Positions 1 through 64,000 of a DNA stretch of 64,000 bases are shown one piece after another (the first letter of the stretch is position 1; the number at the start of each line of letters is the position of its first letter). Source of the DNA: Isosphaeraceae bacterium EP7. Lineage in GTDB: Bacteria > Planctomycetota > Planctomycetia > Isosphaerales > Isosphaeraceae. Both the position numbers and the translations under genes were made by a program. Location of the stretch: contig CP151667.1 in assembly GCA_038400315.1 (NCBI GenBank), forward strand, positions 4,723,174 to 4,787,173. Reading direction: 5' to 3'. The notes beneath the pieces are model-generated. The model ran no database searches, was not told the DNA's origin, and saw only the letters and a list, made by a program, of their open reading frames with translations.

Positions 1-585
1 ACCAATGCCCATGTCATCGAAGGGGAAACCCGGGTTTCGGTGGTCCTGTACCAGAACGTCCCCGGCGGCCTGGCCCGGCGGCGGATCGAGAACGTCGAGA
101 TTGCCGCGATCAACCCCTTCGTCGACCTGGCGCTCCTAAAGCTCCCGCCGCAGAAAGACTTGAAACTTGGCCACGTCGTGCTAGGTAACCTCGATGATCT
201 GAACGCGGGCGACGGCGTCTTCGCCGTGGGCAATCCGCTCGGGCTGGAACGCAGCGTCTCTCAGGGGATCCTCAGCACCCGCAATCGCAACTTCGAAGGC
301 AAGATCTACCTCCAGACCGACGCCGCGATCAACCCGGGCAACTCCGGCGGTCCGCTGTTCAATCTCAAGGGGGAGGTCGTCGGCGTGACCAACATGAAGG
401 CCACGCAGGGCGACAATCTCGGCTTCGCGATCCCGATCAGCTACGTGAAAGACTTCCTGCGCAACCGTGAAGCGTTCTCCTACGACAAAGACAATCCCAA
501 CACGGGCTATCGCTATCTGGATCCCCCGCGTCGGATGCGCCGGGGGATGCCGGATTCGTCCGAAGAGAAGCCCAAGGCGGGATGA
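1..585 (+). CDS. Trypsin-like serine protease, HtrA/DegP type (5' end outside window)
   Basis: The frame is open from base 1, so the gene begins upstream and only its C-terminal ~194 residues are visible. All three parts of the serine-protease triad can be read: His in TNAHVIEG (codon at 10-12), Asp in VDLALLKL (124-126), and Ser in GNSGGPL (343-345), in the order and spacing of the S1C/HtrA family, which degrades or refolds damaged envelope proteins. About 45 residues follow the protease fold, ending in a charged, Pro-rich tail, and no PDZ domain can be recognised, so this is a short HtrA-like protein rather than a full DegP. Signal peptide and start lie outside the window. The next plus-strand gene begins 226 bases later. 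Confidence 0.9.
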   Translation, partial: TNAHVIEGETRVSVVLYQNVPGGLARRRIENVEIAAINPFVDLALLKLPPQKDLKLGHVVLGNLDDLNAGDGVFAVGNPLGLERSVSQGILSTRNRNFEGKIYLQTDAAINPGNSGGPLFNLKGEVVGVTNMKATQGDNLGFAIPISYVKDFLRNREAFSYDKDNPNTGYRYLDPPRRMRRGMPDSSEEKPKAG

Positions 586-811
586 CCCGCCCAGGGTCAC
601 TGACCGACGATCCGCGACGAGATTTGCCCGAGGGTGCGGCCCCGGTGTGGTTCGCTCGGAGCGGCCCACCGAACAGGACCGGCCCGAATTTTCTCGCGGT
701 AGCCCCGCTGGCCATCGCGCCTGCGGCGGCCGAGGTGAGCGTTCAGGCAGGGACGGCCCCGGCCCGAGATCGACCTTGATCCGGCTTTGAGACCTCAGGA
801 GTTCCAGGACC

Positions 812-2593
812 ATGGGTATTTCGACGCGGGCCGCGGCCCGCATGTTCCGTCCCTTCGTGCTGGGCGTCTCGGCCCTGGCCCTGGCCGTCACCCCGGCCTT
901 CTCCGCCGGGCCGATCGACAAAGCCTTGCCGGATTCGACGATCCTCTTCGTCCGGGTCACCAACGCGGCCGCATTTCGCGAGTCCCTCCGTCAGAGCTCG
1001 ACCGGCCAGTTGATCGCCGACCCGGCCATGAAGCCGCTGGTCGACGATTTTCTCGGCAAGCTGGAAGGGCAGAGCAGCGAGCTCAAGGCCAAGCTGGGCG
1101 TCAGCATCAGCGAGCTGCTGGAACTGCCGCAGGGCCCGATCAACGTGTCCCTGATCGCACGTCCCGACGCCAAGGTGCCGGTCGCCTTGCTGATCGCGGC
1201 CGATGCCGGCAAGAACAAGGAGACGGTGCAGGGGGTCCTCACCAAGGCCACCGCCCAGGCCGAGGAGAAGGGCGCAAAGGTCGCCACCGAAGAGTTCAAG
1301 GGTGTGACCATTAACCTGGTCAAGCCCCCCAGGAAAGATGACAACGCCCCCGACGTCACGTTCGCCTGGGCCAACACCGGCACCACCTTCAACATCACCA
1401 GCGATGTCGACGCCCTGAAGGAATTCCTCACCAACGCCGAGGGACGCGAGGACTCACTGTTCTCCAACGAGTCGTACCAGGCCGTCCTGAAGCGGGTCGG
1501 TGCCGAGTCCCAGGTCCTCTGGTTCCTCGACGCCAACAAGGCGCTGCAGCTCGCGCTGGCCGCTGCGGCCAAGGGCGACGGCGGGGCCAATGTCCAGCAG
1601 GTCGAGGCCGTCCTCCAGCTGCTCGGGCTCAAGGGCCTGAAGGCCATCGGCGGCGGCACGACGTACGGCGTCGGCGGATACGACACCCTCACCAAGACTT
1701 ACTTCTACACCCCGGGCCCCGCCCAGGGAGTGCTCAAGGTCTTCAACACGCCGAAAGCCGACCTTCGTCCCCAGGCATGGGTGCCCGCCACGGTGGCCAC
1801 CTACCAGAGCCTGAGCTGGGACCTTGACGCCGCCTGGTCGGCGGTCAACGAGCTGGCCAATACCTTCCAGCCGGGAATCCTGCAGGTCGTCCAGCAGCAG
1901 CTCGTCGGTCCCGACGGGCAGACCCTCGACTTCCAGAAGGACCTCTTCGGCCCCATCGGCGACCGCATCACGGCGATCTCGGACTTCAAGAAGCCGACCG
2001 GCGGCGAAGACACCCAGCGCAGCCTCTTCGCCGTTGCCCTGGAAGACACCAAGGCCTTCGAGGCGACTCTAGGCAAGATCATCGCGATCACCAATGCCCA
2101 GCCCAAGAAGCGTGAGTTCCAGGGCACGACGATTTACGACTTCACCCTCCCCGAGATGCCCAACGCCGCGAACAACCCCTTCAAGGGCCCGCTCAGCGTT
2201 GCGATCGCCAAGGACAACGCCTACATCGCCACCGACCCCAGCTTGCTCGAACAGGTCCTGCGCGGCGGCCCTGGACTAGCCGACACGGCCGAATTCCAGG
2301 CGGTTGCCAAGTCCATCCCCGAGCAGACGACCACGCTGACTTACACCAAGCCTGAAGAGGCCGCGCGGCAGTCGTACGAGATGATCAAGAGCGGTCAGCT
2401 CGAGAAAGCCTTCGGCGGCGCGGCCGCTGCGGGCGGCCCCGACCTGAAGGAGCTCGGCAAGCTGATCGATAAAGAGAAGCTGCCCGACTTCTCCGTCTTC
2501 GCCAAGTACCTCTCCCAGGGGGGCGGCTTCGGTACCTCCGACGAGGATGGCGCCTTGTTCACCACCTTCATCCTGCGCAAAACGAACCCCTGA
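812..2593 (+). CDS. Secreted protein of unknown function (possibly DUF3352-like)
   Basis: A 593-residue protein with an N-terminal signal peptide: a basic stretch (STRAAARMFRP), a hydrophobic core (VLGVSALALAV) and a likely cleavage after AFSA. The ATG at 812 is preceded by AGGAG at 797-801. The mature part is soluble and Ala/Lys/Glu-rich and contains phrases such as LPDSTILFVRV and IYDFTLPE. These resemble planctomycete secreted proteins that carry a DUF3352-like fold, but that assignment is a weak recollection, not an alignment. No catalytic motif or transmembrane segment was seen beyond the signal. A strong hairpin lies about 60 bases after the stop, so the gene is probably the end of its transcript. 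Confidence 0.75.
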   Translation: MGISTRAAARMFRPFVLGVSALALAVTPAFSAGPIDKALPDSTILFVRVTNAAAFRESLRQSSTGQLIADPAMKPLVDDFLGKLEGQSSELKAKLGVSISELLELPQGPINVSLIARPDAKVPVALLIAADAGKNKETVQGVLTKATAQAEEKGAKVATEEFKGVTINLVKPPRKDDNAPDVTFAWANTGTTFNITSDVDALKEFLTNAEGREDSLFSNESYQAVLKRVGAESQVLWFLDANKALQLALAAAAKGDGGANVQQVEAVLQLLGLKGLKAIGGGTTYGVGGYDTLTKTYFYTPGPAQGVLKVFNTPKADLRPQAWVPATVATYQSLSWDLDAAWSAVNELANTFQPGILQVVQQQLVGPDGQTLDFQKDLFGPIGDRITAISDFKKPTGGEDTQRSLFAVALEDTKAFEATLGKIIAITNAQPKKREFQGTTIYDFTLPEMPNAANNPFKGPLSVAIAKDNAYIATDPSLLEQVLRGGPGLADTAEFQAVAKSIPEQTTTLTYTKPEEAARQSYEMIKSGQLEKAFGGAAAAGGPDLKELGKLIDKEKLPDFSVFAKYLSQGGGFGTSDEDGALFTTFILRKTNP

Positions 2594-2652
2594 TCCGAGG
2601 CTGGTCGGGGGGGACGCGATCCGTTCCTTCTCGTGCCGCCGGCGATCGACCT

Positions 2653-2689
2653 GCAACGCCGCCGAACCCTCGAGGTTCGGCGGCGTTGC
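2653..2689 (+). terminator. Hairpin terminator after the 812-2593 gene
   Basis: A perfect 16-bp inverted repeat (arms 2653-2668 and 2674-2689, sequence GCAACGCCGCCGAACC and its complement) surrounds a 5-base loop. The T-tract that follows is weak (TCATTTCC), so rho-independent action is likely but not certain. Confidence 0.7.
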
Positions 2690-2875
2690 GTCATTTCCAT
2701 CGGCCACGGTCGGGGCCGATTGCCGGCCCCCTCCAAATCGGCGTCTCCTGCGCCGTGCGCACCCTCCGCTCAAGCCGTCTAATCGTTCCGCCGATAACGG
2801 TGGAGGATCACTCGTCCGACCGGTCGCCATCGCGGCCGGCTTGGCCGGAGTACGGACCTGTTGGGGAGGTGTCGG

Positions 2876-5122
2876 ATGTGGGACCGCACGGAGGCGGGGC
2901 CGATCCGCCGATCGGATCGTGTACGTAGGGCTGGTTCGGGCCGCGGGCGGATTGCTCCACGGGTCGAGGCCCTGGAAGGCCGCGCCTTGCTGGCCGCCGC
3001 CGTCGCCCCGATCGCCACCGTCCTGTCCGGCGCCGGGGTAGGCTATCAGCTCCCCCTTGATGGCTCCGGGTCTGTGAACGCCCAAACATTCTCGGTGACC
3101 TCGTCGAATCCCGACGTGAAGGCGACTGTCGCCCAGGGACAGTTCATGACCATCAACGTCACCCACGCCTCCAGTGGCGCGGGCGACCCGGCATTCTCTG
3201 GAACCCTGGTCTACCAGCTCTTCCAGGACCTGACCCCGGACACCGTCTTCAAGATCAGCGGGCTGGTCAACGACGGGTTCTACACCGGCAAGAACTTCCA
3301 TAGGATCGCCAACGGATTCCCCACCGCGACGACTTACATCGTCCAGGGGGGATCGGTCAACGGCGACGGGACCGGTAACGTCAACAAGCCTGGCTTCCCG
3401 TTCCCGGACGAGTTCAACGCCCAGCTCGTCTTCAACGGGACCGAGCAGTTGGCGATGGCCAACTCGGGCAACGATACGAATAGCTCGCAGTTCTTCACCA
3501 CGACCGGCTCTCCCAGGGCCCTCGACTTCGATTACACGATCTTCGGCCAGCTTGTCTCCGGCGGCGACGTTGTCACGAAGATGACCCAGGTCGCCCTGAA
3601 AGCCGACGCCAGCGGCAACGTGACGACGCCGGTCTCGCCGATCCTGATCGAGTCGGCGAATATGTCCAACGCCAACCCCAACGGGGTGATTCACATCGAC
3701 ACGACCGGGGCGGAGGCCGGGGAAGACTCGAGCGTCACGGTCACGGCGACTGACCCGACGACGGGCACCACCGCCACGCAGACGTTCTCCGTCGATGTCG
3801 TTCCCAATGAAACGGCGAATGGCGAGCGGCCATTCCTCAACCCCCTACCTGTCCTCCCCGCGCTGGGAGCCGGACAGGCCGCCATATTCCAGGCGACTGC
3901 CACGGACGTTAACCCGGGCACCCAGTTGACCTATGTGGTCAACGGGGGATTGTCCGCCGACGGTGCCACCTTCACGCCCCTGACCAACGCCACGGGGACG
4001 GTGGACTCCAGCGGCCTGGTTACCATCACCCCGTCCAGCTCGACCTTCACCGGCACGATCACGGTGCTCGTCGGCGTGCGTGATCAGACGAATCGAGTCG
4101 TCTCCGGGACGCTCGAATCTCCGGGCAATTACGACACTCAGACGTTCACGCTCACCTATCAGAGCGGTGCCTTCGTCAATCTGGCCCCCGTCGCCAGCAC
4201 GATCGCCCAGACCGTGCCATCCAGCCAGTCCACGGACATCGCCCTGACTGGCCTCACCGCCAATCCGCAATCGACCACCCAGACGATCAGTGGCTTCACC
4301 CTCGTCTCGCAGCCAACCCACGGCACGCTGACCAACTTCAACCCGATCACCGGCGCGGCGACCTACACGCCGAACGCCAACTTCTCCGGCATCGACACGT
4401 TCCAGTACACGGTCACGGACAGCGGTGCACCGACTCCCAACCTCACGAGCGCGCCGACGAAGGTGACGCTGACCGTGACGAGCGGGGCGGTTCGTCAGAT
4501 TGACGATATCCTGTTCGTCACAGCACCGTCGGGCGGGCCCAAGCAGAAGAACACCATCCTGATCAATCAGGTCAACGGTGTAATCCTGACGAGCATCAAT
4601 GGCGTCATCGACTCGACCCGCCCAACGGTGAGCGGCCTCAGCCGAATCGTCATCTACGGGGCGAAAGCGAGCGACTCAATCAACGTCAGCGACGTGGTCG
4701 ATGTGCCGACGACGATCGACGGCGGCAGGGGGGGGATCAATAACCTGAAGGCGGGAGCGGCCTCGTCGCGGCTTCACGGTTGGTTCGGCCGGAATGTCCT
4801 TCAGGGGGGCGAGTCGGACGACGCCCTGATTGGCGCCACGGGGCGGGTCAAGTTCATCCGCAGCGGCGGGAACGACTCCCTCTTCACCGGCGGGCCCAGC
4901 ACAATCCCGTCCCTGTACGGCAGTCGCGGGACCAACCGTCACAGGACGCCACCCAAGCGGACCGCCTTCACGAAGTCTCTGGCCCCGACCGGAACGTTCT
5001 ACAAGTTCGTGGGCACGGGCAACCAGGTCGTGGCGATTCCGACGCCCAAGTCCGTTCCCTTCAAGGCTCGCGGCAGCGCCGGCGGTCACCATAAGGCGAC
5101 CGAGTCAGGGACGCTCCCCTGA
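2876..5122 (+). CDS. Exported cyclophilin-type peptidyl-prolyl isomerase with bacterial Ig/cadherin-like region
   Basis: The protein has 748 residues from the ATG at 2876, chosen because GGGGAGG (2864-2870) sits just upstream; an in-frame TTG at 2861 would add five residues. Near the N-terminus, PRVEALEGRALLA matches the LExRxLL motif found at the start of many planctomycete cell-surface proteins. A cyclophilin domain follows (about residues 105-265), with recognisable signatures in NFHRI, YIVQGG and ANSGNDTNSSQFF. It catalyses cis-trans isomerisation of prolyl bonds. The C-terminal half is Thr/Ser-rich beta-sandwich sequence; GAATYTPNANFSGIDTFQYT is typical of cadherin-like/bacterial Ig repeats. 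The last ~200 residues are Gly/Arg-rich and unassigned. It is probably a surface or secreted foldase. Confidence 0.88.
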   Translation: MWDRTEAGPIRRSDRVRRAGSGRGRIAPRVEALEGRALLAAAVAPIATVLSGAGVGYQLPLDGSGSVNAQTFSVTSSNPDVKATVAQGQFMTINVTHASSGAGDPAFSGTLVYQLFQDLTPDTVFKISGLVNDGFYTGKNFHRIANGFPTATTYIVQGGSVNGDGTGNVNKPGFPFPDEFNAQLVFNGTEQLAMANSGNDTNSSQFFTTTGSPRALDFDYTIFGQLVSGGDVVTKMTQVALKADASGNVTTPVSPILIESANMSNANPNGVIHIDTTGAEAGEDSSVTVTATDPTTGTTATQTFSVDVVPNETANGERPFLNPLPVLPALGAGQAAIFQATATDVNPGTQLTYVVNGGLSADGATFTPLTNATGTVDSSGLVTITPSSSTFTGTITVLVGVRDQTNRVVSGTLESPGNYDTQTFTLTYQSGAFVNLAPVASTIAQTVPSSQSTDIALTGLTANPQSTTQTISGFTLVSQPTHGTLTNFNPITGAATYTPNANFSGIDTFQYTVTDSGAPTPNLTSAPTKVTLTVTSGAVRQIDDILFVTAPSGGPKQKNTILINQVNGVILTSINGVIDSTRPTVSGLSRIVIYGAKASDSINVSDVVDVPTTIDGGRGGINNLKAGAASSRLHGWFGRNVLQGGESDDALIGATGRVKFIRSGGNDSLFTGGPSTIPSLYGSRGTNRHRTPPKRTAFTKSLAPTGTFYKFVGTGNQVVAIPTPKSVPFKARGSAGGHHKATESGTLP

Positions 5123-5173
5123 TCCTCAGGTCTGCCGATCGTCGCAACGGACAACGATCGCCCCCGGCACCGG

Positions 5174-5197
5174 CCTTGCCCCTCGATCGGGGCAAGG
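5174..5197 (+). terminator. Hairpin after the cyclophilin gene
   Basis: A perfect 9-bp stem (CCTTGCCCC at 5174-5182, GGGGCAAGG at 5189-5197) with a 6-base loop lies 51 bases after the stop codon at 5122. There is no strong T-tract. Confidence 0.55.
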
Positions 5198-5307
5198 TCG
5201 AGGTTCGGGGGTGATGCCGTGTTGTCACCCCGGCCGATGATCTGCCATAGTGGAAACGCCCCGGGCCGATTTCGCCCGTGCACAGTCCCGGCCGGAAATC
5301 GCCCGTC

Positions 5308-6417
5308 ATGCGCATCGAGCGGATCGAGCTCAGGATCGTCAGCCTCCCTCTGGTTCGACCTTTTCGCACCAGTTCCAGCGTCAAGAACCACATCCAGCAC
5401 ATCCTGATCCGGGTCGAGGATGGCGGGGGCCGCTCGGGCTGGGGCGAGTGCGCCAGCCCTGCCGATCCCTATTATTGCCCCGAGACGACCGGGACCTGCT
5501 GGCACATCCTCAACGACTTCCTCGCCCCCGCGGTCCTCGGGCGCGACTGCTCGACCGTCGAGGATCTGGTCGATGCTTATCGATTGGTGAAGGGGAACAA
5601 CTTCGCCAAGTCGGGCCTGGAGATGGCCTGCTGGGACCTTCTCTCACGATCCGAGGGCAAGCCGCTCCATGAAATGCTGGGCGGCACTCGAACTCTGATC
5701 GAGTCGGGAGTGAGCCTGGGCATCGAGCCGGACGTTGATGCCTTGCTCGCTCTGGTCGGGAAATACGTCGACGAGGGCTATCGCCGGGTGAAGCTCAAGA
5801 TCGGGCCCGGACACGACGTCGAGGTCCTTCGCCGAGTCCGTGCTCAATTTCCCGATCTGCCGCTCCAGGTCGACGCCAATTCGGCCTACACGCTCGACGA
5901 TCTCGACCTGCTCAGGCGTCTCGACGAGTTTGGCCTCCTGCTCATCGAGCAGCCGCTGGATCATGACGACATCATCGACCATGCCAGGCTGCAACGGGCG
6001 ATCGAGACACCTGTTTGCCTGGACGAGAGCATCCACTCGGCCGAGGACGCCCGTAAGGCGATCGAGATCGGTGCCTGCCGGATCATCAACATCAAGGTGA
6101 GCCGGGTCGGCGGCCTGGCCGAGGCGAAGCGGGTGCACGATGTCTGCCAGGCGCATGACGTGCCGGTCTGGTGCGGCGGGATGCACGAGTTCGGCGTCGG
6201 CCGAGGCGCCAACATCGCCATCGCGTCGTTGCCCGGTTTCACTCTGCCGGGCGACGTCTCGGGCTCGGACAAGTATTATCGAGAGGATGTGGTCGTGCCC
6301 GCCATTCGCGCCGAGGATGGCTGCATCGCCGTGCCCGATCGGCCTGGACTGGGCTTCGAGCCGATCCTCGAACGGATCGAGGCGCTAACTTCACGCTCCG
6401 TCCTCTTGACGGTCTGA
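5308..6417 (+). CDS. N-succinylamino acid racemase / o-succinylbenzoate synthase (menC-type enolase superfamily)
   Basis: A 369-residue enolase-superfamily enzyme. It shows the NSAR/OSBS fingerprint: KLK at residues 162-164 (catalytic lysine), D189 in VDANSAY, E214 in IEQPL and D239 in LDES (Mg2+ ligands), K263 in NIKVSR (second catalytic lysine), then WCGGMHEFGVGR and LPGDVSGSDKYY. Family members either make o-succinylbenzoate for menaquinone or racemise N-succinylamino acids. No other men gene is nearby, whereas an M20 hydrolase and a GNAT acyltransferase follow directly, so the racemase role is favoured by context. I start at ATG 5308, which matches the usual MRIxxIEL beginning; a GTG at 5278 is an in-frame alternative. 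Confidence 0.9.
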   Translation: MRIERIELRIVSLPLVRPFRTSSSVKNHIQHILIRVEDGGGRSGWGECASPADPYYCPETTGTCWHILNDFLAPAVLGRDCSTVEDLVDAYRLVKGNNFAKSGLEMACWDLLSRSEGKPLHEMLGGTRTLIESGVSLGIEPDVDALLALVGKYVDEGYRRVKLKIGPGHDVEVLRRVRAQFPDLPLQVDANSAYTLDDLDLLRRLDEFGLLLIEQPLDHDDIIDHARLQRAIETPVCLDESIHSAEDARKAIEIGACRIINIKVSRVGGLAEAKRVHDVCQAHDVPVWCGGMHEFGVGRGANIAIASLPGFTLPGDVSGSDKYYREDVVVPAIRAEDGCIAVPDRPGLGFEPILERIEALTSRSVLLTV

Positions 6418-6475
6418 TGCATAACGATCCGGTGATTTTGCAGAGCGGGAAACGGAACGCGAAGGGGCGACGTTG

Positions 6476-7621
6476 ATGAATTTGGGGCAGATTCTGCTGG
6501 GTGCCCTCCGCGAACAGCGCGGGGCGATGCTCGTCGAGTTGGCGGCCCTGGTCGGTCATGAATCACCCAGCCGTGACAAGCACGCGCTCGATGGCCTTGC
6601 TGACTCGATCGCCGGTCGCTTCGGGACTCTCGGCGGACAGATCATCCGCCACGTCAATCCGGCCGGCGGCGACCATATCGAGGCCCGATTCGAGGGAGCC
6701 GACCCACGGCTGGCCCCAAGCCTGGTGCTCGCCCATTTTGACACCGTCTGGCCGACGGGCACGCTTGCCCGGATGCCCTTCCGGGTCGAAGATGGCAAGG
6801 CCTACGGGCCAGGCACCTACGACATGAAGGCGAGTCTGGTCCTCCTCGAATTCGCCCTTAAAACCCTTCGAGACCTGGGCCGAGCACCGGCCCGTCCCGT
6901 CGTGGCCCTGCTCACCTCCGACGAGGAGATCGGCAGCGCATCCTCACGCCCTCTGATCGAGGAGCGTGCCCGGTCGGCGGCGCATGTGCTCGTGCTGGAG
7001 CCCCCCCTGGCCGACGGTCGTCTGAAGACCGGGCGCAAGGGGGTTGGAAAGTTCGTGGTCACCATCAGGGGGCTCGCCGCACATGCCGGCGTCGAGCCCG
7101 AGAAGGGGATCAACGCAATCCAGGAACTCGCCCATCAGGTGCTACTCCTGCACGGCCTGGCCGACCTGGAACGAGGGACGACGGTCAACGTCGGCGTGGT
7201 CGCGGGTGGGACCGTCTCCAACGTGGTGCCGGCCGAGGCGACCGCGAGGGTGGACGTCCGCGTCAAGACGCTCGACGAAGCCGACCGCATCGTTCGCGCC
7301 TTCGGGTCGCTCGAGCCCTTGGTCCAAGGGATCCGCCTGAGCGTCGACGGCGAGTTCGACCGACCGCCCATGGAGCGTACCCAGCGCAGCCACGAGCTGT
7401 TCGAGCGGGTGCGCGAGATCGGCCGGACGGTGGGCCTGGAACTGGGCGAGGGCTCGACCGGCGGTGCCAGCGATGCCAACTTCACCGCGGCAATCGGTGT
7501 TCCCACGCTCGATGGGCTGGGCGCCCAGGGGGCCGGTGCACATGCTGATTATGAGCACGTCCTGATTGATGCCCTGCCCGAGCGGGCCGCGCTTCTGGCC
7601 GCGGTGTTGGCCTCGATCTAA
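6476..7621 (+). CDS. M20 family metallopeptidase (carboxypeptidase G2-like; candidate N-succinyl-L-amino acid hydrolase)
   Basis: A 381-residue di-zinc hydrolase of the M20/CPG2 type. Metal ligands and catalytic residues are visible: H87 in LAHFDTVWPTG, D116 in GTYDMKAS, the E150-E151 pair in TSDEEIGS and the following LEPPL. The dimerisation (lid) domain is interrupted by GLAAHAG, as in the family. No signal peptide was seen, so it is probably cytoplasmic. It begins 58 bases after the racemase gene; ATG 6476 is preferred over the TTG at 6473. In Geobacillus a member of this superfamily removes succinate from N-succinyl-L-amino acids next to NSAR, and the same role is inferred here. A general carboxypeptidase or other amidase activity remains possible. 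Confidence 0.88.
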   Translation: MNLGQILLGALREQRGAMLVELAALVGHESPSRDKHALDGLADSIAGRFGTLGGQIIRHVNPAGGDHIEARFEGADPRLAPSLVLAHFDTVWPTGTLARMPFRVEDGKAYGPGTYDMKASLVLLEFALKTLRDLGRAPARPVVALLTSDEEIGSASSRPLIEERARSAAHVLVLEPPLADGRLKTGRKGVGKFVVTIRGLAAHAGVEPEKGINAIQELAHQVLLLHGLADLERGTTVNVGVVAGGTVSNVVPAEATARVDVRVKTLDEADRIVRAFGSLEPLVQGIRLSVDGEFDRPPMERTQRSHELFERVREIGRTVGLELGEGSTGGASDANFTAAIGVPTLDGLGAQGAGAHADYEHVLIDALPERAALLAAVLASI

Positions 7622-7660
7622 TTTCGGCCCGATCAGGATCCATCCGGAACGACGCCACGC

Positions 7661-8527
7661 ATGAGCGACGAAATCGTCATCCGACGCGCCGAGACTCCCG
7701 CCGATTACCGGGCCTGCCAGGAGGCTCAGCGCCTGGCCTGGGGCATCACCGAGGACGGCTACCTCGTCCCCGTCGCCACGCTCGTCGGTGCGCAGCACCA
7801 CGGCGGCCTTGTCCTGGGTGCGTTCCTGCCCGATGGCCGGGCCGCCGCACTCTCGTTCGCCTTCCTCGGACGCATCGATGGCCGGTTCTGCCTATATTCG
7901 CAGCTGACCGGCGTGATCCCCGAGTACCAGGGTCGTGGGCTCGGGCTCGACCTGAAACTCGCCCAGCGGGCGTATGCGCAGGGGCAGGGGATCGGACTCC
8001 TCGCCTGGTCGTTCGACCCGATGCAGGCGGGAAACGCCAACTTCAACCTCGGCAAGCTGGGCGCCACCGTGGGCAGGCATGTCGCCGATATGTACGGCCC
8101 GAGGACCGATGCCCTCAACGCGGGGATCCCCACCGATCGACTCATTGCGGAGTGGTCCACCCAGGGGATCTTTAAGCCCGGGCCCGTGGATCGGCCGCTT
8201 CCCGATGCCCCCCGGCGCATCAAGGTTTTCGTGGGCGAAGACGGCCTGCTCCGCCCCGATGGCCTGGAGCCGACGACCTCCGCGAACATGCTCATCGAGA
8301 TTCCCGAGGAGATCGGGGTTCTGCGGCGCGACCATCCCGAGCTGGCCTCGGAGTGGCAGCTCGCGGTCCGCGAGGCGTTCAGCCGGGCTTTTGCCGACTC
8401 CTACCGAGCGGTCGGCTTCGGCCGGACGACCGAGGACGGTCGTCGACGAAACTTCTATCTCCTGACCCGGCCTGAGCCATCGAAGGTCGACCGTGCGCCG
8501 GGATCCCACAACTCCGGCGAGGACTGA
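7661..8527 (+). CDS. GNAT family acyltransferase (COG3375-like; candidate D-amino acid N-succinyltransferase)
   Basis: A 288-residue acyl-CoA-dependent transferase. The acyl-CoA binding loop is seen in VIPEYQGRGLGLDLK (about residues 85-99), and LLAWSFDPMQAGNANFNLGKLGA is the conserved stretch of the COG3375 subgroup of GNAT proteins. The C-terminal ~120 residues are longer than in a minimal GNAT. It begins 39 bases after the M20 gene and ends just before a hairpin, so the three genes 5308-8527 probably share a transcript. A GNAT succinyltransferase is the third member of the known N-succinyl D-to-L amino acid pathway; substrate specificity here is inferred only from the neighbours. Confidence 0.85.
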   Translation: MSDEIVIRRAETPADYRACQEAQRLAWGITEDGYLVPVATLVGAQHHGGLVLGAFLPDGRAAALSFAFLGRIDGRFCLYSQLTGVIPEYQGRGLGLDLKLAQRAYAQGQGIGLLAWSFDPMQAGNANFNLGKLGATVGRHVADMYGPRTDALNAGIPTDRLIAEWSTQGIFKPGPVDRPLPDAPRRIKVFVGEDGLLRPDGLEPTTSANMLIEIPEEIGVLRRDHPELASEWQLAVREAFSRAFADSYRAVGFGRTTEDGRRRNFYLLTRPEPSKVDRAPGSHNSGED

Positions 8528-8529
8528 TC

Positions 8530-8554
8530 GGGGCAAGATCGGCGGGCTTGCCCC
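8530..8554 (+). terminator. Hairpin closing the 5308-8527 gene group
   Basis: An 8-bp perfect stem (GGGGCAAG at 8530-8537, CTTGCCCC at 8547-8554) with a 9-base loop starts 3 bases after the GNAT stop codon. Its arms resemble those of the hairpin at 5174-5197. No T-tract follows. Confidence 0.5.
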
Positions 8555-8644
8555 TCGTGGTGGGGGCGTCGGCGGGCTATCATCGACGCCGCGCCGGCCC
8601 GTCCGTGCGGGCCGCTCGACATACACCCATTCTCAGGTGGCGCC

Positions 8645-9502
8645 GTGAGCACCCCTTCCACTCAGAAGCTTCCCCCGCTGGCCCTCGGCGTTTGCAGCTG
8701 GAGCTTGCAGGTCAAGAACATCCCCGAGCTGAAGCGGCTGCTGGACGGCCTCGGCGTCTCGGTCGCCCAGCTCGCCTGCGGCGACCCGCATCACGCGAGC
8801 TGGGACGAAGGTGATGACCTCGCCCAGGCCGCCCTCGCCTCGGGCCTGACCTTCACAGGTGCCATGCTCGGCTTCCCCGGAGAGGATTACACCACCCCGC
8901 AGACGATCAAGGAGACGGGCGGATTCGGCAACCCGGCCGATCGCCCCGAGCGGCTCAACCGGCTTGCCTGGGCGCTGGACCGGACCCGGGCCCTGGGCCT
9001 GACCGACCTGATGCTGCACGCCGGCTTCATCCCCGAGCCCGGCTCGCCCGACCGCGTCGGGATGCTGGAAACCTTGGCCAAGGCCGGGCAGATGGCGGCC
9101 GAGAAGGGGGTGACCCTGGCCTTCGAGACCGGGCAGGAAACAGCCCAGCTCTTGCGCCAGACCCTCGACGATCTCAGGTCGCCCAATATCAAGGTGAACT
9201 TCGATCCCGCGAACATGCTGCTCTACGATATGGGTGATCCGCACAAGGCCGTCGAGCTGCTCGGCCCCGACATCCGTTCGGTGCACGTCAAGGATGCGAT
9301 CCGCCCGTCAGTCCCCGGCCAGTGGGGCCAGGAGGTCCCTCTGGGACAGGGAGAGGTCGACATCCGCAAGTTCGTCAAGACGCTGAAGAAGGTCGGCTAC
9401 ACCGGCGCACTCGTCGTCGAGCGAGAAGTCGGCGACCAGGCAGGACGTCTCAAGGACGTCGCCGATGGGCTAGCCTTCTTGCGTGAGTGCCTGGCCGACT
9501 GA
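8645..9502 (+). CDS. Sugar phosphate isomerase/epimerase (xylose isomerase-like TIM barrel)
   Basis: A 285-residue protein of the AP-endonuclease-2/xylose-isomerase-like TIM-barrel family. Conserved elements are ALGVCSWSL near the N-terminus, LAFETGQE (metal-binding Glu), VNFDPANMLLYDMGDP (metal-binding Asp/Asn), RSVHVKDA (His-Val-Lys) and the C-terminal LVVEREVG (Glu). These are the usual divalent-metal ligands of sugar isomerases and epimerases. It starts at GTG 8645, with AGGTGG six bases upstream. No signal peptide is present, so the protein is cytoplasmic. The substrate cannot be told from sequence, and the gene stands alone between a hairpin and a convergent gene. Confidence 0.85.
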   Translation: MSTPSTQKLPPLALGVCSWSLQVKNIPELKRLLDGLGVSVAQLACGDPHHASWDEGDDLAQAALASGLTFTGAMLGFPGEDYTTPQTIKETGGFGNPADRPERLNRLAWALDRTRALGLTDLMLHAGFIPEPGSPDRVGMLETLAKAGQMAAEKGVTLAFETGQETAQLLRQTLDDLRSPNIKVNFDPANMLLYDMGDPHKAVELLGPDIRSVHVKDAIRPSVPGQWGQEVPLGQGEVDIRKFVKTLKKVGYTGALVVEREVGDQAGRLKDVADGLAFLRECLAD

Positions 9503-9595
9503 GAGGACTTGGCCGAGATTGCGTCGGACACCGCTTCCTCCGGGATCGCGATTTGTCGATCAAATCGTGGTTCCGAGGGGAGGGCGGGGGCGAAA

Positions 9596-10990
9596 TCAGG
9601 TTTTCAGACCCGGGATCGGATCCCAGCCGGTCATCGTCTGGGCGAACTCCCGTGGGAGATTCGGGACGAGCCGTAGCTGGGCGACGTCGAATAATGTATG
9701 CATGATCGTGGAGATTAAATGGCGTGCCGTGACAGGTTCCGAGAGCGGCGCGGAGCCGTCTCGATTGGAGAGGCCGACGATCTGACCGGTCGGCATCCCG
9801 CCCCCGGCCAGGAGCAATGGGCCCAGATTTCCCCAGTGATCGCGGCCCCCCTTGGCGTTGACCCGGGGTGAGCGGCCCATCTCGCCGCAGGCGACCACGA
9901 GGACTTTCTCGTCCAGGCCTCGTGCCTGAAGGTCTTCGAGCAAGGCCGAGAGCGCGTGGTCGAGCGGGGGGCCCATGTAGCGCATCCCCTCTTCCATCGT
10001 CGCGTTGTTGTCGTCGGCGTGCATGTCCCAGACGAAGCTGGTCGTCACCGTGACGAACCCGCAGCCCCGCTCGCACAGGCGGCGGGCCAGCAGCAGGAGC
10101 TTTCCCAGGGCCTTGGCGTTGTCCGCGTAGTTCTTGTGGTTCTTCCAGGTCTTGCTGATGGTATCGGGGAGGAGCAGCGGCGCGGTGTCGTATCGTGACA
10201 CAAGCCGAGGGTCTTCGCGGCTCAGGTCGAAGGCCTCGGCCAGTCCTCCCGTCAGCAGCCGATAGGCCTGGTCCCACATCCCGTCGACCCCTTCGAGCGC
10301 CTGACTTCCTTCCAGGCGACGAGTGAGCCCATCCAGAGCCGTCAGCAGTGAGCGGCGGTCGTCGAGCCGATCGCGCGAGAACGGCAGGCCAAGGTCGCCC
10401 CCCAGACTGGGGGTCTAGGGGGCATCGGCTGAAGAGAGCGGGCCGGTCGCGTTGAACCGGCCGAAGTTCGTCGTGACGTCCTTCGTTGTCGCATCCACGG
10501 CGCGGGGGACGAGCAGAACGTTGGTCGGTAGGCCGGTCTGGGGGTGATTGGGGCCGGCGACCCGCGAGTACACCGAACCGAGATTGGCACCGAAACTGTC
10601 CCGGCCCACGATCGGCTTGAGGTTGTGATCGGCGTCTCCCGGCACATACGACCGGACGATGTTCAACCGATCGGCCAACGCGGCAAGCCGGGGTAGCGAT
10701 TGTCCGAAAGTCACACCAGGAATTCGGGTGGCAAGTTCACCCGTGACGCTCCGGATCCCCGATGGCATCCCCATCTTTGGGTCGAACGTTTCGAACTGGC
10801 TCGGGCCGCCGTGCAGGAACAGGAAAATGACCGACTTTCCCGTGAGCACTCCGGGAATCGTCTCGGCACGAGCCCGCAGTGCGGCCAGGTCCGCGAGAGT
10901 GACCCCACCGGCCCCGAGCGCGACCGAGCCGCCGATGCGCAAGAAATCTCGTCGTGAGTGCCGCGCATCTCGATCGATAAACGAGAGCAT
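9596..10990 (-). pseudogene. DUF1501 family protein interrupted by an in-frame TAG stop
   Basis: Read on the minus strand from ATG 10990, the frame carries a twin-arginine-type start (SRRDFLRIGGSVALGAGG) and typical DUF1501 phrases (LFLHGGPSQFETFDPK). At codon 192 (bases 10415-10417) a TAG stops it. The same frame then stays open to 9596 and continues the family sequence: GGDLGLPFSRDRLDDRRSL, SFVWDMHADDN, VVACGEMGRSPRVN and GGRDHWG. Both halves are in one frame, so a single nonsense change, or two compensating indels in the C/G runs beside it, would explain the break. Full length would be about 464 codons, normal for the family. The gene has no adjacent DUF1549/1553 partner, unlike the intact DUF1501 gene at 54791. 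Confidence 0.85.
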
Positions 10991-11178
10991 GACGAGGCTC
11001 CGCTGCGCCGGCGCCGAGAATCGCGGATGAACGGATTGCCGCCAATCCTCGTAGAACCTTTGTTAACCACAAGTAGAACCGATTGGATCGTCGGACTCTA
11101 CGGCCCGTCACCCTCACAGAGATTTGTAAACGAGGGAGTTTGTGACGACCTCCAGAGAGACCGTTGACTTAAGGCAAG

Positions 11179-11207
11179 CCCCCGGCCGATCGCCGATCGG
11201 CCGGGGG
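11179..11207 (-). terminator. Hairpin downstream of the esterase gene
   Basis: A perfect 12-bp GC-rich stem (11179-11190 with 11196-11207, CCCCCGGCCGAT and complement) around CGCCG lies 10 bases beyond the stop of the minus-strand gene at 11218. A weak T-containing stretch follows in the minus direction. Confidence 0.6.
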
Positions 11208-11217
11208 GCGGATTGGC

Positions 11218-13671
11218 TCAGTCGCCGGAATCGATCCAGCGGGCGAGCGCCTCGGCACCCGGATTTTCGGCCTCAATACGCAAGGCGCCGCGGGAATCGG
11301 CGAGTGTGTAGGCACGCGTCGGCCAGTTCGCGTTGAATTCCTTGCCGGGGCGAACGATCCGCAACTGGGCCGGCGCTGCCAGGGCCGCCGCGGCATGCAA
11401 GCCCCCGAACTGGAGCACACCGGGGAGGTCGAGAGCTGCCGGCACGGGTTTCGTGCCATCGCCGAAATCGAAGCCGTCGAGGTCGATGGCCGTCCGACCA
11501 AGCCCGGGCATCGACGGTAACGCGAGCAGGGCCAGCGGGGCGACGTCGGGGCCCGCGATCAGGTTGACTTCGGTCACATCGGTCCTCGATCCGGCCCACG
11601 CGATCACGGTCGCCAAGTCTTGCATCCGATCGGCGGCGAGCGACTTGTTGTAGGTATTGAAATGGACCACCCCGGGCCTCGTCCGGGACGGTGACGCGTG
11701 GTCGAACGCCTCGCCGATGTAGATCGGGTCGAAGCCGACGACGGTCTGTCCGCATCCGAGCAGGGCTCCGACCGTGGGGTTCCAGGCACCGGCCGCGTCG
11801 ATCAGGCCGGCCTTGCCTTGGCGGTCGAAGACGACGGTGAGACGTCCACTTGGATTCTGCGGCATGAGCATCACGACCGGGATTTCCTCGTCCGGTCCTC
11901 GACCGATGACCGAGTGTCGAACCGAGACGCGGCCGATGTTGGCCTGATGCCGCTCTTTCTCGACGAGTTCGGCAGGTCTTGGGACGACGACTCCGGCGCG
12001 GATTCGATGGGTACGGCTGAGCAGGGCTCGACCGGCTTCCCAACGCTCGGACGAATCGGCGGGCGCCAGAGCTTCGATCTGGCTGGAGAGTTTGGCGGTC
12101 TGCTGGGCTTCGATCTCCGCGGCCGACCTCAGCCCCGCATCGGTTCGACCGTCCGTCGGGAACGTGCGAAGGTCATCGGGACGTTCGAGACTCTGCTCCC
12201 CTTCGAGGGTCGACTTGGCGTCTCGATTCCCCAGTAGCCAGCGGCCGAGGAACGGGTAGACGGCGTTGCGCGAGGTCTGGTTGTAGTTGTGCGGGAAGTC
12301 GAAGACGTCGGCCGAGATCCGGTCGGTGGTGCCGTAGAGTTTGTAGACCTGACGCAAGGTGGGATAGGCCCTGGTCATCGTCTCGGCGGTCCAGTCGCCT
12401 GTGGCCCCGACGAGCTTCAGGGGCCTGGGGGCACAGAGGGCAGCGAACTCGACGTTATCGGTGTCGTGTCGCAGACCCGCGGCATTCTCGCAGACGCAGC
12501 CCCCCTGGAAGGTGGCCGAGACCATGACCACCGGTGCCGAGACCTTGATGCGTTGATCGAGGGCCGTCAGCAGGAACGTCTGCGTCCCGCCGCCCGATTC
12601 CCCGGTGCAGCCGATCCGAGCAGGGTCCACGTCGTCAAGGCTCGAGATCCAGTCCAGGGCCCGGATGCTGTTCCAGGTCTGCATGGTCGCCAGGCTGAGG
12701 CCCCAGCGCGTCAGGTGGTCGTTGGAAAACTCGTGGCCGAACGGCTTGCTATCGATGTATCCGACCATGTCATAGGAGAAGACGACCGCACCCAGTTTCG
12801 CGAGCCTGATGCACCGAGACTGCGTCATCTCGCCCACCCGACCCTCCGGTCCATGCCCGTGAGGGCAGAGAATCGCCGGGCGACGCGAGGTGCTGCCAGC
12901 GGGACGATACAGGTTGCCCGAGAGCAAGAACCCCGGCAGAGTCTCCAGCACAACCTTCTCGATCGTATATCCCTCCCGTTCCACCCGCCCGAACACACGC
13001 GGCTTCAGAGGGGTCTTCGGGGGCTCGGGCAACAGGCCGAGCGTGACGCGAAGCTGGTCTCGTACAGCCTCGGCTCGATCGCTCCATTCCCGGACCGAGT
13101 TCGGCACCTTGAAGTCGGTACCCAGCTGATTGGTCAGCGAAACGGACCTGCGGATATCGGACGCAGGAGCGTCGGTCTCCAACCGGCCGCGTAGGATCTC
13201 GGTCGCCGGGCCGGGGTTATAGTCCGGATCGGTGCTCAGCGCGATCAGGGCGGGCAACGCCGGGCCGTGCTCGACTTTGACCTTGGGGAGAGCCGCCGCG
13301 GGGACGGACGAGGAAGTCGGGTCGGGCGACGGTGGGCCTTCCACGCGGAATTTCGCGGGCGAGGCCCCGCCGATTGACGCCTCGCCGGCGACCAGCCAAC
13401 GCATCGAGGAGCCTTCGCCGACGGCCTCGGCGGAGAGCCTCACGGCGGACCCATCGGCCGTCGCCTTCCAGGTCCGATTCTCGGGCGTCCAGACCTTGAT
13501 CGTGTAGACGGCCGGGCCGGGGAGGGCGATCCCATCGGTGAGTCGGTCGAAGTCTGAGGCCGCGAAGATTGCGGAATGGGCAGGCGTCTCGGCGGCCTGA
13601 AGGCCCGAGGACCCGGCAAGCGCGAAGGCGAGACAAGACAGGGCAGTGCCCCAGCGGCGGCATTTCTTCAT
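11218..13671 (-). CDS. Secreted acetylxylan esterase-like alpha/beta hydrolase with a second, degenerate hydrolase domain
   Basis: An 817-residue secreted protein. ATG 13671 was chosen because GGAGGA lies just upstream and the signal peptide (MKKCRRWGTALSCLAFALAG, then LQAAE) begins there. Residues ~150-480 form an acetylxylan-esterase/dienelactone-hydrolase-like domain: ILCPHGHGPEGR, SYDMVGY, the nucleophile elbow GCTGESGGGTQT (Ser near residue 356) and FQGGCVCENAAGLR, a phrase typical of planctomycete members. The C-terminal ~320 residues resemble a second alpha/beta hydrolase, but the position of the nucleophile elbow reads NLIAGPDVAPLALLA without Ser, so this half is probably non-catalytic. 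Deacetylation of polysaccharides or sulfated glycans is a plausible role, but no substrate evidence is present. Confidence 0.85.
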   Translation of the reverse strand: MKKCRRWGTALSCLAFALAGSSGLQAAETPAHSAIFAASDFDRLTDGIALPGPAVYTIKVWTPENRTWKATADGSAVRLSAEAVGEGSSMRWLVAGEASIGGASPAKFRVEGPPSPDPTSSSVPAAALPKVKVEHGPALPALIALSTDPDYNPGPATEILRGRLETDAPASDIRRSVSLTNQLGTDFKVPNSVREWSDRAEAVRDQLRVTLGLLPEPPKTPLKPRVFGRVEREGYTIEKVVLETLPGFLLSGNLYRPAGSTSRRPAILCPHGHGPEGRVGEMTQSRCIRLAKLGAVVFSYDMVGYIDSKPFGHEFSNDHLTRWGLSLATMQTWNSIRALDWISSLDDVDPARIGCTGESGGGTQTFLLTALDQRIKVSAPVVMVSATFQGGCVCENAAGLRHDTDNVEFAALCAPRPLKLVGATGDWTAETMTRAYPTLRQVYKLYGTTDRISADVFDFPHNYNQTSRNAVYPFLGRWLLGNRDAKSTLEGEQSLERPDDLRTFPTDGRTDAGLRSAAEIEAQQTAKLSSQIEALAPADSSERWEAGRALLSRTHRIRAGVVVPRPAELVEKERHQANIGRVSVRHSVIGRGPDEEIPVVMLMPQNPSGRLTVVFDRQGKAGLIDAAGAWNPTVGALLGCGQTVVGFDPIYIGEAFDHASPSRTRPGVVHFNTYNKSLAADRMQDLATVIAWAGSRTDVTEVNLIAGPDVAPLALLALPSMPGLGRTAIDLDGFDFGDGTKPVPAALDLPGVLQFGGLHAAAALAAPAQLRIVRPGKEFNANWPTRAYTLADSRGALRIEAENPGAEALARWIDSGD

Positions 13672-13930
13672 GGTGCGGCTCCTCCGTTCTGACATCTGGG
13701 CCCGGGGTTTCGTCGGGTCGCCCCTTGTCCCTCGCCCGCGGGGGATGGTATGACGGACCATCCCGGATTGCGAGCCAATTCCTCCCGCACGGCCGGTTTG
13801 CGTCGCTCACAGCGGCGCCGTCGCGGATCTTGGGCGGGGCGTCTCCCCTGGTTTCGCCTCCCTCTCGGCATTTCTTGCCCGTCCAGCCATCGTCATCCGC
13901 GATCAAATTCAACTCCGCGGGAGCCTCCCG

Positions 13931-16900
13931 ATGCCGCGCCCACCCGTGCGTCGTCCCTTGCTTCGTCTGGCCGTTTCCGCAGCCGCGGTGGCCGCGCTGA
14001 CCGTCGCGATCGCCCCCGCTCTCCCCTCGGCGGACCTGCGGCCCGACTACAAGCCGGCCGCTTATGCGATCCGCGGTGCGACGATCGTCCCGGTCGAGGG
14101 GCTGACGATCAAGGACGGCACGGTCATCGTCCGCGACGGCGTCATCGAGGCCGTCGGGCCCGCAGCCGAGGTGGACATCCCGTACGACGCCGAGGTGATC
14201 GAGGCCAAAGGGAACTACGTCTATCCGGGATTCATCGACCTCTATTCGACCCTCGGCCAGACAAACGCCGCGACACGATCACAGACGGGCGCCGGCAGAA
14301 CCGTCCCGTATGTCGACTTCGCCCTCCCGCGCACCCCGACCGACAACCGCAATGGGCTGACCCCGGAATATCAGGTCGCCGCCGGTCTCGAGCTGACCGA
14401 TTCGGCCGCCGAGGAACATCGCCGACAGGGCTTCACCGGCCTGCTCATCGCACCCGGGGGCGCCATCGCCGCAGGCCAGAGCGCCCTGGCCGGCACGAGC
14501 GCCCTGCCCAGGCGCGAGACCATCATCCGGTCGCCCGTTGCGCTCCATATCGCCCTTCGCAGTCCCTCGGGCTCCGGACTGGGGGACGATGACGGCGACG
14601 GCCACGACCATTCCCATCAGGCCATGGCCACCGACACTCCCCGGCCCGCGACCGATCCCGGGCCGACTCAGGCATCCCCCCCGCCGGCAACCCCGCCGCC
14701 CTCGCCCACGCCGGTCCCGACTCCCGCCCCGGCTCCGAATGTCCGAAGGGGACCGGGGGGCGGCGGCCCGATCTATCCCACATCGTTGATGGGCGTCGTC
14801 TCGCACCTCAGGCAGGCGATGCTCGACGCCGAGCACAACGGGGCCTTGCATGCGTATTATGCGGAAAAAGGGGGGCCGAGGCCGCCCGTCGACCCCGCGC
14901 TCGATTCGCTCCTGGCCGCCAGGCACAAGTCCCTGCCGGTCTGGTGGGAGGCCAATACCCGCGACGAAATCCTCAGGGCGCTGGACCTCGCCGAGGAGTT
15001 CGGAACCACGGCGGTCATCGTCGGAGGCCGCGAGGCCGGTAAGGTGGCCGGTCGACTCAAGGCGTGTGACGTCCCGGTCGTCCTCAGGATCGACTTCCCC
15101 GACGAGCCCAAGGTCCCGACGGCCGCCGAATATGCCCGCAAGACATCTGAGGAGCGTGAAGACCCCTTGGCCGTACTGAGCGACCGGGCCCGGCTCTGGA
15201 AAGAACGAGTCGCCACGGCGTCCGAGCTGCACAAGGCGGGCGTCCGCTTCGCCATCTCCGGTGATGGCCTTGCCAAGTTCGAGACGATCCATGCGCAGGT
15301 CCGGAAGCTGATCGCCGCGGGACTTCCCACCGATGCCGCGGTCGCCGCCCTGACCCGCAACGCCGCGTCGATCGCCGGCCTTTCGAAGCGGCTCGGAACG
15401 GTCGAGTGCGGCAAGCTCGGTCAGCTCGTCGTGCTCACCGCCGAGTACGGCGACGAGAAAGCCAAGGCCCGATATGTCCTGGCGGATGGTCTGAAATTCG
15501 ATCTGGAGAAGGGGGCCGTCGCCGCGAAAAAAAGTTCGGGAGATCGAGGGCCGGTCGCCGGTAAGGCAGTAGCAGTAACGCCCACGCCCGCCGGCGAGCC
15601 AGTCGTCGCAGAGGCGAAGACGAAGGATGATGCCAGGCCCAAGGCGCTCGCGGCCAAGGAAGCAAGTGACCAGGCCAAGGATGCACCGAAGGTCCCCGAG
15701 GCCGGTCCCAAGGCAGAGACAGGGAAGGACTCGGAAAAGGCTAGGCCCGAACGATCGGGGATCGAGGAGGCCGCGCGGGCCCCGAAGCTCGCGGCCACCG
15801 ATTACGCGACCGAGTTCGACGCCCGGCGCAAGCCGACCCTGAAGACCGGCGGCGACGTCTTCATCCAGAATGCCACGATCCTGACCGTCACCAAGGGAAC
15901 AATCCCCAAGGGGGCGATCCTCATTCGCGGAGGGAAGATCGCCGCCGTCGGCACCAACCTCCAGCCTCCCGATGGGATCATGGTCCTGGATGCGAACGGG
16001 CTCGTCGCGATGCCCGGGATCATCGACACGCATTCGCACATGGCGATCGCCGGCGGCGTCAATGAGATGAGCCTGTCGATCGTCCCCGAGGTCCGCGTCA
16101 AGGACGTGATCCGGGGTGACGACCCGACGATCTACCGGGCCCTCGCAGGCGGGACGACCACGGCCAGGCTGCTCCACGGCTCGGCCAACGCGATCGGCGG
16201 CCAGGACGCGGTGATCAAGCTGAAGTTCGGCTCGCCCGCGCGAGACCTGCTGCTGAAGGACGGGCCGCAGGGGGTCAAGTTCGCCCTCGGCGAGAATGTC
16301 ACCCGCCGGGTCGGCCGGTTCCCCAATACCAGGATGGGGGTCGAGGCCGCCATCGAGCGGGCGTTCCTGGAAGGCAAGGCCTATCGCGAGACCTGGAAGG
16401 CCTACGAGGCGGCTCGCGTCGCTGGCAAAGCAATCGCCCCGCCGCGTCGCGACCTACGGCTCGATGCCCTCTCCGGGATCGTCGACGGCTCGATCCAGAT
16501 CCATAGCCACTGCTACCGGAGCGACGAGATCCTGATGCTCCTCCGCGTCGCCGAGCGTCATGGCATCAAGGTAAAATCGCTCCAGCATGTGCTGGAAGGC
16601 TACAAGGTCGCCGCCGAGATCGCCGCCCATGGCGCCAGCGCCTCAACCTTCTCCGACTGGTGGGCCTACAAGGTCGAGGCCTACGACGCCATCCCCTACA
16701 ACGCCTCCCTCCTGACGCAGGCGGGCGTCTCCGTCAGCATCAAGAGCGACAGCGACGAGCTGGTCCGGCACCTCTACCTGGAGGCGGCCAAGATGGTCCG
16801 CTACGGCGGGGTGTCCGAGACCGAGGCCCTCGCGATGATCACGATCAATCCGGCCCGCGAGCTGGGCCTCGACAGCCGGATCGGGTCGATCGAGCCGGGC

Positions 16901-18484
16901 AAGGACGCCGACATGGCATTGTTCAATGCCCACCCGCTCGACAGCTTCGCCCGCTGCGAGCTGGCCCTCATCGACGGAGAAGTCCGGTTCCAGCGGGTGC
17001 CGGGTGATTCCAGGACCTTGCCGGCCCCCAGGCCCGGGGATCATTCGAGGATGCCATCCGCGGTCAATGCAGGCCAGGGCGAGCTCGTCCTCTCCTGGCC
17101 GACCGACTTGCGGGGCAAGTTTGCCCTGACCCATACGACGATCCAGACGGCGGCCGGCGAGCCAATCGACGACGGCACGATCGTCGTCGACGACGGCACG
17201 ATCGTCGCGGTCGGAGGCCCTGAGACAGCGGTGCCTGCCGGATTCCGGGCGCTCGATCTCAAGGGCCTGACGACCTGGCCTGGCCTGATCGACGCCGGCA
17301 GCTCGGTCGGCCTGACCGAGATCGGCAGCCTCAACGAGACGCACGACTACGCCGATTCCGCCCAGTTCCAGCCCGAACTGCGGTCGGGAGTCGCCCTGCA
17401 TCCCGACAGCGAGCTCATTCCCGTCACTCGCGCCGCCGGCGTGCTCGCCAGCTACGCCCAGCCGAGCGGAGGCAGTATCTCGGGACAGGGATGTGTTTTC
17501 CAGCTCGACGGCTGGGTCCCTTCCGAACTCATCCTGCGCGATCGGGTGGCGCTGAACATCAGCATCCCCGCCTACACCCCGATCAATCCCGACGCCCCCG
17601 CTCGCGCCATCGCCGGTCCGGGCGGATCGGCAAACCCGGAAGAGGCGAAGCGTCGTCGTCAGGAGCGGATCGACGCGATCAAGGAACAGTTCCGCGAGGC
17701 ACTCGCCTATGACAAGGTCGTGGCCGGTGCGCTCGCTCACAAGGCAGCCCCCCCGACGCCCGACCCGAGGCTCGAAGCCCTGGTCCCCTATGCGAAGGGG
17801 GAGAAGCTTGTCCTGATCGGCGCGAACCATCGAGTTGAGATCCTCGACGCCATCAAACTCGCCAGGGACCTGAAGCTGAAGGCGGCCATCTCCGGCGGCG
17901 AGGAAGCCTGGAAGGTTGTCGACGCGATCAAGGAGTCGGGCCTCCCCGTGATCCTGGCCGGGACGCTGCGGATTCCCGGCGAGGAGTCCGACCCCTACGA
18001 CTCGGCCTACGCCTCGGCGGCCGAGCTTCAGAAGGCAGGAATCCCGTTCGCCATCCGTTCGACCAGCAGGGGAGCCGATCAGGCCACCTCGTCCAGGAAT
18101 CTCCCCTTCGAAGCCGCGACCGCCGTTGCCTATGGATTGACCCCCGAGCAGGCAATGCGGGCCCTGACCGTCGGGCCGGCCAGCATCCTGGGCGTTGGCG
18201 ACCTGATCGGGTCGATCGAGGTCGGCAAGCGGGCGAACCTCGTGATCACGGACGGTCACATCCTTCAGCCAACCAGCCAGGTCAAGGCGATCGTGGTCGG
18301 CGGCGCGGCGATGGCTCCGCCGACGAGCCGTCATACCCAGCTCTACGGTAAATACAGGGGACGCCTCGACGCCGTCCAGGCCGGCAGGGCTCCGCTCGGC
18401 CTGGATCGCCCGGATCCGGTCAAAGATGCCCCCACCTCTCCGGAGACGAACGCAGTCGCCCCGACGCCCGCGGAGCGACAGTGA
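13931..18484 (+). CDS. Giant exported protein with three amidohydrolase-like domains
   Basis: A 1517-residue protein with an N-terminal signal-like segment (LLRLAVSAAAVAALTVAIA). Three copies of the amidohydrolase entry sequence can be read: AIRGATIVPVEG...YPGFIDLYS (residues ~47-105), FIQNATILTVTKG...MPGIIDTHSHM (~643-702) and LTHTTIQTAAGEP...WPGLIDAGS (~1065-1120). Only the middle copy keeps the metal-binding HxH (THSHM). The first and third have lost it. Low-complexity linkers separate them: a Pro-rich stretch (~residues 240-272) and an Ala/Lys/Glu/Pro stretch (~540-625). Imidazolonepropionase-like amidohydrolases hydrolyse C-N bonds in cyclic or peptide-like substrates; the substrate here is unknown. 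ATG 13931 follows GGGAG. The gene diverges from the esterase at 13671, and sppA begins 117 bases downstream. Confidence 0.88.
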   Translation: MPRPPVRRPLLRLAVSAAAVAALTVAIAPALPSADLRPDYKPAAYAIRGATIVPVEGLTIKDGTVIVRDGVIEAVGPAAEVDIPYDAEVIEAKGNYVYPGFIDLYSTLGQTNAATRSQTGAGRTVPYVDFALPRTPTDNRNGLTPEYQVAAGLELTDSAAEEHRRQGFTGLLIAPGGAIAAGQSALAGTSALPRRETIIRSPVALHIALRSPSGSGLGDDDGDGHDHSHQAMATDTPRPATDPGPTQASPPPATPPPSPTPVPTPAPAPNVRRGPGGGGPIYPTSLMGVVSHLRQAMLDAEHNGALHAYYAEKGGPRPPVDPALDSLLAARHKSLPVWWEANTRDEILRALDLAEEFGTTAVIVGGREAGKVAGRLKACDVPVVLRIDFPDEPKVPTAAEYARKTSEEREDPLAVLSDRARLWKERVATASELHKAGVRFAISGDGLAKFETIHAQVRKLIAAGLPTDAAVAALTRNAASIAGLSKRLGTVECGKLGQLVVLTAEYGDEKAKARYVLADGLKFDLEKGAVAAKKSSGDRGPVAGKAVAVTPTPAGEPVVAEAKTKDDARPKALAAKEASDQAKDAPKVPEAGPKAETGKDSEKARPERSGIEEAARAPKLAATDYATEFDARRKPTLKTGGDVFIQNATILTVTKGTIPKGAILIRGGKIAAVGTNLQPPDGIMVLDANGLVAMPGIIDTHSHMAIAGGVNEMSLSIVPEVRVKDVIRGDDPTIYRALAGGTTTARLLHGSANAIGGQDAVIKLKFGSPARDLLLKDGPQGVKFALGENVTRRVGRFPNTRMGVEAAIERAFLEGKAYRETWKAYEAARVAGKAIAPPRRDLRLDALSGIVDGSIQIHSHCYRSDEILMLLRVAERHGIKVKSLQHVLEGYKVAAEIAAHGASASTFSDWWAYKVEAYDAIPYNASLLTQAGVSVSIKSDSDELVRHLYLEAAKMVRYGGVSETEALAMITINPARELGLDSRIGSIEPGKDADMALFNAHPLDSFARCELALIDGEVRFQRVPGDSRTLPAPRPGDHSRMPSAVNAGQGELVLSWPTDLRGKFALTHTTIQTAAGEPIDDGTIVVDDGTIVAVGGPETAVPAGFRALDLKGLTTWPGLIDAGSSVGLTEIGSLNETHDYADSAQFQPELRSGVALHPDSELIPVTRAAGVLASYAQPSGGSISGQGCVFQLDGWVPSELILRDRVALNISIPAYTPINPDAPARAIAGPGGSANPEEAKRRRQERIDAIKEQFREALAYDKVVAGALAHKAAPPTPDPRLEALVPYAKGEKLVLIGANHRVEILDAIKLARDLKLKAAISGGEEAWKVVDAIKESGLPVILAGTLRIPGEESDPYDSAYASAAELQKAGIPFAIRSTSRGADQATSSRNLPFEAATAVAYGLTPEQAMRALTVGPASILGVGDLIGSIEVGKRANLVITDGHILQPTSQVKAIVVGGAAMAPPTSRHTQLYGKYRGRLDAVQAGRAPLGLDRPDPVKDAPTSPETNAVAPTPAERQ

Positions 18485-18601
18485 TCCCGGCCCTTACGCC
18501 GCCCGTCTTCTCGCGTCGATTGAGCCCGGAGGCCTGGGGGCTTACAATTGCCGGGCAGGACGAAGCCACGCAGTGAGAGATCCGCCTTCGAGAATGGTCC
18601 C

Positions 18602-19594
18602 ATGGAACAGATCGACAGTCAGCCCAGGCCACAAACGATCGTCATCGACCGGAAGGAGCGGCGGATCCCTCGGATGCTCTTGCTCCTCCTTGGCGGCTCC
18701 ATTTTCGCCAACATGACGATGTGCGCACGCACCGTCGCGCCCGGAATAGGCGGGCTCGACGAGCGTTACGTCGCCGGATCATCCGGGCTGGCCGACCCCG
18801 AGATCGCAATCGTCGAGATCAAGGGGGCAATCGTCGACTCCGAGGTCGAGTACGTCCTCAAGCAGATTCGCCAGGCCCGCGAAGACACCCAGGTCAAGGC
18901 CGTCGTCCTCCGGGTCGACTCCCCCGGCGGCACCGTGGGCGGCTCCGACCAGATCTGGCGCGAGCTGGAAACCCTGAGGACCCGCGGCAAGCCGGTCATC
19001 GCCTCGTTCGGCGGGATGGCCGCCTCGGGTGGCTACTATGTCTCGGCCAATACCGACCTGATCGTTGCCGAGCCGACGACCCTCACCGGCTCGATCGGGG
19101 TCAAACTGGAACTACTCCAGGTCTCCGACCTGATGAAGAAGGTGGGCGTCTCCAGCGAGTCCATCACTACGGGCGCGTTCAAGGACACCGGTTCGATGTA
19201 TCGGCCGATGACCGAGGAGGAACGCTCTCGATGGAAGGTCGTCATCGATGACGCCTACAACCGGTTCCTCAGGATCGTGGCCCAGGGGCGCAAGCTGCCG
19301 CTGAAGGACGCCAGGGCGCTGGCCGATGGAAAGGTCTACACCGCCAAGGAGGCGCTCGACGCGAAGCTGATCGACCGGATCGGTTACCTCGACGACGCCA
19401 TCGCACTGGTGCAGACCAAGGCAGGCCTGGTCTCCGCCCGCATCATCCGCTACGCCAAGCCGATGAGCCTCAGCGACGCGATCAGCTCGCTCGGGGCCTC
19501 AAGCAGCGCAGGCGGGGCGGGGCTCCGAGTCGACATCAGCTTCGACTCCCTCCTCAAGCTCAGAGGCCCGCAGCTCCTCTTCATGCTCGACTGA
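18602..19594 (+). CDS. sppA: Signal peptide peptidase SppA, short form (S49)
   Basis: A 330-residue membrane-anchored serine peptidase that cleaves leftover signal peptides. A hydrophobic segment (MLLLLLGGSIFA) near residue 25-40 gives the anchor. The Ser/Lys dyad of the short SppA form is visible: S142 in MAASGGYYVS and K194 in TGAFKDTGSM, 52 residues apart as in Bacillus SppA. RVDSPGGTVGGSD and LTGSIGVKL are further family blocks. ATG 18602 gives a normal-length cytoplasmic tail; an ATG-free extension to 18548 is possible but unneeded. It is followed by a strong bidirectional hairpin. Confidence 0.92.
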   Translation: MEQIDSQPRPQTIVIDRKERRIPRMLLLLLGGSIFANMTMCARTVAPGIGGLDERYVAGSSGLADPEIAIVEIKGAIVDSEVEYVLKQIRQAREDTQVKAVVLRVDSPGGTVGGSDQIWRELETLRTRGKPVIASFGGMAASGGYYVSANTDLIVAEPTTLTGSIGVKLELLQVSDLMKKVGVSSESITTGAFKDTGSMYRPMTEEERSRWKVVIDDAYNRFLRIVAQGRKLPLKDARALADGKVYTAKEALDAKLIDRIGYLDDAIALVQTKAGLVSARIIRYAKPMSLSDAISSLGASSSAGGAGLRVDISFDSLLKLRGPQLLFMLD

Positions 19595-19601
19595 GACCGA
19601 C

Positions 19602-19645
19602 GGATCGGGCCCATCGCCGCTCGGGCACGCCGATGGGCCCGATCC
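19602..19645. terminator. Bidirectional terminator between sppA and the anti-sigma gene
   Basis: A perfect 15-bp stem (GGATCGGGCCCATCG at 19602-19616 and its complement at 19631-19645) with a 14-base loop lies between two convergent genes, 7 bases after the sppA stop and 5 bases before the anti-sigma stop. Confidence 0.75.
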
Positions 19646-19650
19646 ATTCG

Positions 19651-20682
19651 TCAAGGCTTCCTGATCCGCAGCAGGAGTGTCAAAGGCTGCTTCGGATCGA
19701 GGGACTTCACCGCGGCATGCGGGGTGGATTCCGCGAACTCAGGGGCGGGATTTTTCTCGGAGTCGAGCTCGACGAGATTGTTACCTTGATTCGAGCTGGC
19801 CAGGATCGGCCGGTCGGCTTGTTGCGGATGCTGGACCGGGTTGAGGGGGGTGCCGGCGACGAGTTGGAGCCCGGCCGCGTCGCCCAGGGGATAGAGCGTT
19901 GGTCCGCCCGCGATCGACTCGATTTCGCCGACTTTGCCCGCCGGGAATGCCTTGCGGATGAGGTCGTGTAAATGGCCCAGCTCGCAGGGCCTGAGCACGA
20001 CGGCGAAGGAATCGTCGTCGGCCTCCGACCCGGGCAGCCGCGTCTCCCCGAGGTGGGCGAAAGTCGGATCTTTGCGGGCCGTCGTCCGGAGAATCTCCAC
20101 GATGAGGTCCGAGGGCTGCGTCGCCGGGCTGGCTTTCACGACGAGCTGGCGAATATCCTGCCCATCCAGCCAGTGGCGCACCTGGACTCGCTCGGTCTCG
20201 AGATCGAGATCGTTGGCGGGTCGGGCCGAGTTCAAGACGGGGAGGATCGCCGAACTCGGGCCGGCATTCGCGAGAACCGGCTCACCACGAAGGGTCTCGG
20301 GTCCGTGCTGGACGAGGTTCGGCCGATTCTCGATCGCGGGATTCCGCGGAAATCGGGGAGGAACATGGAGTGGGTTGGCGAACGCGAGCCAGATCGCGGC
20401 CGCAGCGGCCAGCCCCGAGGCCATCAACGAAACTCGCAACGGCGACCAAACTCGTCGGCGCCGGGTCGTCTGAAGTTCTGACAGGACGTCCCAGGCCAGG
20501 TCGACGCGGGGCATGCCCGGCCGAGGGAGCGACGCGACCGCGTCTCGGACTCGCGTGAGATCGTTGAGAAACTCGACGAGGGCGGGGTCGGCGGCCATCG
20601 ACGGATCGAACGCACCCCGGTCAGCAGGCGAAAGTTCGCCGTCGAGGAAAGCGCTGAGGAGGGGGTCGTCGTCGAATTTCAT
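19651..20682 (-). CDS. Membrane anti-sigma factor (partner of the ECF sigma upstream)
   Basis: A 343-residue protein. The N-terminal ~65 residues (MKFDDDPLLSAFLDGELSPA) have the layout of planctomycete anti-sigma domains but lack the HxxxCxxC zinc motif. A single transmembrane segment follows (VSLMASGLAAAAAIWLAFA, about residues 84-102), and the remaining ~240 residues should lie outside the cytoplasm. That region is not recognised. The gene sits immediately downstream of the ECF sigma gene. ATG 20682 is preferred; an upstream TTG at 20748 would overlap the sigma stop by four bases and would also be consistent with translational coupling. Confidence 0.78.
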   Translation of the reverse strand: MKFDDDPLLSAFLDGELSPADRGAFDPSMAADPALVEFLNDLTRVRDAVASLPRPGMPRVDLAWDVLSELQTTRRRRVWSPLRVSLMASGLAAAAAIWLAFANPLHVPPRFPRNPAIENRPNLVQHGPETLRGEPVLANAGPSSAILPVLNSARPANDLDLETERVQVRHWLDGQDIRQLVVKASPATQPSDLIVEILRTTARKDPTFAHLGETRLPGSEADDDSFAVVLRPCELGHLHDLIRKAFPAGKVGEIESIAGGPTLYPLGDAAGLQLVAGTPLNPVQHPQQADRPILASSNQGNNLVELDSEKNPAPEFAESTPHAAVKSLDPKQPLTLLLRIRKP

Positions 20683-20744
20683 GGTCCGCTCGCTGTCCCA
20701 GAGGTCCGAACGAAACGTTCGACTCTTCGATGCATCTGTCGAGT

Positions 20745-21341
20745 TCAAGGAATTTCGCCGGGGCCCCGTGGGGCCGATTGATCGTCGAGAATCAGATCGC
20801 GGAGACGATCCCTCAGTTCGCAGCGGGCCCGATGCAGCCGGCTTCGGACCGTGCCGACCGGGACATCGAGCATCGAGGCGATCTCTTCGTAACGCAGGCC
20901 ATCGAATTCCTTCATGACCACCACCGCCCGATGATCGGGGGCCAGGGCGTTCAGGGCATTCTGGACTTGAAAGTCGCGCTCGGAGCGATTCAACGCGTCG
21001 GCAGGATCGGAACGCTCCGAGGTGTCGGCCAGGTCGGGGACCAGGGAGACTTCGGATCGGCCAGGCTTGCGTCTCTTACGCCGCTCGCTCAGGGCCAGGT
21101 TGACCATGATCCGGTAGATCCAGGTGTAGAACGAACTGTCACCGTGGAACCGGTCAAGCTTCTGGAACGCACGGAGGAACGCGTCCTGGAGCAGGTCGAG
21201 CGCGTCTTCCGGGCGACCCGTCAATCGCAGGGCGGTCGGATAGAGCCGATCCTGGTAGCGCCGAATCAACCCTCCAAAGGCCTCGGTCCGGCCGGAGCGG
21301 CACGCTTCGATGAGTTGCTGGTCATCATTGCCACCGCTCAT
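20745..21341 (-). CDS. RNA polymerase sigma factor, ECF type
   Basis: A 198-residue ECF sigma factor. Region 2 is seen in FGGLIRRYQDRLYPTALRL and DLLQDAFLRAFQKLDRF with STF-like FYTWIYRIMVNLALS; region 4 is seen in LAPDHRAVVVMKEFDGLRYEEIASML with VPVGTVRSRLHRARCELR, a helix-turn-helix that reads the -35 element. The ATG at 21341 follows AAGGGG. The downstream gene encodes its likely anti-sigma partner, so activity is presumably controlled by release from the membrane. A short inverted repeat (CCAAGA at 21377-21382, TCTTGG at 21388-21393) lies 36 bases upstream of the start and may be part of the control region. Confidence 0.93.
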   Translation of the reverse strand: MSGGNDDQQLIEACRSGRTEAFGGLIRRYQDRLYPTALRLTGRPEDALDLLQDAFLRAFQKLDRFHGDSSFYTWIYRIMVNLALSERRKRRKPGRSEVSLVPDLADTSERSDPADALNRSERDFQVQNALNALAPDHRAVVVMKEFDGLRYEEIASMLDVPVGTVRSRLHRARCELRDRLRDLILDDQSAPRGPGEIP

Positions 21342-21462
21342 CGTACCCCTTGGACGCCCGTAAGTGATCTGCGGTTCCAAGATCTTTTCTTGGCGTTTTG
21401 GGACACGAGTCGAATAGCGATTAATCATCGCGCGAGAGGGAGGCAGACGACGGCTCCCCAGT

Positions 21463-22644
21463 TCAGCCGGCGGATACGACTTCCGGCGTCTGGCGGATCG
21501 CGGGATCGGCCTCGATCCAGTGACCATCGACGCAGGTTGAGACCAGTCGGAACGTGGGGAATGGTCCTCCTTGATCGAGGCGAAACGCGATCAGGTTTGC
21601 CCGCGATCCGGGGGCCATCGGCGTCTCACCCGCCCCGAGCAGATTCGCCGGATTGAGAGTCGCGGTCGTCAGGGCTTCGGCAAGCCCGCAACCGGCCGCT
21701 CGCATCAAGGTGTTGATGCCCTGGTCGAGATCTTGATTCGATCCCGCTAAATAAGGGGTGCCGGCGACGAGGATCTTGCCCGACGGATGGACCTCCCAGT
21801 CGCCATAGACGCCAGCTGGGAGGCCGGCAAGCGGGCTGTGGTCGCTCACCAAGATGGATCGTCGGTGCGTCTTGGCGCGGATCAAGACTTTCAGCGTCGA
21901 ATCATCCAGATGATGGCCGTCGGCGATGAACGACGCCATCAAGGCGTCGGCCGCAGCCTGATGCCAGATCGGGTTGGGGTGGCGACTGATGGGCGTGGCG
22001 ATTCCATTGCCCAGGTGTGTCGAAAGCCTTGCCCCCGCGGCAATGGCGGCCCACAGGGTCGCGGCGTCGGCCGAAGTATGGCCGAGGGCCACGATCACCC
22101 CTGCGGCGTTTGCCCTGGCGATGTACTCGATCGATCCGGAACGCTCTGGCGCGAGAGTGACGATCCGGATTCGGCCATCAGCGGCTTGCTGAAGTTCGGT
22201 GAATTCAGCCCAATCCGGATCACGAATTGCCGATAGCGGGTGGGCTCCACGGTATCCATCGATCTCACTGATCGAGGGACCTTCCAGGTGGATCCCTGCG
22301 ACCATCGCGTCGACAATCGGATCGGCCCGGCAAGCCTCGGCGATGGCCCGGACCCCGCGCAGGGTGTGCTCGGCGGAGGCGGTGATCAGGGTCGGGCATA
22401 GCCGGGCGGTCCCCAGGTGGCGCAGGGCCCGGACAACCTCGATGACCTGATCGGGCGTGATCGTTGGCGAGGAATAGGAGATCCCCCAGCGACCGTTGGT
22501 CTGGAGATCCCAGAATGCGGGACCGATCCAGAGGTCGGCCGGGTCCGGCGAGCCCGGCCCATCCGCGGGTCTGGTCCGACCGATTCTCGATCCGTCAATC
22601 TCGACCTCAACCCAACGACCGGTGTCCCAAGCTCGTGCTCGCAT
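21463..22644 (-). CDS. nagA: N-acetylglucosamine-6-phosphate deacetylase-like amidohydrolase
   Basis: A 393-residue cytoplasmic amidohydrolase. NagA blocks are present: the metal-binding Glu in GIHLEGPSIS, LGHTSADAATL and STHLGNGIA (metal-binding His residues), SDHSPLAG (catalytic Asp) and GAGETPMAPGSRANLIAF at the C-terminus. NagA removes acetate from GlcNAc-6-phosphate during amino-sugar and cell-wall recycling. The N-terminal metal motif is altered (GPAFWDLQTNG instead of a PGFIDxHxHG-type sequence), as in many NagA proteins that bind one metal. ATG 22644 was chosen over upstream in-frame codons. It lies 20 bases downstream of the phosphatidyltransferase gene, so co-transcription is likely, although a link to lipid synthesis is not obvious. 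Confidence 0.82.
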   Translation of the reverse strand: MRARAWDTGRWVEVEIDGSRIGRTRPADGPGSPDPADLWIGPAFWDLQTNGRWGISYSSPTITPDQVIEVVRALRHLGTARLCPTLITASAEHTLRGVRAIAEACRADPIVDAMVAGIHLEGPSISEIDGYRGAHPLSAIRDPDWAEFTELQQAADGRIRIVTLAPERSGSIEYIARANAAGVIVALGHTSADAATLWAAIAAGARLSTHLGNGIATPISRHPNPIWHQAAADALMASFIADGHHLDDSTLKVLIRAKTHRRSILVSDHSPLAGLPAGVYGDWEVHPSGKILVAGTPYLAGSNQDLDQGINTLMRAAGCGLAEALTTATLNPANLLGAGETPMAPGSRANLIAFRLDQGGPFPTFRLVSTCVDGHWIEADPAIRQTPEVVSAG

Positions 22645-22664
22645 GAATAAGGGCGACTCCGAGA

Positions 22665-23450
22665 TCAAGGGGTCGGCGAGAACCAATGCTTCAAGGTGAC
22701 GAGCCAGGAGGCCCCGAGATAGAAGATGACATAGAACAGCGAGACCGCGACCAGCCAGTAGCCGGTCTGCCAAGCGGTTGACTCGGGATTCTCCTGCATC
22801 AGCCAGAAGCCCGGAATCAGGACGGCCGCCCAGACCGCCCCCAACGCGTTGCTCAGGGTATTCAGTCGGCTACGCCTGGACGACGGGTAGAGGTAGAAGC
22901 TGGGAACGAACGTGAGCAGGCCCAGGAAGATCAGCGAAGCGAGCGAGAGCCATGTCGGCGGGCTCAGGGCGTAGATGTAAAAGGCGACTACATTCCAGAG
23001 CGAGGGGAAGCCCAGGAAATAGCCGTCGCTGGTCTTGATCGAAACCTGACAGAAGCCGTAGACGCTGGCCATCAGCGGCAGGAGGAGCCAGGCTTCCTGC
23101 CCATCGGGCAGGGACTTGGCCCGCCAGAGCAGGAGCAAGGGGAGGAAGGTGTAGTTGAGGAAGTCGATGATGTCATCGAGCCGCCGACCGTCGAAGCCGG
23201 GCACGACCTCGCGGATCCTAACCTTGCGGGCGAGGGTGCCGTCGGTGGCGTCGATGAACGTGGCGATGGCCATCAAGGCGAAGGCCCAGCTGAAGTCCGA
23301 AGGAGTTCCTCGGACGATCGCCAGCGCGATGCCGGCGGCTGCGACCAGCCCCAGCGCGGTGTAGCCGTGGACGCACCAGCCCAGGATCGGGCCAATCTTG
23401 CCGAGGGGCGTCTCGTCGGGTGCGACGGGTTCGATGGCGTGGGCCGGCAT
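22665..23450 (-). CDS. CDP-alcohol phosphatidyltransferase, phosphatidylcholine synthase-like
   Basis: A 261-residue integral membrane enzyme with about seven to eight predicted hydrophobic segments. The CDP-alcohol phosphatidyltransferase signature is present as DATDGTLARKV followed by GRRLDDIIDF (the DGxxAR...GxxxDxxxD pattern). The form of this signature with its longer spacer, and the following NYTFLPLLLLW, resemble bacterial Pcs, which joins choline to CDP-diacylglycerol. Length also fits Pcs. Substrate (choline, serine or another alcohol) cannot be proved from sequence, but the phosphoethanolamine methyltransferase and choline-kinase-like genes just upstream support a choline lipid. Confidence 0.82.
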   Translation of the reverse strand: MPAHAIEPVAPDETPLGKIGPILGWCVHGYTALGLVAAAGIALAIVRGTPSDFSWAFALMAIATFIDATDGTLARKVRIREVVPGFDGRRLDDIIDFLNYTFLPLLLLWRAKSLPDGQEAWLLLPLMASVYGFCQVSIKTSDGYFLGFPSLWNVVAFYIYALSPPTWLSLASLIFLGLLTFVPSFYLYPSSRRSRLNTLSNALGAVWAAVLIPGFWLMQENPESTAWQTGYWLVAVSLFYVIFYLGASWLVTLKHWFSPTP

Positions 23451-23492
23451 GGGCGTCGGTCGACCTCGGTTCGTTCGGGGCCTGGGGCGTCA

Positions 23493-23512
23493 GCTCGGGT
23501 TCGTTTCGTATT
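23493..23512. repeat. Single copy of a dispersed short repeat (GGGTTCGTTTCGT type)
   Basis: GCTCGGGTTCGTTTCGTATT lies between the methyltransferase stop and the phosphatidyltransferase start. Nearly the same core occurs three times at 57541-57706. All copies are in the same orientation and upstream of a minus-strand gene. Function unknown. Confidence 0.6.
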
Positions 23513-23575
23513 GAGGCGAATGAGGGCCGCGCCGGGGATTGGGCGCGACCCCATCGTCGATCATAACTCGAATGA

Positions 23576-24385
23576 TCAGGCGGGTTTGTGGGCGACGTAG
23601 ATGCCCCACTTCATGTCGCCGGCCTTGCAGTAGCCGTCCTTGGCGAGCCAGCGCTCGAGCAGGTAGTTCAGGTCCTGCTCGCCGAAGATGGCCAGGAACT
23701 CGTCCCGGTTGTTCTTCAGGCGGTCGGCCTCGCGCTGCATGATTTCGAGGAAAGTCGCGGTGGCGTCCTCGGCGTGGACGTCGACGAAGCCGGCCCCTTC
23801 GAGGAGCTTGCCGTAGCTGGCCGGATCGGTCAGGGAATAGCCGGTCTTCTTGACGTAGGCCTGGAATTCGGCCGAGCCCGCGCCCACGCCCTTGGCATAG
23901 TCGGTGATGACCAGCGTGCCGCCGGGGGCCATCAGGTCGAAGAGCCGCTTGAAGAGCCGGGGCTTGTCCGGGATGTGCATCAGGGCATCGCGGCTCCAGA
24001 TGACGTCGAATGGCTCCTTGAACTCGGTGGTCAGGATGTCGCCAAGAATGGTTGTGACTGAGTCGCCGACGCCCGCCTTGGCGGCGTTCTCATTGGCGAG
24101 CGTGACCATCTCCTCGGCGAGGTCGATGCCGACGACCTTGGCGCCGTAAGTCTTGGCGAGATAGAAGGCTGCGCCACCGATGCCGCTGCCGACGTCGAGG
24201 ATCCGGGCTCCCGGCTTGAGCGCCGCCTTGATCCGGCCGACGAGGTTGTCGGTCGTTTCCTGGCCGCCTGTGCTGATGTAGCCCTCGCCGAAGATCTTCT
24301 CGTAGCGGAGGATGCTCGCCCGGCTGTACTGGCCGTTATTGTCGAACTTCTGGCCCTGCTCGCTCGACGTCGCCGTCGTGGTCAT
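23576..24385 (-). CDS. Phosphoethanolamine N-methyltransferase-like SAM methyltransferase
   Basis: A 269-residue soluble class I SAM methyltransferase. The family-specific start (NGQYSRASILRYEKIFGEGY then ISTGGQE) closely resembles the phosphoethanolamine methyltransferases known from plants, nematodes and Plasmodium. SAM motif I is ILDVGSGIGGAAFY (about residues 58-72), followed by VVGIDLAEEMV, WSRDALMHIPDK and GTLVITDYAKG. Such enzymes convert phosphoethanolamine to phosphocholine in three methylations. ATG 24385 follows AAGG; upstream in-frame codons would overlap the kinase stop and add a sequence that looks non-coding. It lies between the kinase and phosphatidyltransferase genes on the same strand. 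Confidence 0.88.
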   Translation of the reverse strand: MTTTATSSEQGQKFDNNGQYSRASILRYEKIFGEGYISTGGQETTDNLVGRIKAALKPGARILDVGSGIGGAAFYLAKTYGAKVVGIDLAEEMVTLANENAAKAGVGDSVTTILGDILTTEFKEPFDVIWSRDALMHIPDKPRLFKRLFDLMAPGGTLVITDYAKGVGAGSAEFQAYVKKTGYSLTDPASYGKLLEGAGFVDVHAEDATATFLEIMQREADRLKNNRDEFLAIFGEQDLNYLLERWLAKDGYCKAGDMKWGIYVAHKPA

Positions 24386-24570
24386 ATCGGAACCTTGCTT
24401 CTGATGGGGGAACACGGGGACGCATGCGGGCCGGTCGGCCGGGGCCCCGCGGCGGGTCGTCCCCTCGCTTCGGAAGGAACTCGGGACGGAACTCGGATTG
24501 AGATTGTAAGGAAAGCCAACGCCCACGGCCAAGACTTTCGATCGAGGTTTTCGCGGGATCAGGCCGCCCA

Positions 24571-25491
24571 TCAAAGGGCTACGAGCGAGGACATGACTCC
24601 GTCGGCCCGCTCGTCGAGTTGGCGACGGACCCGTCGATAGGCGTCGAAGTTTTCGGTGGCATAGGCCTGATAGTCGAAATCAATCGAAGAGGTCGCCGAC
24701 TGGATGCACGACCAGAGCGCCTCGCGTAGCAACGAGGCGACCTTGAAGATGCGCAACTCGCTCATCAGGTCGATGCTCAGTTCCCGATCACCCAGATAGT
24801 GGGCAAGCAGGGTCTGCTCCTGATCGTCGTCCAGCCTGCAGTTGGCCGAGACTCCCGCCAGGTCGAAGAGCGGGTGGCCGATGCCGGCGTACTCCCAATC
24901 CACCAGCGAAATCCGCTCGCCATCATTGAGTATGTTGGCCGGCAGCAAGTCGTTATGACAGAGCACCGGCGTGAACGGCTGAATGCGGCGGGCGAGGGAT
25001 CGGGCATCGTCCACCAACTCGTCGACGTCATCTGGAAGTGAGGCTTGCAGGACCTTGGCATTCTCGGCGTAGGTGCGGATGGTCTGGAATGAGGAAAAAT
25101 AGAGCATCTCGCCCGAGAGCCCATCCCAGGCATCGTGAAGTTTGCGCAACGTGGCCGCGAGCCTCACCAGGCAGTCAGTCGCTTGCATGGACTCCGCGGT
25201 CATCGTCCGGGCGTCGAGATATCGGGTGACAAGCAATCCCGGCTCGTGGTGGACGATCTCGGGGGCGATTCCCAGGCTCGACGCCGCGGCCTGACAGGCG
25301 ACCTCATTGCGGCGATCGACGCCGAGCAGGGGAAGGTCGGCGCCAGACCTGGCGACGAACTTCCGACCGCTTGCGTCGACGACCAGCTCATTCCGATTGG
25401 TAATCCCGCCTGGCAGGGGATCGATGGCGATCGGCTCACGCCAGATCGGCAGACTCCGCAGGCGGGGGTGATGAGTCTGGTCTGGCGTCAT
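24571..25491 (-). CDS. Choline/ethanolamine kinase-like phosphotransferase
   Basis: A 306-residue kinase of the choline/ethanolamine (LicA)/APH fold. It shows GGITNRNELV at the nucleotide-binding N-lobe, LLGVDRRNEV, the catalytic HND in PVLCHNDLLPANIL, and the metal-binding DWEYAGIGHPLFDLA. This order is characteristic of choline kinases more than of antibiotic kinases. It would phosphorylate choline or ethanolamine in the cytoplasm. The methyltransferase for phosphoethanolamine begins 185 bases downstream. Start choice is uncertain: ATG 25491 leaves a short leader before the kinase fold, while ATG 25542 would add 17 residues. Thiamine kinase or another small-alcohol kinase is the main alternative. 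Confidence 0.82.
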   Translation of the reverse strand: MTPDQTHHPRLRSLPIWREPIAIDPLPGGITNRNELVVDASGRKFVARSGADLPLLGVDRRNEVACQAAASSLGIAPEIVHHEPGLLVTRYLDARTMTAESMQATDCLVRLAATLRKLHDAWDGLSGEMLYFSSFQTIRTYAENAKVLQASLPDDVDELVDDARSLARRIQPFTPVLCHNDLLPANILNDGERISLVDWEYAGIGHPLFDLAGVSANCRLDDDQEQTLLAHYLGDRELSIDLMSELRIFKVASLLREALWSCIQSATSSIDFDYQAYATENFDAYRRVRRQLDERADGVMSSLVAL

Positions 25492-25588
25492 CTTCGGTCG
25501 CAGTAGGTTGGGGCGGGCCGATCGAGGGGCGGGTCCGGGCATGATAACGGGCGAGAACCCGGGTGGCGAGGGGGCAACTCGTCGCCTC

Positions 25589-26458
25589 TCAGCGACGGGT
25601 GGCGCGGACGACTCGCGGGTGATTGGCGTGGTCGCGGATGGTCGGGGCGAGGTCGAACTCGGGGTGTCCGGAGATCAGGGAACGGACCTCGGCCTCCTGA
25701 GCCGAGCCGATTTCGAGGATCAGGTGGCCGCCCGGCTTGAGCATCGGGATGGCGTCGCGCACGAGGGGCTCGACCACGCGCAGGCCGTCGGGGCCGCCGT
25801 CGAGGGCCAGGTGGGGTTCGTAGTCGCGGACGCCGACCTCGAGCCCGGCCAAATCTCCCGCCTTGATATAGGGGGGATTGGAGATGATCAGGTCGAACGG
25901 GCCGAGGTCTGCCAGTGGCTCCAGCAGGCTGCCCTCGTGGAAGGTCACCTGGTGCTCGAGCACCAGCTCTTTCGCATTGGCGCGGGCGACGGCCAACGCC
26001 TCCGGGCTGAGGTCGACGGCGTGGAACCTGGCCTCGCGGTTCGAGTTCGAGCAAGCCAGGGCCAGGCAGCCGGAGCCGGTGCCGATGTCGGCACACAGGA
26101 CGGGCCCTTTGCCCTTGGTCAGGCCGATGAACTCGACGACCACGAATTCGCTATCAGGCCTGGGGATCAGGACCGCGGGGCTGACCTTCAAGCTCAGGGC
26201 GTAGAACTCTTTATGGCCGGTGAGGTAAGCAACCGGAGACCCCTCCGCTCGCTTGCGAACCAGCTCGCGGAATCGGGTTCGATTGGCTTCGTTCGGCTCG
26301 GAGTCGAACTGGGTATAAAGCTTGACCCTGGGCCATCCTTGGACGTGGGCGAGCAGCACCTCGGCGTCGAGCCGGGGGCTTTCCGAGCCCTTCTTCTTGA
26401 GGAAGTCGGCGGTCCAGGTCAGGAGCCGGCCGACGGTCCAGGTTTCGGTGTTGGGCAT
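25589..26458 (-). CDS. prmC: Peptide chain release factor N(5)-glutamine methyltransferase
   Basis: A 289-residue SAM methyltransferase that methylates the glutamine of the GGQ motif in release factors. Diagnostic parts are the N-terminal helical domain (SPRLDAEVLLAHV), VLIPRPDSEF, the SAM loop ADIGTGSGCLALA, and the NPPY active-site motif in DLIISNPPYI. ATG 26458 gives the usual start (MPNTETWTVGRLL). Its target gene prfA lies directly upstream with a 70-base gap on the same strand, the common bacterial arrangement, which strengthens both calls. Confidence 0.96.
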   Translation of the reverse strand: MPNTETWTVGRLLTWTADFLKKKGSESPRLDAEVLLAHVQGWPRVKLYTQFDSEPNEANRTRFRELVRKRAEGSPVAYLTGHKEFYALSLKVSPAVLIPRPDSEFVVVEFIGLTKGKGPVLCADIGTGSGCLALACSNSNREARFHAVDLSPEALAVARANAKELVLEHQVTFHEGSLLEPLADLGPFDLIISNPPYIKAGDLAGLEVGVRDYEPHLALDGGPDGLRVVEPLVRDAIPMLKPGGHLILEIGSAQEAEVRSLISGHPEFDLAPTIRDHANHPRVVRATRR

Positions 26459-26528
26459 GGCGGCTCGCGTCTGGGAGGGACGACACGGAGATAGGGCCGG
26501 CCGGATGAGGAACATCGTGTCAGACGTG

Positions 26529-27596
26529 TCAGATATCGCCGAGCTGCTCGCGGCGGTCGTGGTCGATCAGGGCCAGAGTGAGCGGGTCGAGGTCGCCCTG
26601 GATGATCCGGTCGAGGTGATAGAGAGTCAGGCCGATCCGGTGGTCGGTCACACGGTTCTGGGGGAAGCTGTAGGTCCTGATGCGCTGGGAGCGATCTCCG
26701 GAGCCGATCAGGGTGCGGCGTTGCTCGGCCCGCTGGGCGTTGGCCTTCGCCTGGGTCTGGTCGAAGAGGCGGCTGCGGAGCAGGCGGAGGGCCTTGGCGC
26801 GGTTCTTGTGCTGGCTCCGCTCGTCGCGGCAGACGACGACGATCCCGCTGGGCAGGTGCGTCATCCGCACGGCACTCTCGGTCTTGTTCTGGTGCTGGCC
26901 GCCCGGCCCGCCGGCCCGCATCACGTCAATCTGGAGGTCTTCGGTCCTGACCTCGACGTCCACTTCTTCGGGCTCGGGGAGCACGGCGACGGTGGCGGCC
27001 GAGGTGTGAACTCGCCCCTGGGCTTCGGTTTCGGGGACGCGCTGGACCCGGTGCCCGCCGCTCTCGAACTGGAGGTTGCGGAAGGCCCCGTCGCCGGCGA
27101 CGCCGAAGGTGGCCTCGCGGAATCCGCCCAGCTCGGTGGGGACGACGTCGATGACCTCGAACGTCCAGCCCTTGGTCTCGGCGTACCTGCGATACATCTC
27201 GTAGAGGTCGCGAGCGAAGAGGGCCGCCTCGTCGCCGCCGATTCCGGCCCGGATCTCGATGATCAGGCTGGGTCGGTCGGTGCCGGCGACTCGGTCATAA
27301 AGGACCGTGCGAAGGGCGTCGCCCTCGCGGATCCGCTCGACTTCCAGCTCCTCAATCTCGGCCTCGGCGTACTGGCGCATCTCGAAATCGGGCTCGGCCT
27401 CGACGAGGGCCCTGGCCTCGGTCACCCGGCGCGAGAGGTCGAGGTATCGGCCGTACGGGATGGCCAGCTTGGCCAGGGCGCTCCGCTCCTTGGCCAGGCC
27501 GGCGAGCCTGGATGGGTCGGACGTCACCGCCGGGTCGAGCAGCGCCGCGTCGAGTTCCTGAAACCGAAGGTAGTCCGCCTGGAGCTTCTCGAACAC
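26529..27596 (-). CDS. prfA: Peptide chain release factor 1
   Basis: A 355-residue class I release factor that reads UAA and UAG. The codon-recognition region reads [22 protein letters not shown], with PET in the position of the RF1 PxT tripeptide (RF2 would have SPF). The peptidyl-tRNA hydrolysis motif is [13 protein letters not shown]. Start choice: GTG 27596 gives [15 protein letters not shown], the typical RF1 beginning; a TTG at 27650 would add 18 residues of Pro/Arg-rich sequence unlike the family. The residue after GGQH is Q where V is common in E. coli-type RF1. Confidence 0.95.
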
Positions 27597-27735
27597 AGCC
27601 CTTGGGGCCCTCGAAGTCGGCGAAGGAAGATCATCTGGCGGATGGCGCAACGCGAGACGGCCTCCGGACTTCGTCTCGCGTCAAACGCGTCCGACGAGGG
27701 CCGGTAGGCCGCCTTGGTTGATTCGGGTCCGAGGG

Positions 27736-27984
27736 TCAGACGGCGGCCGGGGTCGGCGTCTCGGTTTCTTTCTTGGCCTTGCCGTACTTGCCCTGGAACT
27801 TCTTATTGAACTTGTCCACGCGGCCGGCGGCGTCGACGAACTTCACCGAGCCGGTGTAGTAGGGATGGCAGGCCGAGCAGACCTCGATCCCGATTTTCGG
27901 CTTGGTGCTGCGCGTCTCGAAGGTGTTGCCGCAGCCGCAGGTGACCACGCTGTCGAGGTACTTGGGGTGGATGCCGTCTTTCAT
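27736..27984 (-). CDS. rpmE: 50S ribosomal protein L31
   Basis: An 82-residue protein with the L31 sequence [20 protein letters not shown], ending in a basic, Thr/Pro-rich tail. The zinc-binding form is present: CGC near residue 15-18 and CSAC near 36-39, so this is the C+ (zinc) type, not a zinc-starvation paralogue. ATG 27984 follows GGAGGCGG. It precedes prfA and prmC on the same strand, a widespread ribosomal-release-factor gene order. Confidence 0.97.
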
Positions 27985-28137
27985 GAGAACCGCCGCCTCC
28001 GCCGGCCACGGAGCCGGCATACGTTCGATGTGCAGATAGGTCGCATTCCGGGCGATTGAGCCGCACGGAGAATTTCGAGCCCAATTCTAGCAGGCGTCGA
28101 TGGCCCTGACGAGGGGAAGCCCGTCCCGACCTCGGAA

Positions 28138-28953
28138 TCAAGGGGCGGCCGTCCCCTTGGGCGCCGGGCCTTCGAGCAAGCCGGCGACGTATTTCTCGAC
28201 TTCCTCGTAGGTGAACTGGTTCTCGACGTCGTCCATCGTGAACCGCTTCAGCTCGGCGCCATCAGGCCCGAAGATGAATACGGCGGGGATGGCGTTGATG
28301 TTCAGTTTCTCGAACGCTGGCTCTTCTTCCTCGTCGAGCAGCAGGTTCGTCAGGGTCGCCTTCTGCTCCTTGAGGAACTTGCGGGCCTCGGCCAGGTCGG
28401 CGGGCACATCGGGGTGGTCGAGCGAGAGCGAATAGACGGCCAGGCCCTTGTCGGCATACTTCTTGTGCATCTCGACGACGTGCGGGAAGTTCTCCTTGCA
28501 CGGGGCGCACCAGGTTGCCCAGGCGTCGACCATCGAGTACTTGGCCTTCTTGTTGGCCTTGATCCTGGCCAGGTAGGCGTCGAACTTGACCGGGATCAGG
28601 GAGATCTCGCCGGCGGCGGCTTCCGGGGCAGCAGGCGCGGCGGCGATGGCGCCCAGGTCGACGGGCGTGACGCCCTTGGTCGGCTCGGAATGGGCCGTCT
28701 CGGTGACCGGCTTGGGCTCGGCCTCGGGTGCGGCCTTTGCGGGCGTACTCTCGATTGGCTGGATTCCGGCGGGGGTGCTCTCGATCGCCTTGACCTCGGC
28801 GGGCTTGGGCTCGTCGGGGGCGGCCGGATTCAGGACGGTCGAGGGCGTGGGATTGACGGTGTTCTGCGAGCCTTCGCCGAGGCAGCCGGCCAGGCATCCG
28901 AGCCAGAGCGCCGGGGCGAGGGCGCGAAGGGTTTGCCGAGTTTGTGTCGTCAC
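28138..28953 (-). CDS. TlpA-like thioredoxin-fold lipoprotein
   Basis: A 271-residue exported thiol-disulfide protein. The N-terminus has a hydrophobic segment ending in LAGC, consistent with a lipoprotein signal (Cys about residue 24). A Pro/Ala/Glu-rich spacer of ~80 residues holds a short repeat (IESTPAGIQPIESTPAK), which should hold the catalytic domain away from the membrane. The thioredoxin-like domain (about residues 115-260) has the active site WCAPC in DAWATWCAPCKENFP and the cis-Pro loop INAIPAVFIFG. It probably reduces or oxidises disulfides in the envelope. It runs downstream of a second redoxin-type gene on the same strand. Confidence 0.88.
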   Translation of the reverse strand: MTTQTRQTLRALAPALWLGCLAGCLGEGSQNTVNPTPSTVLNPAAPDEPKPAEVKAIESTPAGIQPIESTPAKAAPEAEPKPVTETAHSEPTKGVTPVDLGAIAAAPAAPEAAAGEISLIPVKFDAYLARIKANKKAKYSMVDAWATWCAPCKENFPHVVEMHKKYADKGLAVYSLSLDHPDVPADLAEARKFLKEQKATLTNLLLDEEEEPAFEKLNINAIPAVFIFGPDGAELKRFTMDDVENQFTYEEVEKYVAGLLEGPAPKGTAAP

Positions 28954-29149
28954 GGTCGTAGCTCTCGCCGGTGTGGGCGCGTCGGCTCGGCGCGCCGGGG
29001 TTGGTCCATCGTCGATCTTGATTCTAGGATGCGAGCGAGGCGACCGCCTCCGGCGGGATGGGCCGGTGGAGATCGCCTCGTGATTCTGCGTCGACAGTTC
29101 GAGCTGTCAGATCCTCAACGTGGCGCCGGGTGGGCGACCCCGAGTCGGA

Positions 29150-29743
29150 TTACTTGCTCTTCTTGTAGCCGATGCCGCAGCCGCGGGCCTGGGTCTTGGA
29201 GACCTCGACCGACTCGCCCTTGAGCACGGCGTCGATGGCGTCCTTCAGGTAGGTCTTCTCGACCTTGTTCTCCTGCATGCTGTCGTCCAGGGCGCCGATG
29301 TACTGGACGGTGCGGCCCTTGTCGAGGACGAAGAACTGCGGGGTGACGACCGCGCCGAAGTCTTTGCCAATCTGCTGGGACACGTCGGAGCCGTAGACGA
29401 AGTTGTACTTCCGGTCCTTCACGCGGGCCTTGATGGCGTCGAGGTCGTCTTCGGCCGTGTCGCTGACGGAGACGGCGACGAGCTTGACGCTCTTGCCCTT
29501 GTAGCCCTTGGCGAGGTCGATGATCCGGTCTTCGTAGGTGGTCACGGCCGGGCAGTGGTTGGCCAGGAAGACGACGACGACAACGTCTTCCTTGATGTCG
29601 GACAGGGCGAGGTTCGTTTCCTTGTCGCCATCAATGGCGGGGATGCCGGCGAAGGCGGGGGCCTTGTCACCGACCTTGACGGCGCCGAAGGCCGGGGCGG
29701 AGATGAGGGCCAGGGCGGAAAGGCTCAGAAGCATCTTACGCAT
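29150..29743 (-). CDS. Secreted redoxin (AhpC/TSA-like) protein
   Basis: A 197-residue protein with a clear signal peptide (MRKMLLSLSALALISAPAFG; GGGAG precedes ATG 29743). The thioredoxin-like domain has VKVGDKAPAF, a single-cysteine active region VFLANHCPAVTTYEDR and the cis-Pro TPQFFVLDKG. The Cys-Pro of HCP is in the position of the redoxin nucleophile and lacks the second Cys of CxxC, so a peroxiredoxin-like or one-cysteine mechanism is more likely than disulfide exchange. The C-terminal QARGCGIGYK sequence is a feature I associate with planctomycete homologues of this type. It lies 196 bases upstream of the TlpA-like gene, on the same strand. Confidence 0.88.
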   Translation of the reverse strand: MRKMLLSLSALALISAPAFGAVKVGDKAPAFAGIPAIDGDKETNLALSDIKEDVVVVVFLANHCPAVTTYEDRIIDLAKGYKGKSVKLVAVSVSDTAEDDLDAIKARVKDRKYNFVYGSDVSQQIGKDFGAVVTPQFFVLDKGRTVQYIGALDDSMQENKVEKTYLKDAIDAVLKGESVEVSKTQARGCGIGYKKSK

Positions 29744-30139
29744 CGATTCGTTCTCCCGAATGTGTGCATCAGAGGAAGATGAGCCGGCCGCCGGCCACTC
29801 ATGCCGACGGGACGACTTCACCGGGGGCCCCATCCATCCCGGGGGCCCCGCAGCGATCAGAGGCTTATGTGCCTCGGGTCGTTCGCAAAGAGTAGAGCGT
29901 CAAACGTTGGCGTGCCGGCCCGAAATCGTAGCGATTTCTCCGGGATCCGACGAGCCAGAGTGTCTCACACCCCGGGCGTCGGGCCAATCCGTCGGAGCCA
30001 GTACGGCTCCGGTCGCCTCGAGGTTCGGAGAATTCCGAAAATCTCGCAAACGAATATGCAATTGATTGTTTGATTGCATGTCTGCGTGATGCCGGCGGAT
30101 TCTTGGGCTCGATGGGGTCAGGGAGTCGATCGAGCGACC
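29744..30139. other. Intergenic region with an AT-rich inverted repeat
   Basis: No convincing gene is seen in these 396 bases. The one clear structure is ATGCAAT (30056-30062) and ATTGCAT (30073-30079) around a 10-base AT-rich centre, unusual in this GC-rich DNA. It lies between the stop of the 30140 gene and the start of the redoxin gene, so it could be an operator or part of a transcription end. Confidence 0.45.
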
Positions 30140-31075
30140 TCAGGGGGGTGGTGAGAGCGAGAGCGACGGCATCCCGCCCATCGGAAGGTTCGATGCACCG
30201 AAGCCGGTGGGAGGAGAACCGCCGAGACTGGGAGTCACCGAGTTGAGGGTCCCGAGTGCGCCGCTGGGGCCACCGGGTCCATCCGCGGAGAAGCGGCCCG
30301 TGGCATAAGGCCCGGTGCGGTCGACGCTCGGATTGGAGACGGAGCCGCTCAGGGAATTATACGGCCAGGAGGTGACGCCGATGGCCGGCCCGGGCATATG
30401 CCGGCTGATGCCGGGAGGGAGGGGTCCGCCATAGTTGCCGTCGAAGCTGACCGACTGGTTGTAGGCCCGCGCCAGGCCGGTCTGCCTGTCGTACACGATC
30501 GTGGTGAGACCTCCGTTGGCATTGAGGTAGCTCGTCATCTGATAATTCTGGCGATCAGTCAGGTTGTTCCCCCCCGGCAGCGGGATTCTGCCCGAGACGA
30601 AGGACATCCCCGGCCGGAGCCCGGCGATGGGGGCCAGATTGACCCGCGGCCCGGCAGGGGGGAGCGGCACATGATCGGTTCTGCGCATCGTCTTCAGGTC
30701 GAGCGGCCCGAACAGGGTCGGTCGCATCGGTCGTGGGTCGGCATTGATAACGGAGGCGGGCGGCTGAAAGATCGCATTGGGGTTGCCCCTGGGCCGGGCG
30801 GCCTGCCTGGCAGGTGCGGCCGGCGTCGTGTTCGAGGCCGGGGACCGGCGGGGGGCTGATGCAGCCTTCGTGGTCGTGGGAGATGAGCCTGCGGCAGGGC
30901 GGGCAACGGCCGTGGCCGGACGGGGGACGAGGGAGCCCGACGCCGGCCTGACGGCGCCCGGGGCTTGGGAAAGGGCCGGGCCTGGGACGGGGATAGGGTC
31001 CGAAGGCACGTTAGACTGCGCACCGGCTTCGGTTGCGATCAGCACTCCGAAGATGACGATCCAGGTCCGAGGCAT
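30140..31075 (-). CDS. Secreted proline-rich protein of unknown function
   Basis: A 311-residue protein beginning with a signal peptide (MPRTWIVIFGVLIATEAGAQ). Residues 25-115 are very rich in Pro, Ala and Ser; the C-terminal half is rich in Gly, Ser and Asn and contains DRQNYQMTSYLNANGGLT and RAYNQSVSFDG, hinting at a small folded unit. No enzyme motif was recognised. The codon use and GC-rich composition match the surroundings. It is probably a secreted or envelope-associated structural protein. Confidence 0.65.
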   Translation of the reverse strand: MPRTWIVIFGVLIATEAGAQSNVPSDPIPVPGPALSQAPGAVRPASGSLVPRPATAVARPAAGSSPTTTKAASAPRRSPASNTTPAAPARQAARPRGNPNAIFQPPASVINADPRPMRPTLFGPLDLKTMRRTDHVPLPPAGPRVNLAPIAGLRPGMSFVSGRIPLPGGNNLTDRQNYQMTSYLNANGGLTTIVYDRQTGLARAYNQSVSFDGNYGGPLPPGISRHMPGPAIGVTSWPYNSLSGSVSNPSVDRTGPYATGRFSADGPGGPSGALGTLNSVTPSLGGSPPTGFGASNLPMGGMPSLSLSPPP

Positions 31076-31293
31076 CGTGGCCTCCAGGTCGGTCTGAGAT
31101 GGCCCGCCCGCACAGGGGCTCGAGGCGAGCAGGGGTCGGGAATTGAAGTTTGCGAGGTGAACGTTTCATCCTAGCGTGCAAGTCTCGACCCGGAAATGCG
31201 TCGACTGGCGGGTTCTCCGCCCGGATACTCCGGGCATCGACCGGCGATTGACGCCGGCTTCGTACGTTCGTTCGCGTCACCCAGGAGACTCTC

Positions 31294-32748
31294 ATGACTG
31301 CCGGCAGGCTTCTCATCCATTCTTCGTTGGTGTTGGCCGCTCTCTGCGCAGGGACATCACAGGGCGCGGCCCCCGTCTTCCGGGCCGGCGCATTCTCGGC
31401 GGATGTCACCCCCCTGAAATTCCCGATCTCGATGAACGGGCAGCTCAATAACCAGGTAGCGAATTCGGCGTCGAGCCGGCTCCACGCCAGGTGCATCGTG
31501 CTCGACGACGGGACTTCGAAGGTCGCGATCGTGGTGGTGGATAGCTGCCTGATCTCCGACGAGATCTTCGACGAGGCGAAGGCAAGGGCCTCGAAGGCAA
31601 CCGGAATCGCCGCCGACCACATGATGATGTCGGCCACCCACACGCATACGGGGCCGGCCTCGGTCGGCGTCTTCCAGAGCGAGCCCGATAAAGACTATGT
31701 CGCCTTTCTCATCGGTCAGATTGCCGAGGGGGTCATCAAGGCGGACGCGAACCTGGCGCCTGCGCGGGTGGGCTGGGGTAGCGGCAGCGACCCGACGCAG
31801 GTCTTCTGCCGCCGCTGGCTGATGAAGCCCGGTACGGCGCTGACAAATCCGTTCGGCGGGACCAAGGATGACCAGGCGCAGATGCATCCTGGGTTCCAGA
31901 ACCCGAACGCGGTCGAGGTGACCGGGCCGGTCGACCCGGAGATCGGGCTGCTCTCCTTGAAGCGGGCGAGCGACGGGCGGCCGATCGCGCTGATGGCCAA
32001 TTACGCCATGCATTACGTGGGATACGGGATCCCGGCCGGGACGACCTCGGCCGATTACTTCGGCAGGTTCTGCGAGCGGATCGAGGCGAAGCTGGGCGCG
32101 GGACCCGGAGAGGGCCCTCCGTTCGTCGCGGCACTGGCCAACGGCACATGCGCCGAGACGCAATGCTTCGACTATAGCAAGCCGAAGGGGAACGTCACGA
32201 TCGAGACGGTCTCGGCCAGCGTCTCGGAGCGTGCGCTCGAGGCTTATCAGACGATCGAATATCACGACTGGGTTCCGCTCGTCGCCCGCGAGACCATCCT
32301 CACGATCCCGCTCCGACTGGCCGGCGCCGACGAGGTGGCCCGCGCCAAGGCGGTGCTGGCCCCCATCAAGGGGCGTTCGTTGCAGGGATGGGAAGAAATC
32401 TACGCTCGCGAGACTGTTCTCTTGTCCGTCGGTCCCAAGGAGGCACGGGTCAAGCTCCAGGCGATGCGGATCGGCACGATGGGGCTGGCCGCGATCCCGA
32501 ATGAGGTCTACTGCCAGACCGGCCTGGCGATCAAGGAGGGAAGCCCCCTGAAGCCGACGTTCATCAATGAGCTGGCCAACGGCTATCACGGCTACCTGAC
32601 GCCGCCGGACCAGCACAAGCTGGGGGGCTACACCGCCTGGCGGGCGCGGTCGAGCTGCCTGGAGGTTGGGGCTGAGCCGAAGGTGCGGCGGGCAGTGCTC
32701 GACCTGCTCAAGTCGGTGGCAGAGGCGACGATGCCCGACGTGCGCTGA
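31294..32748 (+). CDS. Secreted protein with neutral/alkaline ceramidase N-terminal domain
   Basis: A 484-residue secreted hydrolase-like protein (signal peptide LLIHSSLVLAALCAGTSQG; AGGAG precedes ATG 31294). It carries the neutral ceramidase fold start (FRAGAFSADVTPLKFPI) and the zinc-ligand block MMSATHTHTGPAS, and later NYAMHYVGYG and IPNEVYCQTGLA. In characterised ceramidases these residues bind the zinc that cleaves the amide of ceramide. Many planctomycete members have only this N-terminal domain, as here, and their substrate is not established. It converges with the metalloprotease gene at 32758. Confidence 0.88.
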   Translation: MTAGRLLIHSSLVLAALCAGTSQGAAPVFRAGAFSADVTPLKFPISMNGQLNNQVANSASSRLHARCIVLDDGTSKVAIVVVDSCLISDEIFDEAKARASKATGIAADHMMMSATHTHTGPASVGVFQSEPDKDYVAFLIGQIAEGVIKADANLAPARVGWGSGSDPTQVFCRRWLMKPGTALTNPFGGTKDDQAQMHPGFQNPNAVEVTGPVDPEIGLLSLKRASDGRPIALMANYAMHYVGYGIPAGTTSADYFGRFCERIEAKLGAGPGEGPPFVAALANGTCAETQCFDYSKPKGNVTIETVSASVSERALEAYQTIEYHDWVPLVARETILTIPLRLAGADEVARAKAVLAPIKGRSLQGWEEIYARETVLLSVGPKEARVKLQAMRIGTMGLAAIPNEVYCQTGLAIKEGSPLKPTFINELANGYHGYLTPPDQHKLGGYTAWRARSSCLEVGAEPKVRRAVLDLLKSVAEATMPDVR

Positions 32749-32757
32749 TGGGATGGA

Positions 32758-33819
32758 TCAGCGGCGGCCCCACCCAATCTCCGAGGCGGTGAGCGGGTCG
32801 ATCCTGAGCTGCGAGAGCCTGGGCGAGTCGAGCCGCATGACGTCGCGGCTCGTCACGCCCGGGCTCGGCCCGTCGTCCAGCGGCAGCCCGTATTTATCCT
32901 CGGCGCCAAAGAGGTGGAGGATCTCGTGGGCCACCGTGGCGGGATCGGTGCCCACGGCCCCTTTGAGACGCCCTGAGAAGTCGGAATAGCGTGGATAGCA
33001 GACCGCGAGGTTGACGCCGGGAAGGTGGCCATCGGACTCGCGGACGGCGAACGAGAGGCCGGAGCGCATCGGGCAAAGGATCCAGGCGATGGCGTCGGCC
33101 TCGATCCTCCTTCCGATCGAATCCACCAGGTCCGCGGCGTCGCGGAAGCCGAGCTGACCGGCCGCCCGGCTCATGGAAGAGAGTTCGCTGACGACCTGCC
33201 TCGGTGTGCTGGGGACGAGCTCATCGCCCTGGTAGCCGAATCCAAATTCCTGGGAACCGGCGGGCTCCGTGTCCTCGGCCTCCAGGAAGACGCGGGCCAA
33301 ATCGATGTGGAGCGGCACGGCATGCGTCGCCGCCTGGCGCGCGATCCAGCGCGCGGCCCTCGCAACCTCGTTCAGGCTGGATCGGATCTCATCGGGCTGC
33401 CAGCGACGCCCGTCTCGGCCGACGAAGACTGAGGCGAGGACCACCCGCCCCAGGAGGGGGGGGCGAGAGTTGCGCGGCGGAGTGTCGATGACCGGGTTGT
33501 CGCGAGAGAACGCCTCGAATCGCGAGAACTCGCCGTACTCTCCCGACTCCGAAACGGCGACTCCCGGGACCTCGGCGATGCCGGTCGCGCCATCGGCGAG
33601 CTCGGTCCAGCGGATGGGGACGAGTTTTGCGGGAGATGCGCGTAGGAGGAGCAAGATGCACTCCGAAGCGATGATCGAGAGGAGGATCGGGGCCAGGAAG
33701 GCGGCGAGGTGTTCGGCCGAGGAGGATCGCTGCGGGAGCGACGCGACCAGGGCGGCCCCGAGCAGAGCCCCGAAAATCCAGGACGAGCAGCGGAGGGAGA
33801 AGGCCTGAAGAGGATGCAT
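32758..33819 (-). CDS. Membrane-anchored zinc metalloprotease-like protein
   Basis: A 353-residue protein with two N-terminal hydrophobic segments (SWIFGALLGAALVASL and AAFLAPILLSIIASECILLLL), leaving the rest outside or in the cytoplasm depending on topology. Near the C-terminus the motif VAHEILHLFGAEDKYGL reads HExxHxxGxxD, a metzincin-like zinc-binding signature in which the third ligand is Asp. No other family-level match is recognised. A typical metzincin Met-turn is not obvious, although DVMRLDSPRL follows at suitable distance. The gene has no operon partner. Confidence 0.72.
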   Translation of the reverse strand: MHPLQAFSLRCSSWIFGALLGAALVASLPQRSSSAEHLAAFLAPILLSIIASECILLLLRASPAKLVPIRWTELADGATGIAEVPGVAVSESGEYGEFSRFEAFSRDNPVIDTPPRNSRPPLLGRVVLASVFVGRDGRRWQPDEIRSSLNEVARAARWIARQAATHAVPLHIDLARVFLEAEDTEPAGSQEFGFGYQGDELVPSTPRQVVSELSSMSRAAGQLGFRDAADLVDSIGRRIEADAIAWILCPMRSGLSFAVRESDGHLPGVNLAVCYPRYSDFSGRLKGAVGTDPATVAHEILHLFGAEDKYGLPLDDGPSPGVTSRDVMRLDSPRLSQLRIDPLTASEIGWGRR

Positions 33820-33842
33820 CGGCTCGGTGCATAAAGAGAGAA

Positions 33843-33876
33843 ACGCCCCGATGACCTGGGGTGGCCGTCGGGGCGT
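33843..33876 (-). terminator. Rho-independent terminator of glgX
   Basis: An 11-bp stem with one G-U pair (33843-33853 with 33866-33876; core ACGCCCCGA/TCGGGGCGT), read on the minus strand, is followed by TTTCTCTCTTT, a classic U-rich tail. It lies 25 bases downstream of the glgX stop codon. Confidence 0.8.
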
Positions 33877-33901
33877 CTGGGGGAGTGTCTAACGTCCGAC
33901 C

Positions 33902-36049
33902 TCAGCGGCCGATGAGGACGATCGTGCTTCGCGGCTCGATGGTGATGTGGGCCTCGGGGACGAAGACGGCCGCCTCGTCGAGGAGGATGTCGTCGACCGC
34001 GCTCCGGTTGGTGTCAACCACGCGATACCAACGCCTGCCTTGCACAACCGGCAGCTCGGCCGTGATCGGCTCCCAGTAAGAGTTGGAGGCGACGTAGATG
34101 GGGACGTCGGAGCGCTGGTCGGTCTTGAAGGCTTCGAGGGTCCAGGCGATGAAACGGGACGACTCGCCGAAGTCGGCCTCGCTCGGCTTCACCCCGTGCC
34201 AGGTGATCTGGCGGAGGGTCGGCGTCTCGGAGTCCTCGGGGGTCAGGTAGCGCCAGCGGCTGACGATCTGGTGACGCTTGCGAAGGGCGATGATCTTGCG
34301 AGTGAAGTCGAGGATCTCCTCGTTCTTCTTGGCGTCTTCCCAGTTGATCCAGTTGAGGTGGTTATCCTGGAACACGGTGTTGTTGTCCCCCTCGGCGGTC
34401 CGACGCATCTCGTCGCCGTAGAGGAGCATCGGGGTGCCCTGCGAGAGGAAGAGCAGGGTCAGGAAGTTCTTGATCTGCTTGCGGCGAAGGGCCTCGATCT
34501 CGGGGTCGTCGGTGTAACCTTCGATCCCGCAGTTCCAGCTCTCATTGTCGTTGGCGCCGTCGCGCCCTTCCTCGCCGTTGCGTTCGTTGTGCTTCTCGTT
34601 GAAGCTGACCAGGTCATTCAGCGTGAAGCCGTCGTGGCAGGTCACGAAGTTGATGCTGTGGAACGGCGACCGTTCGTCGCCGTCGCCGGAGCCGAAGAGG
34701 TCGTATGAGCCGGCGACGCGAGTGGCCAATTCGCCGACGACCCCGGCGTCCCCTTTGATGAATTTCCGCAGGGTGTCGCGGAACTTGCCGTTCCACTCGG
34801 CCCATCTCCGGTCCGAGAAGCTACCCAGGCGGTACTGGCGGATGCTCCAGGGCTCGGCGATGAGCTTGATCCGAGAGAGGACCGGGTCGGTCTCGATCTC
34901 GTGGATGATCGGCGTCTTGCCCTTCTCCTGCTGGTCGACGTCCACGGCGAAGACGGCCGCCAGGTCGAACCTGAAGCCGTCGACGTGCATCTCCTCGACC
35001 CAGTAGCGCAGGCAATCCAGGATGAACCTGCGGACCACCGGGTGGTTGCAGTTCATCGTGTTGCCGCAGCCGGTGAAGTCGTTGTAGTAGCGCGGGTCGG
35101 GCGCGAGCATGTAGTACGTGCCGTTGTCCAGCCCCTTGAAGCTGATCGTCGGGCCGTAGTGGTTGCCCTCGCGCGTGTGGTTGAACACGACGTCGAGGAT
35201 GACCTCGATGTTGTTCTTGTGCAGCTCGCGCACCAGCATCTTGAATTCGTCGATCTGCTCGCCGCACTTGCCATAATAGCTGTAGTGCGACTCGGGGGCG
35301 AAGAACGCGACCGTGTTGTAGCCCCAGGCGTTGCTCAGGCGTTCGCCGGTCATTGGGTCGCGGAACGGGGCATCGAAGGCGTCGAACTCGAAAACGGGGA
35401 GCAGCTCGACCGCCGTGATCCCCAGGTCCTTGAGGTAGGGGATCTTCTCGATGAACCCGCGATACGTGCCGCCGAAGTCGCTCGCCGCCGAGTGGTGCCG
35501 CGTGAACCCGCGCACACTGACCTCGTAGATGATCGACTCTTCGATCGGGATGTCGGGGTGCCGGTCCCCTTCCCAGTCGAAGTCGCTCCGGTAGGCGACG
35601 CAGCGAGCGGCCGCGGTGACATTCTCGACGGTCGACGGCTTGAGGTCGCGGTCTTCGAGCGTGGGATCGTTGTTGTCGTAGCCCAGGGCGTCGGCCATCA
35701 ACCAGTTGAAGTCGCCCGTGACGGCCGGGGCATAGGGGTCGAGCAACGTTTTGGCGCAATTGAACCGCGCGCCCGTCGCCACCGGGTTGTAGGGGCCGTC
35801 GACCCGGTAGTTATACAGGGTCCGGTTGGGCAGTCCTTCGACGAAGATATGCCAGATGTCGCCGGTCTTGTTCGTCTCCTCGGAGAGCGGGATGACCTGG
35901 GCGGGACGTTGATCGGCGATATTGTCGAAGAGGAGCAGCTCGACGCGGGTCGCTCCCGACGAGTGGATTGCGAAGTTGATCCCCTCGGGGGTGATCGTCG
36001 GCCCAAGCTTGTCGGGCTGTCCGGGGAGCAAATTCTTGATTCGGGGCAT
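33902..36049 (-). CDS. glgX: Glycogen debranching enzyme (isoamylase type)
   Basis: A 715-residue GH13 enzyme that hydrolyses alpha-1,6 branches of glycogen. The N-terminal domain starts with GINFAIHSSGATRVELLLFD, and the (beta/alpha)8 barrel has the GH13 conserved blocks: DVVFNHTREG, DGFRFDLA (nucleophile Asp, about residue 361), KLIAEPW (acid/base Glu), and NFVTCHDG (transition-state Asp). Length and order match GlgX. ATG 36049 gives MPRIKNLLPGQP. It is divergent from treY, with a 366-base intergenic region holding the likely promoters, and ends at a good terminator. Together they suggest processing of glycogen for trehalose formation. Confidence 0.95.
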   Translation of the reverse strand: MPRIKNLLPGQPDKLGPTITPEGINFAIHSSGATRVELLLFDNIADQRPAQVIPLSEETNKTGDIWHIFVEGLPNRTLYNYRVDGPYNPVATGARFNCAKTLLDPYAPAVTGDFNWLMADALGYDNNDPTLEDRDLKPSTVENVTAAARCVAYRSDFDWEGDRHPDIPIEESIIYEVSVRGFTRHHSAASDFGGTYRGFIEKIPYLKDLGITAVELLPVFEFDAFDAPFRDPMTGERLSNAWGYNTVAFFAPESHYSYYGKCGEQIDEFKMLVRELHKNNIEVILDVVFNHTREGNHYGPTISFKGLDNGTYYMLAPDPRYYNDFTGCGNTMNCNHPVVRRFILDCLRYWVEEMHVDGFRFDLAAVFAVDVDQQEKGKTPIIHEIETDPVLSRIKLIAEPWSIRQYRLGSFSDRRWAEWNGKFRDTLRKFIKGDAGVVGELATRVAGSYDLFGSGDGDERSPFHSINFVTCHDGFTLNDLVSFNEKHNERNGEEGRDGANDNESWNCGIEGYTDDPEIEALRRKQIKNFLTLLFLSQGTPMLLYGDEMRRTAEGDNNTVFQDNHLNWINWEDAKKNEEILDFTRKIIALRKRHQIVSRWRYLTPEDSETPTLRQITWHGVKPSEADFGESSRFIAWTLEAFKTDQRSDVPIYVASNSYWEPITAELPVVQGRRWYRVVDTNRSAVDDILLDEAAVFVPEAHITIEPRSTIVLIGR

Positions 36050-36415
36050 ATGGGCAGGGCGTGCGACGCCACTCCAGCGTGATTGGCTGTGGCGCGGGAC
36101 GAGGCTCGCCCCGCGTGACGGAGGACGCACGCGAGGCGTTCGCGGTCGTTCCGATCGTTTTGCCCCTGGAGAGTCCCGCCGTGGTGGCTCAACCCCTGGG
36201 CATTATTTCTCGCTCAATACAAGTTCCGTACCAATGCCGAGAAAACTCCGCAAGCACCCGGCGGGTCACGAACACGAATCCAGATCAATTGAATTTCTAC
36301 TAAATTTCTTATGAAGGGGCCAGCGAGGCCGGCATCGTGCCGGGAAGCAGGTGGCGTGCTGTTTGCTCTGCCCGTGTCGGAACTATCCCATCCTCGCCCG
36401 GAGAACGCCCGAGCC
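36050..36415. promoter_or_regulatory. Divergent promoter region between glgX and treY
   Basis: No gene is seen in these 366 bases. The region has a local AT-rich stretch (about 36200-36315) unlike its surroundings. On the plus strand TTGAAT (36289-36294) and TATGAA (36310-36315), 15 bases apart, are weak sigma-70-type candidates toward treY. No clear operator was identified. Confidence 0.4.
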
Positions 36416-39400
36416 ATGGCCACGCCCAACGATCGAGACCACGCGGCAACCGAGGACGACGCGCGGCAGCGGACGGGCGTTGCCGGCCGGATCTTCGCCG
36501 AGGTCGCGGGGCTCCGGGTCGAGCGGCCTCTGACGACTTACCGGCTCCAGGTTCACGCTGGGTTCAGGCTCGACGCGGCCACGGGCCTGCTCGATTATCT
36601 CGACGATCTGGGCATCACCGACCTCTACCTGTCGCCCTTCCTGAGCGCCCGACCGGGGAGCACTCACGGTTACGACGTCTTCGATCACAGCAGGCTCAAC
36701 GCCGAGATCGGCGACCAGGCGGCGCACGACCGGCTCGTGGCCGGGCTGGCCGGGCGAGGGATGCGGCGAGTGCTCGACATCGTGCCGAACCACATGGGCA
36801 TCGCCGGCCAGAATCGTTTCTGGCTCGACCTCCTCGAACTGGGCAAGCAATCCTCCTCGGCCCGCTTCTTCGACATCGACTGGCAGCCGGTCAAGGCCGA
36901 GCTCGCCGGCCGCGTCCTGATCCCGATTCTGGGCGGACAATATGGCAACGTCCTCGAGAGCGGCGCCTTCCGGATCGAGTGTGCCGGCGGCGTTTTCACC
37001 TTCCACTACGGCGAGTGGGTGTTGCCCATCCACCCGAGGTCGTACTCCCGGTTGCTCGATGACCGGGAAACAAGTTTCCTAGTCGACTGCGACCTGGGCG
37101 ATTGGGACATGCTCGAGCTGAGGAGCATCCGTGGCGCCGCGGACGAACTACCCGACCGAGAGGCCACCGACGTCGCCTCGCTCGAGCACGTCAGGCGCGA
37201 GACGGAAGTCCTGAAGCGGAGGACCGAACGGCTCATCGGCGAGAGCCCTCGGGTCGGGGAATTCGTCGAACGTCGCCTCGGATACTTCCGCGGCAAGGTC
37301 GGCGAGCCCCGCTCGTTCAACCCGCTTCACGAACTGCTGGAGGAGCAGGTGTACCGGCTGGCCTTCTGGCGGGTCGCGTCGGAAGAGATCAATTATCGCA
37401 GATTTTTCGATATCAATGAGCTGGCCGGCCTTCGCACCGAGGATCCGAGCGTCTTCGAGGCGATTCACGTCCAGATCATCGAATGGGGGGTGAAGGGGGG
37501 AGTCTCCGGCCTCCGGATCGACCATCCGGACGGACTGGCCGACCCGAGGGGCTACTTCTGCAACCTCCAGCGGGCCCTTTTCCTGTCCGCGTGCAGAGCT
37601 CTCGTCGAGGGCGATGCGCAGGGACTCGCCTGGAAGGACGTCGCGCTCCCGATAAGGGAGCAATACGACGCGGAAATCGCCCGGGACGCGAAATCCGAGC
37701 TAGCGGGCCGCTTCCCGATCGTCGCCGAGAAGATCCTCACGGGAGACGAGCGGCTGCCAGAAAATTGGCCCATCGATGGAACGGTCGGTTATGAATATCT
37801 GAACGCCTTGAACGGCCTGTTCGTCGACCCGGCCTCGGAATTGGCGATCGACGAGGCCTATCGGTCGTTCAGCGGAGACCGCCACACCCTGGAGGAGACG
37901 ATCCGCGAGTGCAAGGGATACGTCACCGGAACGTCGATGGCCAGCGAGACGAACATGCTGGCCAATCGGCTCAGCAAGATCGCCGAGGGGAATCGTCACT
38001 CGCGCGACTTCACCTTGAACCAGCTGACGCGGGCCCTGCGCGAGGTGATCTCAGCATTCGGCATCTACCGGACCTACATTCGCCCGGGCGAGCCGATCTC
38101 GCCGACCGATCGGGCCTCGATGGAGCTGGCGTTCTCACACGCCCGGCGGCGTGAGCCCTCGATCGACCCGTCGGTCTTCGACTTCCTCGAGTCGGTCCTT
38201 CTCCTGGACCCGCCGGCCGATTGCTCCGACGCCGAGCTACGCCGGCGCGAACTCTTCCTCGGACGGTTCCAGCAGACCACGGGCCCGGTCGAGGCCAAGG
38301 CTCTCGAAGACACCGGCTTCTACCGCTTTGTCCGGCTCATCTCGCTGAACGAGGTCGGCGGCGACCCCGAGCACTTCGGCCGCTCCGCACGCGAGTTCCA
38401 CGATCAGAACTTGCATCGCCTTCGCGACTGGCCGGGCGGCCTGAGCACGACGGCGACCCACGACACCAAACGCGGAGAGGATGCGCGGATCCGCATCGAC
38501 GCGATCTCCGAATTCGTGGCCGAATGGCCCGCCCGTCTAGCCCGCTGGTCGGAACTGAACAGATCCATCAAGCCGGAGGTGAACGGCAAGCCCGTCCCCG
38601 ATCCGATCGAAGAATACCTGTTCTACCAGACGTTGATTGGCGCATGGCCGGCCGGCGAGCCTGCGAGCCCCCCGACAGAGGAGTTCGCCTCACGCGTGGC
38701 GGCCTACATGGTCAAGGCGGCACGCGAGGCCAAGCGGAACACGAGCTGGTCCGACAGCGACCCGGCCTATTGCGATGCCCTGAGCGAGTTCGTCAAGAAC
38801 GTTTTGCGGGGCGAGAACACTCTGCGCTTCCTGAACGATTTCAGCGAATTCCAGGGGCGGATCGCCCGGGTGGCGATCGTCCACTCGCTCGCGCAGGCGG
38901 CGTTGAAGATCGGATCGCCCGGCGTGCCGGACGTCTACCAGGGATGCGAGCTCTGGGACTTCAGTATGGTGGACCCGGACAATCGCCGGCCGGTCAACTA
39001 CGAGGTTCGACGCAAGATCCTCGGCGAGATCCGCGCATCGCTCGATGCGGGCGAATCCCGTGAGCAACTCGCCCAGAGCCTTCTCGAAGCTTCCGACGAC
39101 GGGGCGGTCAAGCTCTACCTGATCTGGACTCTGCTCAATCACCGCCGGAGTCGGCGCGACCTCTACGAGCGGGGTGATTATCGCCCCATCGAGGTCGTCG
39201 GTCCTCATGCCGATCGAGTCCTTGCCTTCGCCCGCACCCGAGAAAATCGGGCGGTTGTATACATCACTCCCCGGCTCGTCGCGCCATTGATGGGTGACGA
39301 TGCGAGGACACTCCCCGTCGGCAGCCTTTGGAGCGGGACGAAGGTCATCCTCCCGTCCGGCGCGTGGACGGATCTCATCTCGGATCGCTGCATCGCGGCA

Positions 39401-39484
39401 CAGGCGGAAGGCGATGCGTTCGCCGTCGACCTCTCCGACCTGTTCGCCACGTTCCCATTGAGCGTGATCGAGTCCCGGGCCTGA
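36416..39484 (+). CDS. treY: Malto-oligosyltrehalose synthase
   Basis: A 1022-residue GH13 enzyme that converts the reducing-end glucose of malto-oligosaccharides to an alpha,alpha-1,1 (trehalose) linkage. The TreY start is clear: TYRLQVHAGFRLDAATGLLDYL, GITDLYLSPFLSARPGSTHGYD. Catalytic blocks are LDIVPNHMGI, GLRIDHPDGLADP (nucleophile Asp, about residue 367), and IVAEKILTGDERLP (Glu), then STTATHDTKRGEDAR. The protein is somewhat longer than many TreY proteins. ATG 36416 is preferred to the upstream ATG at 36311, which would add 35 residues before the family's sequence. The usual partner treZ is not in the window. Confidence 0.94.
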   Translation: MATPNDRDHAATEDDARQRTGVAGRIFAEVAGLRVERPLTTYRLQVHAGFRLDAATGLLDYLDDLGITDLYLSPFLSARPGSTHGYDVFDHSRLNAEIGDQAAHDRLVAGLAGRGMRRVLDIVPNHMGIAGQNRFWLDLLELGKQSSSARFFDIDWQPVKAELAGRVLIPILGGQYGNVLESGAFRIECAGGVFTFHYGEWVLPIHPRSYSRLLDDRETSFLVDCDLGDWDMLELRSIRGAADELPDREATDVASLEHVRRETEVLKRRTERLIGESPRVGEFVERRLGYFRGKVGEPRSFNPLHELLEEQVYRLAFWRVASEEINYRRFFDINELAGLRTEDPSVFEAIHVQIIEWGVKGGVSGLRIDHPDGLADPRGYFCNLQRALFLSACRALVEGDAQGLAWKDVALPIREQYDAEIARDAKSELAGRFPIVAEKILTGDERLPENWPIDGTVGYEYLNALNGLFVDPASELAIDEAYRSFSGDRHTLEETIRECKGYVTGTSMASETNMLANRLSKIAEGNRHSRDFTLNQLTRALREVISAFGIYRTYIRPGEPISPTDRASMELAFSHARRREPSIDPSVFDFLESVLLLDPPADCSDAELRRRELFLGRFQQTTGPVEAKALEDTGFYRFVRLISLNEVGGDPEHFGRSAREFHDQNLHRLRDWPGGLSTTATHDTKRGEDARIRIDAISEFVAEWPARLARWSELNRSIKPEVNGKPVPDPIEEYLFYQTLIGAWPAGEPASPPTEEFASRVAAYMVKAAREAKRNTSWSDSDPAYCDALSEFVKNVLRGENTLRFLNDFSEFQGRIARVAIVHSLAQAALKIGSPGVPDVYQGCELWDFSMVDPDNRRPVNYEVRRKILGEIRASLDAGESREQLAQSLLEASDDGAVKLYLIWTLLNHRRSRRDLYERGDYRPIEVVGPHADRVLAFARTRENRAVVYITPRLVAPLMGDDARTLPVGSLWSGTKVILPSGAWTDLISDRCIAAQAEGDAFAVDLSDLFATFPLSVIESRA

Positions 39485-39503
39485 AACGGACCAGGTGCGA
39501 ACC

Positions 39504-39540
39504 GCCCGCCGGCCTCATCGATCTGAGGAGGCCGGCGGGC
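39504..39540. terminator. Bidirectional terminator between treY and malQ
   Basis: A perfect 13-bp stem (GCCCGCCGGCCTC at 39504-39516, complement at 39528-39540) with an 11-base loop lies in the 83 bases between two convergent genes. Confidence 0.75.
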
Positions 39541-39567
39541 CTCGATGCACGCGTCGAGGCCGCGTCG

Positions 39568-41118
39568 TCAGATGAGCTCGGGGAAGCGGAAGGCGTCGGG
39601 GGTCGCGCCGTTCCAGCGGCCGTAGACGGCGGTCAGTTCGGCGAGGCGTAACCTGCTGGAGACGTCGAGCTGGGTGGGAAGCATGCGCCAGCCCCAGTTT
39701 CCCTTGGCTCGCCCGGGGACGTTCATCCGGGCCTCTCGGCCCAGGCCGAGGATGTCCTGCATGGGGATGATCGCCGTGTCAGCCGCCGACGCCAGGGCCA
39801 GGCGGATCATGTCCCAGTTGATTTCCTTGCCCTGCGAGCCGAGGTAGCGGAGCGTGAACGCCCGCTCTTTCAGGACCTCGTCCTGGTTCTGCGTCGTGTC
39901 CGAGCGAGGGCCGGTGAACCAGCCGATGGTCGTGTCGTTGTCGTGGGTGCCGGTGTAGACGAAGCAGTGATTCACAAAATTGTGCGGCAGGTGGATGTCG
40001 GTGCGGGGGTCGGAGTTGAACGCGAACTGGAGCACCCGCATCCCCGGCAGCTCGAAGCGGTCGCGGAGGAAACGCACCTCGTCGGTGATCATGCCGAGGT
40101 CTTCGGCGATCAAGGGAAGCCCCCCGAGCCCTTCGCGGATGGAGTCGAAGAAGGTGGTTCCGGGCCCCATGGCCCAGCGCCCTTCCATGGCGGTCGGGGC
40201 GGTGGCGGGGACTTCCCAGTAGGCCTGGAAGCCGCGGAAGTGGTCGAGCCGCACGAGATCAACCAGCCGCGTCGTTGCCTTCAGCCGGCCGATCCACCAG
40301 GAGTAGCCGTCTCGGGCCATCACGTCCCAGCGATAGAGGGGGTTGCCCCAGAGCTGTCCCTCCGCGGCGAAGTAGTCGGGCGGGACCCCGGCCACGACCG
40401 TAGGCCTGCCGGAATCGTTCAGCTCGAAGAGTCCCTGATGGCTCCAGACGTCGGCGCTGTCGTGGGCGACGAAGATGGGGACATCGCCGATCAGGCCGAC
40501 GTTCCGGGCATTGCAATATTCCCTGAGGGACCGCCACTGTCGGGCAAGGGAGAACTGGAGGAACTGGGCATAGCGGATTTCGGTCGCGAGCTTCTCACGC
40601 CAATAGGCCATGGCTTCCGGCTCGCGGTGGATCAGCTCGGCCGGCCAGTCAAACCAGCAGGAGCCGCCGTGTGCCTCCTTGATCGCCATGTAGAGTGAAT
40701 AATCGTCGAGCCAGAAGGCCTCATCGTTGATGAAGTTGTGGAAGCCGAGCTGGTTGGAGTCGAATCGATCGAAGGCCTTCTTGAAGAGCTTGTCCTTCGC
40801 GATCGTCACGGCGTCGAAGTCGACGTGATCCTCGGCCAGGATCGGATAGTCCGACCAGTCATCCGCGGTGAGCCAACCGTCATCCACGAGTCGCTCAGGG
40901 CTGAGAAGCAGCCGATTTCCCGCGTAGGACGAATAGGCCTGGTAAGGGGAGTTGCCGAAGCCGGTCGGGTTGAGCGGCAGGACCTGCCACCACCTCTGGC
41001 CGGCCTCGGCCAGATAATCGACGAAAGCCGTCGCGCCCGGCCCAAGGTCGCCGATGCCGAAGCTGCTGGGAAGGGACGTTGGGTGGAGCAAAATGCCGCT
41101 GGCCCTGGGCAGGCGCAT
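39568..41118 (-). CDS. malQ: 4-alpha-glucanotransferase (amylomaltase)
   Basis: A 516-residue GH77 enzyme that transfers glucan chains between malto-oligosaccharides. The family start is RASGILLHPTSLPSSFGIGD, and catalytic residues can be read in LVRLDHFRGF (nucleophile Asp), LIAEDLGMI (acid/base Glu) and YTGTHDNDTT (transition-state Asp). QVLPLNPTGFGNSPYQ is another signature. The gene is the last of a four-gene minus-strand group (42655-43485, 42381-42611, 41131-42384, 39568-41118), with only 12 bases between it and the membrane protein gene upstream. With glgX and treY nearby it points to remodelling of alpha-glucans. Confidence 0.96.
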   Translation of the reverse strand: MRLPRASGILLHPTSLPSSFGIGDLGPGATAFVDYLAEAGQRWWQVLPLNPTGFGNSPYQAYSSYAGNRLLLSPERLVDDGWLTADDWSDYPILAEDHVDFDAVTIAKDKLFKKAFDRFDSNQLGFHNFINDEAFWLDDYSLYMAIKEAHGGSCWFDWPAELIHREPEAMAYWREKLATEIRYAQFLQFSLARQWRSLREYCNARNVGLIGDVPIFVAHDSADVWSHQGLFELNDSGRPTVVAGVPPDYFAAEGQLWGNPLYRWDVMARDGYSWWIGRLKATTRLVDLVRLDHFRGFQAYWEVPATAPTAMEGRWAMGPGTTFFDSIREGLGGLPLIAEDLGMITDEVRFLRDRFELPGMRVLQFAFNSDPRTDIHLPHNFVNHCFVYTGTHDNDTTIGWFTGPRSDTTQNQDEVLKERAFTLRYLGSQGKEINWDMIRLALASAADTAIIPMQDILGLGREARMNVPGRAKGNWGWRMLPTQLDVSSRLRLAELTAVYGRWNGATPDAFRFPELI

Positions 41119-41130
41119 GTCGACTCGTCC

Positions 41131-42384
41131 TCAATCTCGGGGAAGTTCAGGCCGGGGCATCCGATGGGGCTCCGAGACGGACGCGGGTGAGGGCATCGCG
41201 TTGAGCCAGCTCCCCTTCCACCCGTCGCGGAGCATTTCCCGGCCGGTCAGAATGATCGAGTCGCGTCGACCCGACAAGGCCGAAGCGCGGCCCCGATGGA
41301 TGACGCGGACCAGGATCTCGTCTCGCTCCGCCAGTGCAACCGCCACACCATGCCACGCCCGATTCTGGGGATAGAGCGGAGTTCCCCGCTCGGCAAGGCT
41401 CCATCCGGCGAGGTCGAGCGCCCGAAAATCCCCCATCTCGTCCCGTCCGAGGTGTCGTCCGAGCGAATCCGGCAGTCGATTCGCGTCGTCCGCCGCGACG
41501 GCGACCTCGGTCCGTTCCGCATGGCTCGCATAGACGGCGTGCGAGGGCCAGGTGTCGAACAGGCCGAATCGTTCGCCGAACGGAAGCAGCATGGAGGCGT
41601 ACAGGACGACCCGGATAGGAAGGAACGAAAACCTCCGTTCGGCCGGCCCTATGAGAAAGCACCCCGGCCCGAAGATCAGCAGATCCTGGGCGATCATCGA
41701 GCCGTTCCAGATCAGGACATTCGCGCTGTGGTTCAGGCCGAGGGGCCCGAGAACCGTCAGCAACCCGAGATGGACCGCGATCGCCCCGACGAGCCCGGCC
41801 CGTCGAGTCTTGCGACAGGCCAGGCACGCGGCGACGAGCAGCTCCGCACCGGGCATCGTCAGAGCGGCCACGATCCTGGCCGTAGGTGACCAGAGTTCGG
41901 GACGGAGGCCGAAGGGCCGCAGCGACGTCTGAAGGAAGGTCTGCCCCAACTCGTCGCAGAAGGAGAAGTCGATCTTGGACAGGGCGGAATGGGCGTAGAG
42001 GGCGATGAGACACCAGCGTGCGAAGACCAACGCTTCAGCCGCCGGGGCGACCGCCAGGGCCAGGCCGATGAGCAGGAACTGGTAGGCCCAGGGCTGGAAT
42101 CGATGCTGATCGCCCAGGATCAGGGAAGTCATCAGCACCAGCGCAACGGCCAGGGATCGCCGAGGGACGACCCCGATCGCGGCGAGCAGCAACCCGGCAA
42201 TCATCCCGGCCCGCAGGAGCGGGGCGAGGATTCCCGCTTTCGGCCATCCGAGGAAGAAGGGGACGCGGGGGAACGGGCCATCGTCGGCCCAGAGGGGCCA
42301 CGACCCGACGAGCATCGTCAGGGTCGCGGCGCACAGGACGAACCGGTATCGCGTTGCGGTCGAGTCGGTCGAGGCCTCGCTCAC
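41131..42384 (-). CDS. HTTM-like integral membrane protein
   Basis: A 417-residue protein with about eight hydrophobic segments in its first 280 residues, followed by a soluble C-terminal region of ~130 residues. GDQHRFQPWAYQFLLIG and WCLIALYAHSALSKIDFSFC resemble the HTTM/vitamin-K-dependent gamma-carboxylase-like membrane fold, in which such helices are conserved; the enzymatic glutamate lysine pattern was not confirmed. The start is GTG 42384, overlapping the stop of the 76-residue gene by four bases (GTGA), so translation is probably coupled. malQ follows after 12 bases. Function unknown. Confidence 0.72.
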   Translation of the reverse strand: MSEASTDSTATRYRFVLCAATLTMLVGSWPLWADDGPFPRVPFFLGWPKAGILAPLLRAGMIAGLLLAAIGVVPRRSLAVALVLMTSLILGDQHRFQPWAYQFLLIGLALAVAPAAEALVFARWCLIALYAHSALSKIDFSFCDELGQTFLQTSLRPFGLRPELWSPTARIVAALTMPGAELLVAACLACRKTRRAGLVGAIAVHLGLLTVLGPLGLNHSANVLIWNGSMIAQDLLIFGPGCFLIGPAERRFSFLPIRVVLYASMLLPFGERFGLFDTWPSHAVYASHAERTEVAVAADDANRLPDSLGRHLGRDEMGDFRALDLAGWSLAERGTPLYPQNRAWHGVAVALAERDEILVRVIHRGRASALSGRRDSIILTGREMLRDGWKGSWLNAMPSPASVSEPHRMPRPELPRD

Positions 42385-42611
42385 AAGGCCCCGTCCACCG
42401 TCGTATAAGTCCCGTGCCCTTCGTTCTTGAGCCGCTTCAGGGCGACAAGCTCGTCCCAGATTCCTGCGGGGTGGCCGCCGGGAGGAGTGATTCCGGCGAT
42501 CTTCGAAGTCTTGGTGCCCGGGCTGAGCCCCGACGCGTCGTCGAGCCTGGCCAGCTTCAGGCGCTTCTTAAAGGCCTTGTAGGCCTTCTTCAATTCCTCT
42601 TCGGTCGCCAT
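42381..42611 (-). CDS. Small conserved-looking protein, 76 residues
   Basis: The protein begins MATEEELKKAYKAFKKRLKL, a charged amphipathic helix, and continues with a Gly/Pro region (SKIAGITPPGGHPAGIWDEL) and a second short helix. ATG 42611 was chosen because GGAGGAG sits at ideal spacing, among the strongest ribosome sites in the window. It overlaps the next gene by four bases and follows the hydrolase gene after 43 bases, so it is a true operon member. I do not recognise a named family. A soluble, possibly nucleic-acid- or protein-binding role would fit the charge pattern, but this is speculation. Confidence 0.75.
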   Translation of the reverse strand: MATEEELKKAYKAFKKRLKLARLDDASGLSPGTKTSKIAGITPPGGHPAGIWDELVALKRLKNEGHGTYTTVDGAL

Positions 42612-42654
42612 CGTCGCTCCTCCAAGTTTGTCCCATCGGTCCAGTGCGCAGACC

Positions 42655-43485
42655 CTATGCCGGCGACGGCTCCGCTGCAACCCTCGATCCCGCGTGTTCG
42701 TCGAGGAAAGCCTCGACGGCCTCGCGGAACGCCGGCCCATCCTCAATATGTGGCAAGTGGCCCACTCCGTCGAGCAAGATGAGCCTCGCACCCTGGATCG
42801 AGGCGGCCAGGTCGGCGGCTACCGCCGGCGGATTGACCAGGTCCGCCATCCCCGAGATCACGAGCGTGGGAACGCCGATCGAGCCGAGTCTCGGCCTCGA
42901 GTCGTGCGCGACGGCGGCCGCGGCCTGGCGGTCGAATGCGTCGGCTTCCTGCGGATAGGGGTTCTTCTCGGCGAACCGGACCATCCCCTCGACCTGACCC
43001 GGATTGTTGAAGAACGAGGGGCCCACCAGCCAGGGGAGCGTACCCCGGGCGAACTCGGCCGCGTTCACCCGGCGCTTGAGGATGGCCCACGAATCAACGA
43101 CCCCTCGCTTCCAGGGGCTCGTGCTCGCGTGGCTCGAAACAAGGATCAGGGCGTCGAGACGATCGGAATGCCGGAGGGCGAATTCCTGGGCGATGAGTCC
43201 ACCCAGGGAGTGGCCGAGTACCGTGGCGGATCGGACGCCCAGCGAGGTCAGGCAGGCGGCGACATCGTCGGCCAGGTCGGCCGTGGTGTACCGGACTTCG
43301 GACCGGGTGCTCTGCCCCGAGTCGCGGGCATCGATCGCGATCACGCGAGAACGGGCGGCCAGTGCACGGCTCGTGACCGCGAAGGCCCGATGATCACCGC
43401 CCAGGCCGCTGAGCAGGACGATCGCATCGCCCGACCCGGAATCGTCCACGAAGAGCCGATTTGGCCCGACTGTCACGTACGCCAT
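42655..43485 (-). CDS. Alpha/beta hydrolase
   Basis: A 276-residue soluble alpha/beta-fold hydrolase. The oxyanion region is LLSGLGGDHRAF, the nucleophile elbow is VLGHSLGGLIAQ (Ser about residue 93), the acid is in VISGMADLVNPP (Asp), and the catalytic His is in GVGHLPHIED. This layout resembles 3-oxoadipate enol-lactonase/haloalkane-type hydrolases, but the substrate is not known. It is the first gene of the four-gene group that ends with malQ. No signal peptide. Confidence 0.88.
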   Translation of the reverse strand: MAYVTVGPNRLFVDDSGSGDAIVLLSGLGGDHRAFAVTSRALAARSRVIAIDARDSGQSTRSEVRYTTADLADDVAACLTSLGVRSATVLGHSLGGLIAQEFALRHSDRLDALILVSSHASTSPWKRGVVDSWAILKRRVNAAEFARGTLPWLVGPSFFNNPGQVEGMVRFAEKNPYPQEADAFDRQAAAAVAHDSRPRLGSIGVPTLVISGMADLVNPPAVAADLAASIQGARLILLDGVGHLPHIEDGPAFREAVEAFLDEHAGSRVAAEPSPA

Positions 43486-43537
43486 ACTGTCGAAATCCTC
43501 GATAACGTCGTCTTCGGCTTTCGATCGGCCTGGAGGG

Positions 43538-43566
43538 TTGACAACCCCTCGGTCAGGGGTAACAAT
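43538..43566 (+). promoter_or_regulatory. Sigma-70-type promoter of the tRNA-Glu gene
   Basis: TTGACA (43538-43543) is a perfect -35 hexamer; 16 bases later TAACAA(T) (43560-43566) is a good -10. The predicted start is near 43572, six bases before the tRNA. This is the clearest housekeeping promoter in the window. Confidence 0.75.
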
Positions 43567-43577
43567 AAGTCCCGTCA

Positions 43578-43650
43578 GCCCCCATCGTCTAGTGGCCTAG
43601 GATACTAGGTTCTCAGCCTAGGGACCGGGGTTCGAGTCCCCGTGGGGGTA
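43578..43650 (+). tRNA. tRNA-Glu (anticodon CTC)
   Basis: The 73-base sequence folds as a cloverleaf: acceptor arm GCCCCCA with TGGGGGT plus discriminator A, a D-arm like that of tRNA-Glu (GTCTAGTGGCCTAGGA), an anticodon stem CTAGG/CCTAG with loop TTCTCAG (anticodon CTC, reading GAG), and a T-arm with GGTTCGAGTCC. The acceptor end matches the chloroplast-type tRNA-Glu sequence, including a G1-U72 pair. CCA is not encoded. A consensus promoter lies just upstream and pyrG follows 142 bases later. Confidence 0.95.
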
Positions 43651-43792
43651 TTGATCGCGGGCCCTGCTCGGTGCCGGCCCGACCACGACGTCGGAGGCCG
43701 GCCGTCGTCCCCCCGTATGATAGACTGATGGGTCTGGTCCAGCGGGACCGCCCGCCTCGCGCGTGGATCCGAGTTTCGGTCCGGGAGCCGTC

Positions 43793-45418
<1,626 letters not shown>

Positions 45419-45449
45419 TCGCGGTGCGGGGAAGGGGGCCCGGGCACGC

Positions 45450-46823
45450 TCAGACGGTGCCCGACCCCTCCGCGGCCTTGGCGAGCTTCCGGCCCTCCTC
45501 GACGTTCACCATCATCAGCAACGCCCCGCCGACGATGAAGAACGGGATCACCGTCAGGATCGAGTTGCGGGTCGAGCCAGTCAGCTGGATGCTGATCGCG
45601 AAGAGCGCGGGGCCGAAGATCCCGGCGAACTTCTCCATCACCGCGAAGAAGCCGAAGAATTCGCCCGACTTGTCACGAGGGATCAGGCCCGCGAACAGCG
45701 AGCGGCTGAGCGCCTGGCTTCCACCCTGCACGGTCCCGACCAGGATGGCCAGCAGCACGAAGTGCCAGGACGTCTCCATGAAGTATCCCAGGATACTGAT
45801 GAAGATGTAGACGACAAGCGTGAACAGGATCAGGTTCTTCGAGCCGAATCGGCCCGCCAGCCCGCCGAACAGGAACGCGAACGGGATACCCACGAACTGG
45901 ACGAGCACCAGCGAAGCGATCATCACGCTGGAATCGATCCCCTTCGACGTCCCGTAGATCGTGGCCATCCGGAAGATCGTGCCGATCCCGTCGTTGTAGA
46001 TCAGGAACGCGACGAGCATCAGCAAGCCTTGCCGGTACTTCTTGAGCTCACCGAACGTCGCTCCCAGTCGTGCGAACGCCTCGCGGATCGGGCTGCCCTG
46101 CGACTCGACCCGCCTCACCTTGGGCTCGGGCACGCGGAGGAACAGAGGGATCGAGAAGACCAGCCACCAGATGGCCACCGACAGGAAGGCCAGTCGGGCC
46201 GGCAGCGATGCTTGGGCCGACGTGAGGTTCGGTCCCGACGGCAGGCCGAACCACTCGGGCTTGAGGATCCAGGCCAGGTTGGCCATCAGCAGCAGCCCGC
46301 CGCCGACATAGCCGAGCGCATAACCGGCCGTCGACACGCGGTCGATCTCATGCTCGTCGGCAATATGAGGAAGCATGGCATCATAGAAGACGAAGCTTCC
46401 ATTGGCCCCGATATTCGCAACGATGAAGAGCACCGACGCGAGCAGCCAATCACCCTGGGCGATGAAGAACATCGAGGCGACAGCCGCGATGCCCAGCGCC
46501 ATGAACGACCCGAGCAGTTTCTTCTTGATCGGCCGCTGATCGGCGATGACCCCCAGGATTGGCGCCACGACCGCGATGATCACCATCGCGATGGTGCTCG
46601 ACCAGGCGAAGTTGCGATCGGCGACCTCGGTGGGCAGGCCGTGGCTGGCGACCTTCGAGTAGAAGATCGGGAAGACCGCCGCGATGATCGTGGTGACCAT
46701 CGCCGAGTTGGCCCAGTCGTACATCGCCCAGGCCCGAAGTTCGGGCCGGTGCAGGCCGAGCGCATCGAGCGGATTCCACTTGGAAGGCGTCTCGCTCGGG
46801 TGGTCGACGGCAAGTCCGGGCAT
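45450..46823 (-). CDS. MFS transporter, UMF1 family
   Basis: A 457-residue membrane transporter with about 12 hydrophobic helices. The family signature WAMYDWANSAMVTTI is at residues ~32-46, and PILGVIADQ with basic residues following is the loop between helices 2 and 3. DRNFAWSSTIAMV and DGIGTIFRMA are further UMF1-type segments. The UMF1 group is distantly related to the yeast Atg22 vacuolar amino-acid effluxer; bacterial substrates are not established. It converges with pyrG and diverges from the DUF885 gene. Confidence 0.9.
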   Translation of the reverse strand: MPGLAVDHPSETPSKWNPLDALGLHRPELRAWAMYDWANSAMVTTIIAAVFPIFYSKVASHGLPTEVADRNFAWSSTIAMVIIAVVAPILGVIADQRPIKKKLLGSFMALGIAAVASMFFIAQGDWLLASVLFIVANIGANGSFVFYDAMLPHIADEHEIDRVSTAGYALGYVGGGLLLMANLAWILKPEWFGLPSGPNLTSAQASLPARLAFLSVAIWWLVFSIPLFLRVPEPKVRRVESQGSPIREAFARLGATFGELKKYRQGLLMLVAFLIYNDGIGTIFRMATIYGTSKGIDSSVMIASLVLVQFVGIPFAFLFGGLAGRFGSKNLILFTLVVYIFISILGYFMETSWHFVLLAILVGTVQGGSQALSRSLFAGLIPRDKSGEFFGFFAVMEKFAGIFGPALFAISIQLTGSTRNSILTVIPFFIVGGALLMMVNVEEGRKLAKAAEGSGTV

Positions 46824-47024
46824 GTCGTGGATTCCTGAGAGGGGCGGTCCGCGAAGCGCGGCAAGGGGGACATCCTACCGACCACTCGTTGGCTCGGCCA
46901 TTCCCTTGGCGGGTCGATTCCAGGACCCTCGCATCGCCGGTGAGACCTGCGACAATCGGCCAATCCGCGCCAAGGCGGGGCCAGCCCGGCCCCGACACGC
47001 GACACACAAGGGAGCAACCCCGCG

Positions 47025-48752
47025 ATGCGACCCTCTTCGATGAACTGGCTCTTTGCACCGCTCGCACTCTGGCTCGGGGCCGGAACGCATGCGGCCCTGG
47101 CCTCGCCGCCGAAGGCCGACGAACCCTTCGCAGTCTTCGTTGAACGCTATTTCGCCGCCAAATTCCGCGAGAACCCATCCCAGGGGACCGCCGCGGGCCT
47201 CCACGAATACGACACCAGGCTCGAGAACCTGTCCCGAGAGAGCATCAAGGCAAGAGTCGCCGACCTCCACGTCCAGCTCGACGAGGTTGGTGAATTCGAC
47301 CTCGACAAGCTCTCGCCCGACGACGCCGTCGACGCCAGGATCCTCGAAGGCCAGATCCGGGCCGAGCTGCTCGACATGGATACGCTCGAGCTCTGGAAGA
47401 CGAACCCGATGATCTATGCGGGCCTGCCCGGTGGGGCGGTCGACGGCCTGATGAAACGCGACTTCGCCCCGCCCCACGAGCGTCTGCGCTCGCTGATCGC
47501 CCGCCTCAAGCAGGTCCCGGCCATCCACGCCGCGGCGCGTGCCAACCTGGAGAATCCACCCAAGGAGTTCACCGATCTGGCAATCCGCATGGCCAAAGGG
47601 TCGGTCGGCTTCTTCGAAACTTCCATCCCGACCTGGGCCAAGGATGCCGCAGGCCAGGATCGTCCGCTCGCCCACGAATTCGAGGTCGCCAACGCCGCGG
47701 CGATCGCCTCGCTCAAGGCGTTTGCAAGCTGGCTCGAGGCCGATTTGAAACTGCGGTCGAAGGGCAAGTATGCCATCGGCGCCGAGATGTTTTCGAAGAA
47801 GCTCCTCTACGAGGAGCTGGTCGACCGGCCCCTGCCGGAGATTCTCGCGCGAGGAGAGGCCCAGCTCGCCAAGGACTATGCCGCATTCGTCGAGACCGCA
47901 AAGCTCATCGACCCCAAGAAGTCGCCCGCGGAGGTCATGACGTCGCTCTCCGATAAGCACCCCACCGCCGACGACCTGATCCCCTCGGTCCGCCGCTCGA
48001 TCGACGAAACACGCGCGTTCGTCGCCGAGAAGGGGATCGCCACGATCCCGTCGCCGGTCCCCCCTCGCATCGAGGAGACGCCCCCTTATGCACGATCGGG
48101 GAGCTTCGCCTCGATGGACACCCCCGGGCCGTTCGAGGCCAAGGCCACCGAGGCGTTCTACTACGTCACGCCGGTCGAGAAAGACTGGGACGCCAAGCAT
48201 GCCGAGGAGCACCTGCGGCTCTACAACGGGCCCGTCGTGGCGATGATCAACATCCACGAGGCCTATCCCGGCCACTACCTCCAGTTCCTCTACGCCAAGT
48301 CGTTCCCCACCAAGACCCGCAAGCTCGTCTTCTGCGGCACCAACGTCGAAGGGTGGGCCCACTACACCGAGCAGATGATGGTCGACGAGGGGTTCGGCGG
48401 TGGAGACCGCAAGATTCGCCTGGCCCAGCTTCAGGAAGCACTCCTGCGTGACTGTCGGTATGTCGTGGGGATCAAGCTCCACACCCAGGGGATGACCGTC
48501 GAGGAGGGCGCCAGGCTCTTCGTCGAGAAGGGCTTTCAGGAGCCCGCCAATGCCTACGAGGAGTCGCGCCGCGGTGCCTACAACCCGACGTATCTTTACT
48601 ACACCTACGGCAAGCTCCAGATCCTCGACCTGAGGCGCGACTACCTGGCGAAGACGGGTAAGACACTCCGCGAGTTTCACGACGCATTCGTCGCGCAAGG
48701 AGGCGTGCCGGTCGACCTGTTGCGTGGCATCCTCCTGCGCGAGACGAAATAG
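47025..48752 (+). CDS. DUF885 family metal-dependent hydrolase
   Basis: A 575-residue protein with an N-terminal signal-like segment (WLFAPLALWLGAGTHAALA; GGGAG precedes ATG 47025). The DUF885 active-site block is visible as INIHEAYPGHYLQ (HExxPGH-type metal ligands, about residues 408-416), followed by CGTNVEGWAHYTEQMM, whose Glu supplies a further ligand. DUF885 proteins look like M32/M3-type carboxypeptidases; this member is probably a secreted peptidase, but the substrate is unknown. It ends three bases before the convergent gene's stop at 48756. Confidence 0.9.
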   Translation: MRPSSMNWLFAPLALWLGAGTHAALASPPKADEPFAVFVERYFAAKFRENPSQGTAAGLHEYDTRLENLSRESIKARVADLHVQLDEVGEFDLDKLSPDDAVDARILEGQIRAELLDMDTLELWKTNPMIYAGLPGGAVDGLMKRDFAPPHERLRSLIARLKQVPAIHAAARANLENPPKEFTDLAIRMAKGSVGFFETSIPTWAKDAAGQDRPLAHEFEVANAAAIASLKAFASWLEADLKLRSKGKYAIGAEMFSKKLLYEELVDRPLPEILARGEAQLAKDYAAFVETAKLIDPKKSPAEVMTSLSDKHPTADDLIPSVRRSIDETRAFVAEKGIATIPSPVPPRIEETPPYARSGSFASMDTPGPFEAKATEAFYYVTPVEKDWDAKHAEEHLRLYNGPVVAMINIHEAYPGHYLQFLYAKSFPTKTRKLVFCGTNVEGWAHYTEQMMVDEGFGGGDRKIRLAQLQEALLRDCRYVVGIKLHTQGMTVEEGARLFVEKGFQEPANAYEESRRGAYNPTYLYYTYGKLQILDLRRDYLAKTGKTLREFHDAFVAQGGVPVDLLRGILLRETK

Positions 48753-48755
48753 CCC

Positions 48756-50276
48756 TCAGCGGGGGAGGCCTTCGAGCAGTTCGCCGCTCGTCATCGACGG
48801 GCACCAGTAGGCCTCGATGTGCCGTACGACGAGATTCGTTCCTTCGTCGTGCGGCACGTAGGGCCGGTCCCTGGGATCGTACATCGCGTCGGTCAGGTCT
48901 CGGACGAGGACGCAGTTGATCCCCCATCGGGTCATCTGCTTGATGGCGAACGACCGATTCATGATGCACATGTTCGTGTGCACGCCCATGATGAGCAGGT
49001 TCTTGATCCCTTGCTGGCGGAGGAAGTTGTAGATCTCGACGCCGCTGTCGCTGACCCCGTCCTCGGGTGCAACCGTCAGCAGTGGGGTCTGACGCGTCCA
49101 GGCCAGGTACATCGAGTCGTCGGTGTCGCAGCCGCCGTCCTTGTCGTCGATCGGCAGCGGCGGCTCGACGGATCGGTCCGGGGCCGTCGCGGGGGGAGTG
49201 ACCTTGGCGGCCCGCTGCATGCGGACCCGCTGAGGCGATCCCTGGTAGAAGTCCATGCACTCCGACGGGGCATGGATGATCCGGATTCCCTTGGCACGGG
49301 CGGCGTCGAGCACCGGATTCATCCGGGCGGCGATTGCGCCGCAGCGAGCCGTGGCGCCCGAGCACCAGTGCTTGTCCCACATGTCGCAGATGACGATGGC
49401 CGTCTCGGAGACCGGGACTTTACGCTCGGAGAGGTCGTCGGCGAACAGGCCGCTCCCCTTGACCGCCTCGACCCGGCCACGGACCTTCAAGGTCAGCGTC
49501 CCCTCGGCCTTCGGCGGCTCGGAGGGGGTTACTGGATCGGCATGCGTGACGGGCCTGTTGGCGGCCCAGAAGAGGGCGTTGACCAGCATTCTGCGGAAGC
49601 CCGCGTTGTCGAAATCCCCCGGCGCACCCAGCGACGTATAAAAGACGCGCTGCCCATTACGCTCGCGGATCCACGCCGCCGGCTCCGTCGCCTCGGGGCT
49701 CTTGGAGACGAGCAGCGTGGTCGCATCCGCGGCGATCGGGCCCGTTTTGTACAGGCTCCCCCGCGAAGCGATCCCATGCACGCCTTCCAGAATCGGATGA
49801 CCCTCGGCACCCTTTACCGGCGTTGCACGCTGGGAGATCTCGTTGGCGTAATGCCCTTGATAGTTGCCTCCGAGCACCTCCTTGTCGAATGCCAGCCAGT
49901 TCTGGAACCCATGACTGGCCGTGCGGACGGCGACGATCGGCTTGCCCGAGGCGACGTAGGCCTTGATCCGGTCGAGCTCGGGCCCTTCAATCTTCAGGCG
50001 ACGCGTGAAGAACAACGCGACGTCGGCGTCGTCGAGCGCCTCGAGCCCGGACAGCCTGGAATCACCCTCGGCCTTGAGGAGCACGCATTTCACCGGCCAG
50101 GTCGTACGCAGAGACTCCGCGAACGCGGCCAGGGTGCGATCGGACTCATACTCCTCCGAGCCCGAGACGAGCACGATCTTCATCTGTGCCGGCACGTCGG
50201 CGTCGGACTCATGCGTCGTGACGAGCCCGAGTCCGAGGGTCAGGAGTAGGGCGAGTCGGCGAGTGCGCGGCAACAT
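48756..50276 (-). CDS. Fusion of ThuA-like and isochorismatase-like (cysteine hydrolase) domains
   Basis: A 506-residue exported protein (signal peptide LALLLTLGLGLVTT; ATG 50276 preferred, 50324 in-frame upstream). Residues ~32-245 form a ThuA-like class I glutamine-amidotransferase-fold domain (KIVLVSGSEEYESDRTL, GKPIVAVRTASHGFQNW, GHYANEIS, RVFYTSLGAPGDF). Residues ~290-500 form an isochorismatase-like domain, with Asp in VICDMWDKHW and the nucleophile Cys in MGVHTNMCIMNRSF. ThuA was named for trehalose utilisation but its reaction is unclear; cysteine hydrolases cleave amides or vinyl ethers. The two domains together suggest consecutive steps on one substrate. The gene lies 44 bases downstream of an enolase-superfamily gene. 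Confidence 0.87.
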   Translation of the reverse strand: MLPRTRRLALLLTLGLGLVTTHESDADVPAQMKIVLVSGSEEYESDRTLAAFAESLRTTWPVKCVLLKAEGDSRLSGLEALDDADVALFFTRRLKIEGPELDRIKAYVASGKPIVAVRTASHGFQNWLAFDKEVLGGNYQGHYANEISQRATPVKGAEGHPILEGVHGIASRGSLYKTGPIAADATTLLVSKSPEATEPAAWIRERNGQRVFYTSLGAPGDFDNAGFRRMLVNALFWAANRPVTHADPVTPSEPPKAEGTLTLKVRGRVEAVKGSGLFADDLSERKVPVSETAIVICDMWDKHWCSGATARCGAIAARMNPVLDAARAKGIRIIHAPSECMDFYQGSPQRVRMQRAAKVTPPATAPDRSVEPPLPIDDKDGGCDTDDSMYLAWTRQTPLLTVAPEDGVSDSGVEIYNFLRQQGIKNLLIMGVHTNMCIMNRSFAIKQMTRWGINCVLVRDLTDAMYDPRDRPYVPHDEGTNLVVRHIEAYWCPSMTSGELLEGLPR

Positions 50277-50320
50277 GGGCTCGACTCCGGGGGCTTGGTT
50301 CGTTTGAGGCAATGGATCGG

Positions 50321-51733
50321 TCAATTCCCACGTGACACGGCCACGACCGGCGGGAGAAGCTCGCGTCGGATCTCGTCGACCCGATAGCCGAAGCCCGGCC
50401 CCGAGATCGAGTCGAGCCGGACCACGCCTTGCTCGCGGCGATAGAGGCCCGGGTGGACGGGCATCTCTGGCAGCGAGGCATCGGGGTAGAACTGGCAGGC
50501 GTTGGTCTCGACGCCCATGATCGTCCCGGCGTGCGCAGCCAGCAGGACGTGGGGGATCTGGGCCAGCATCGGATTGGTCAGGTCCTGCACCATCAGGGTC
50601 ATCCCGTGGGCCTTGGCCCAGCAGAGCGACAGGAGGGCGCCGGTCTGCGTCTTGCAGGTCTTGAGCGCGACGCCGGTCCAGCCCAGCGAGCGGCCCAGGC
50701 GGACGAGACGCCAGTCGTGGGCGCTCTCATCCATGAACAAGGGCTTGCGTGCCGAGACGCTGTGGACGTCGATCGGATGGGCTTCCAGGTCGTACGGGAA
50801 CGGCTGCTCGACGTAGAGGATCATCCCGTAGATCCGTGGCTCGTCGCGGACGAGCCGGTCGAGGATCGCATTGACGTATGCGGGGTCGGAGACGGTGCAG
50901 TTGAAGTCGGTGGTCAGCCAGGAGACCCCCTCCTCGATCGCCATCCGGCCGATCTCGACCAGGCGGCTGGAATCCCAGGCCGGGTCGTCGCCGCGGAGCT
51001 TGACCTTCAGGCAGTCGAGGCCGTCGCGTCGGATCCAGTCTCGCAGCAAGACGGGATACCCGTCGTCGGGCTCGTCGCCCGTCAACTCGGCGGCGGAGAC
51101 GGGGTCTTTGCCTCCCACCAAATGCCAGGCGGGCAGGGCGGCGGGGGCTTCGACGAGGAAGTCCTCGGGATAGAGGCCATGGAACGAGACCCGGGAACCT
51201 TCGGCCGGCTCCAGAAAGGCGGAGAGGTCGCTGTTCATCCAGGCCGCGTTGTATGTCTGGTAGATCGGCACCCCGTGGAGGACACCGAAGGCGTCATGCA
51301 GGGCGATGTCATAGGCCGAGGCACAGACCAGGGCCGCGAGGTGTGGGACCGGCCCCGGATCGTCGTCGCGGCCCTCGTTGAACTCGTCGAGCAGCGACGG
51401 GAGCCCGTCTTCGAGGAAGGCGTGGCCCACCTCGATCGGGTGGCCGAATTCAGGGCCGGCGACGTAGGCCGCGGCCAGCTTCGAGGTGAACTCCTTGAGC
51501 GCCCGATGCCGGTCGGCGAAATGCCCGGCGGCGGGCCAGACCCACTGGACGCTCAAGGGGGTCTCGCCCCAGCCGACGGCGGTCCGGCCCTCGCGGTCGG
51601 CCACGGTCAGCCGGACCCGGGCGCAGGTGACCTCGGTCGTCACCTCGGTCCCGAATTTCAGCGGGACGCGGGTCTTGATCGGCAGGAAGTAGAGCTCGGC
51701 GGCAATCGGCCGGACGTCGGTTGGCTTGGGCAT
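50321..51733 (-). CDS. Enolase-superfamily protein (mandelate racemase/muconate lactonizing type)
   Basis: A 470-residue protein from ATG 51733. The enolase-superfamily barrel can be read in order: CLKVKLRG (catalytic Lys), WLTTDFNC (metal Asp), LYVEQPFPYD (metal Glu), PLFMDESAHDW (metal Asp) and ALKTCKTQTGALL (second Lys). It is longer and more diverged than the racemase at 5308, with extra segments such as VGGKDPVSAAELTGDEPDD. The reaction is unknown; dehydration, racemisation or cycloisomerisation of a carboxylate would be typical. It is in tandem with the ThuA-cysteine hydrolase gene (44-base gap). The long frame that runs on upstream of 51733 on this strand is antisense shadow and was not included. 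Confidence 0.82.
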   Translation of the reverse strand: MPKPTDVRPIAAELYFLPIKTRVPLKFGTEVTTEVTCARVRLTVADREGRTAVGWGETPLSVQWVWPAAGHFADRHRALKEFTSKLAAAYVAGPEFGHPIEVGHAFLEDGLPSLLDEFNEGRDDDPGPVPHLAALVCASAYDIALHDAFGVLHGVPIYQTYNAAWMNSDLSAFLEPAEGSRVSFHGLYPEDFLVEAPAALPAWHLVGGKDPVSAAELTGDEPDDGYPVLLRDWIRRDGLDCLKVKLRGDDPAWDSSRLVEIGRMAIEEGVSWLTTDFNCTVSDPAYVNAILDRLVRDEPRIYGMILYVEQPFPYDLEAHPIDVHSVSARKPLFMDESAHDWRLVRLGRSLGWTGVALKTCKTQTGALLSLCWAKAHGMTLMVQDLTNPMLAQIPHVLLAAHAGTIMGVETNACQFYPDASLPEMPVHPGLYRREQGVVRLDSISGPGFGYRVDEIRRELLPPVVAVSRGN

Positions 51734-51877
51734 GCGTGGATCCTCGGGATCGTGCCCAACATGACCGACGCGATGGGGTGCGTCAAGGTCGCGGCCGCAC
51801 GGCGGTCGGGTTGTGAACGGGGCGGCGGCGTGGTAGCCTTTGAACAAGGGTTGGACAATGCGCAAGAGGGTCTGACC

Positions 51878-54760
51878 ATGAGTTTGGCCGCACGATTCGC
51901 GTCGCTTGGCTCGCTCTGCCTCTGGTTCACGGCCGCTGCGATGGCCGGCGATGGCCCGGGCGAGGAGTTCTTCGAGAAGGAAGTGCGCCCGCTGCTGGTC
52001 GCCCGCTGCCAGTCGTGCCACGGCGAGGCGAAGCAGAAGGGGGGACTTCGGCTCGACTCGCTCCCGTCGGCACTGGCCGGCGGAGGCACCGGGCCCGCGG
52101 TCGTGCCCGGGAAGCCCGCAGAGAGCCTGCTCGTCGACGCGATCCGCTACGGCGAACTGTACCAGATGCCCCCGAAATCGCGGCTGCCCGAGGCCGAGGT
52201 CGCGACCCTGACTCGCTGGGTCGAGATGGGAGCCCCCTGGCCCGCGTCGGTCGCGGCCGCGGCCAAGCCTTCGAATCACTTCGACCTGACCGAACGGGCC
52301 AGGCACTGGAGCTTCCAGCCCGTCCGTCTCGCCGAGCCGCCCAGGGTCGCCGACGAGGCCTGGCCCACCGGCGAGATCGACCGATTCCTGCTGTCCAGGC
52401 TCGAAGCCAAGGGCTTGAAGCCCGCCCCGGACGCCGGGCGCGTAACCTTGATCCGCCGCACGACCTTCGACCTGACCGGGCTTCCGCCCACCCCGGCGGA
52501 GGTCGACGCCTTTATGGCCGACATGGCGCCAGACGCCTTCGCGAAGGTGGTCGACCGTCTGCTCGACTCGCCGCACTACGGCGAGCGCTGGGCCCGGCAC
52601 TGGCTCGATCTCGTCCGGTTCGCCGAGACGGCCGGGCACGAGTTCGATTATGATCATCTGGACGCCTGGAGATATCGCGACTACGTCATCCGTGCGTTCA
52701 ATGCCGACGTCCCCTACGACCGGTTCGTGGTCGAGCACCTGGCCGGCGACCTGGTGCCCGACCCCAGGCGCGACCCGGCAAACGGCGCCGATGAGTCGAT
52801 CCTCGCCACCGGCTTCTTCCTGCTGGGCGAGGGGACGCATTCGCCGGTCGACGTCCGCGAGGAGCAGATGCGTCGTGTGTCCGACCAGGTGGACGTGATC
52901 AGCAAGGCCTTCCTCGGCCTGACCGTCGCCTGCGCCCGCTGCCACGACCACAAGTTCGACGCCATCTCGACCCGCGACTATTACGCGCTGGCGGGCTACC
53001 TCGCCAGTTCGAGGCATCAGCACGCCCCGATCGACAAGCGGGCCGAGATTGCCGCCAAGGCGGCCGAGCTCAGGTCGATCAAGTCGCAGTTCACTGAGGC
53101 GTTGCCCAAGCGGACGAGTCCCGAGACCGTCGCGGCCCCCGCGGCCGACGGCTCGATCCTGTTCGAGGACTTCGGGACGCCCGGGTTTGCGGGCTGGACC
53201 GCGACCGGGCAGGCCTTCGGCGACGGCCCCAGCCAGCCGGGCGCATTCCGGCCGAACACCGTCGCCGAGGGGCCGGTCGGCTGGGAGATCCCCGCGGGCC
53301 AGGCCCACAGCGGCCTGATCGCAGACCGGTTGCAGGGCGTCTTGCGGTCGAGGACTTTCTCCATCGGGGCGAAGTATGTCCATGTCCTCGCGGCGGGAAA
53401 GGGTGGGCGGATCAACTTCGTGATCGACGGCTTCGAGAAGATCCGCAGCCCGATCTACGGCGGCCTGACTATGGGCATTGACGCCGGTGACACGCCCCGC
53501 TGGTATTCGATGAAGCTTGAGGCCTGGAATGGACAGCGGGCCTACATCGAGCTTGCCGACGGCGGCACGGTCATCTATGAGGCCGCCATCCCGTTCTATT
53601 CGAACGGCGACGGATACCTCGCGGTCGACGAGATCCGGTTCTCCGACTCGGCCACACCGCCGGTCATTACGGGACGTGTCCCGGTCGCCATCGACGGGCG
53701 TCGAGATGGCGATCTGGACCGCCGATATGTCGCGCTGGCTTCCTCCGTCCCCGCCCCGGAGTACGCGCCGGCGCTGCTCGACGGCGACGGCGAGGACGAG
53801 CGAGTTCACATCCGGGGGAGCCACAAGACGCTGGGTCCCGAGGTTCCTAGGCGCTCGCTCGAGGCCTTCTCGGGCGTCGATCAGCCGCACCCGGACAAGG
53901 GGAGCGGTCGACTCGAACTGGCCCGGCGGGTGGCCTCGGCCGACAACCCGCTGCTGGCCCGGGTGATGGTCAACCGGCTCTGGCAGCATCATTTCGGCGA
54001 GGGCCTGGTACGGTCGGTGGACGACTTCGGCAAGATGGGGCAGGCTCCCTCGCATCCTGAGCTGCTCGATTGGCTGGCGAGCCGATTCGTCGAGGGGGGC
54101 TGGTCGGTCAAGGCGATGCATCGCCTGATCTTGACGAGCCGGGCCTATCGGATGTCGAGTCAGATCGACCCGGCGTCGGAGCCCGAACGAATCGACCCGA
54201 GCAACATCCTGCTGCACAGGGCGAACCTGCGAAGGCTGGAATCGGAGTCGATCCGCGACGCGATCCTGGCCTGCTCGGGCTCGTTGAAGGGCGACATGTT
54301 CGGCCCGAGCGTGCCGGTGCACCTCACCGAGTTCATGGACGGCCGGGGTCGTCCCGGCTCGTCGGGGCCGATCGACGGCGACGGCCGGCGGAGCATCTAC
54401 CAGAACGTCAGACGTAACTTCCTGGCTCCTCTGCTGACGGCCTTCGACAGCCCGCCGCCCGCCTCTCCCATGGGCCGGCGGAACGTCTCCAACGTGCCGG
54501 CCCAGGCCCTGACGATGCTCAACGATCCGTTCGTGCTGGGCCAGGCCAAACTCTGGGCGGAACGGGTTCTGGCCGCAGGACCTCGGACCTCGGAGGCTCG
54601 GGTTGAGCTGCTCTACAGGACCGCCTTCGGGCGCAGCCCGACGGCCGACGAGCGGGCCGCGGCGTTGGCGTTTGTCCAGGGGGCTGAGGACGACGCGGGC
54701 GCCTGGGGCGACCTCTGCCACGTCCTGTTCAACGTCAAAGAGTTCGTCTTCGTCGATTGA
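51878..54760 (+). CDS. Cytochrome c-type DUF1549/DUF1553 protein (PSCyt1-PSD1)
   Basis: A 960-residue exported protein (signal segment FASLGSLCLWFTAAAMAG; AGAGGG precedes ATG 51878). A haem-binding CQSCH lies near residue 48 (PSCyt1 domain), with MPPKS as the probable axial Met. DUF1549 follows (about 165-400; RRTTFDLTGLPPTPAEVDAF, HYGERWARHWLDL, CARCHDHKFD). A beta-sandwich-like insertion (about 424-590; ILFEDFGTPGFAGW, YIELADGG) separates it from DUF1553 (about 660-955; NPLLARVMVNRLWQHHFG, DFGKMGQAPSHPELLDWL). Such proteins are abundant in planctomycetes and of unknown function. DUF1501 begins 30 bases downstream, the usual partner arrangement. Confidence 0.95.
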   Translation: MSLAARFASLGSLCLWFTAAAMAGDGPGEEFFEKEVRPLLVARCQSCHGEAKQKGGLRLDSLPSALAGGGTGPAVVPGKPAESLLVDAIRYGELYQMPPKSRLPEAEVATLTRWVEMGAPWPASVAAAAKPSNHFDLTERARHWSFQPVRLAEPPRVADEAWPTGEIDRFLLSRLEAKGLKPAPDAGRVTLIRRTTFDLTGLPPTPAEVDAFMADMAPDAFAKVVDRLLDSPHYGERWARHWLDLVRFAETAGHEFDYDHLDAWRYRDYVIRAFNADVPYDRFVVEHLAGDLVPDPRRDPANGADESILATGFFLLGEGTHSPVDVREEQMRRVSDQVDVISKAFLGLTVACARCHDHKFDAISTRDYYALAGYLASSRHQHAPIDKRAEIAAKAAELRSIKSQFTEALPKRTSPETVAAPAADGSILFEDFGTPGFAGWTATGQAFGDGPSQPGAFRPNTVAEGPVGWEIPAGQAHSGLIADRLQGVLRSRTFSIGAKYVHVLAAGKGGRINFVIDGFEKIRSPIYGGLTMGIDAGDTPRWYSMKLEAWNGQRAYIELADGGTVIYEAAIPFYSNGDGYLAVDEIRFSDSATPPVITGRVPVAIDGRRDGDLDRRYVALASSVPAPEYAPALLDGDGEDERVHIRGSHKTLGPEVPRRSLEAFSGVDQPHPDKGSGRLELARRVASADNPLLARVMVNRLWQHHFGEGLVRSVDDFGKMGQAPSHPELLDWLASRFVEGGWSVKAMHRLILTSRAYRMSSQIDPASEPERIDPSNILLHRANLRRLESESIRDAILACSGSLKGDMFGPSVPVHLTEFMDGRGRPGSSGPIDGDGRRSIYQNVRRNFLAPLLTAFDSPPPASPMGRRNVSNVPAQALTMLNDPFVLGQAKLWAERVLAAGPRTSEARVELLYRTAFGRSPTADERAAALAFVQGAEDDAGAWGDLCHVLFNVKEFVFVD

Positions 54761-54790
54761 TCGAAGTGCCGGAACGGCGGGGCGATTGCC

Positions 54791-56206
54791 ATGCACTGCG
54801 GACGATTCGTCGACAGGCCGCTCAGCCGGCGCGACATGCTCATCCGGTCGGCCAACGGCTTCGGCGCCCTGGCCCTGACGGGCCTGATGGGCGAACGCGC
54901 CTACGGCGACCGGCTCGCCGCGATCGACGCGCCGGGGCACCCGCCCGTCCGAGCCAAGGCGGTGATCTGCCTGTTCATGGACGGCGGGCCGAGCCAGGTT
55001 GATACCTTCGACCCGAAGCCGAGGCTCGACCGCGAGCACGGCGAGGCGATCAAGGTCAAGACGCAGCCGACCCAGTTCGACAACGTCGGCAAGGTGCTCA
55101 AGAGCCCCTGGGCCTTCCGCCAGTACGGCCAGAGCGGCACGCCGGTCAGCGACCTGTTCCCGGCGACCGCCAAGCATGTTGACGACATGGCGGTGGTCCG
55201 GTCGATGGTCTCGTCGTTCTCCGAGCATACGGCCGCCAATTATTTCATGCATACGGGGTCGGGGCTTCAAGGTCGACCAAGCCACGGGGCATGGGTCACT
55301 TATGGGCTGGGAAGCGAGTGCAAGGACTTGCCGGGGTTCGTTGTGCTGAACGGCGGCCTGATCCCGCCGGGCGGGCTCGACTGCTTCACCAACGGCTTCC
55401 TGCCGGCCACCTTCCAGGGTTCGATCTTCAAGCCGGGCGAGCAGGCGGTCGCCAATCTCAAGTCGGCCGATGCCGATGCCGGGGTGCGTCGTCGCAAGAT
55501 GGAGCTGCTGGGCAGGCTGGACCGCGGGGTGCTGGGGCGGATCGGCCATCACGATGCGCTGGAAGCTTCGATTGCCAATGATGAGCTTGCGGCCAAGATG
55601 CAGATTGCGGTGCCCGAACTGACGGAAATCACGGGGGAATCGGCGGCGACCAGGCGGCTGTACGGGCTCGACGATCCTTATCCTCACACTCAGATCTATG
55701 GTCGGCAATGCCTGCTGGCCCGGCGGATGGTGGAGCGCGGTGTGCGGTTCATCGAGGTCTTATGCCCCAACGTCGGGACCGACCGTTGGGACCAGCACGG
55801 CAACCTCGTCAAGGGGCATGCCGACAATGCGAGGGCGACCGACGTGCCGATCGCGGGGCTGCTGACCGACCTGAAGGCCAGAGGGCTGCTCGACTCGACA
55901 CTGGTTATCTGGGGCGGAGAGTTCGGCCGGACCCCGATGGCTCAGGGAACCGACGGGCGAGATCACAATCCGTTCGGTTTCTCCATGTGGCTGGCGGGAG
56001 GTGGCATCAAGGGGGGCGTCATCCACGGGGCCACCGACGATTACGGCTACCATGCGGTCCAGGATAAGGTTGAGATCCACGACCTTCACGCCACGATGCT
56101 GCACCTTCTAGGAGTCGATCACACCAAGCTGACGGCAAGGTTCGGCGGGCGGGACATGCGGCTCACCGACGTCCACGGCGAGGTCGTCCGCGGGATCGTC
56201 GCCTGA
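54791..56206 (+). CDS. DUF1501 family protein (sulfatase-like fold, Tat-exported)
   Basis: A 471-residue protein that starts with a twin-arginine signal (SRRDMLIRSANGFGALAL). The DUF1501 sequence is complete, with ICLFMDGGPSQVDTFDPK, SEHTAANYFMHTG, GRQCLLARRMVERGVRF, WDQHGN, VIWGGEFGRTP and GRDHNPFGFS. The fold belongs to the alkaline phosphatase/sulfatase group; the reaction is unknown. It lies 30 bases after the DUF1549/1553 gene and is very probably co-transcribed. Compare the interrupted DUF1501 gene at 9596-10990. Confidence 0.95.
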   Translation: MHCGRFVDRPLSRRDMLIRSANGFGALALTGLMGERAYGDRLAAIDAPGHPPVRAKAVICLFMDGGPSQVDTFDPKPRLDREHGEAIKVKTQPTQFDNVGKVLKSPWAFRQYGQSGTPVSDLFPATAKHVDDMAVVRSMVSSFSEHTAANYFMHTGSGLQGRPSHGAWVTYGLGSECKDLPGFVVLNGGLIPPGGLDCFTNGFLPATFQGSIFKPGEQAVANLKSADADAGVRRRKMELLGRLDRGVLGRIGHHDALEASIANDELAAKMQIAVPELTEITGESAATRRLYGLDDPYPHTQIYGRQCLLARRMVERGVRFIEVLCPNVGTDRWDQHGNLVKGHADNARATDVPIAGLLTDLKARGLLDSTLVIWGGEFGRTPMAQGTDGRDHNPFGFSMWLAGGGIKGGVIHGATDDYGYHAVQDKVEIHDLHATMLHLLGVDHTKLTARFGGRDMRLTDVHGEVVRGIVA

Positions 56207-56215
56207 ACGGCTGAA

Positions 56216-56235
56216 GGGGGGCACTTTGGCCCCCC
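56216..56235. terminator. Hairpin between DUF1501 and the terpene-cyclase-fold gene
   Basis: A 7-bp stem (GGGGGGC at 56216-56222, GCCCCCC at 56229-56235) with loop ACTTTG lies 10 bases after the DUF1501 stop and between convergent genes. Confidence 0.6.
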
Positions 56236-56262
56236 CCTGGCTTGGTTCATCGGTCGGTTGGT

Positions 56263-57411
56263 TCAAGCCTTGGGCCTGGCCTGGGCCAGCGCGAGCAGTG
56301 CGTAAGCGGTGACGAGGTTGGGGTCGCCTTCCATGAAGAGGTCGTTGGCGTTGACCCAACTGCCGTTGGCGGCCTGTCGCTTGGCGAGAGCATCGACGAG
56401 GTCAGCCCGCCAGTCGTGCGAGGCACCATTGGCATCGACGAAGCTCTCCTGCTCCAGCGCGGCCATGGTCTTGCCGAAGACCTGGTAATAGTAGTAGAGC
56501 CCCTTCTGGCCGAGGCCCGGGTTCTCATCGAGGGTGTAGTTGGATTTGAGGTACTGGACGGCGGCCCGCACCCGGGCATCGTCCTTGGTGAGGCCGGCGT
56601 AGATCATGCTCTTCAGGCCGGCATAGGTCATGCTGGCATACGACCGCAGGCCGCCCTGATCGTCCTTGCCGGCAACGCTGGTGCCGCCGTTGGCCGCAGT
56701 GTAGATGAAGCCGCCGTCGTTGACCTTGCCGGCCCACTCCTGATCGTTGAACTCGCTCTTGAGGTTCTGGCAACGCGAGACGAAGACGAGCGCCTTCTGG
56801 AATGCTGGGTCGTCGGCGGGCAAGCCGGTGTCGTGCAGGGCTTCCAGCATGAACGTGGTGTTGGACAGGTCCGGTCGGTTGCTCTTACCGCCGTACCCGG
56901 CCCCGCCGTAGAACGGATCAGCGGATGCTTTCCCTTCAGTCTCGTCCCACTGCATCGTCTTGAGGAAGTTCTGGCCGTCCTTGATCACCTTGTCATACTT
57001 GCCGCCGACGTTCGCCTCCTGGAACGCGATCAGGCCGATGGACGTGGCGTAGTTGGCGTGGTTGACGTCGGAGAGCCCCCCTTTGGCGGTGACGAACTGC
57101 TCCAGATAGGCCAGCCCTTTGACCACGAACGGCTCGGCCGGCGTCACGAGGCGCGAGCGGAGCAGGCCCGCGATGACCAGGGCGGTGATGCCCGGCTCCT
57201 TGCGATCGGCGGACCAGCTCCCGTCGCTCGCCTGCCGGGGTCGGAGGAATTCGACTCCCCTGCGGTTCAGCTCGCCGATTTTGGCGGAGCTTGCGCCGGC
57301 ATCCTGAGCGGGCGACGCGCCGAAGGCCGAGACGCGGCCGAGTCCGGCCTCCCACCCTGCGACGGCTGCCAGACCAAGGCCCAGGATCGTCCGGCGGCGA
57401 ATGGATTCCAT
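56263..57411 (-). CDS. Tat-exported prenyltransferase/squalene-oxidase repeat protein
   Basis: A 382-residue protein with a twin-arginine-type signal (RRRTILGLGLAAVAG) from ATG 57411. The body is alpha-alpha-barrel repeats as in squalene-hopene cyclases and protein prenyltransferases: GVEFLRPRQASDGSWSADRK, GLAYLEQFVTAKGGL, YGGKSNRPDLSNTTFMLEAL, YDDAxVRAAVQYL-type helices, and GLYYYYQVFGKTMAAL. The DxDD cyclase motif was not found, so a scaffold or terpenoid-binding role is as likely as catalysis. Members of this type are common in planctomycetes as secreted proteins. It is preceded by a repeat-bearing intergenic region. Confidence 0.85.
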   Translation of the reverse strand: MESIRRRTILGLGLAAVAGWEAGLGRVSAFGASPAQDAGASSAKIGELNRRGVEFLRPRQASDGSWSADRKEPGITALVIAGLLRSRLVTPAEPFVVKGLAYLEQFVTAKGGLSDVNHANYATSIGLIAFQEANVGGKYDKVIKDGQNFLKTMQWDETEGKASADPFYGGAGYGGKSNRPDLSNTTFMLEALHDTGLPADDPAFQKALVFVSRCQNLKSEFNDQEWAGKVNDGGFIYTAANGGTSVAGKDDQGGLRSYASMTYAGLKSMIYAGLTKDDARVRAAVQYLKSNYTLDENPGLGQKGLYYYYQVFGKTMAALEQESFVDANGASHDWRADLVDALAKRQAANGSWVNANDLFMEGDPNLVTAYALLALAQARPKA

Positions 57412-57928
57412 CGTCAACAGCCCTCAAGAGTGACTCAAGCAAGGCCGGGCCCGGCTTCGGTGCCGGCCGACTCCTCCGATGTAGATCGCAAACCACGCGC
57501 CCTGGTCGGGAGGCCCGGATCGGTTTGGCCGTCGCCTGACCATTCCCGGGTTCGTTTTGTTTTATCGCCCAGACCACGAGAGCGACGGACAAACGGATTC
57601 GAGGCGTATCCCATGATATTGCTTTAACTTCAGCGATTCTCGGGTTCGTTTAGTCATTCTCGAAGTGCGTTTCCATAGGCTTCCCGGGTTCGTTTCGTCA
57701 TTTTCGTTTGAAGGATTGCTGTGGACACTTTCTGTCCAGAAACGGGACAAACATTGTCTAGTCTGAGCCAAATGTTCTGACCTTAGGAGAATCGGTCGCC
57801 AATCTCAATCCGCCATTCCGGGGGGCGACACCATCGGCGCGGAGGTCCCCTATGGGAACTATCCTGAAATCAGGGCGGTCCATCCCTGGTTTTCGGCAAT
57901 GTTGCCAATTATCACCAAGCCCATCAGT
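57412..57928. repeat. Intergenic region with three direct repeats and nested GACA/TGTC palindromes
   Basis: No gene is seen in these 517 bases. Three copies of a ~20-bp repeat occur at 57541-57560 (CATTCCCGGGTTCGTTTTGT), 57636-57660 and 57681-57706, all in one orientation; a fourth copy lies at 23493-23512. Next to them, 57722-57758 holds TGGACA-cttt-c-TGTCCA (57722-57738) and GACAA-aca-TTGTC (57746-57758), sharing the GACA/TGTC theme. The region is upstream of the minus-strand gene ending its start at 57411 and also downstream of the sulfatase. Regulatory use is inference. Confidence 0.6.
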
Positions 57929-59389
57929 TTAGCGGGCCGGTGCGGGTTCCTCGCCGGCGGGCCTCAAGCCGTTACCGACGCGGTCCATGAGCGAATCGCC
58001 CAGGTCGACTCGGGCGCGTTCGGCGAGGTCGAGAAGGTGACGGACGACGTCGGGGTTGGCTGCGGCAAGGTCGCGGGTCTCGCCTGGATCGGCCTTCAGG
58101 TCGTAGAGCTCGGGGGCTGCGATGGCCTTGGGCTCGTAGCGAGCGGGCTTGCCGTCGCGGCCGGGGGGCCTGCCGGCGAGCGTCTGGTAAGTGTGCGGGA
58201 GTTGCAGCTTCCAGCGGCCGTCACCGCTTGTGATCGCCTGCAACTCATTCTTGCCGTAGTAGAAGACGTAGGCATCGTGCGGGTTGGTGGCTCCGGGCTG
58301 GCCTGAGAGGAGCGGCCAGACGTCGAGGCCGTCGATGGGGTGCTCCGGAAGCCTGGCGCCGGCGAGCCCTGCCAGGGTCGGTGCCAGGTCGATGGTGACG
58401 AGAAAGTCATCCGACACCGTGCCCGCGGGGAGCTTGCCGGGCCAGCGGGCGATGAAGGGGATCCGGATGCCCCCTTCCCAGCAGGTTCCCTTGCCCTCGC
58501 GCAAAGGGCCTGACGAGCCGCCATGGTCGCCGTAGTTCAGCCAGGGGCCGTTGTCGCTGGTGTAGATCAAGAGGGTGTCGTCGGCCTGTCCATTGCGTTC
58601 CAGCGCCACCATGACCTGGCCGACGGACCAGTCCAGCTCCATCTGCACGTCCGCATACGGCCCGAGCCCCGACTTGCCGTGAAAGGCGGGGCTGGTGTGC
58701 AGCGGGACATGGGGCATGCTGTGGGCCAGGTAGAAGAAGAAAGGGCGGTCGGACCCCTTGTGGCGGTCGAGGAACGCGACGGCTCGCTCGGTGTAGCGAC
58801 TTGTCAGGGTCGGCTGATCCTCGGGCGTCACCTCGGGGTCGATGACGGCGTCCCCTTCGATCAACGGCAGCCTGGGGTAGTCCTTCTGCTTGAGCTGGGG
58901 GTTGCCCGGCCACATGTCGTTGGAGTAGGGGAGCCCCAGATATTCGTCGAACCCCTGATGGGTGGGGAGGAACCGCGTGGGCCGCCCCAGATGCCACTTG
59001 CCTGCCATGCCGGTGTCATACCCGCCCGCCCGCAGCATCTCGGCAATCGTGACCTCGCTCTCGGCAAGGCCCACCCGCGAGTCGGCCCTCAGGGCGCCCT
59101 GGATGCCGACCCGGCTGGGATAGCAGCCGGTCAAGAGTCCGGCCCTGGAGGCGGAGCAGACGGGCTGGGGGACGTGGAAATTCGTGAACCTCCTACCCTG
59201 AGCCGCGAGCTTGTCGAGGTTGGGAGTAGGCGCCCCCTTGCCGCCGTAGCAGCCGAGGTCGCCGTAACCCTGGTCGTCGACGAAGATCAAGACAACATTC
59301 GGTCCACGGGCCTCGGCTTGCGACGCCGACAGGCTCAGGATCAGGACGAGGGGCAGGTGCCCAATCGTGGCGAGGATGCGGTCTTTCAT
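57929..59389 (-). CDS. Exported sulfatase (arylsulfatase type S1)
   Basis: A 486-residue alkaline-phosphatase-fold sulfatase with a signal peptide (ILATIGHLPLVLILSLSASQAEA). Metal ligands are in LIFVDDQGYGDLG, and the maturation motif CxAxR reads VCSASRAGLLTG with Cys78, to be oxidised to formylglycine. GMAGKWHLGRP and YTSDNGPWLNYGDHGG are the other catalytic blocks. Planctomycetes use many such enzymes on sulfated polysaccharides. ATG 59389 was chosen. It is divergent from the DUF2239 gene with an inverted repeat between them. Confidence 0.94.
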   Translation of the reverse strand: MKDRILATIGHLPLVLILSLSASQAEARGPNVVLIFVDDQGYGDLGCYGGKGAPTPNLDKLAAQGRRFTNFHVPQPVCSASRAGLLTGCYPSRVGIQGALRADSRVGLAESEVTIAEMLRAGGYDTGMAGKWHLGRPTRFLPTHQGFDEYLGLPYSNDMWPGNPQLKQKDYPRLPLIEGDAVIDPEVTPEDQPTLTSRYTERAVAFLDRHKGSDRPFFFYLAHSMPHVPLHTSPAFHGKSGLGPYADVQMELDWSVGQVMVALERNGQADDTLLIYTSDNGPWLNYGDHGGSSGPLREGKGTCWEGGIRIPFIARWPGKLPAGTVSDDFLVTIDLAPTLAGLAGARLPEHPIDGLDVWPLLSGQPGATNPHDAYVFYYGKNELQAITSGDGRWKLQLPHTYQTLAGRPPGRDGKPARYEPKAIAAPELYDLKADPGETRDLAAANPDVVRHLLDLAERARVDLGDSLMDRVGNGLRPAGEEPAPAR

Positions 59390-59473
59390 GGGCTTATCCC
59401 ACCAATTCCGCACGTTCGCCGTCAAGCATCCATCGTCCGAGCATCATGCCCGGGAAGGCGTCGCGAATCGATT

Positions 59474-59512
59474 TTACCCGGATGATATTGATTTCGGGTT
59501 TGATCCGGGTAA
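59474..59512. promoter_or_regulatory. Inverted repeat between sulfatase and DUF2239 genes
   Basis: TTACCCGGAT (59474-59483) and ATCCGGGTAA (59503-59512) form a perfect 10-bp inverted repeat with a 19-base AT-rich centre; each arm is followed by a similar ATATT. It lies 40 bases upstream of the DUF2239 start and 85 bases upstream of the sulfatase start, the right place for an operator. Confidence 0.6.
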
Positions 59513-59551
59513 TATTCTGTCGAGAGCGACAATTCACGGGGAGGCACGACG

Positions 59552-60184
59552 ATGGATGGCGGCGAGCGGTCGGGATACACGGCGTTTGAGGGAGCCAGAC
59601 GCATCGCGTCGGGGGACCGGGCCGAGGTGGCGTTGTTGACAAGGGACGTCGTCGAGCGTGGGGCCAGTGGGGCCGTGCTCATCTTTGACGACTCGACGGG
59701 CGAGCAGGTCGATTGGGACTTGCGCGGGACCGCGGAGGAAGTGCGGGAGAGGCTATTACCACCGACTCCAGACGATGGGCCCGTTGCCGAAAGGCCCGAG
59801 GAGCCGGGGCCGACGCGCGGGCCGGGTCGGCCGAAATTGGGGGTGGTCGCCCGCGAGGTCACGCTGCTGCCGCGCCATTGGGAATGGCTCAACGGACAAC
59901 CCGGCGGCGCGTCGGTGGCTCTTCGCAAATTGGTCGAAGTGGCCAGGCGAGAGAACGAGTCGCGGGACCGAACCAGGAGGGCGACCGAGGCGGCTTATCG
60001 CTTCATGTCGGCCATGGCCGGCGATCGACCTGGATTCGAGGAGGCGAGCCGGGCCTTGTTCGCGGGCGATGCCCGACGGTTCGAAGAGCAGATCAAGGCC
60101 TGGCCTGATGATCTACGGCAGCACCTGCGCAGCATGGCCGATGTGTTCATGAATTTCGGGGAAGCATCTCCGGATCAGGATTGA
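59552..60184 (+). CDS. DUF2239 family protein
   Basis: A 210-residue soluble protein matching the DUF2239 pattern: YTAFEGARRIASGDRAEVAL at the N-terminus, VLIFDDSTGEQVDWDLRGT, then GRPKLGVVAREVTLLPRHW, the most conserved block, and LRKLVEVARRENESRDR. GGGGAGG precedes ATG 59552. The function of the family is not known. It stands alone, preceded by a perfect inverted repeat and followed by a 291-base stretch with no recognisable feature. Confidence 0.92.
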   Translation: MDGGERSGYTAFEGARRIASGDRAEVALLTRDVVERGASGAVLIFDDSTGEQVDWDLRGTAEEVRERLLPPTPDDGPVAERPEEPGPTRGPGRPKLGVVAREVTLLPRHWEWLNGQPGGASVALRKLVEVARRENESRDRTRRATEAAYRFMSAMAGDRPGFEEASRALFAGDARRFEEQIKAWPDDLRQHLRSMADVFMNFGEASPDQD

Positions 60185-60475
60185 ATCGAACTCGACCCTC
60201 GCGCCGCAGGGCGAGACGGCGGGGTCAGGTCTCGGATGGTGATGGATCTGGGGCCTGATTCCGCGAACCCGACCGCGACGTCTGTGTCGACCTGGGCGAG
60301 TGACACTCTCATGGTAGTCGATGGATCTGTCATTTTGCTCGTCGTGCTCCACCGTGTTGGGCGGGCCCGAGGAACGTCAGAGTTTCGTGGACAGAGGGTC
60401 GCGGAAGGACTGTTGATTGACGGTGGTTCGCCCTGAAGGTGTCAGGTAGTCGTCCACGCGGCATGGGAGAAATCA

Positions 60476-61396
60476 ATGACGAGATCAGAATCCAGGCAGT
60501 CCGACGAGGAGTCCGTCGCGGCGATCGCTGGACATCGTGGACTCGCGCTGGACGGCGAGATCGAGTTGATTGACCTCGGCCTCGATTTCCGCGTTGGCCT
60601 GGCGACCGACACGGGGGGCACGCCCTGGGTGCTGAGGGTTCCCCGCCGTCCTGATGTCATCCGGCGGGCCGAGAACGAGGCACGCGTCCTTGACCTCCTC
60701 AAGGGGAGGCTGCCGGTTGAGGTCCCCGATTGGCGGATCATCACGCCGGAGCTAATCGCCTATCCGCGCCTGGCCGGCACGACTGCCGTGACCCTGGATC
60801 CGGCGACCAAGGTGCCGACATGGAATATCGATAAGGAGTCCACAGCATTCGTGGGGAGCCTCGCCCGTGCTCTCGCGGCGCTGCACGGGATCGATCCCGC
60901 CGAGGCTGACGCGGCCGGGCTGAAGGTCTCATCGCCGGAGGAGGCGCGGCGGTCTGTTGCCGACGACCTTGATCGGGTGAAACGCGAGATCGGGGTCGGC
61001 GAAGGACTCGACCGCCGATGGCGGGCCTGGCTCGATGACGACGCGTCGTGGCCTCCGTTCACGACACTAGTCCATGGTGACCTTCACGTCGGTCACGTCC
61101 TCGTTGATGAAACCTCGAGGGCGACGGGGATTCTGGACTGGACCGAGGCCGAGGTGAATGACCCCTCGATCGACTTCATCTTCCATCTCATGGGATTCGG
61201 CGAGGAAGGCCTCGATCGTCTCCTGGCCGTATATGACCAGGCAGGCGGCCGGACATGGCCGGGCATGCATGGCCACATCGGCGAGAGGCTCTCCGCCTTC
61301 CCCATCAAATATGCCTTGTTCGCGCTGACGAGCGGCCAAGACGAGCATCTCGACGCTGTCAGGTCGCAGCTCGGAGTCGATCCGTCACCGAGTTGA
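60476..61396 (+). CDS. Macrolide 2'-phosphotransferase-like kinase (Mph/APH fold)
   Basis: A 306-residue kinase. Its sequence follows the Mph macrolide phosphotransferases closely: GLDFRV, WVLRVPRRPDV (nucleotide-binding Lys/Arg region), PDWRIITPELIAYPRLAG, SPEEARRSVADDLDRVKREI, then the catalytic VHGDLHVGHVLVDE and ILDWTEAEVNDPSIDFIFH, and FGEEGLDRLLAVYDQAGG. Mph enzymes inactivate macrolides by phosphorylating the desosamine 2'-OH. ATG 60476 follows GGGAG. The gene stands alone, with no mobile element beside it, so it looks like an intrinsic gene. Whether it acts on macrolides or on another sugar is not known. Confidence 0.85.
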   Translation: MTRSESRQSDEESVAAIAGHRGLALDGEIELIDLGLDFRVGLATDTGGTPWVLRVPRRPDVIRRAENEARVLDLLKGRLPVEVPDWRIITPELIAYPRLAGTTAVTLDPATKVPTWNIDKESTAFVGSLARALAALHGIDPAEADAAGLKVSSPEEARRSVADDLDRVKREIGVGEGLDRRWRAWLDDDASWPPFTTLVHGDLHVGHVLVDETSRATGILDWTEAEVNDPSIDFIFHLMGFGEEGLDRLLAVYDQAGGRTWPGMHGHIGERLSAFPIKYALFALTSGQDEHLDAVRSQLGVDPSPS

Positions 61397-61505
61397 ACGA
61401 CAATCCGTCAGGTCCGATTCCTGCGATAGGCCGGCATCCTCACGCCCGGTAATTGCTGTTTGGGATCGGTCTTCGTCGCCGCGACATTCATCTCGGCCGC
61501 CCGGA

Positions 61506-62909
61506 TCAGGGGCGGTCGAGGCCGAGGCGGCGGAGTTTCTGGCGGAGGGTGGTGCGGTGCAGGCCCAGGACCCGGGCCATGCGGGCCTGGTTGCCGTGGG
61601 ACCAGGTGTAGAGTGTGCGGAGCAGGGGGCCTTCGACGGCCTGGACGAAGGCCTCGTGCAGGGGCGTGCCCTCGGTCTCGGCGACGTCGACGCGGGCGGC
61701 GGCCCATTCCTCGATGGTTCTGGAGAGGTCGTCGGCGGGGTTTTCCGGCTGAATGATCGGATGCGTGGTCACGGAGGCGGGGAGGTGGTCGACGTGGATC
61801 CTGCCCCCCTGCGCGGCTCGTGCGGCGTTCTCGGCGGCGTTACGAAGCTCGCGGATGTTGCCGGGCCAGTCGTGGGCGAGGAGGGCCAGGCCGAGTTTGG
61901 AATCCGGGTCGAGAGGGGCAGAGGGGGAGGCGACGATCCGGCCGACGAAGTGGTCCCAGAGCAGGGGAATGTCGTCGGGGTGTTCGCGCAGCGGGGGGAG
62001 GTGGATGGTGAGGACGGCCAGGCGATAGTAGAGGTCTGCGCGGAAGCGACCGGTGCGGGCCCAGTCGGCGAGGTCGCGGTTGGTGGCCGAGATGACCCGG
62101 GCGCGGAGATGGCGATCGGGGCCTCCGCCCACGGCCCGATACTCGCCGCCGTCCAGCACGCGCAGGAGTTTGGCCTGGAGAAGGGTGGGGGTCTCGGCGA
62201 TCTCATCGAAGAAGATGGTGCCACCGGCGGCCCGGTCGAGCAGGCCGGGAGACGAGGCGTCGGCGCCGGTGAACGCACCTCGCTCGTGGCCGAACAGCTC
62301 GCGCTCGGCCAGCGAATCGGGCAGGGCGGCGAGATGAACCGGGACGAACGGTTGGGACGCACGGTCGGAATGCTGGCGGATCGCGCGGGCGACGAGTTCC
62401 TTGCCCGTGCCACTCTCGCCGGTGATGAGGACCGGCTCGGCGCAGGCCGCAGCGATGGCAATCTGCTTGAACGCCTGCTGGATCGGGGCGCTGCGGCCGA
62501 CCATGAGGCCCGGGGTCTCGTCGCGGCGGTCGGGCTGCGACGGGGCCTCGCGGGAGTCGATGGCACGGCGGACGAGGCGACGGACCTGATCGAGGTCGAA
62601 CGGCTTGGGGAGGTAGTCGAAGGCGCCACCTCGGACGGCGTCGACGGCGGTTTGCATCGTGCCGTGGGCAGTCATGATGACGACCGGTGTGGTCGGACAG
62701 AGCCCTTTCAGGCGTGCCAGGGCCGAGAGGCCGTCGAGGCCAGGAAGGCGGACGTCCAGGAGGACGACGTCCGGGGGTGCGACGCGGGCGTCTTCGATGG
62801 CCTGCTCGGCCGTGGACGCGATCGAGACGCGGTGACCGTCGCCGGTGAGGAACTCGCGGAACGCCCAGCAGATGCTCGGCTCGTCGTCGACGACCATCAC
62901 GTAGGCCAT
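61506..62909 (-). CDS. Sigma-54-dependent response regulator (NtrC type)
   Basis: A 467-residue transcription activator with three parts: a receiver domain (D8/D9 acidic pocket, phospho-acceptor D52 in VVLLDVRLPG), an AAA+ domain (Walker A GESGTGKE, the sigma-54-contact GAFTGA, Walker B-type GTIFFDEIAE), and a C-terminal Fis-type helix-turn-helix (NQARMARVLGLHRTTLRQKL). On phosphorylation it would activate sigma-54 promoters. It overlaps the upstream histidine kinase gene by 13 bases, so the two form a two-component pair. The regulated targets are not visible in the window. Confidence 0.95.
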   Translation of the reverse strand: MAYVMVVDDEPSICWAFREFLTGDGHRVSIASTAEQAIEDARVAPPDVVLLDVRLPGLDGLSALARLKGLCPTTPVVIMTAHGTMQTAVDAVRGGAFDYLPKPFDLDQVRRLVRRAIDSREAPSQPDRRDETPGLMVGRSAPIQQAFKQIAIAAACAEPVLITGESGTGKELVARAIRQHSDRASQPFVPVHLAALPDSLAERELFGHERGAFTGADASSPGLLDRAAGGTIFFDEIAETPTLLQAKLLRVLDGGEYRAVGGGPDRHLRARVISATNRDLADWARTGRFRADLYYRLAVLTIHLPPLREHPDDIPLLWDHFVGRIVASPSAPLDPDSKLGLALLAHDWPGNIRELRNAAENAARAAQGGRIHVDHLPASVTTHPIIQPENPADDLSRTIEEWAAARVDVAETEGTPLHEAFVQAVEGPLLRTLYTWSHGNQARMARVLGLHRTTLRQKLRRLGLDRP

Positions 62910-64000
62910 GCCGTTGCGTCTCCCTTCTCCATGGGGGCCGTGGCCGGCAGACCGACCCTGAACCTTGTGCGGCCCCCCACCCGACTGTAACCGATTGTAC
63001 CGCCGTGCTCGCGGACGAGCGCGGCGCAGAGGGCCAGGCCCAGGCCGACGCCCTCGGGCTTGGTGGTGAAGAATGGTTCGAAGATCCGGCCGGCGGATCC
63101 CTCGGGAACCCCCGGTCCGCTGTCGAGCACGTCGATGCAGACCTGGCCCGCATCCATCGAAGCGGCCAGCGTCACGCGCCCGCCGGGGCCGGTGGCGTCG
63201 AGCGCATTGCCCGCGAGATTGGTAACGACCTGGGCGAGCTGGTCGGCATCGCCTTGGATGAGCGCGAGGTCATCGGCAAGCTCGACATCCAGGAGAATCC
63301 CCTGATGCGAGGCGGTGGCCGCCAGGCTGGCGGCGCAGCGTTCGAGGAGTGCGCCCGGGTCGACGGGCTCGATCGACTGCGGCTCGGGCCGGGCGATCTG
63401 GAGGAACCGCTTGACCTGACGCTCCATCCTGGCGAGTTCGTCGAGCGCGATGCGCACGGGCTGGTCGTCGCGGCGAGGGTTGCGTTCCAGGTCGATCTGG
63501 AGGGTCATCCGCGCGGCGGTCAGGGGATTGCGCAGCTCGTGGGCCAGGCCGGCGCTGACCTGCTGGATGAGCTGCAACCGATGGGTCCGCGCCTGCTCGT
63601 CTTGCAGCTTGCGGAGCCAGCCTGCCATCTGCGCCACCCCTTCGGCGAGTTCGCCGATCTCATCGCTGCGGCCGATGGGCAAGCCGGTCGGCTCCAGGTC
63701 GCCCCGGCCAACCTGGCGGATGGCGTCCAGCACCGCCGAGAGCGGGCGAGAGAGGCCCGCGGCGATCCGGCTTGCCAGCCAGGCGGCGATCACCGCGGCG
63801 ACCAAGCCCGGCACGATCGCGGCGCGGCTTGCATCTCGGGCGGCGTCGTTCAGGCCCGCCTCGGGAAGCAGGATGACCAGGCGACTCGGCCCGCCGCGGT
63901 CTGTCGGCCGGTCGAGCACTGAGACCCTGAAGCGTTCGCCGCCGCTGGTCCATTCCCGTTCGAAAGAGGTCGAATCGGGCGGGCGCGGGAGGTTGGCGGC
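62897..64000 (-). CDS. Sensor histidine kinase (N-terminus outside window)
   Basis: The frame is open to the right edge, so the N-terminal sensor part is cut off. Visible are a transmembrane segment (GLVAAVIAAWLASRIAAGL), a HAMP linker (LSRPLSAVLDAIRQVGRGDL), the dimerisation/phosphoacceptor His in AGLAHELRNPLTAARM, and the ATP-binding domain (VVTNLAGNALDATG, VLDSGPGVP, FEPFFTTKPEGVGLGLALC). It is the upstream half of a translationally coupled pair with the NtrC-type regulator and likely phosphorylates it. The signal sensed cannot be told. A GTG at 63919 exists but is internal. Confidence 0.93.
   Translation of the reverse strand, partial: AANLPRPPDSTSFEREWTSGGERFRVSVLDRPTDRGGPSRLVILLPEAGLNDAARDASRAAIVPGLVAAVIAAWLASRIAAGLSRPLSAVLDAIRQVGRGDLEPTGLPIGRSDEIGELAEGVAQMAGWLRKLQDEQARTHRLQLIQQVSAGLAHELRNPLTAARMTLQIDLERNPRRDDQPVRIALDELARMERQVKRFLQIARPEPQSIEPVDPGALLERCAASLAATASHQGILLDVELADDLALIQGDADQLAQVVTNLAGNALDATGPGGRVTLAASMDAGQVCIDVLDSGPGVPEGSAGRIFEPFFTTKPEGVGLGLALCAALVREHGGTIGYSRVGGRTRFRVGLPATAPMEKGDATAWPT

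Follow-up and report, generated by a model that had tools for sequence, protein, structure and literature searches.

In Geobacillus kaustophilus, the NSAR pathway reportedly converts D-amino acids irreversibly to L-amino acids (Sakai et al. 2006, Biochemistry 45:4455; title as given among the references of PMC8762209). For three enzymes of the racemase family (GkNSAR/OSBS, AmyNSAR and DrNSAR), racemisation of N-succinylamino acids is given in a table of PMC8142540, and the catalytic lysine pair of NSAR/OSBS is described in the same source. The locus analysed here lies in a stretch of 64,000 nucleotides from Isosphaeraceae bacterium EP7 (contig CP151667.1; hereafter, the window). It was likened by enzyme class to the G. 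kaustophilus cluster, which also unites an enolase-superfamily NSAR, an M20 hydrolase and a GNAT acyltransferase. It differs from that system in its host, a planctomycete without the classical menaquinone pathway, and the type of the M20 hydrolase may also differ. A search of the openly accessible literature (titles and abstract openings) returned no description of the cassette in planctomycetes.

The three genes are arranged on the plus strand in the order racemase, M20 hydrolase and GNAT (Table 1). The spacers are 58 nt between the racemase and the M20 gene (counted to the ATG at 6476; an alternative in-frame start, TTG, is present at 6473) and 39 nt between the M20 and GNAT genes, and both the coordinates and the spacings agree with the original prediction of three adjacent genes. 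We consider, with a probability of about 0.7, that these genes specify the conversion of D- to L-amino acids via N-acyl, most likely N-succinyl, intermediates. In this route, a D-selective GNAT would acylate the D-amino acid, most likely with succinyl from succinyl-CoA, the racemase would interconvert the N-acyl-D- and N-acyl-L-amino acids via a metal-stabilised enolate with the lysines K164 and K263, and an L-selective M20 metallo-hydrolase would deacylate the L form. The conversion would be irreversible because the deacylation acts on the L form.

Table 1. Positions of the cassette genes and associated features in the window
Feature	Coordinates	Strand	Remarks
NSAR/OSBS-family racemase, candidate N-acylamino acid racemase	5308..6417	+	ATG 5308, stop 6417, 369 aa
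M20 metallo-hydrolase, carboxypeptidase G2-like; candidate N-acyl-L-amino acid hydrolase	6476..7621	+	ATG 6476
GNAT-family acyltransferase, candidate D-amino acid N-succinyltransferase	7661..8527	+	ATG 7661, 288 aa
Additional C-terminal domain of GNAT, residues 172-272	8174..8476	+	predicted alone, pLDDT 94.3
Hairpin after the last gene	8530..8554	.	8-bp arms GGGGCAAG/CTTGCCCC, no T-run
Upstream palindrome	5175..5196	.	same 8-nt arms as the hairpin, in other order; once in genome

The hairpin that had been noticed after the last gene exists, but it is not terminator-like. Besides the missing T-run, a terminator scan found none, and the 121-nt stretch folds no better than its shuffles (z -0.45); an intrinsic terminator is not supported. 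The pairing of the hairpin with the upstream palindrome as a conserved element was rejected, since arms common to upstream and downstream hairpins were found in 0 of 33 other loci of the same bacterial family. The sugar-isomerase-like gene downstream (8645-9502) was considered as a fourth member and dropped, having no relative at 1e-8 in 40 cassette loci of the family and 20 other loci.

The racemase carries the Pfam domains MR_MLE_N and MR_MLE_C and scores above the cut-off of TIGR01928 as a profile of the NSAR/OSBS family; among solved structures, it is nearest to N-acylamino acid racemases. The best of these is the Amycolatopsis N-acylamino acid racemase / NSAR-OSBS (1sja; E 5.2e-107), which can be aligned from residue 1 to residue 365, retains the catalytic residues and is 49% identical, about half of the positions being different. 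K162, K164, D189, E214, D239 and K263 are invariant in an alignment of 39 rows. K164, K263, D189, E214 and D239 also align with their counterparts in 1sja; we take K164 and K263 to be the catalytic lysines, and D189, E214 and D239 to be the metal-binding acids. R266, presumably a mark of NSAR specificity, is also present; as arginine occurs in 12 of the 12 sequences labelled men-operon as well, it does not discriminate in this sample. A phylogeny of the racemase, which had been proposed with the original prediction, gave a mixed result. In the 80-row tree, the branch joining the racemase to GNAT-linked sequences, apart from the other planctomycete homologues, received an SH-aLRT value of 98, but the AU test on a 52-row set rejected neither the grouping with GNAT-less planctomycete homologues (p 0.31) nor that with the paralogues of the same family (p 0.319). 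The tree is not decisive for the NSAR placement, and the grouping with GNAT-linked relatives is suggestive only.

The second protein has the Pfam domains Peptidase_M20 and M20_dimer. Its nearest solved relative is carboxypeptidase G2 (1cg2; E 1.5e-47), with which it shares the M20 fold and the metal-ligand pattern over aligned residues 7-378, although the two have diverged (165.9 bits). H88, D117, E151, E152, E176 and H357 align with those of carboxypeptidase G2 and are invariant in 39 rows; they are presumably the metal ligands and the catalytic glutamate. The closest NCBIfam subfamily is PRK06133 (glutamate carboxypeptidase), and as the score (269.6 bits) is below the cut-off of 349, the enzyme is termed G2-like and is not assigned to that subfamily.

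At 1e-3, the third protein matches nothing in Pfam or NCBIfam. Its family alignment has 9 members, of which 7 match Acetyltransf_1 when E values up to 1 are admitted, the best being 2.7e-9. In the predicted structure, about residues 3-171 form a GNAT fold (pLDDT 92.0, best Z 15.3). For the predicted model of the additional C-terminal domain, no Foldseek match was found at E <= 0.001, and the best VIA Z was 4.5; these two results do not establish a new fold.

The conservation of the cassette was examined in 297 sampled genomes, of which 45 belong to the same family and 252 to the rest of the class. The racemase, M20 and GNAT genes occur in this order on one strand in 35 of the 45 family genomes, including that of the window. 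In 40 loci from 39 other family genomes, the order and strand of all three genes are kept in 34, and this argues for a gene set beyond chance; the ORFs in these loci are full length, except where cut by contig ends. GNAT was found in 40 of the 45 family genomes versus 0 of the 252 others. In one family genome with a split cassette (G007), the M20 and GNAT genes are not separated, and in another genome (G147) the racemase is present without linked partners. No D-amino acid transporter or regulator was found conserved beside the cassette, and the neighbourhood holds nothing that supports a role in the recycling of cell-wall D-amino acids, the purpose that had been suggested for it. In other families of the class, NSAR/OSBS-like proteins occur without GNAT or M20 partners, likewise without menB. 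For the GNAT-less planctomycete homologues (14 loci), no conserved partner that explains their role was found; an Hsp70-like neighbour occurs in 4 of these loci (one of the four was scanned with Pfam).

The GNAT family also adjoins the racemase family in Bacillota, Actinomycetota, Deinococcus and Sulfitobacter. GNAT lies beside or near the racemase in 8 of 8 annotated plasmid loci, these having been picked from the match lists. Among the 80 racemase loci listed from genome_contigs, 45 have GNAT, 34 of them also with M20, and 35 are without GNAT in the stretch fetched, some being men operons; no Geobacillus locus is among the 80. In the cassette on the Lysinibacillus fusiformis plasmid pMGMM7 (Bacillota), the racemase is 48% identical to that of the window, the GNAT belongs to the same family with 30% identity, and an M20 gene is also present, all on one strand. 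However, the order is M20-GNAT-racemase, and the M20 is of the TIGR01891 amidohydrolase subfamily, with only 28% identity over 100 aa (E 0.004) to ours. The plasmid cassette of Streptomyces sp. NBC_00257 has the same M20-GNAT-racemase order, a racemase 50% identical, a GNAT of the same family, and an M20 that is 45% identical over 366 aa and has the same best NCBIfam model as that of the window. The hydrolase is of another M20 subfamily than that of the Bacillota cassettes. The assignment to the M20 family stood, whereas the type proved to be carboxypeptidase G2-like as in Streptomyces; likewise, the proposed Geobacillus-type route agrees with the conserved cassette and with the GNAT-racemase pair across phyla, but not with Bacillota cassettes in its M20 subfamily. 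That the cassette belongs to a known kind is well supported, and it most likely serves the D-to-L route described in other bacteria.

As the racemase exceeds the cut-off of the menC model TIGR01928 (351 bits; cut-off 200.65), it might be read as menC (o-succinylbenzoate synthase) of classical menaquinone synthesis, which we find hardly credible. GNAT-linked proteins and four further planctomycete homologues that were tested are likewise matched by this model. The search of the genome (99.89% complete) for men genes, proposed with the original prediction, gave no match to menB and only matches below the cut-off to menD (best 86.6 bits versus 244.2), and the futalosine genes (MqnC and TIGR03700, an MqnE-type model) were over their cut-offs; menB was over the cut-off in 0 of the 297 genomes of the class. 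These results contradict a menaquinone role for the enolase-family gene, in agreement with the original prediction. A 'menC equivalog' profile would misname the racemase where menaquinone comes via the futalosine route, and the gene can readily receive a vitamin K label in error.

It is unlikely, in our estimate, that the same logic operates with another acyl donor (acetyl-CoA or other) or on a narrow range of substrates, for example acidic amino acids via the G2-like hydrolase. The acyl specificity of the GNAT is not readable from its sequence, and the carboxypeptidase relatives of the M20 (the glutamate carboxypeptidase model being below its cut-off) and its subfamily, unlike that of the Bacillota cassettes, would fit such a reading; against it, the racemase has close relatives for which N-succinylamino acids served as assay substrates (table in PMC8142540), and the GNAT family is common to cassettes with the other hydrolase. 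Quite improbable is a salvage or detoxification of N-acyl amino acids or peptide derivatives that does not target D-amino acids and in which the racemase would serve only to broaden the choice of usable isomers. Each of the three enzymes has the fold of a broad superfamily, no role is assigned to the additional C-terminal domain in the GNAT, and the missing conserved transporter or regulator is also compatible with this explanation; however, acyl-attaching and acyl-removing enzymes together with a racemase would run a futile cycle unless their stereoselectivity differs, and in Sulfitobacter transporter genes, including one for an amino acid ABC ATP-binding protein, lie beside the GNAT-racemase pair.

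With the D-to-L conversion as the preferred reading, the N-acyl route now takes in an entire bacterial family, where its genes form a conserved cluster. The enzymes have diverged: the M20 is of another subtype, and the GNAT carries an extra domain that is unexplained. It is possible, if doubtful, that the D-to-L conversion operates in this family with a swapped hydrolase, so that the G2-like M20 and the C-terminal domain of the GNAT would shift the range of substrates, for instance towards acidic D-amino acids; one racemase family would then feed two pathway variants in different phyla.

The three adjacent plus-strand genes described in the original prediction, separated by 58 nt (racemase-M20) and 39 nt (M20-GNAT), were borne out by the reading frames in the window. 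The accompanying hairpin was present, with its T-run absent; the terminator scan was negative for it, and the region folded no better than its shuffled versions (z -0.45).

Features of the cassette and its surroundings in the window
Feature	Position	Strand	Remark
Palindrome	5175-5196		8-nt arms
Enolase-superfamily gene (racemase)	5308-6417	+	reading frame in window
M20 hydrolase	6476-7621	+	reading frame in window; ATG 6476, alternative start TTG 6473
GNAT (P0003)	7661-8527	+	reading frame in window
Further domain of P0003, residues 172-272	8174-8476	+	predicted alone, pLDDT 94.3
Hairpin 3' of last stop	8530-8554		8-bp arms, no T-run
Xylose isomerase-like TIM-barrel protein, next gene downstream	8645-9502	+	AP_endonuc_2

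GNAT was found in 40 of the 297 sampled genomes of the class, all 40 among the 45 of the window's own family (f1); a racemase match with 57% identity or more was present in 39 f1 genomes, in one case as a partial match. For linkage, 40 loci from 39 other f1 genomes were compared; racemase, M20 and GNAT stood in that order on one strand in 34, and with the window included the cassette occurs in 35 of the 45 genomes. With extrapolated starts, the racemase-M20 gap was at most 126 nt and the M20-GNAT gap at most 70 nt, each in 32 of the 34 cassettes. Reading frames had the expected length in 38 of 38 racemase, 37 of 38 M20 (the remaining one runs off its contig) and 35 of 36 GNAT matches (locus L085 slightly short); given these full-length frames, the stops flagged within certain GNAT matches are most likely located past the end of the gene. 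Of the remaining ten f1 genomes, G107, G171 and G155 have loci truncated by contig ends, with the GNAT of G107 and that of G171 each located on a different contig. In G007, M20 and GNAT are linked and the racemase is separate from them; the racemase of G147, truncated at a contig end, has neither partner in the 6 kb downstream; and G163 shows part of a GNAT at the edge of a contig. Neither racemase nor GNAT was found in G072, G076, G135 and G143 at the search level used. Scanning the 40 f1 cassette loci gave no relative of the downstream TIM-barrel gene.

The racemase scored 351 bits against TIGR01928 (menC; cut-off, 200.65), and its nearest solved proteins were N-acylamino acid racemases (best, 1sja; E 5.2e-107). 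The M20 protein had the catalytic and dimerisation domains of M20 in the domain search, was nearest among solved structures to carboxypeptidase G2 (1cg2; E 1.5e-47), and scored 269.6 bits against the NCBIfam glutamate carboxypeptidase subfamily, under the cut-off of 349. The catalytic residues of both enzymes were invariant across the f1 alignment. For GNAT, Pfam and NCBIfam gave no family match at 1e-3, and the sequence search among solved structures found no relative; Acetyltransf_1, a GNAT model, matched 7 of the 9 proteins in its family alignment with E up to 1, and the AlphaFold2 model of the window's protein (pLDDT 92.0) had a GNAT fold across approximately residues 3-171 (best Z, 15.3; Foldseek best E, 4.8e-8). 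Conservation of the C-terminal domain was weak (identity to 36 relatives of Bacillota type, 15-26%), and despite its confident predicted fold, structure comparison gave no convincing solved relative.

A menaquinone role for the racemase gene, against which the original prediction had argued, was weighed genome-wide. In the genome itself (99.89% complete), menB had no match and menD reached 86.6 bits, far under the cut-off of 244.2, and the futalosine-type genes were over cut-off: MqnC at 491.6 bits and TIGR03700, the MqnE-type model, at 533.2 bits. On these grounds the menaquinone role was rejected. Across the 297 genomes of the class, menB never exceeded its cut-off (weaker matches in 251), and MqnC did so in 278. 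This agrees with Table 1 of PMC3914697, in which five planctomycete proteomes have MenF in 0, MenB in 0, MenC in 4, and MqnA, MqnC and MqnD in all 5. The best menB matches had 312.8 and 145.3 bits; the former, in G134 (C145:32310-33083), was the sole one of the class near the cut-off (342.7).

The racemase phylogeny proposed in the original prediction (80 rows, with a long outgroup) united the f1 cassette racemases (SH-aLRT 99) and placed them in a larger branch with GNAT-linked and men-operon sequences (98); outside it fell two further groups, one of planctomycete homologues lacking GNAT (99) and one of f1 paralogues, second racemase-like copies (100). The AU tests (52 rows) kept the alternatives, as grouping the cassette racemases with the GNAT-less homologues or with the f1 paralogues was not rejected (p 0.31 and 0.319). 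In the residue comparison, R266 was arginine in all sequences, men-operon rows included. Position 298 was G in 38 of 38 f1 cassette, 45 of 45 GNAT-linked genome-contig (among the matches listed) and 10 of 10 plasmid-or-Amycolatopsis rows, and 10 of the 12 rows with the men-operon label have S; this split may be a mere reflection of clades.

Relatives were sought in other bacteria. Among nine plasmid regions chosen by hand from hit lists, eight were annotated, and in seven of these (Priestia, Lysinibacillus, two Deinococcus, Streptomyces, Arthrobacter, Sulfitobacter) GNAT adjoins a gene annotated menC. The pair is adjoined by an M20 gene on the Lysinibacillus and Streptomyces plasmids and by ABC transporter genes in Deinococcus and Sulfitobacter; in D. 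radiodurans, transporter genes lie between GNAT and the annotated menC nearby. The genome-contig search with the racemase alignment gave, among the matches listed, 80 loci, nearly all from Bacillota, of which 45 had GNAT and 34 GNAT and M20 in the fetched stretch (plasmid locus L076 excluded). Some GNAT-less loci are men operons: L214 has menD, menH, menB, menE and menC, and L217, L171 and L187 have menB. The Streptomyces M20 is 45% identical to that of the window over 366 aa (E 5e-86) and has the same best model, whereas the Lysinibacillus M20 is merely 28% identical over 100 aa (E 0.004) and belongs to the TIGR01891 amidohydrolases, over cut-off; therefore, two M20 subfamilies fill the hydrolase slot. 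The M20 matches above 60 bits in the 80 loci, among the matches listed, were all nearest the Lysinibacillus type.

Sakai et al. 2006 reportedly provides the precedent for a D-to-L route, and the cassette is a further case of this already known kind, differing from the Bacillota cassettes, as judged from sequence, in its hydrolase subtype. Gene composition, conservation, catalytic residues and the lack of the competing pathway are shown by the analysis, and the D-to-L reading of the three candidate enzymes is well supported by context. GNAT would acylate a D-amino acid, the racemase would racemise the N-acyl compound with two lysines (a pair described in PMC8142540), and L-selective hydrolysis by M20 would then make the route one-way; the acyl group, stereoselectivity, substrates and purpose we infer. 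Cell-wall recycling, suggested in the original prediction as that purpose, is speculation.

Several further observations were made. Plasmid locus L076 (CP065518.1), filed under Stenotrophomonas rhizophila KC1, carries the cassette; its M20 and GNAT are 100% and 97% identical to those of a Lysinibacillus plasmid, and the record may therefore be mislabelled or contaminated. The palindromes flanking the window's cassette share arms (CTTGCCCC/GGGGCAAG) in opposite order, each pattern being unique both in the window and in the whole 7.2 Mb genome; the 33 other f1 loci compared showed no comparable pair. A second racemase-like gene (L002/L119; G000:C1:4686032-4687117), 41% identical to the first, lies on the opposite strand approximately 41 kb upstream, and neither GNAT nor M20 is among its neighbours; the position of the catalytic K164 is R or E in 5 of 6 f1 paralogues in the alignment, and the genome's own copy keeps K. 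Fourteen loci from other families of the class (L125-L138) have an NSAR/OSBS-like gene at 34-45% identity, with no GNAT or M20 relative within the fetched stretch. TIGR01928 was applied to three of these proteins and to one f1 paralogue, each of which scored over its cut-off; an Hsp70-like gene adjoins the NSAR/OSBS-like gene in 4 of the 14.
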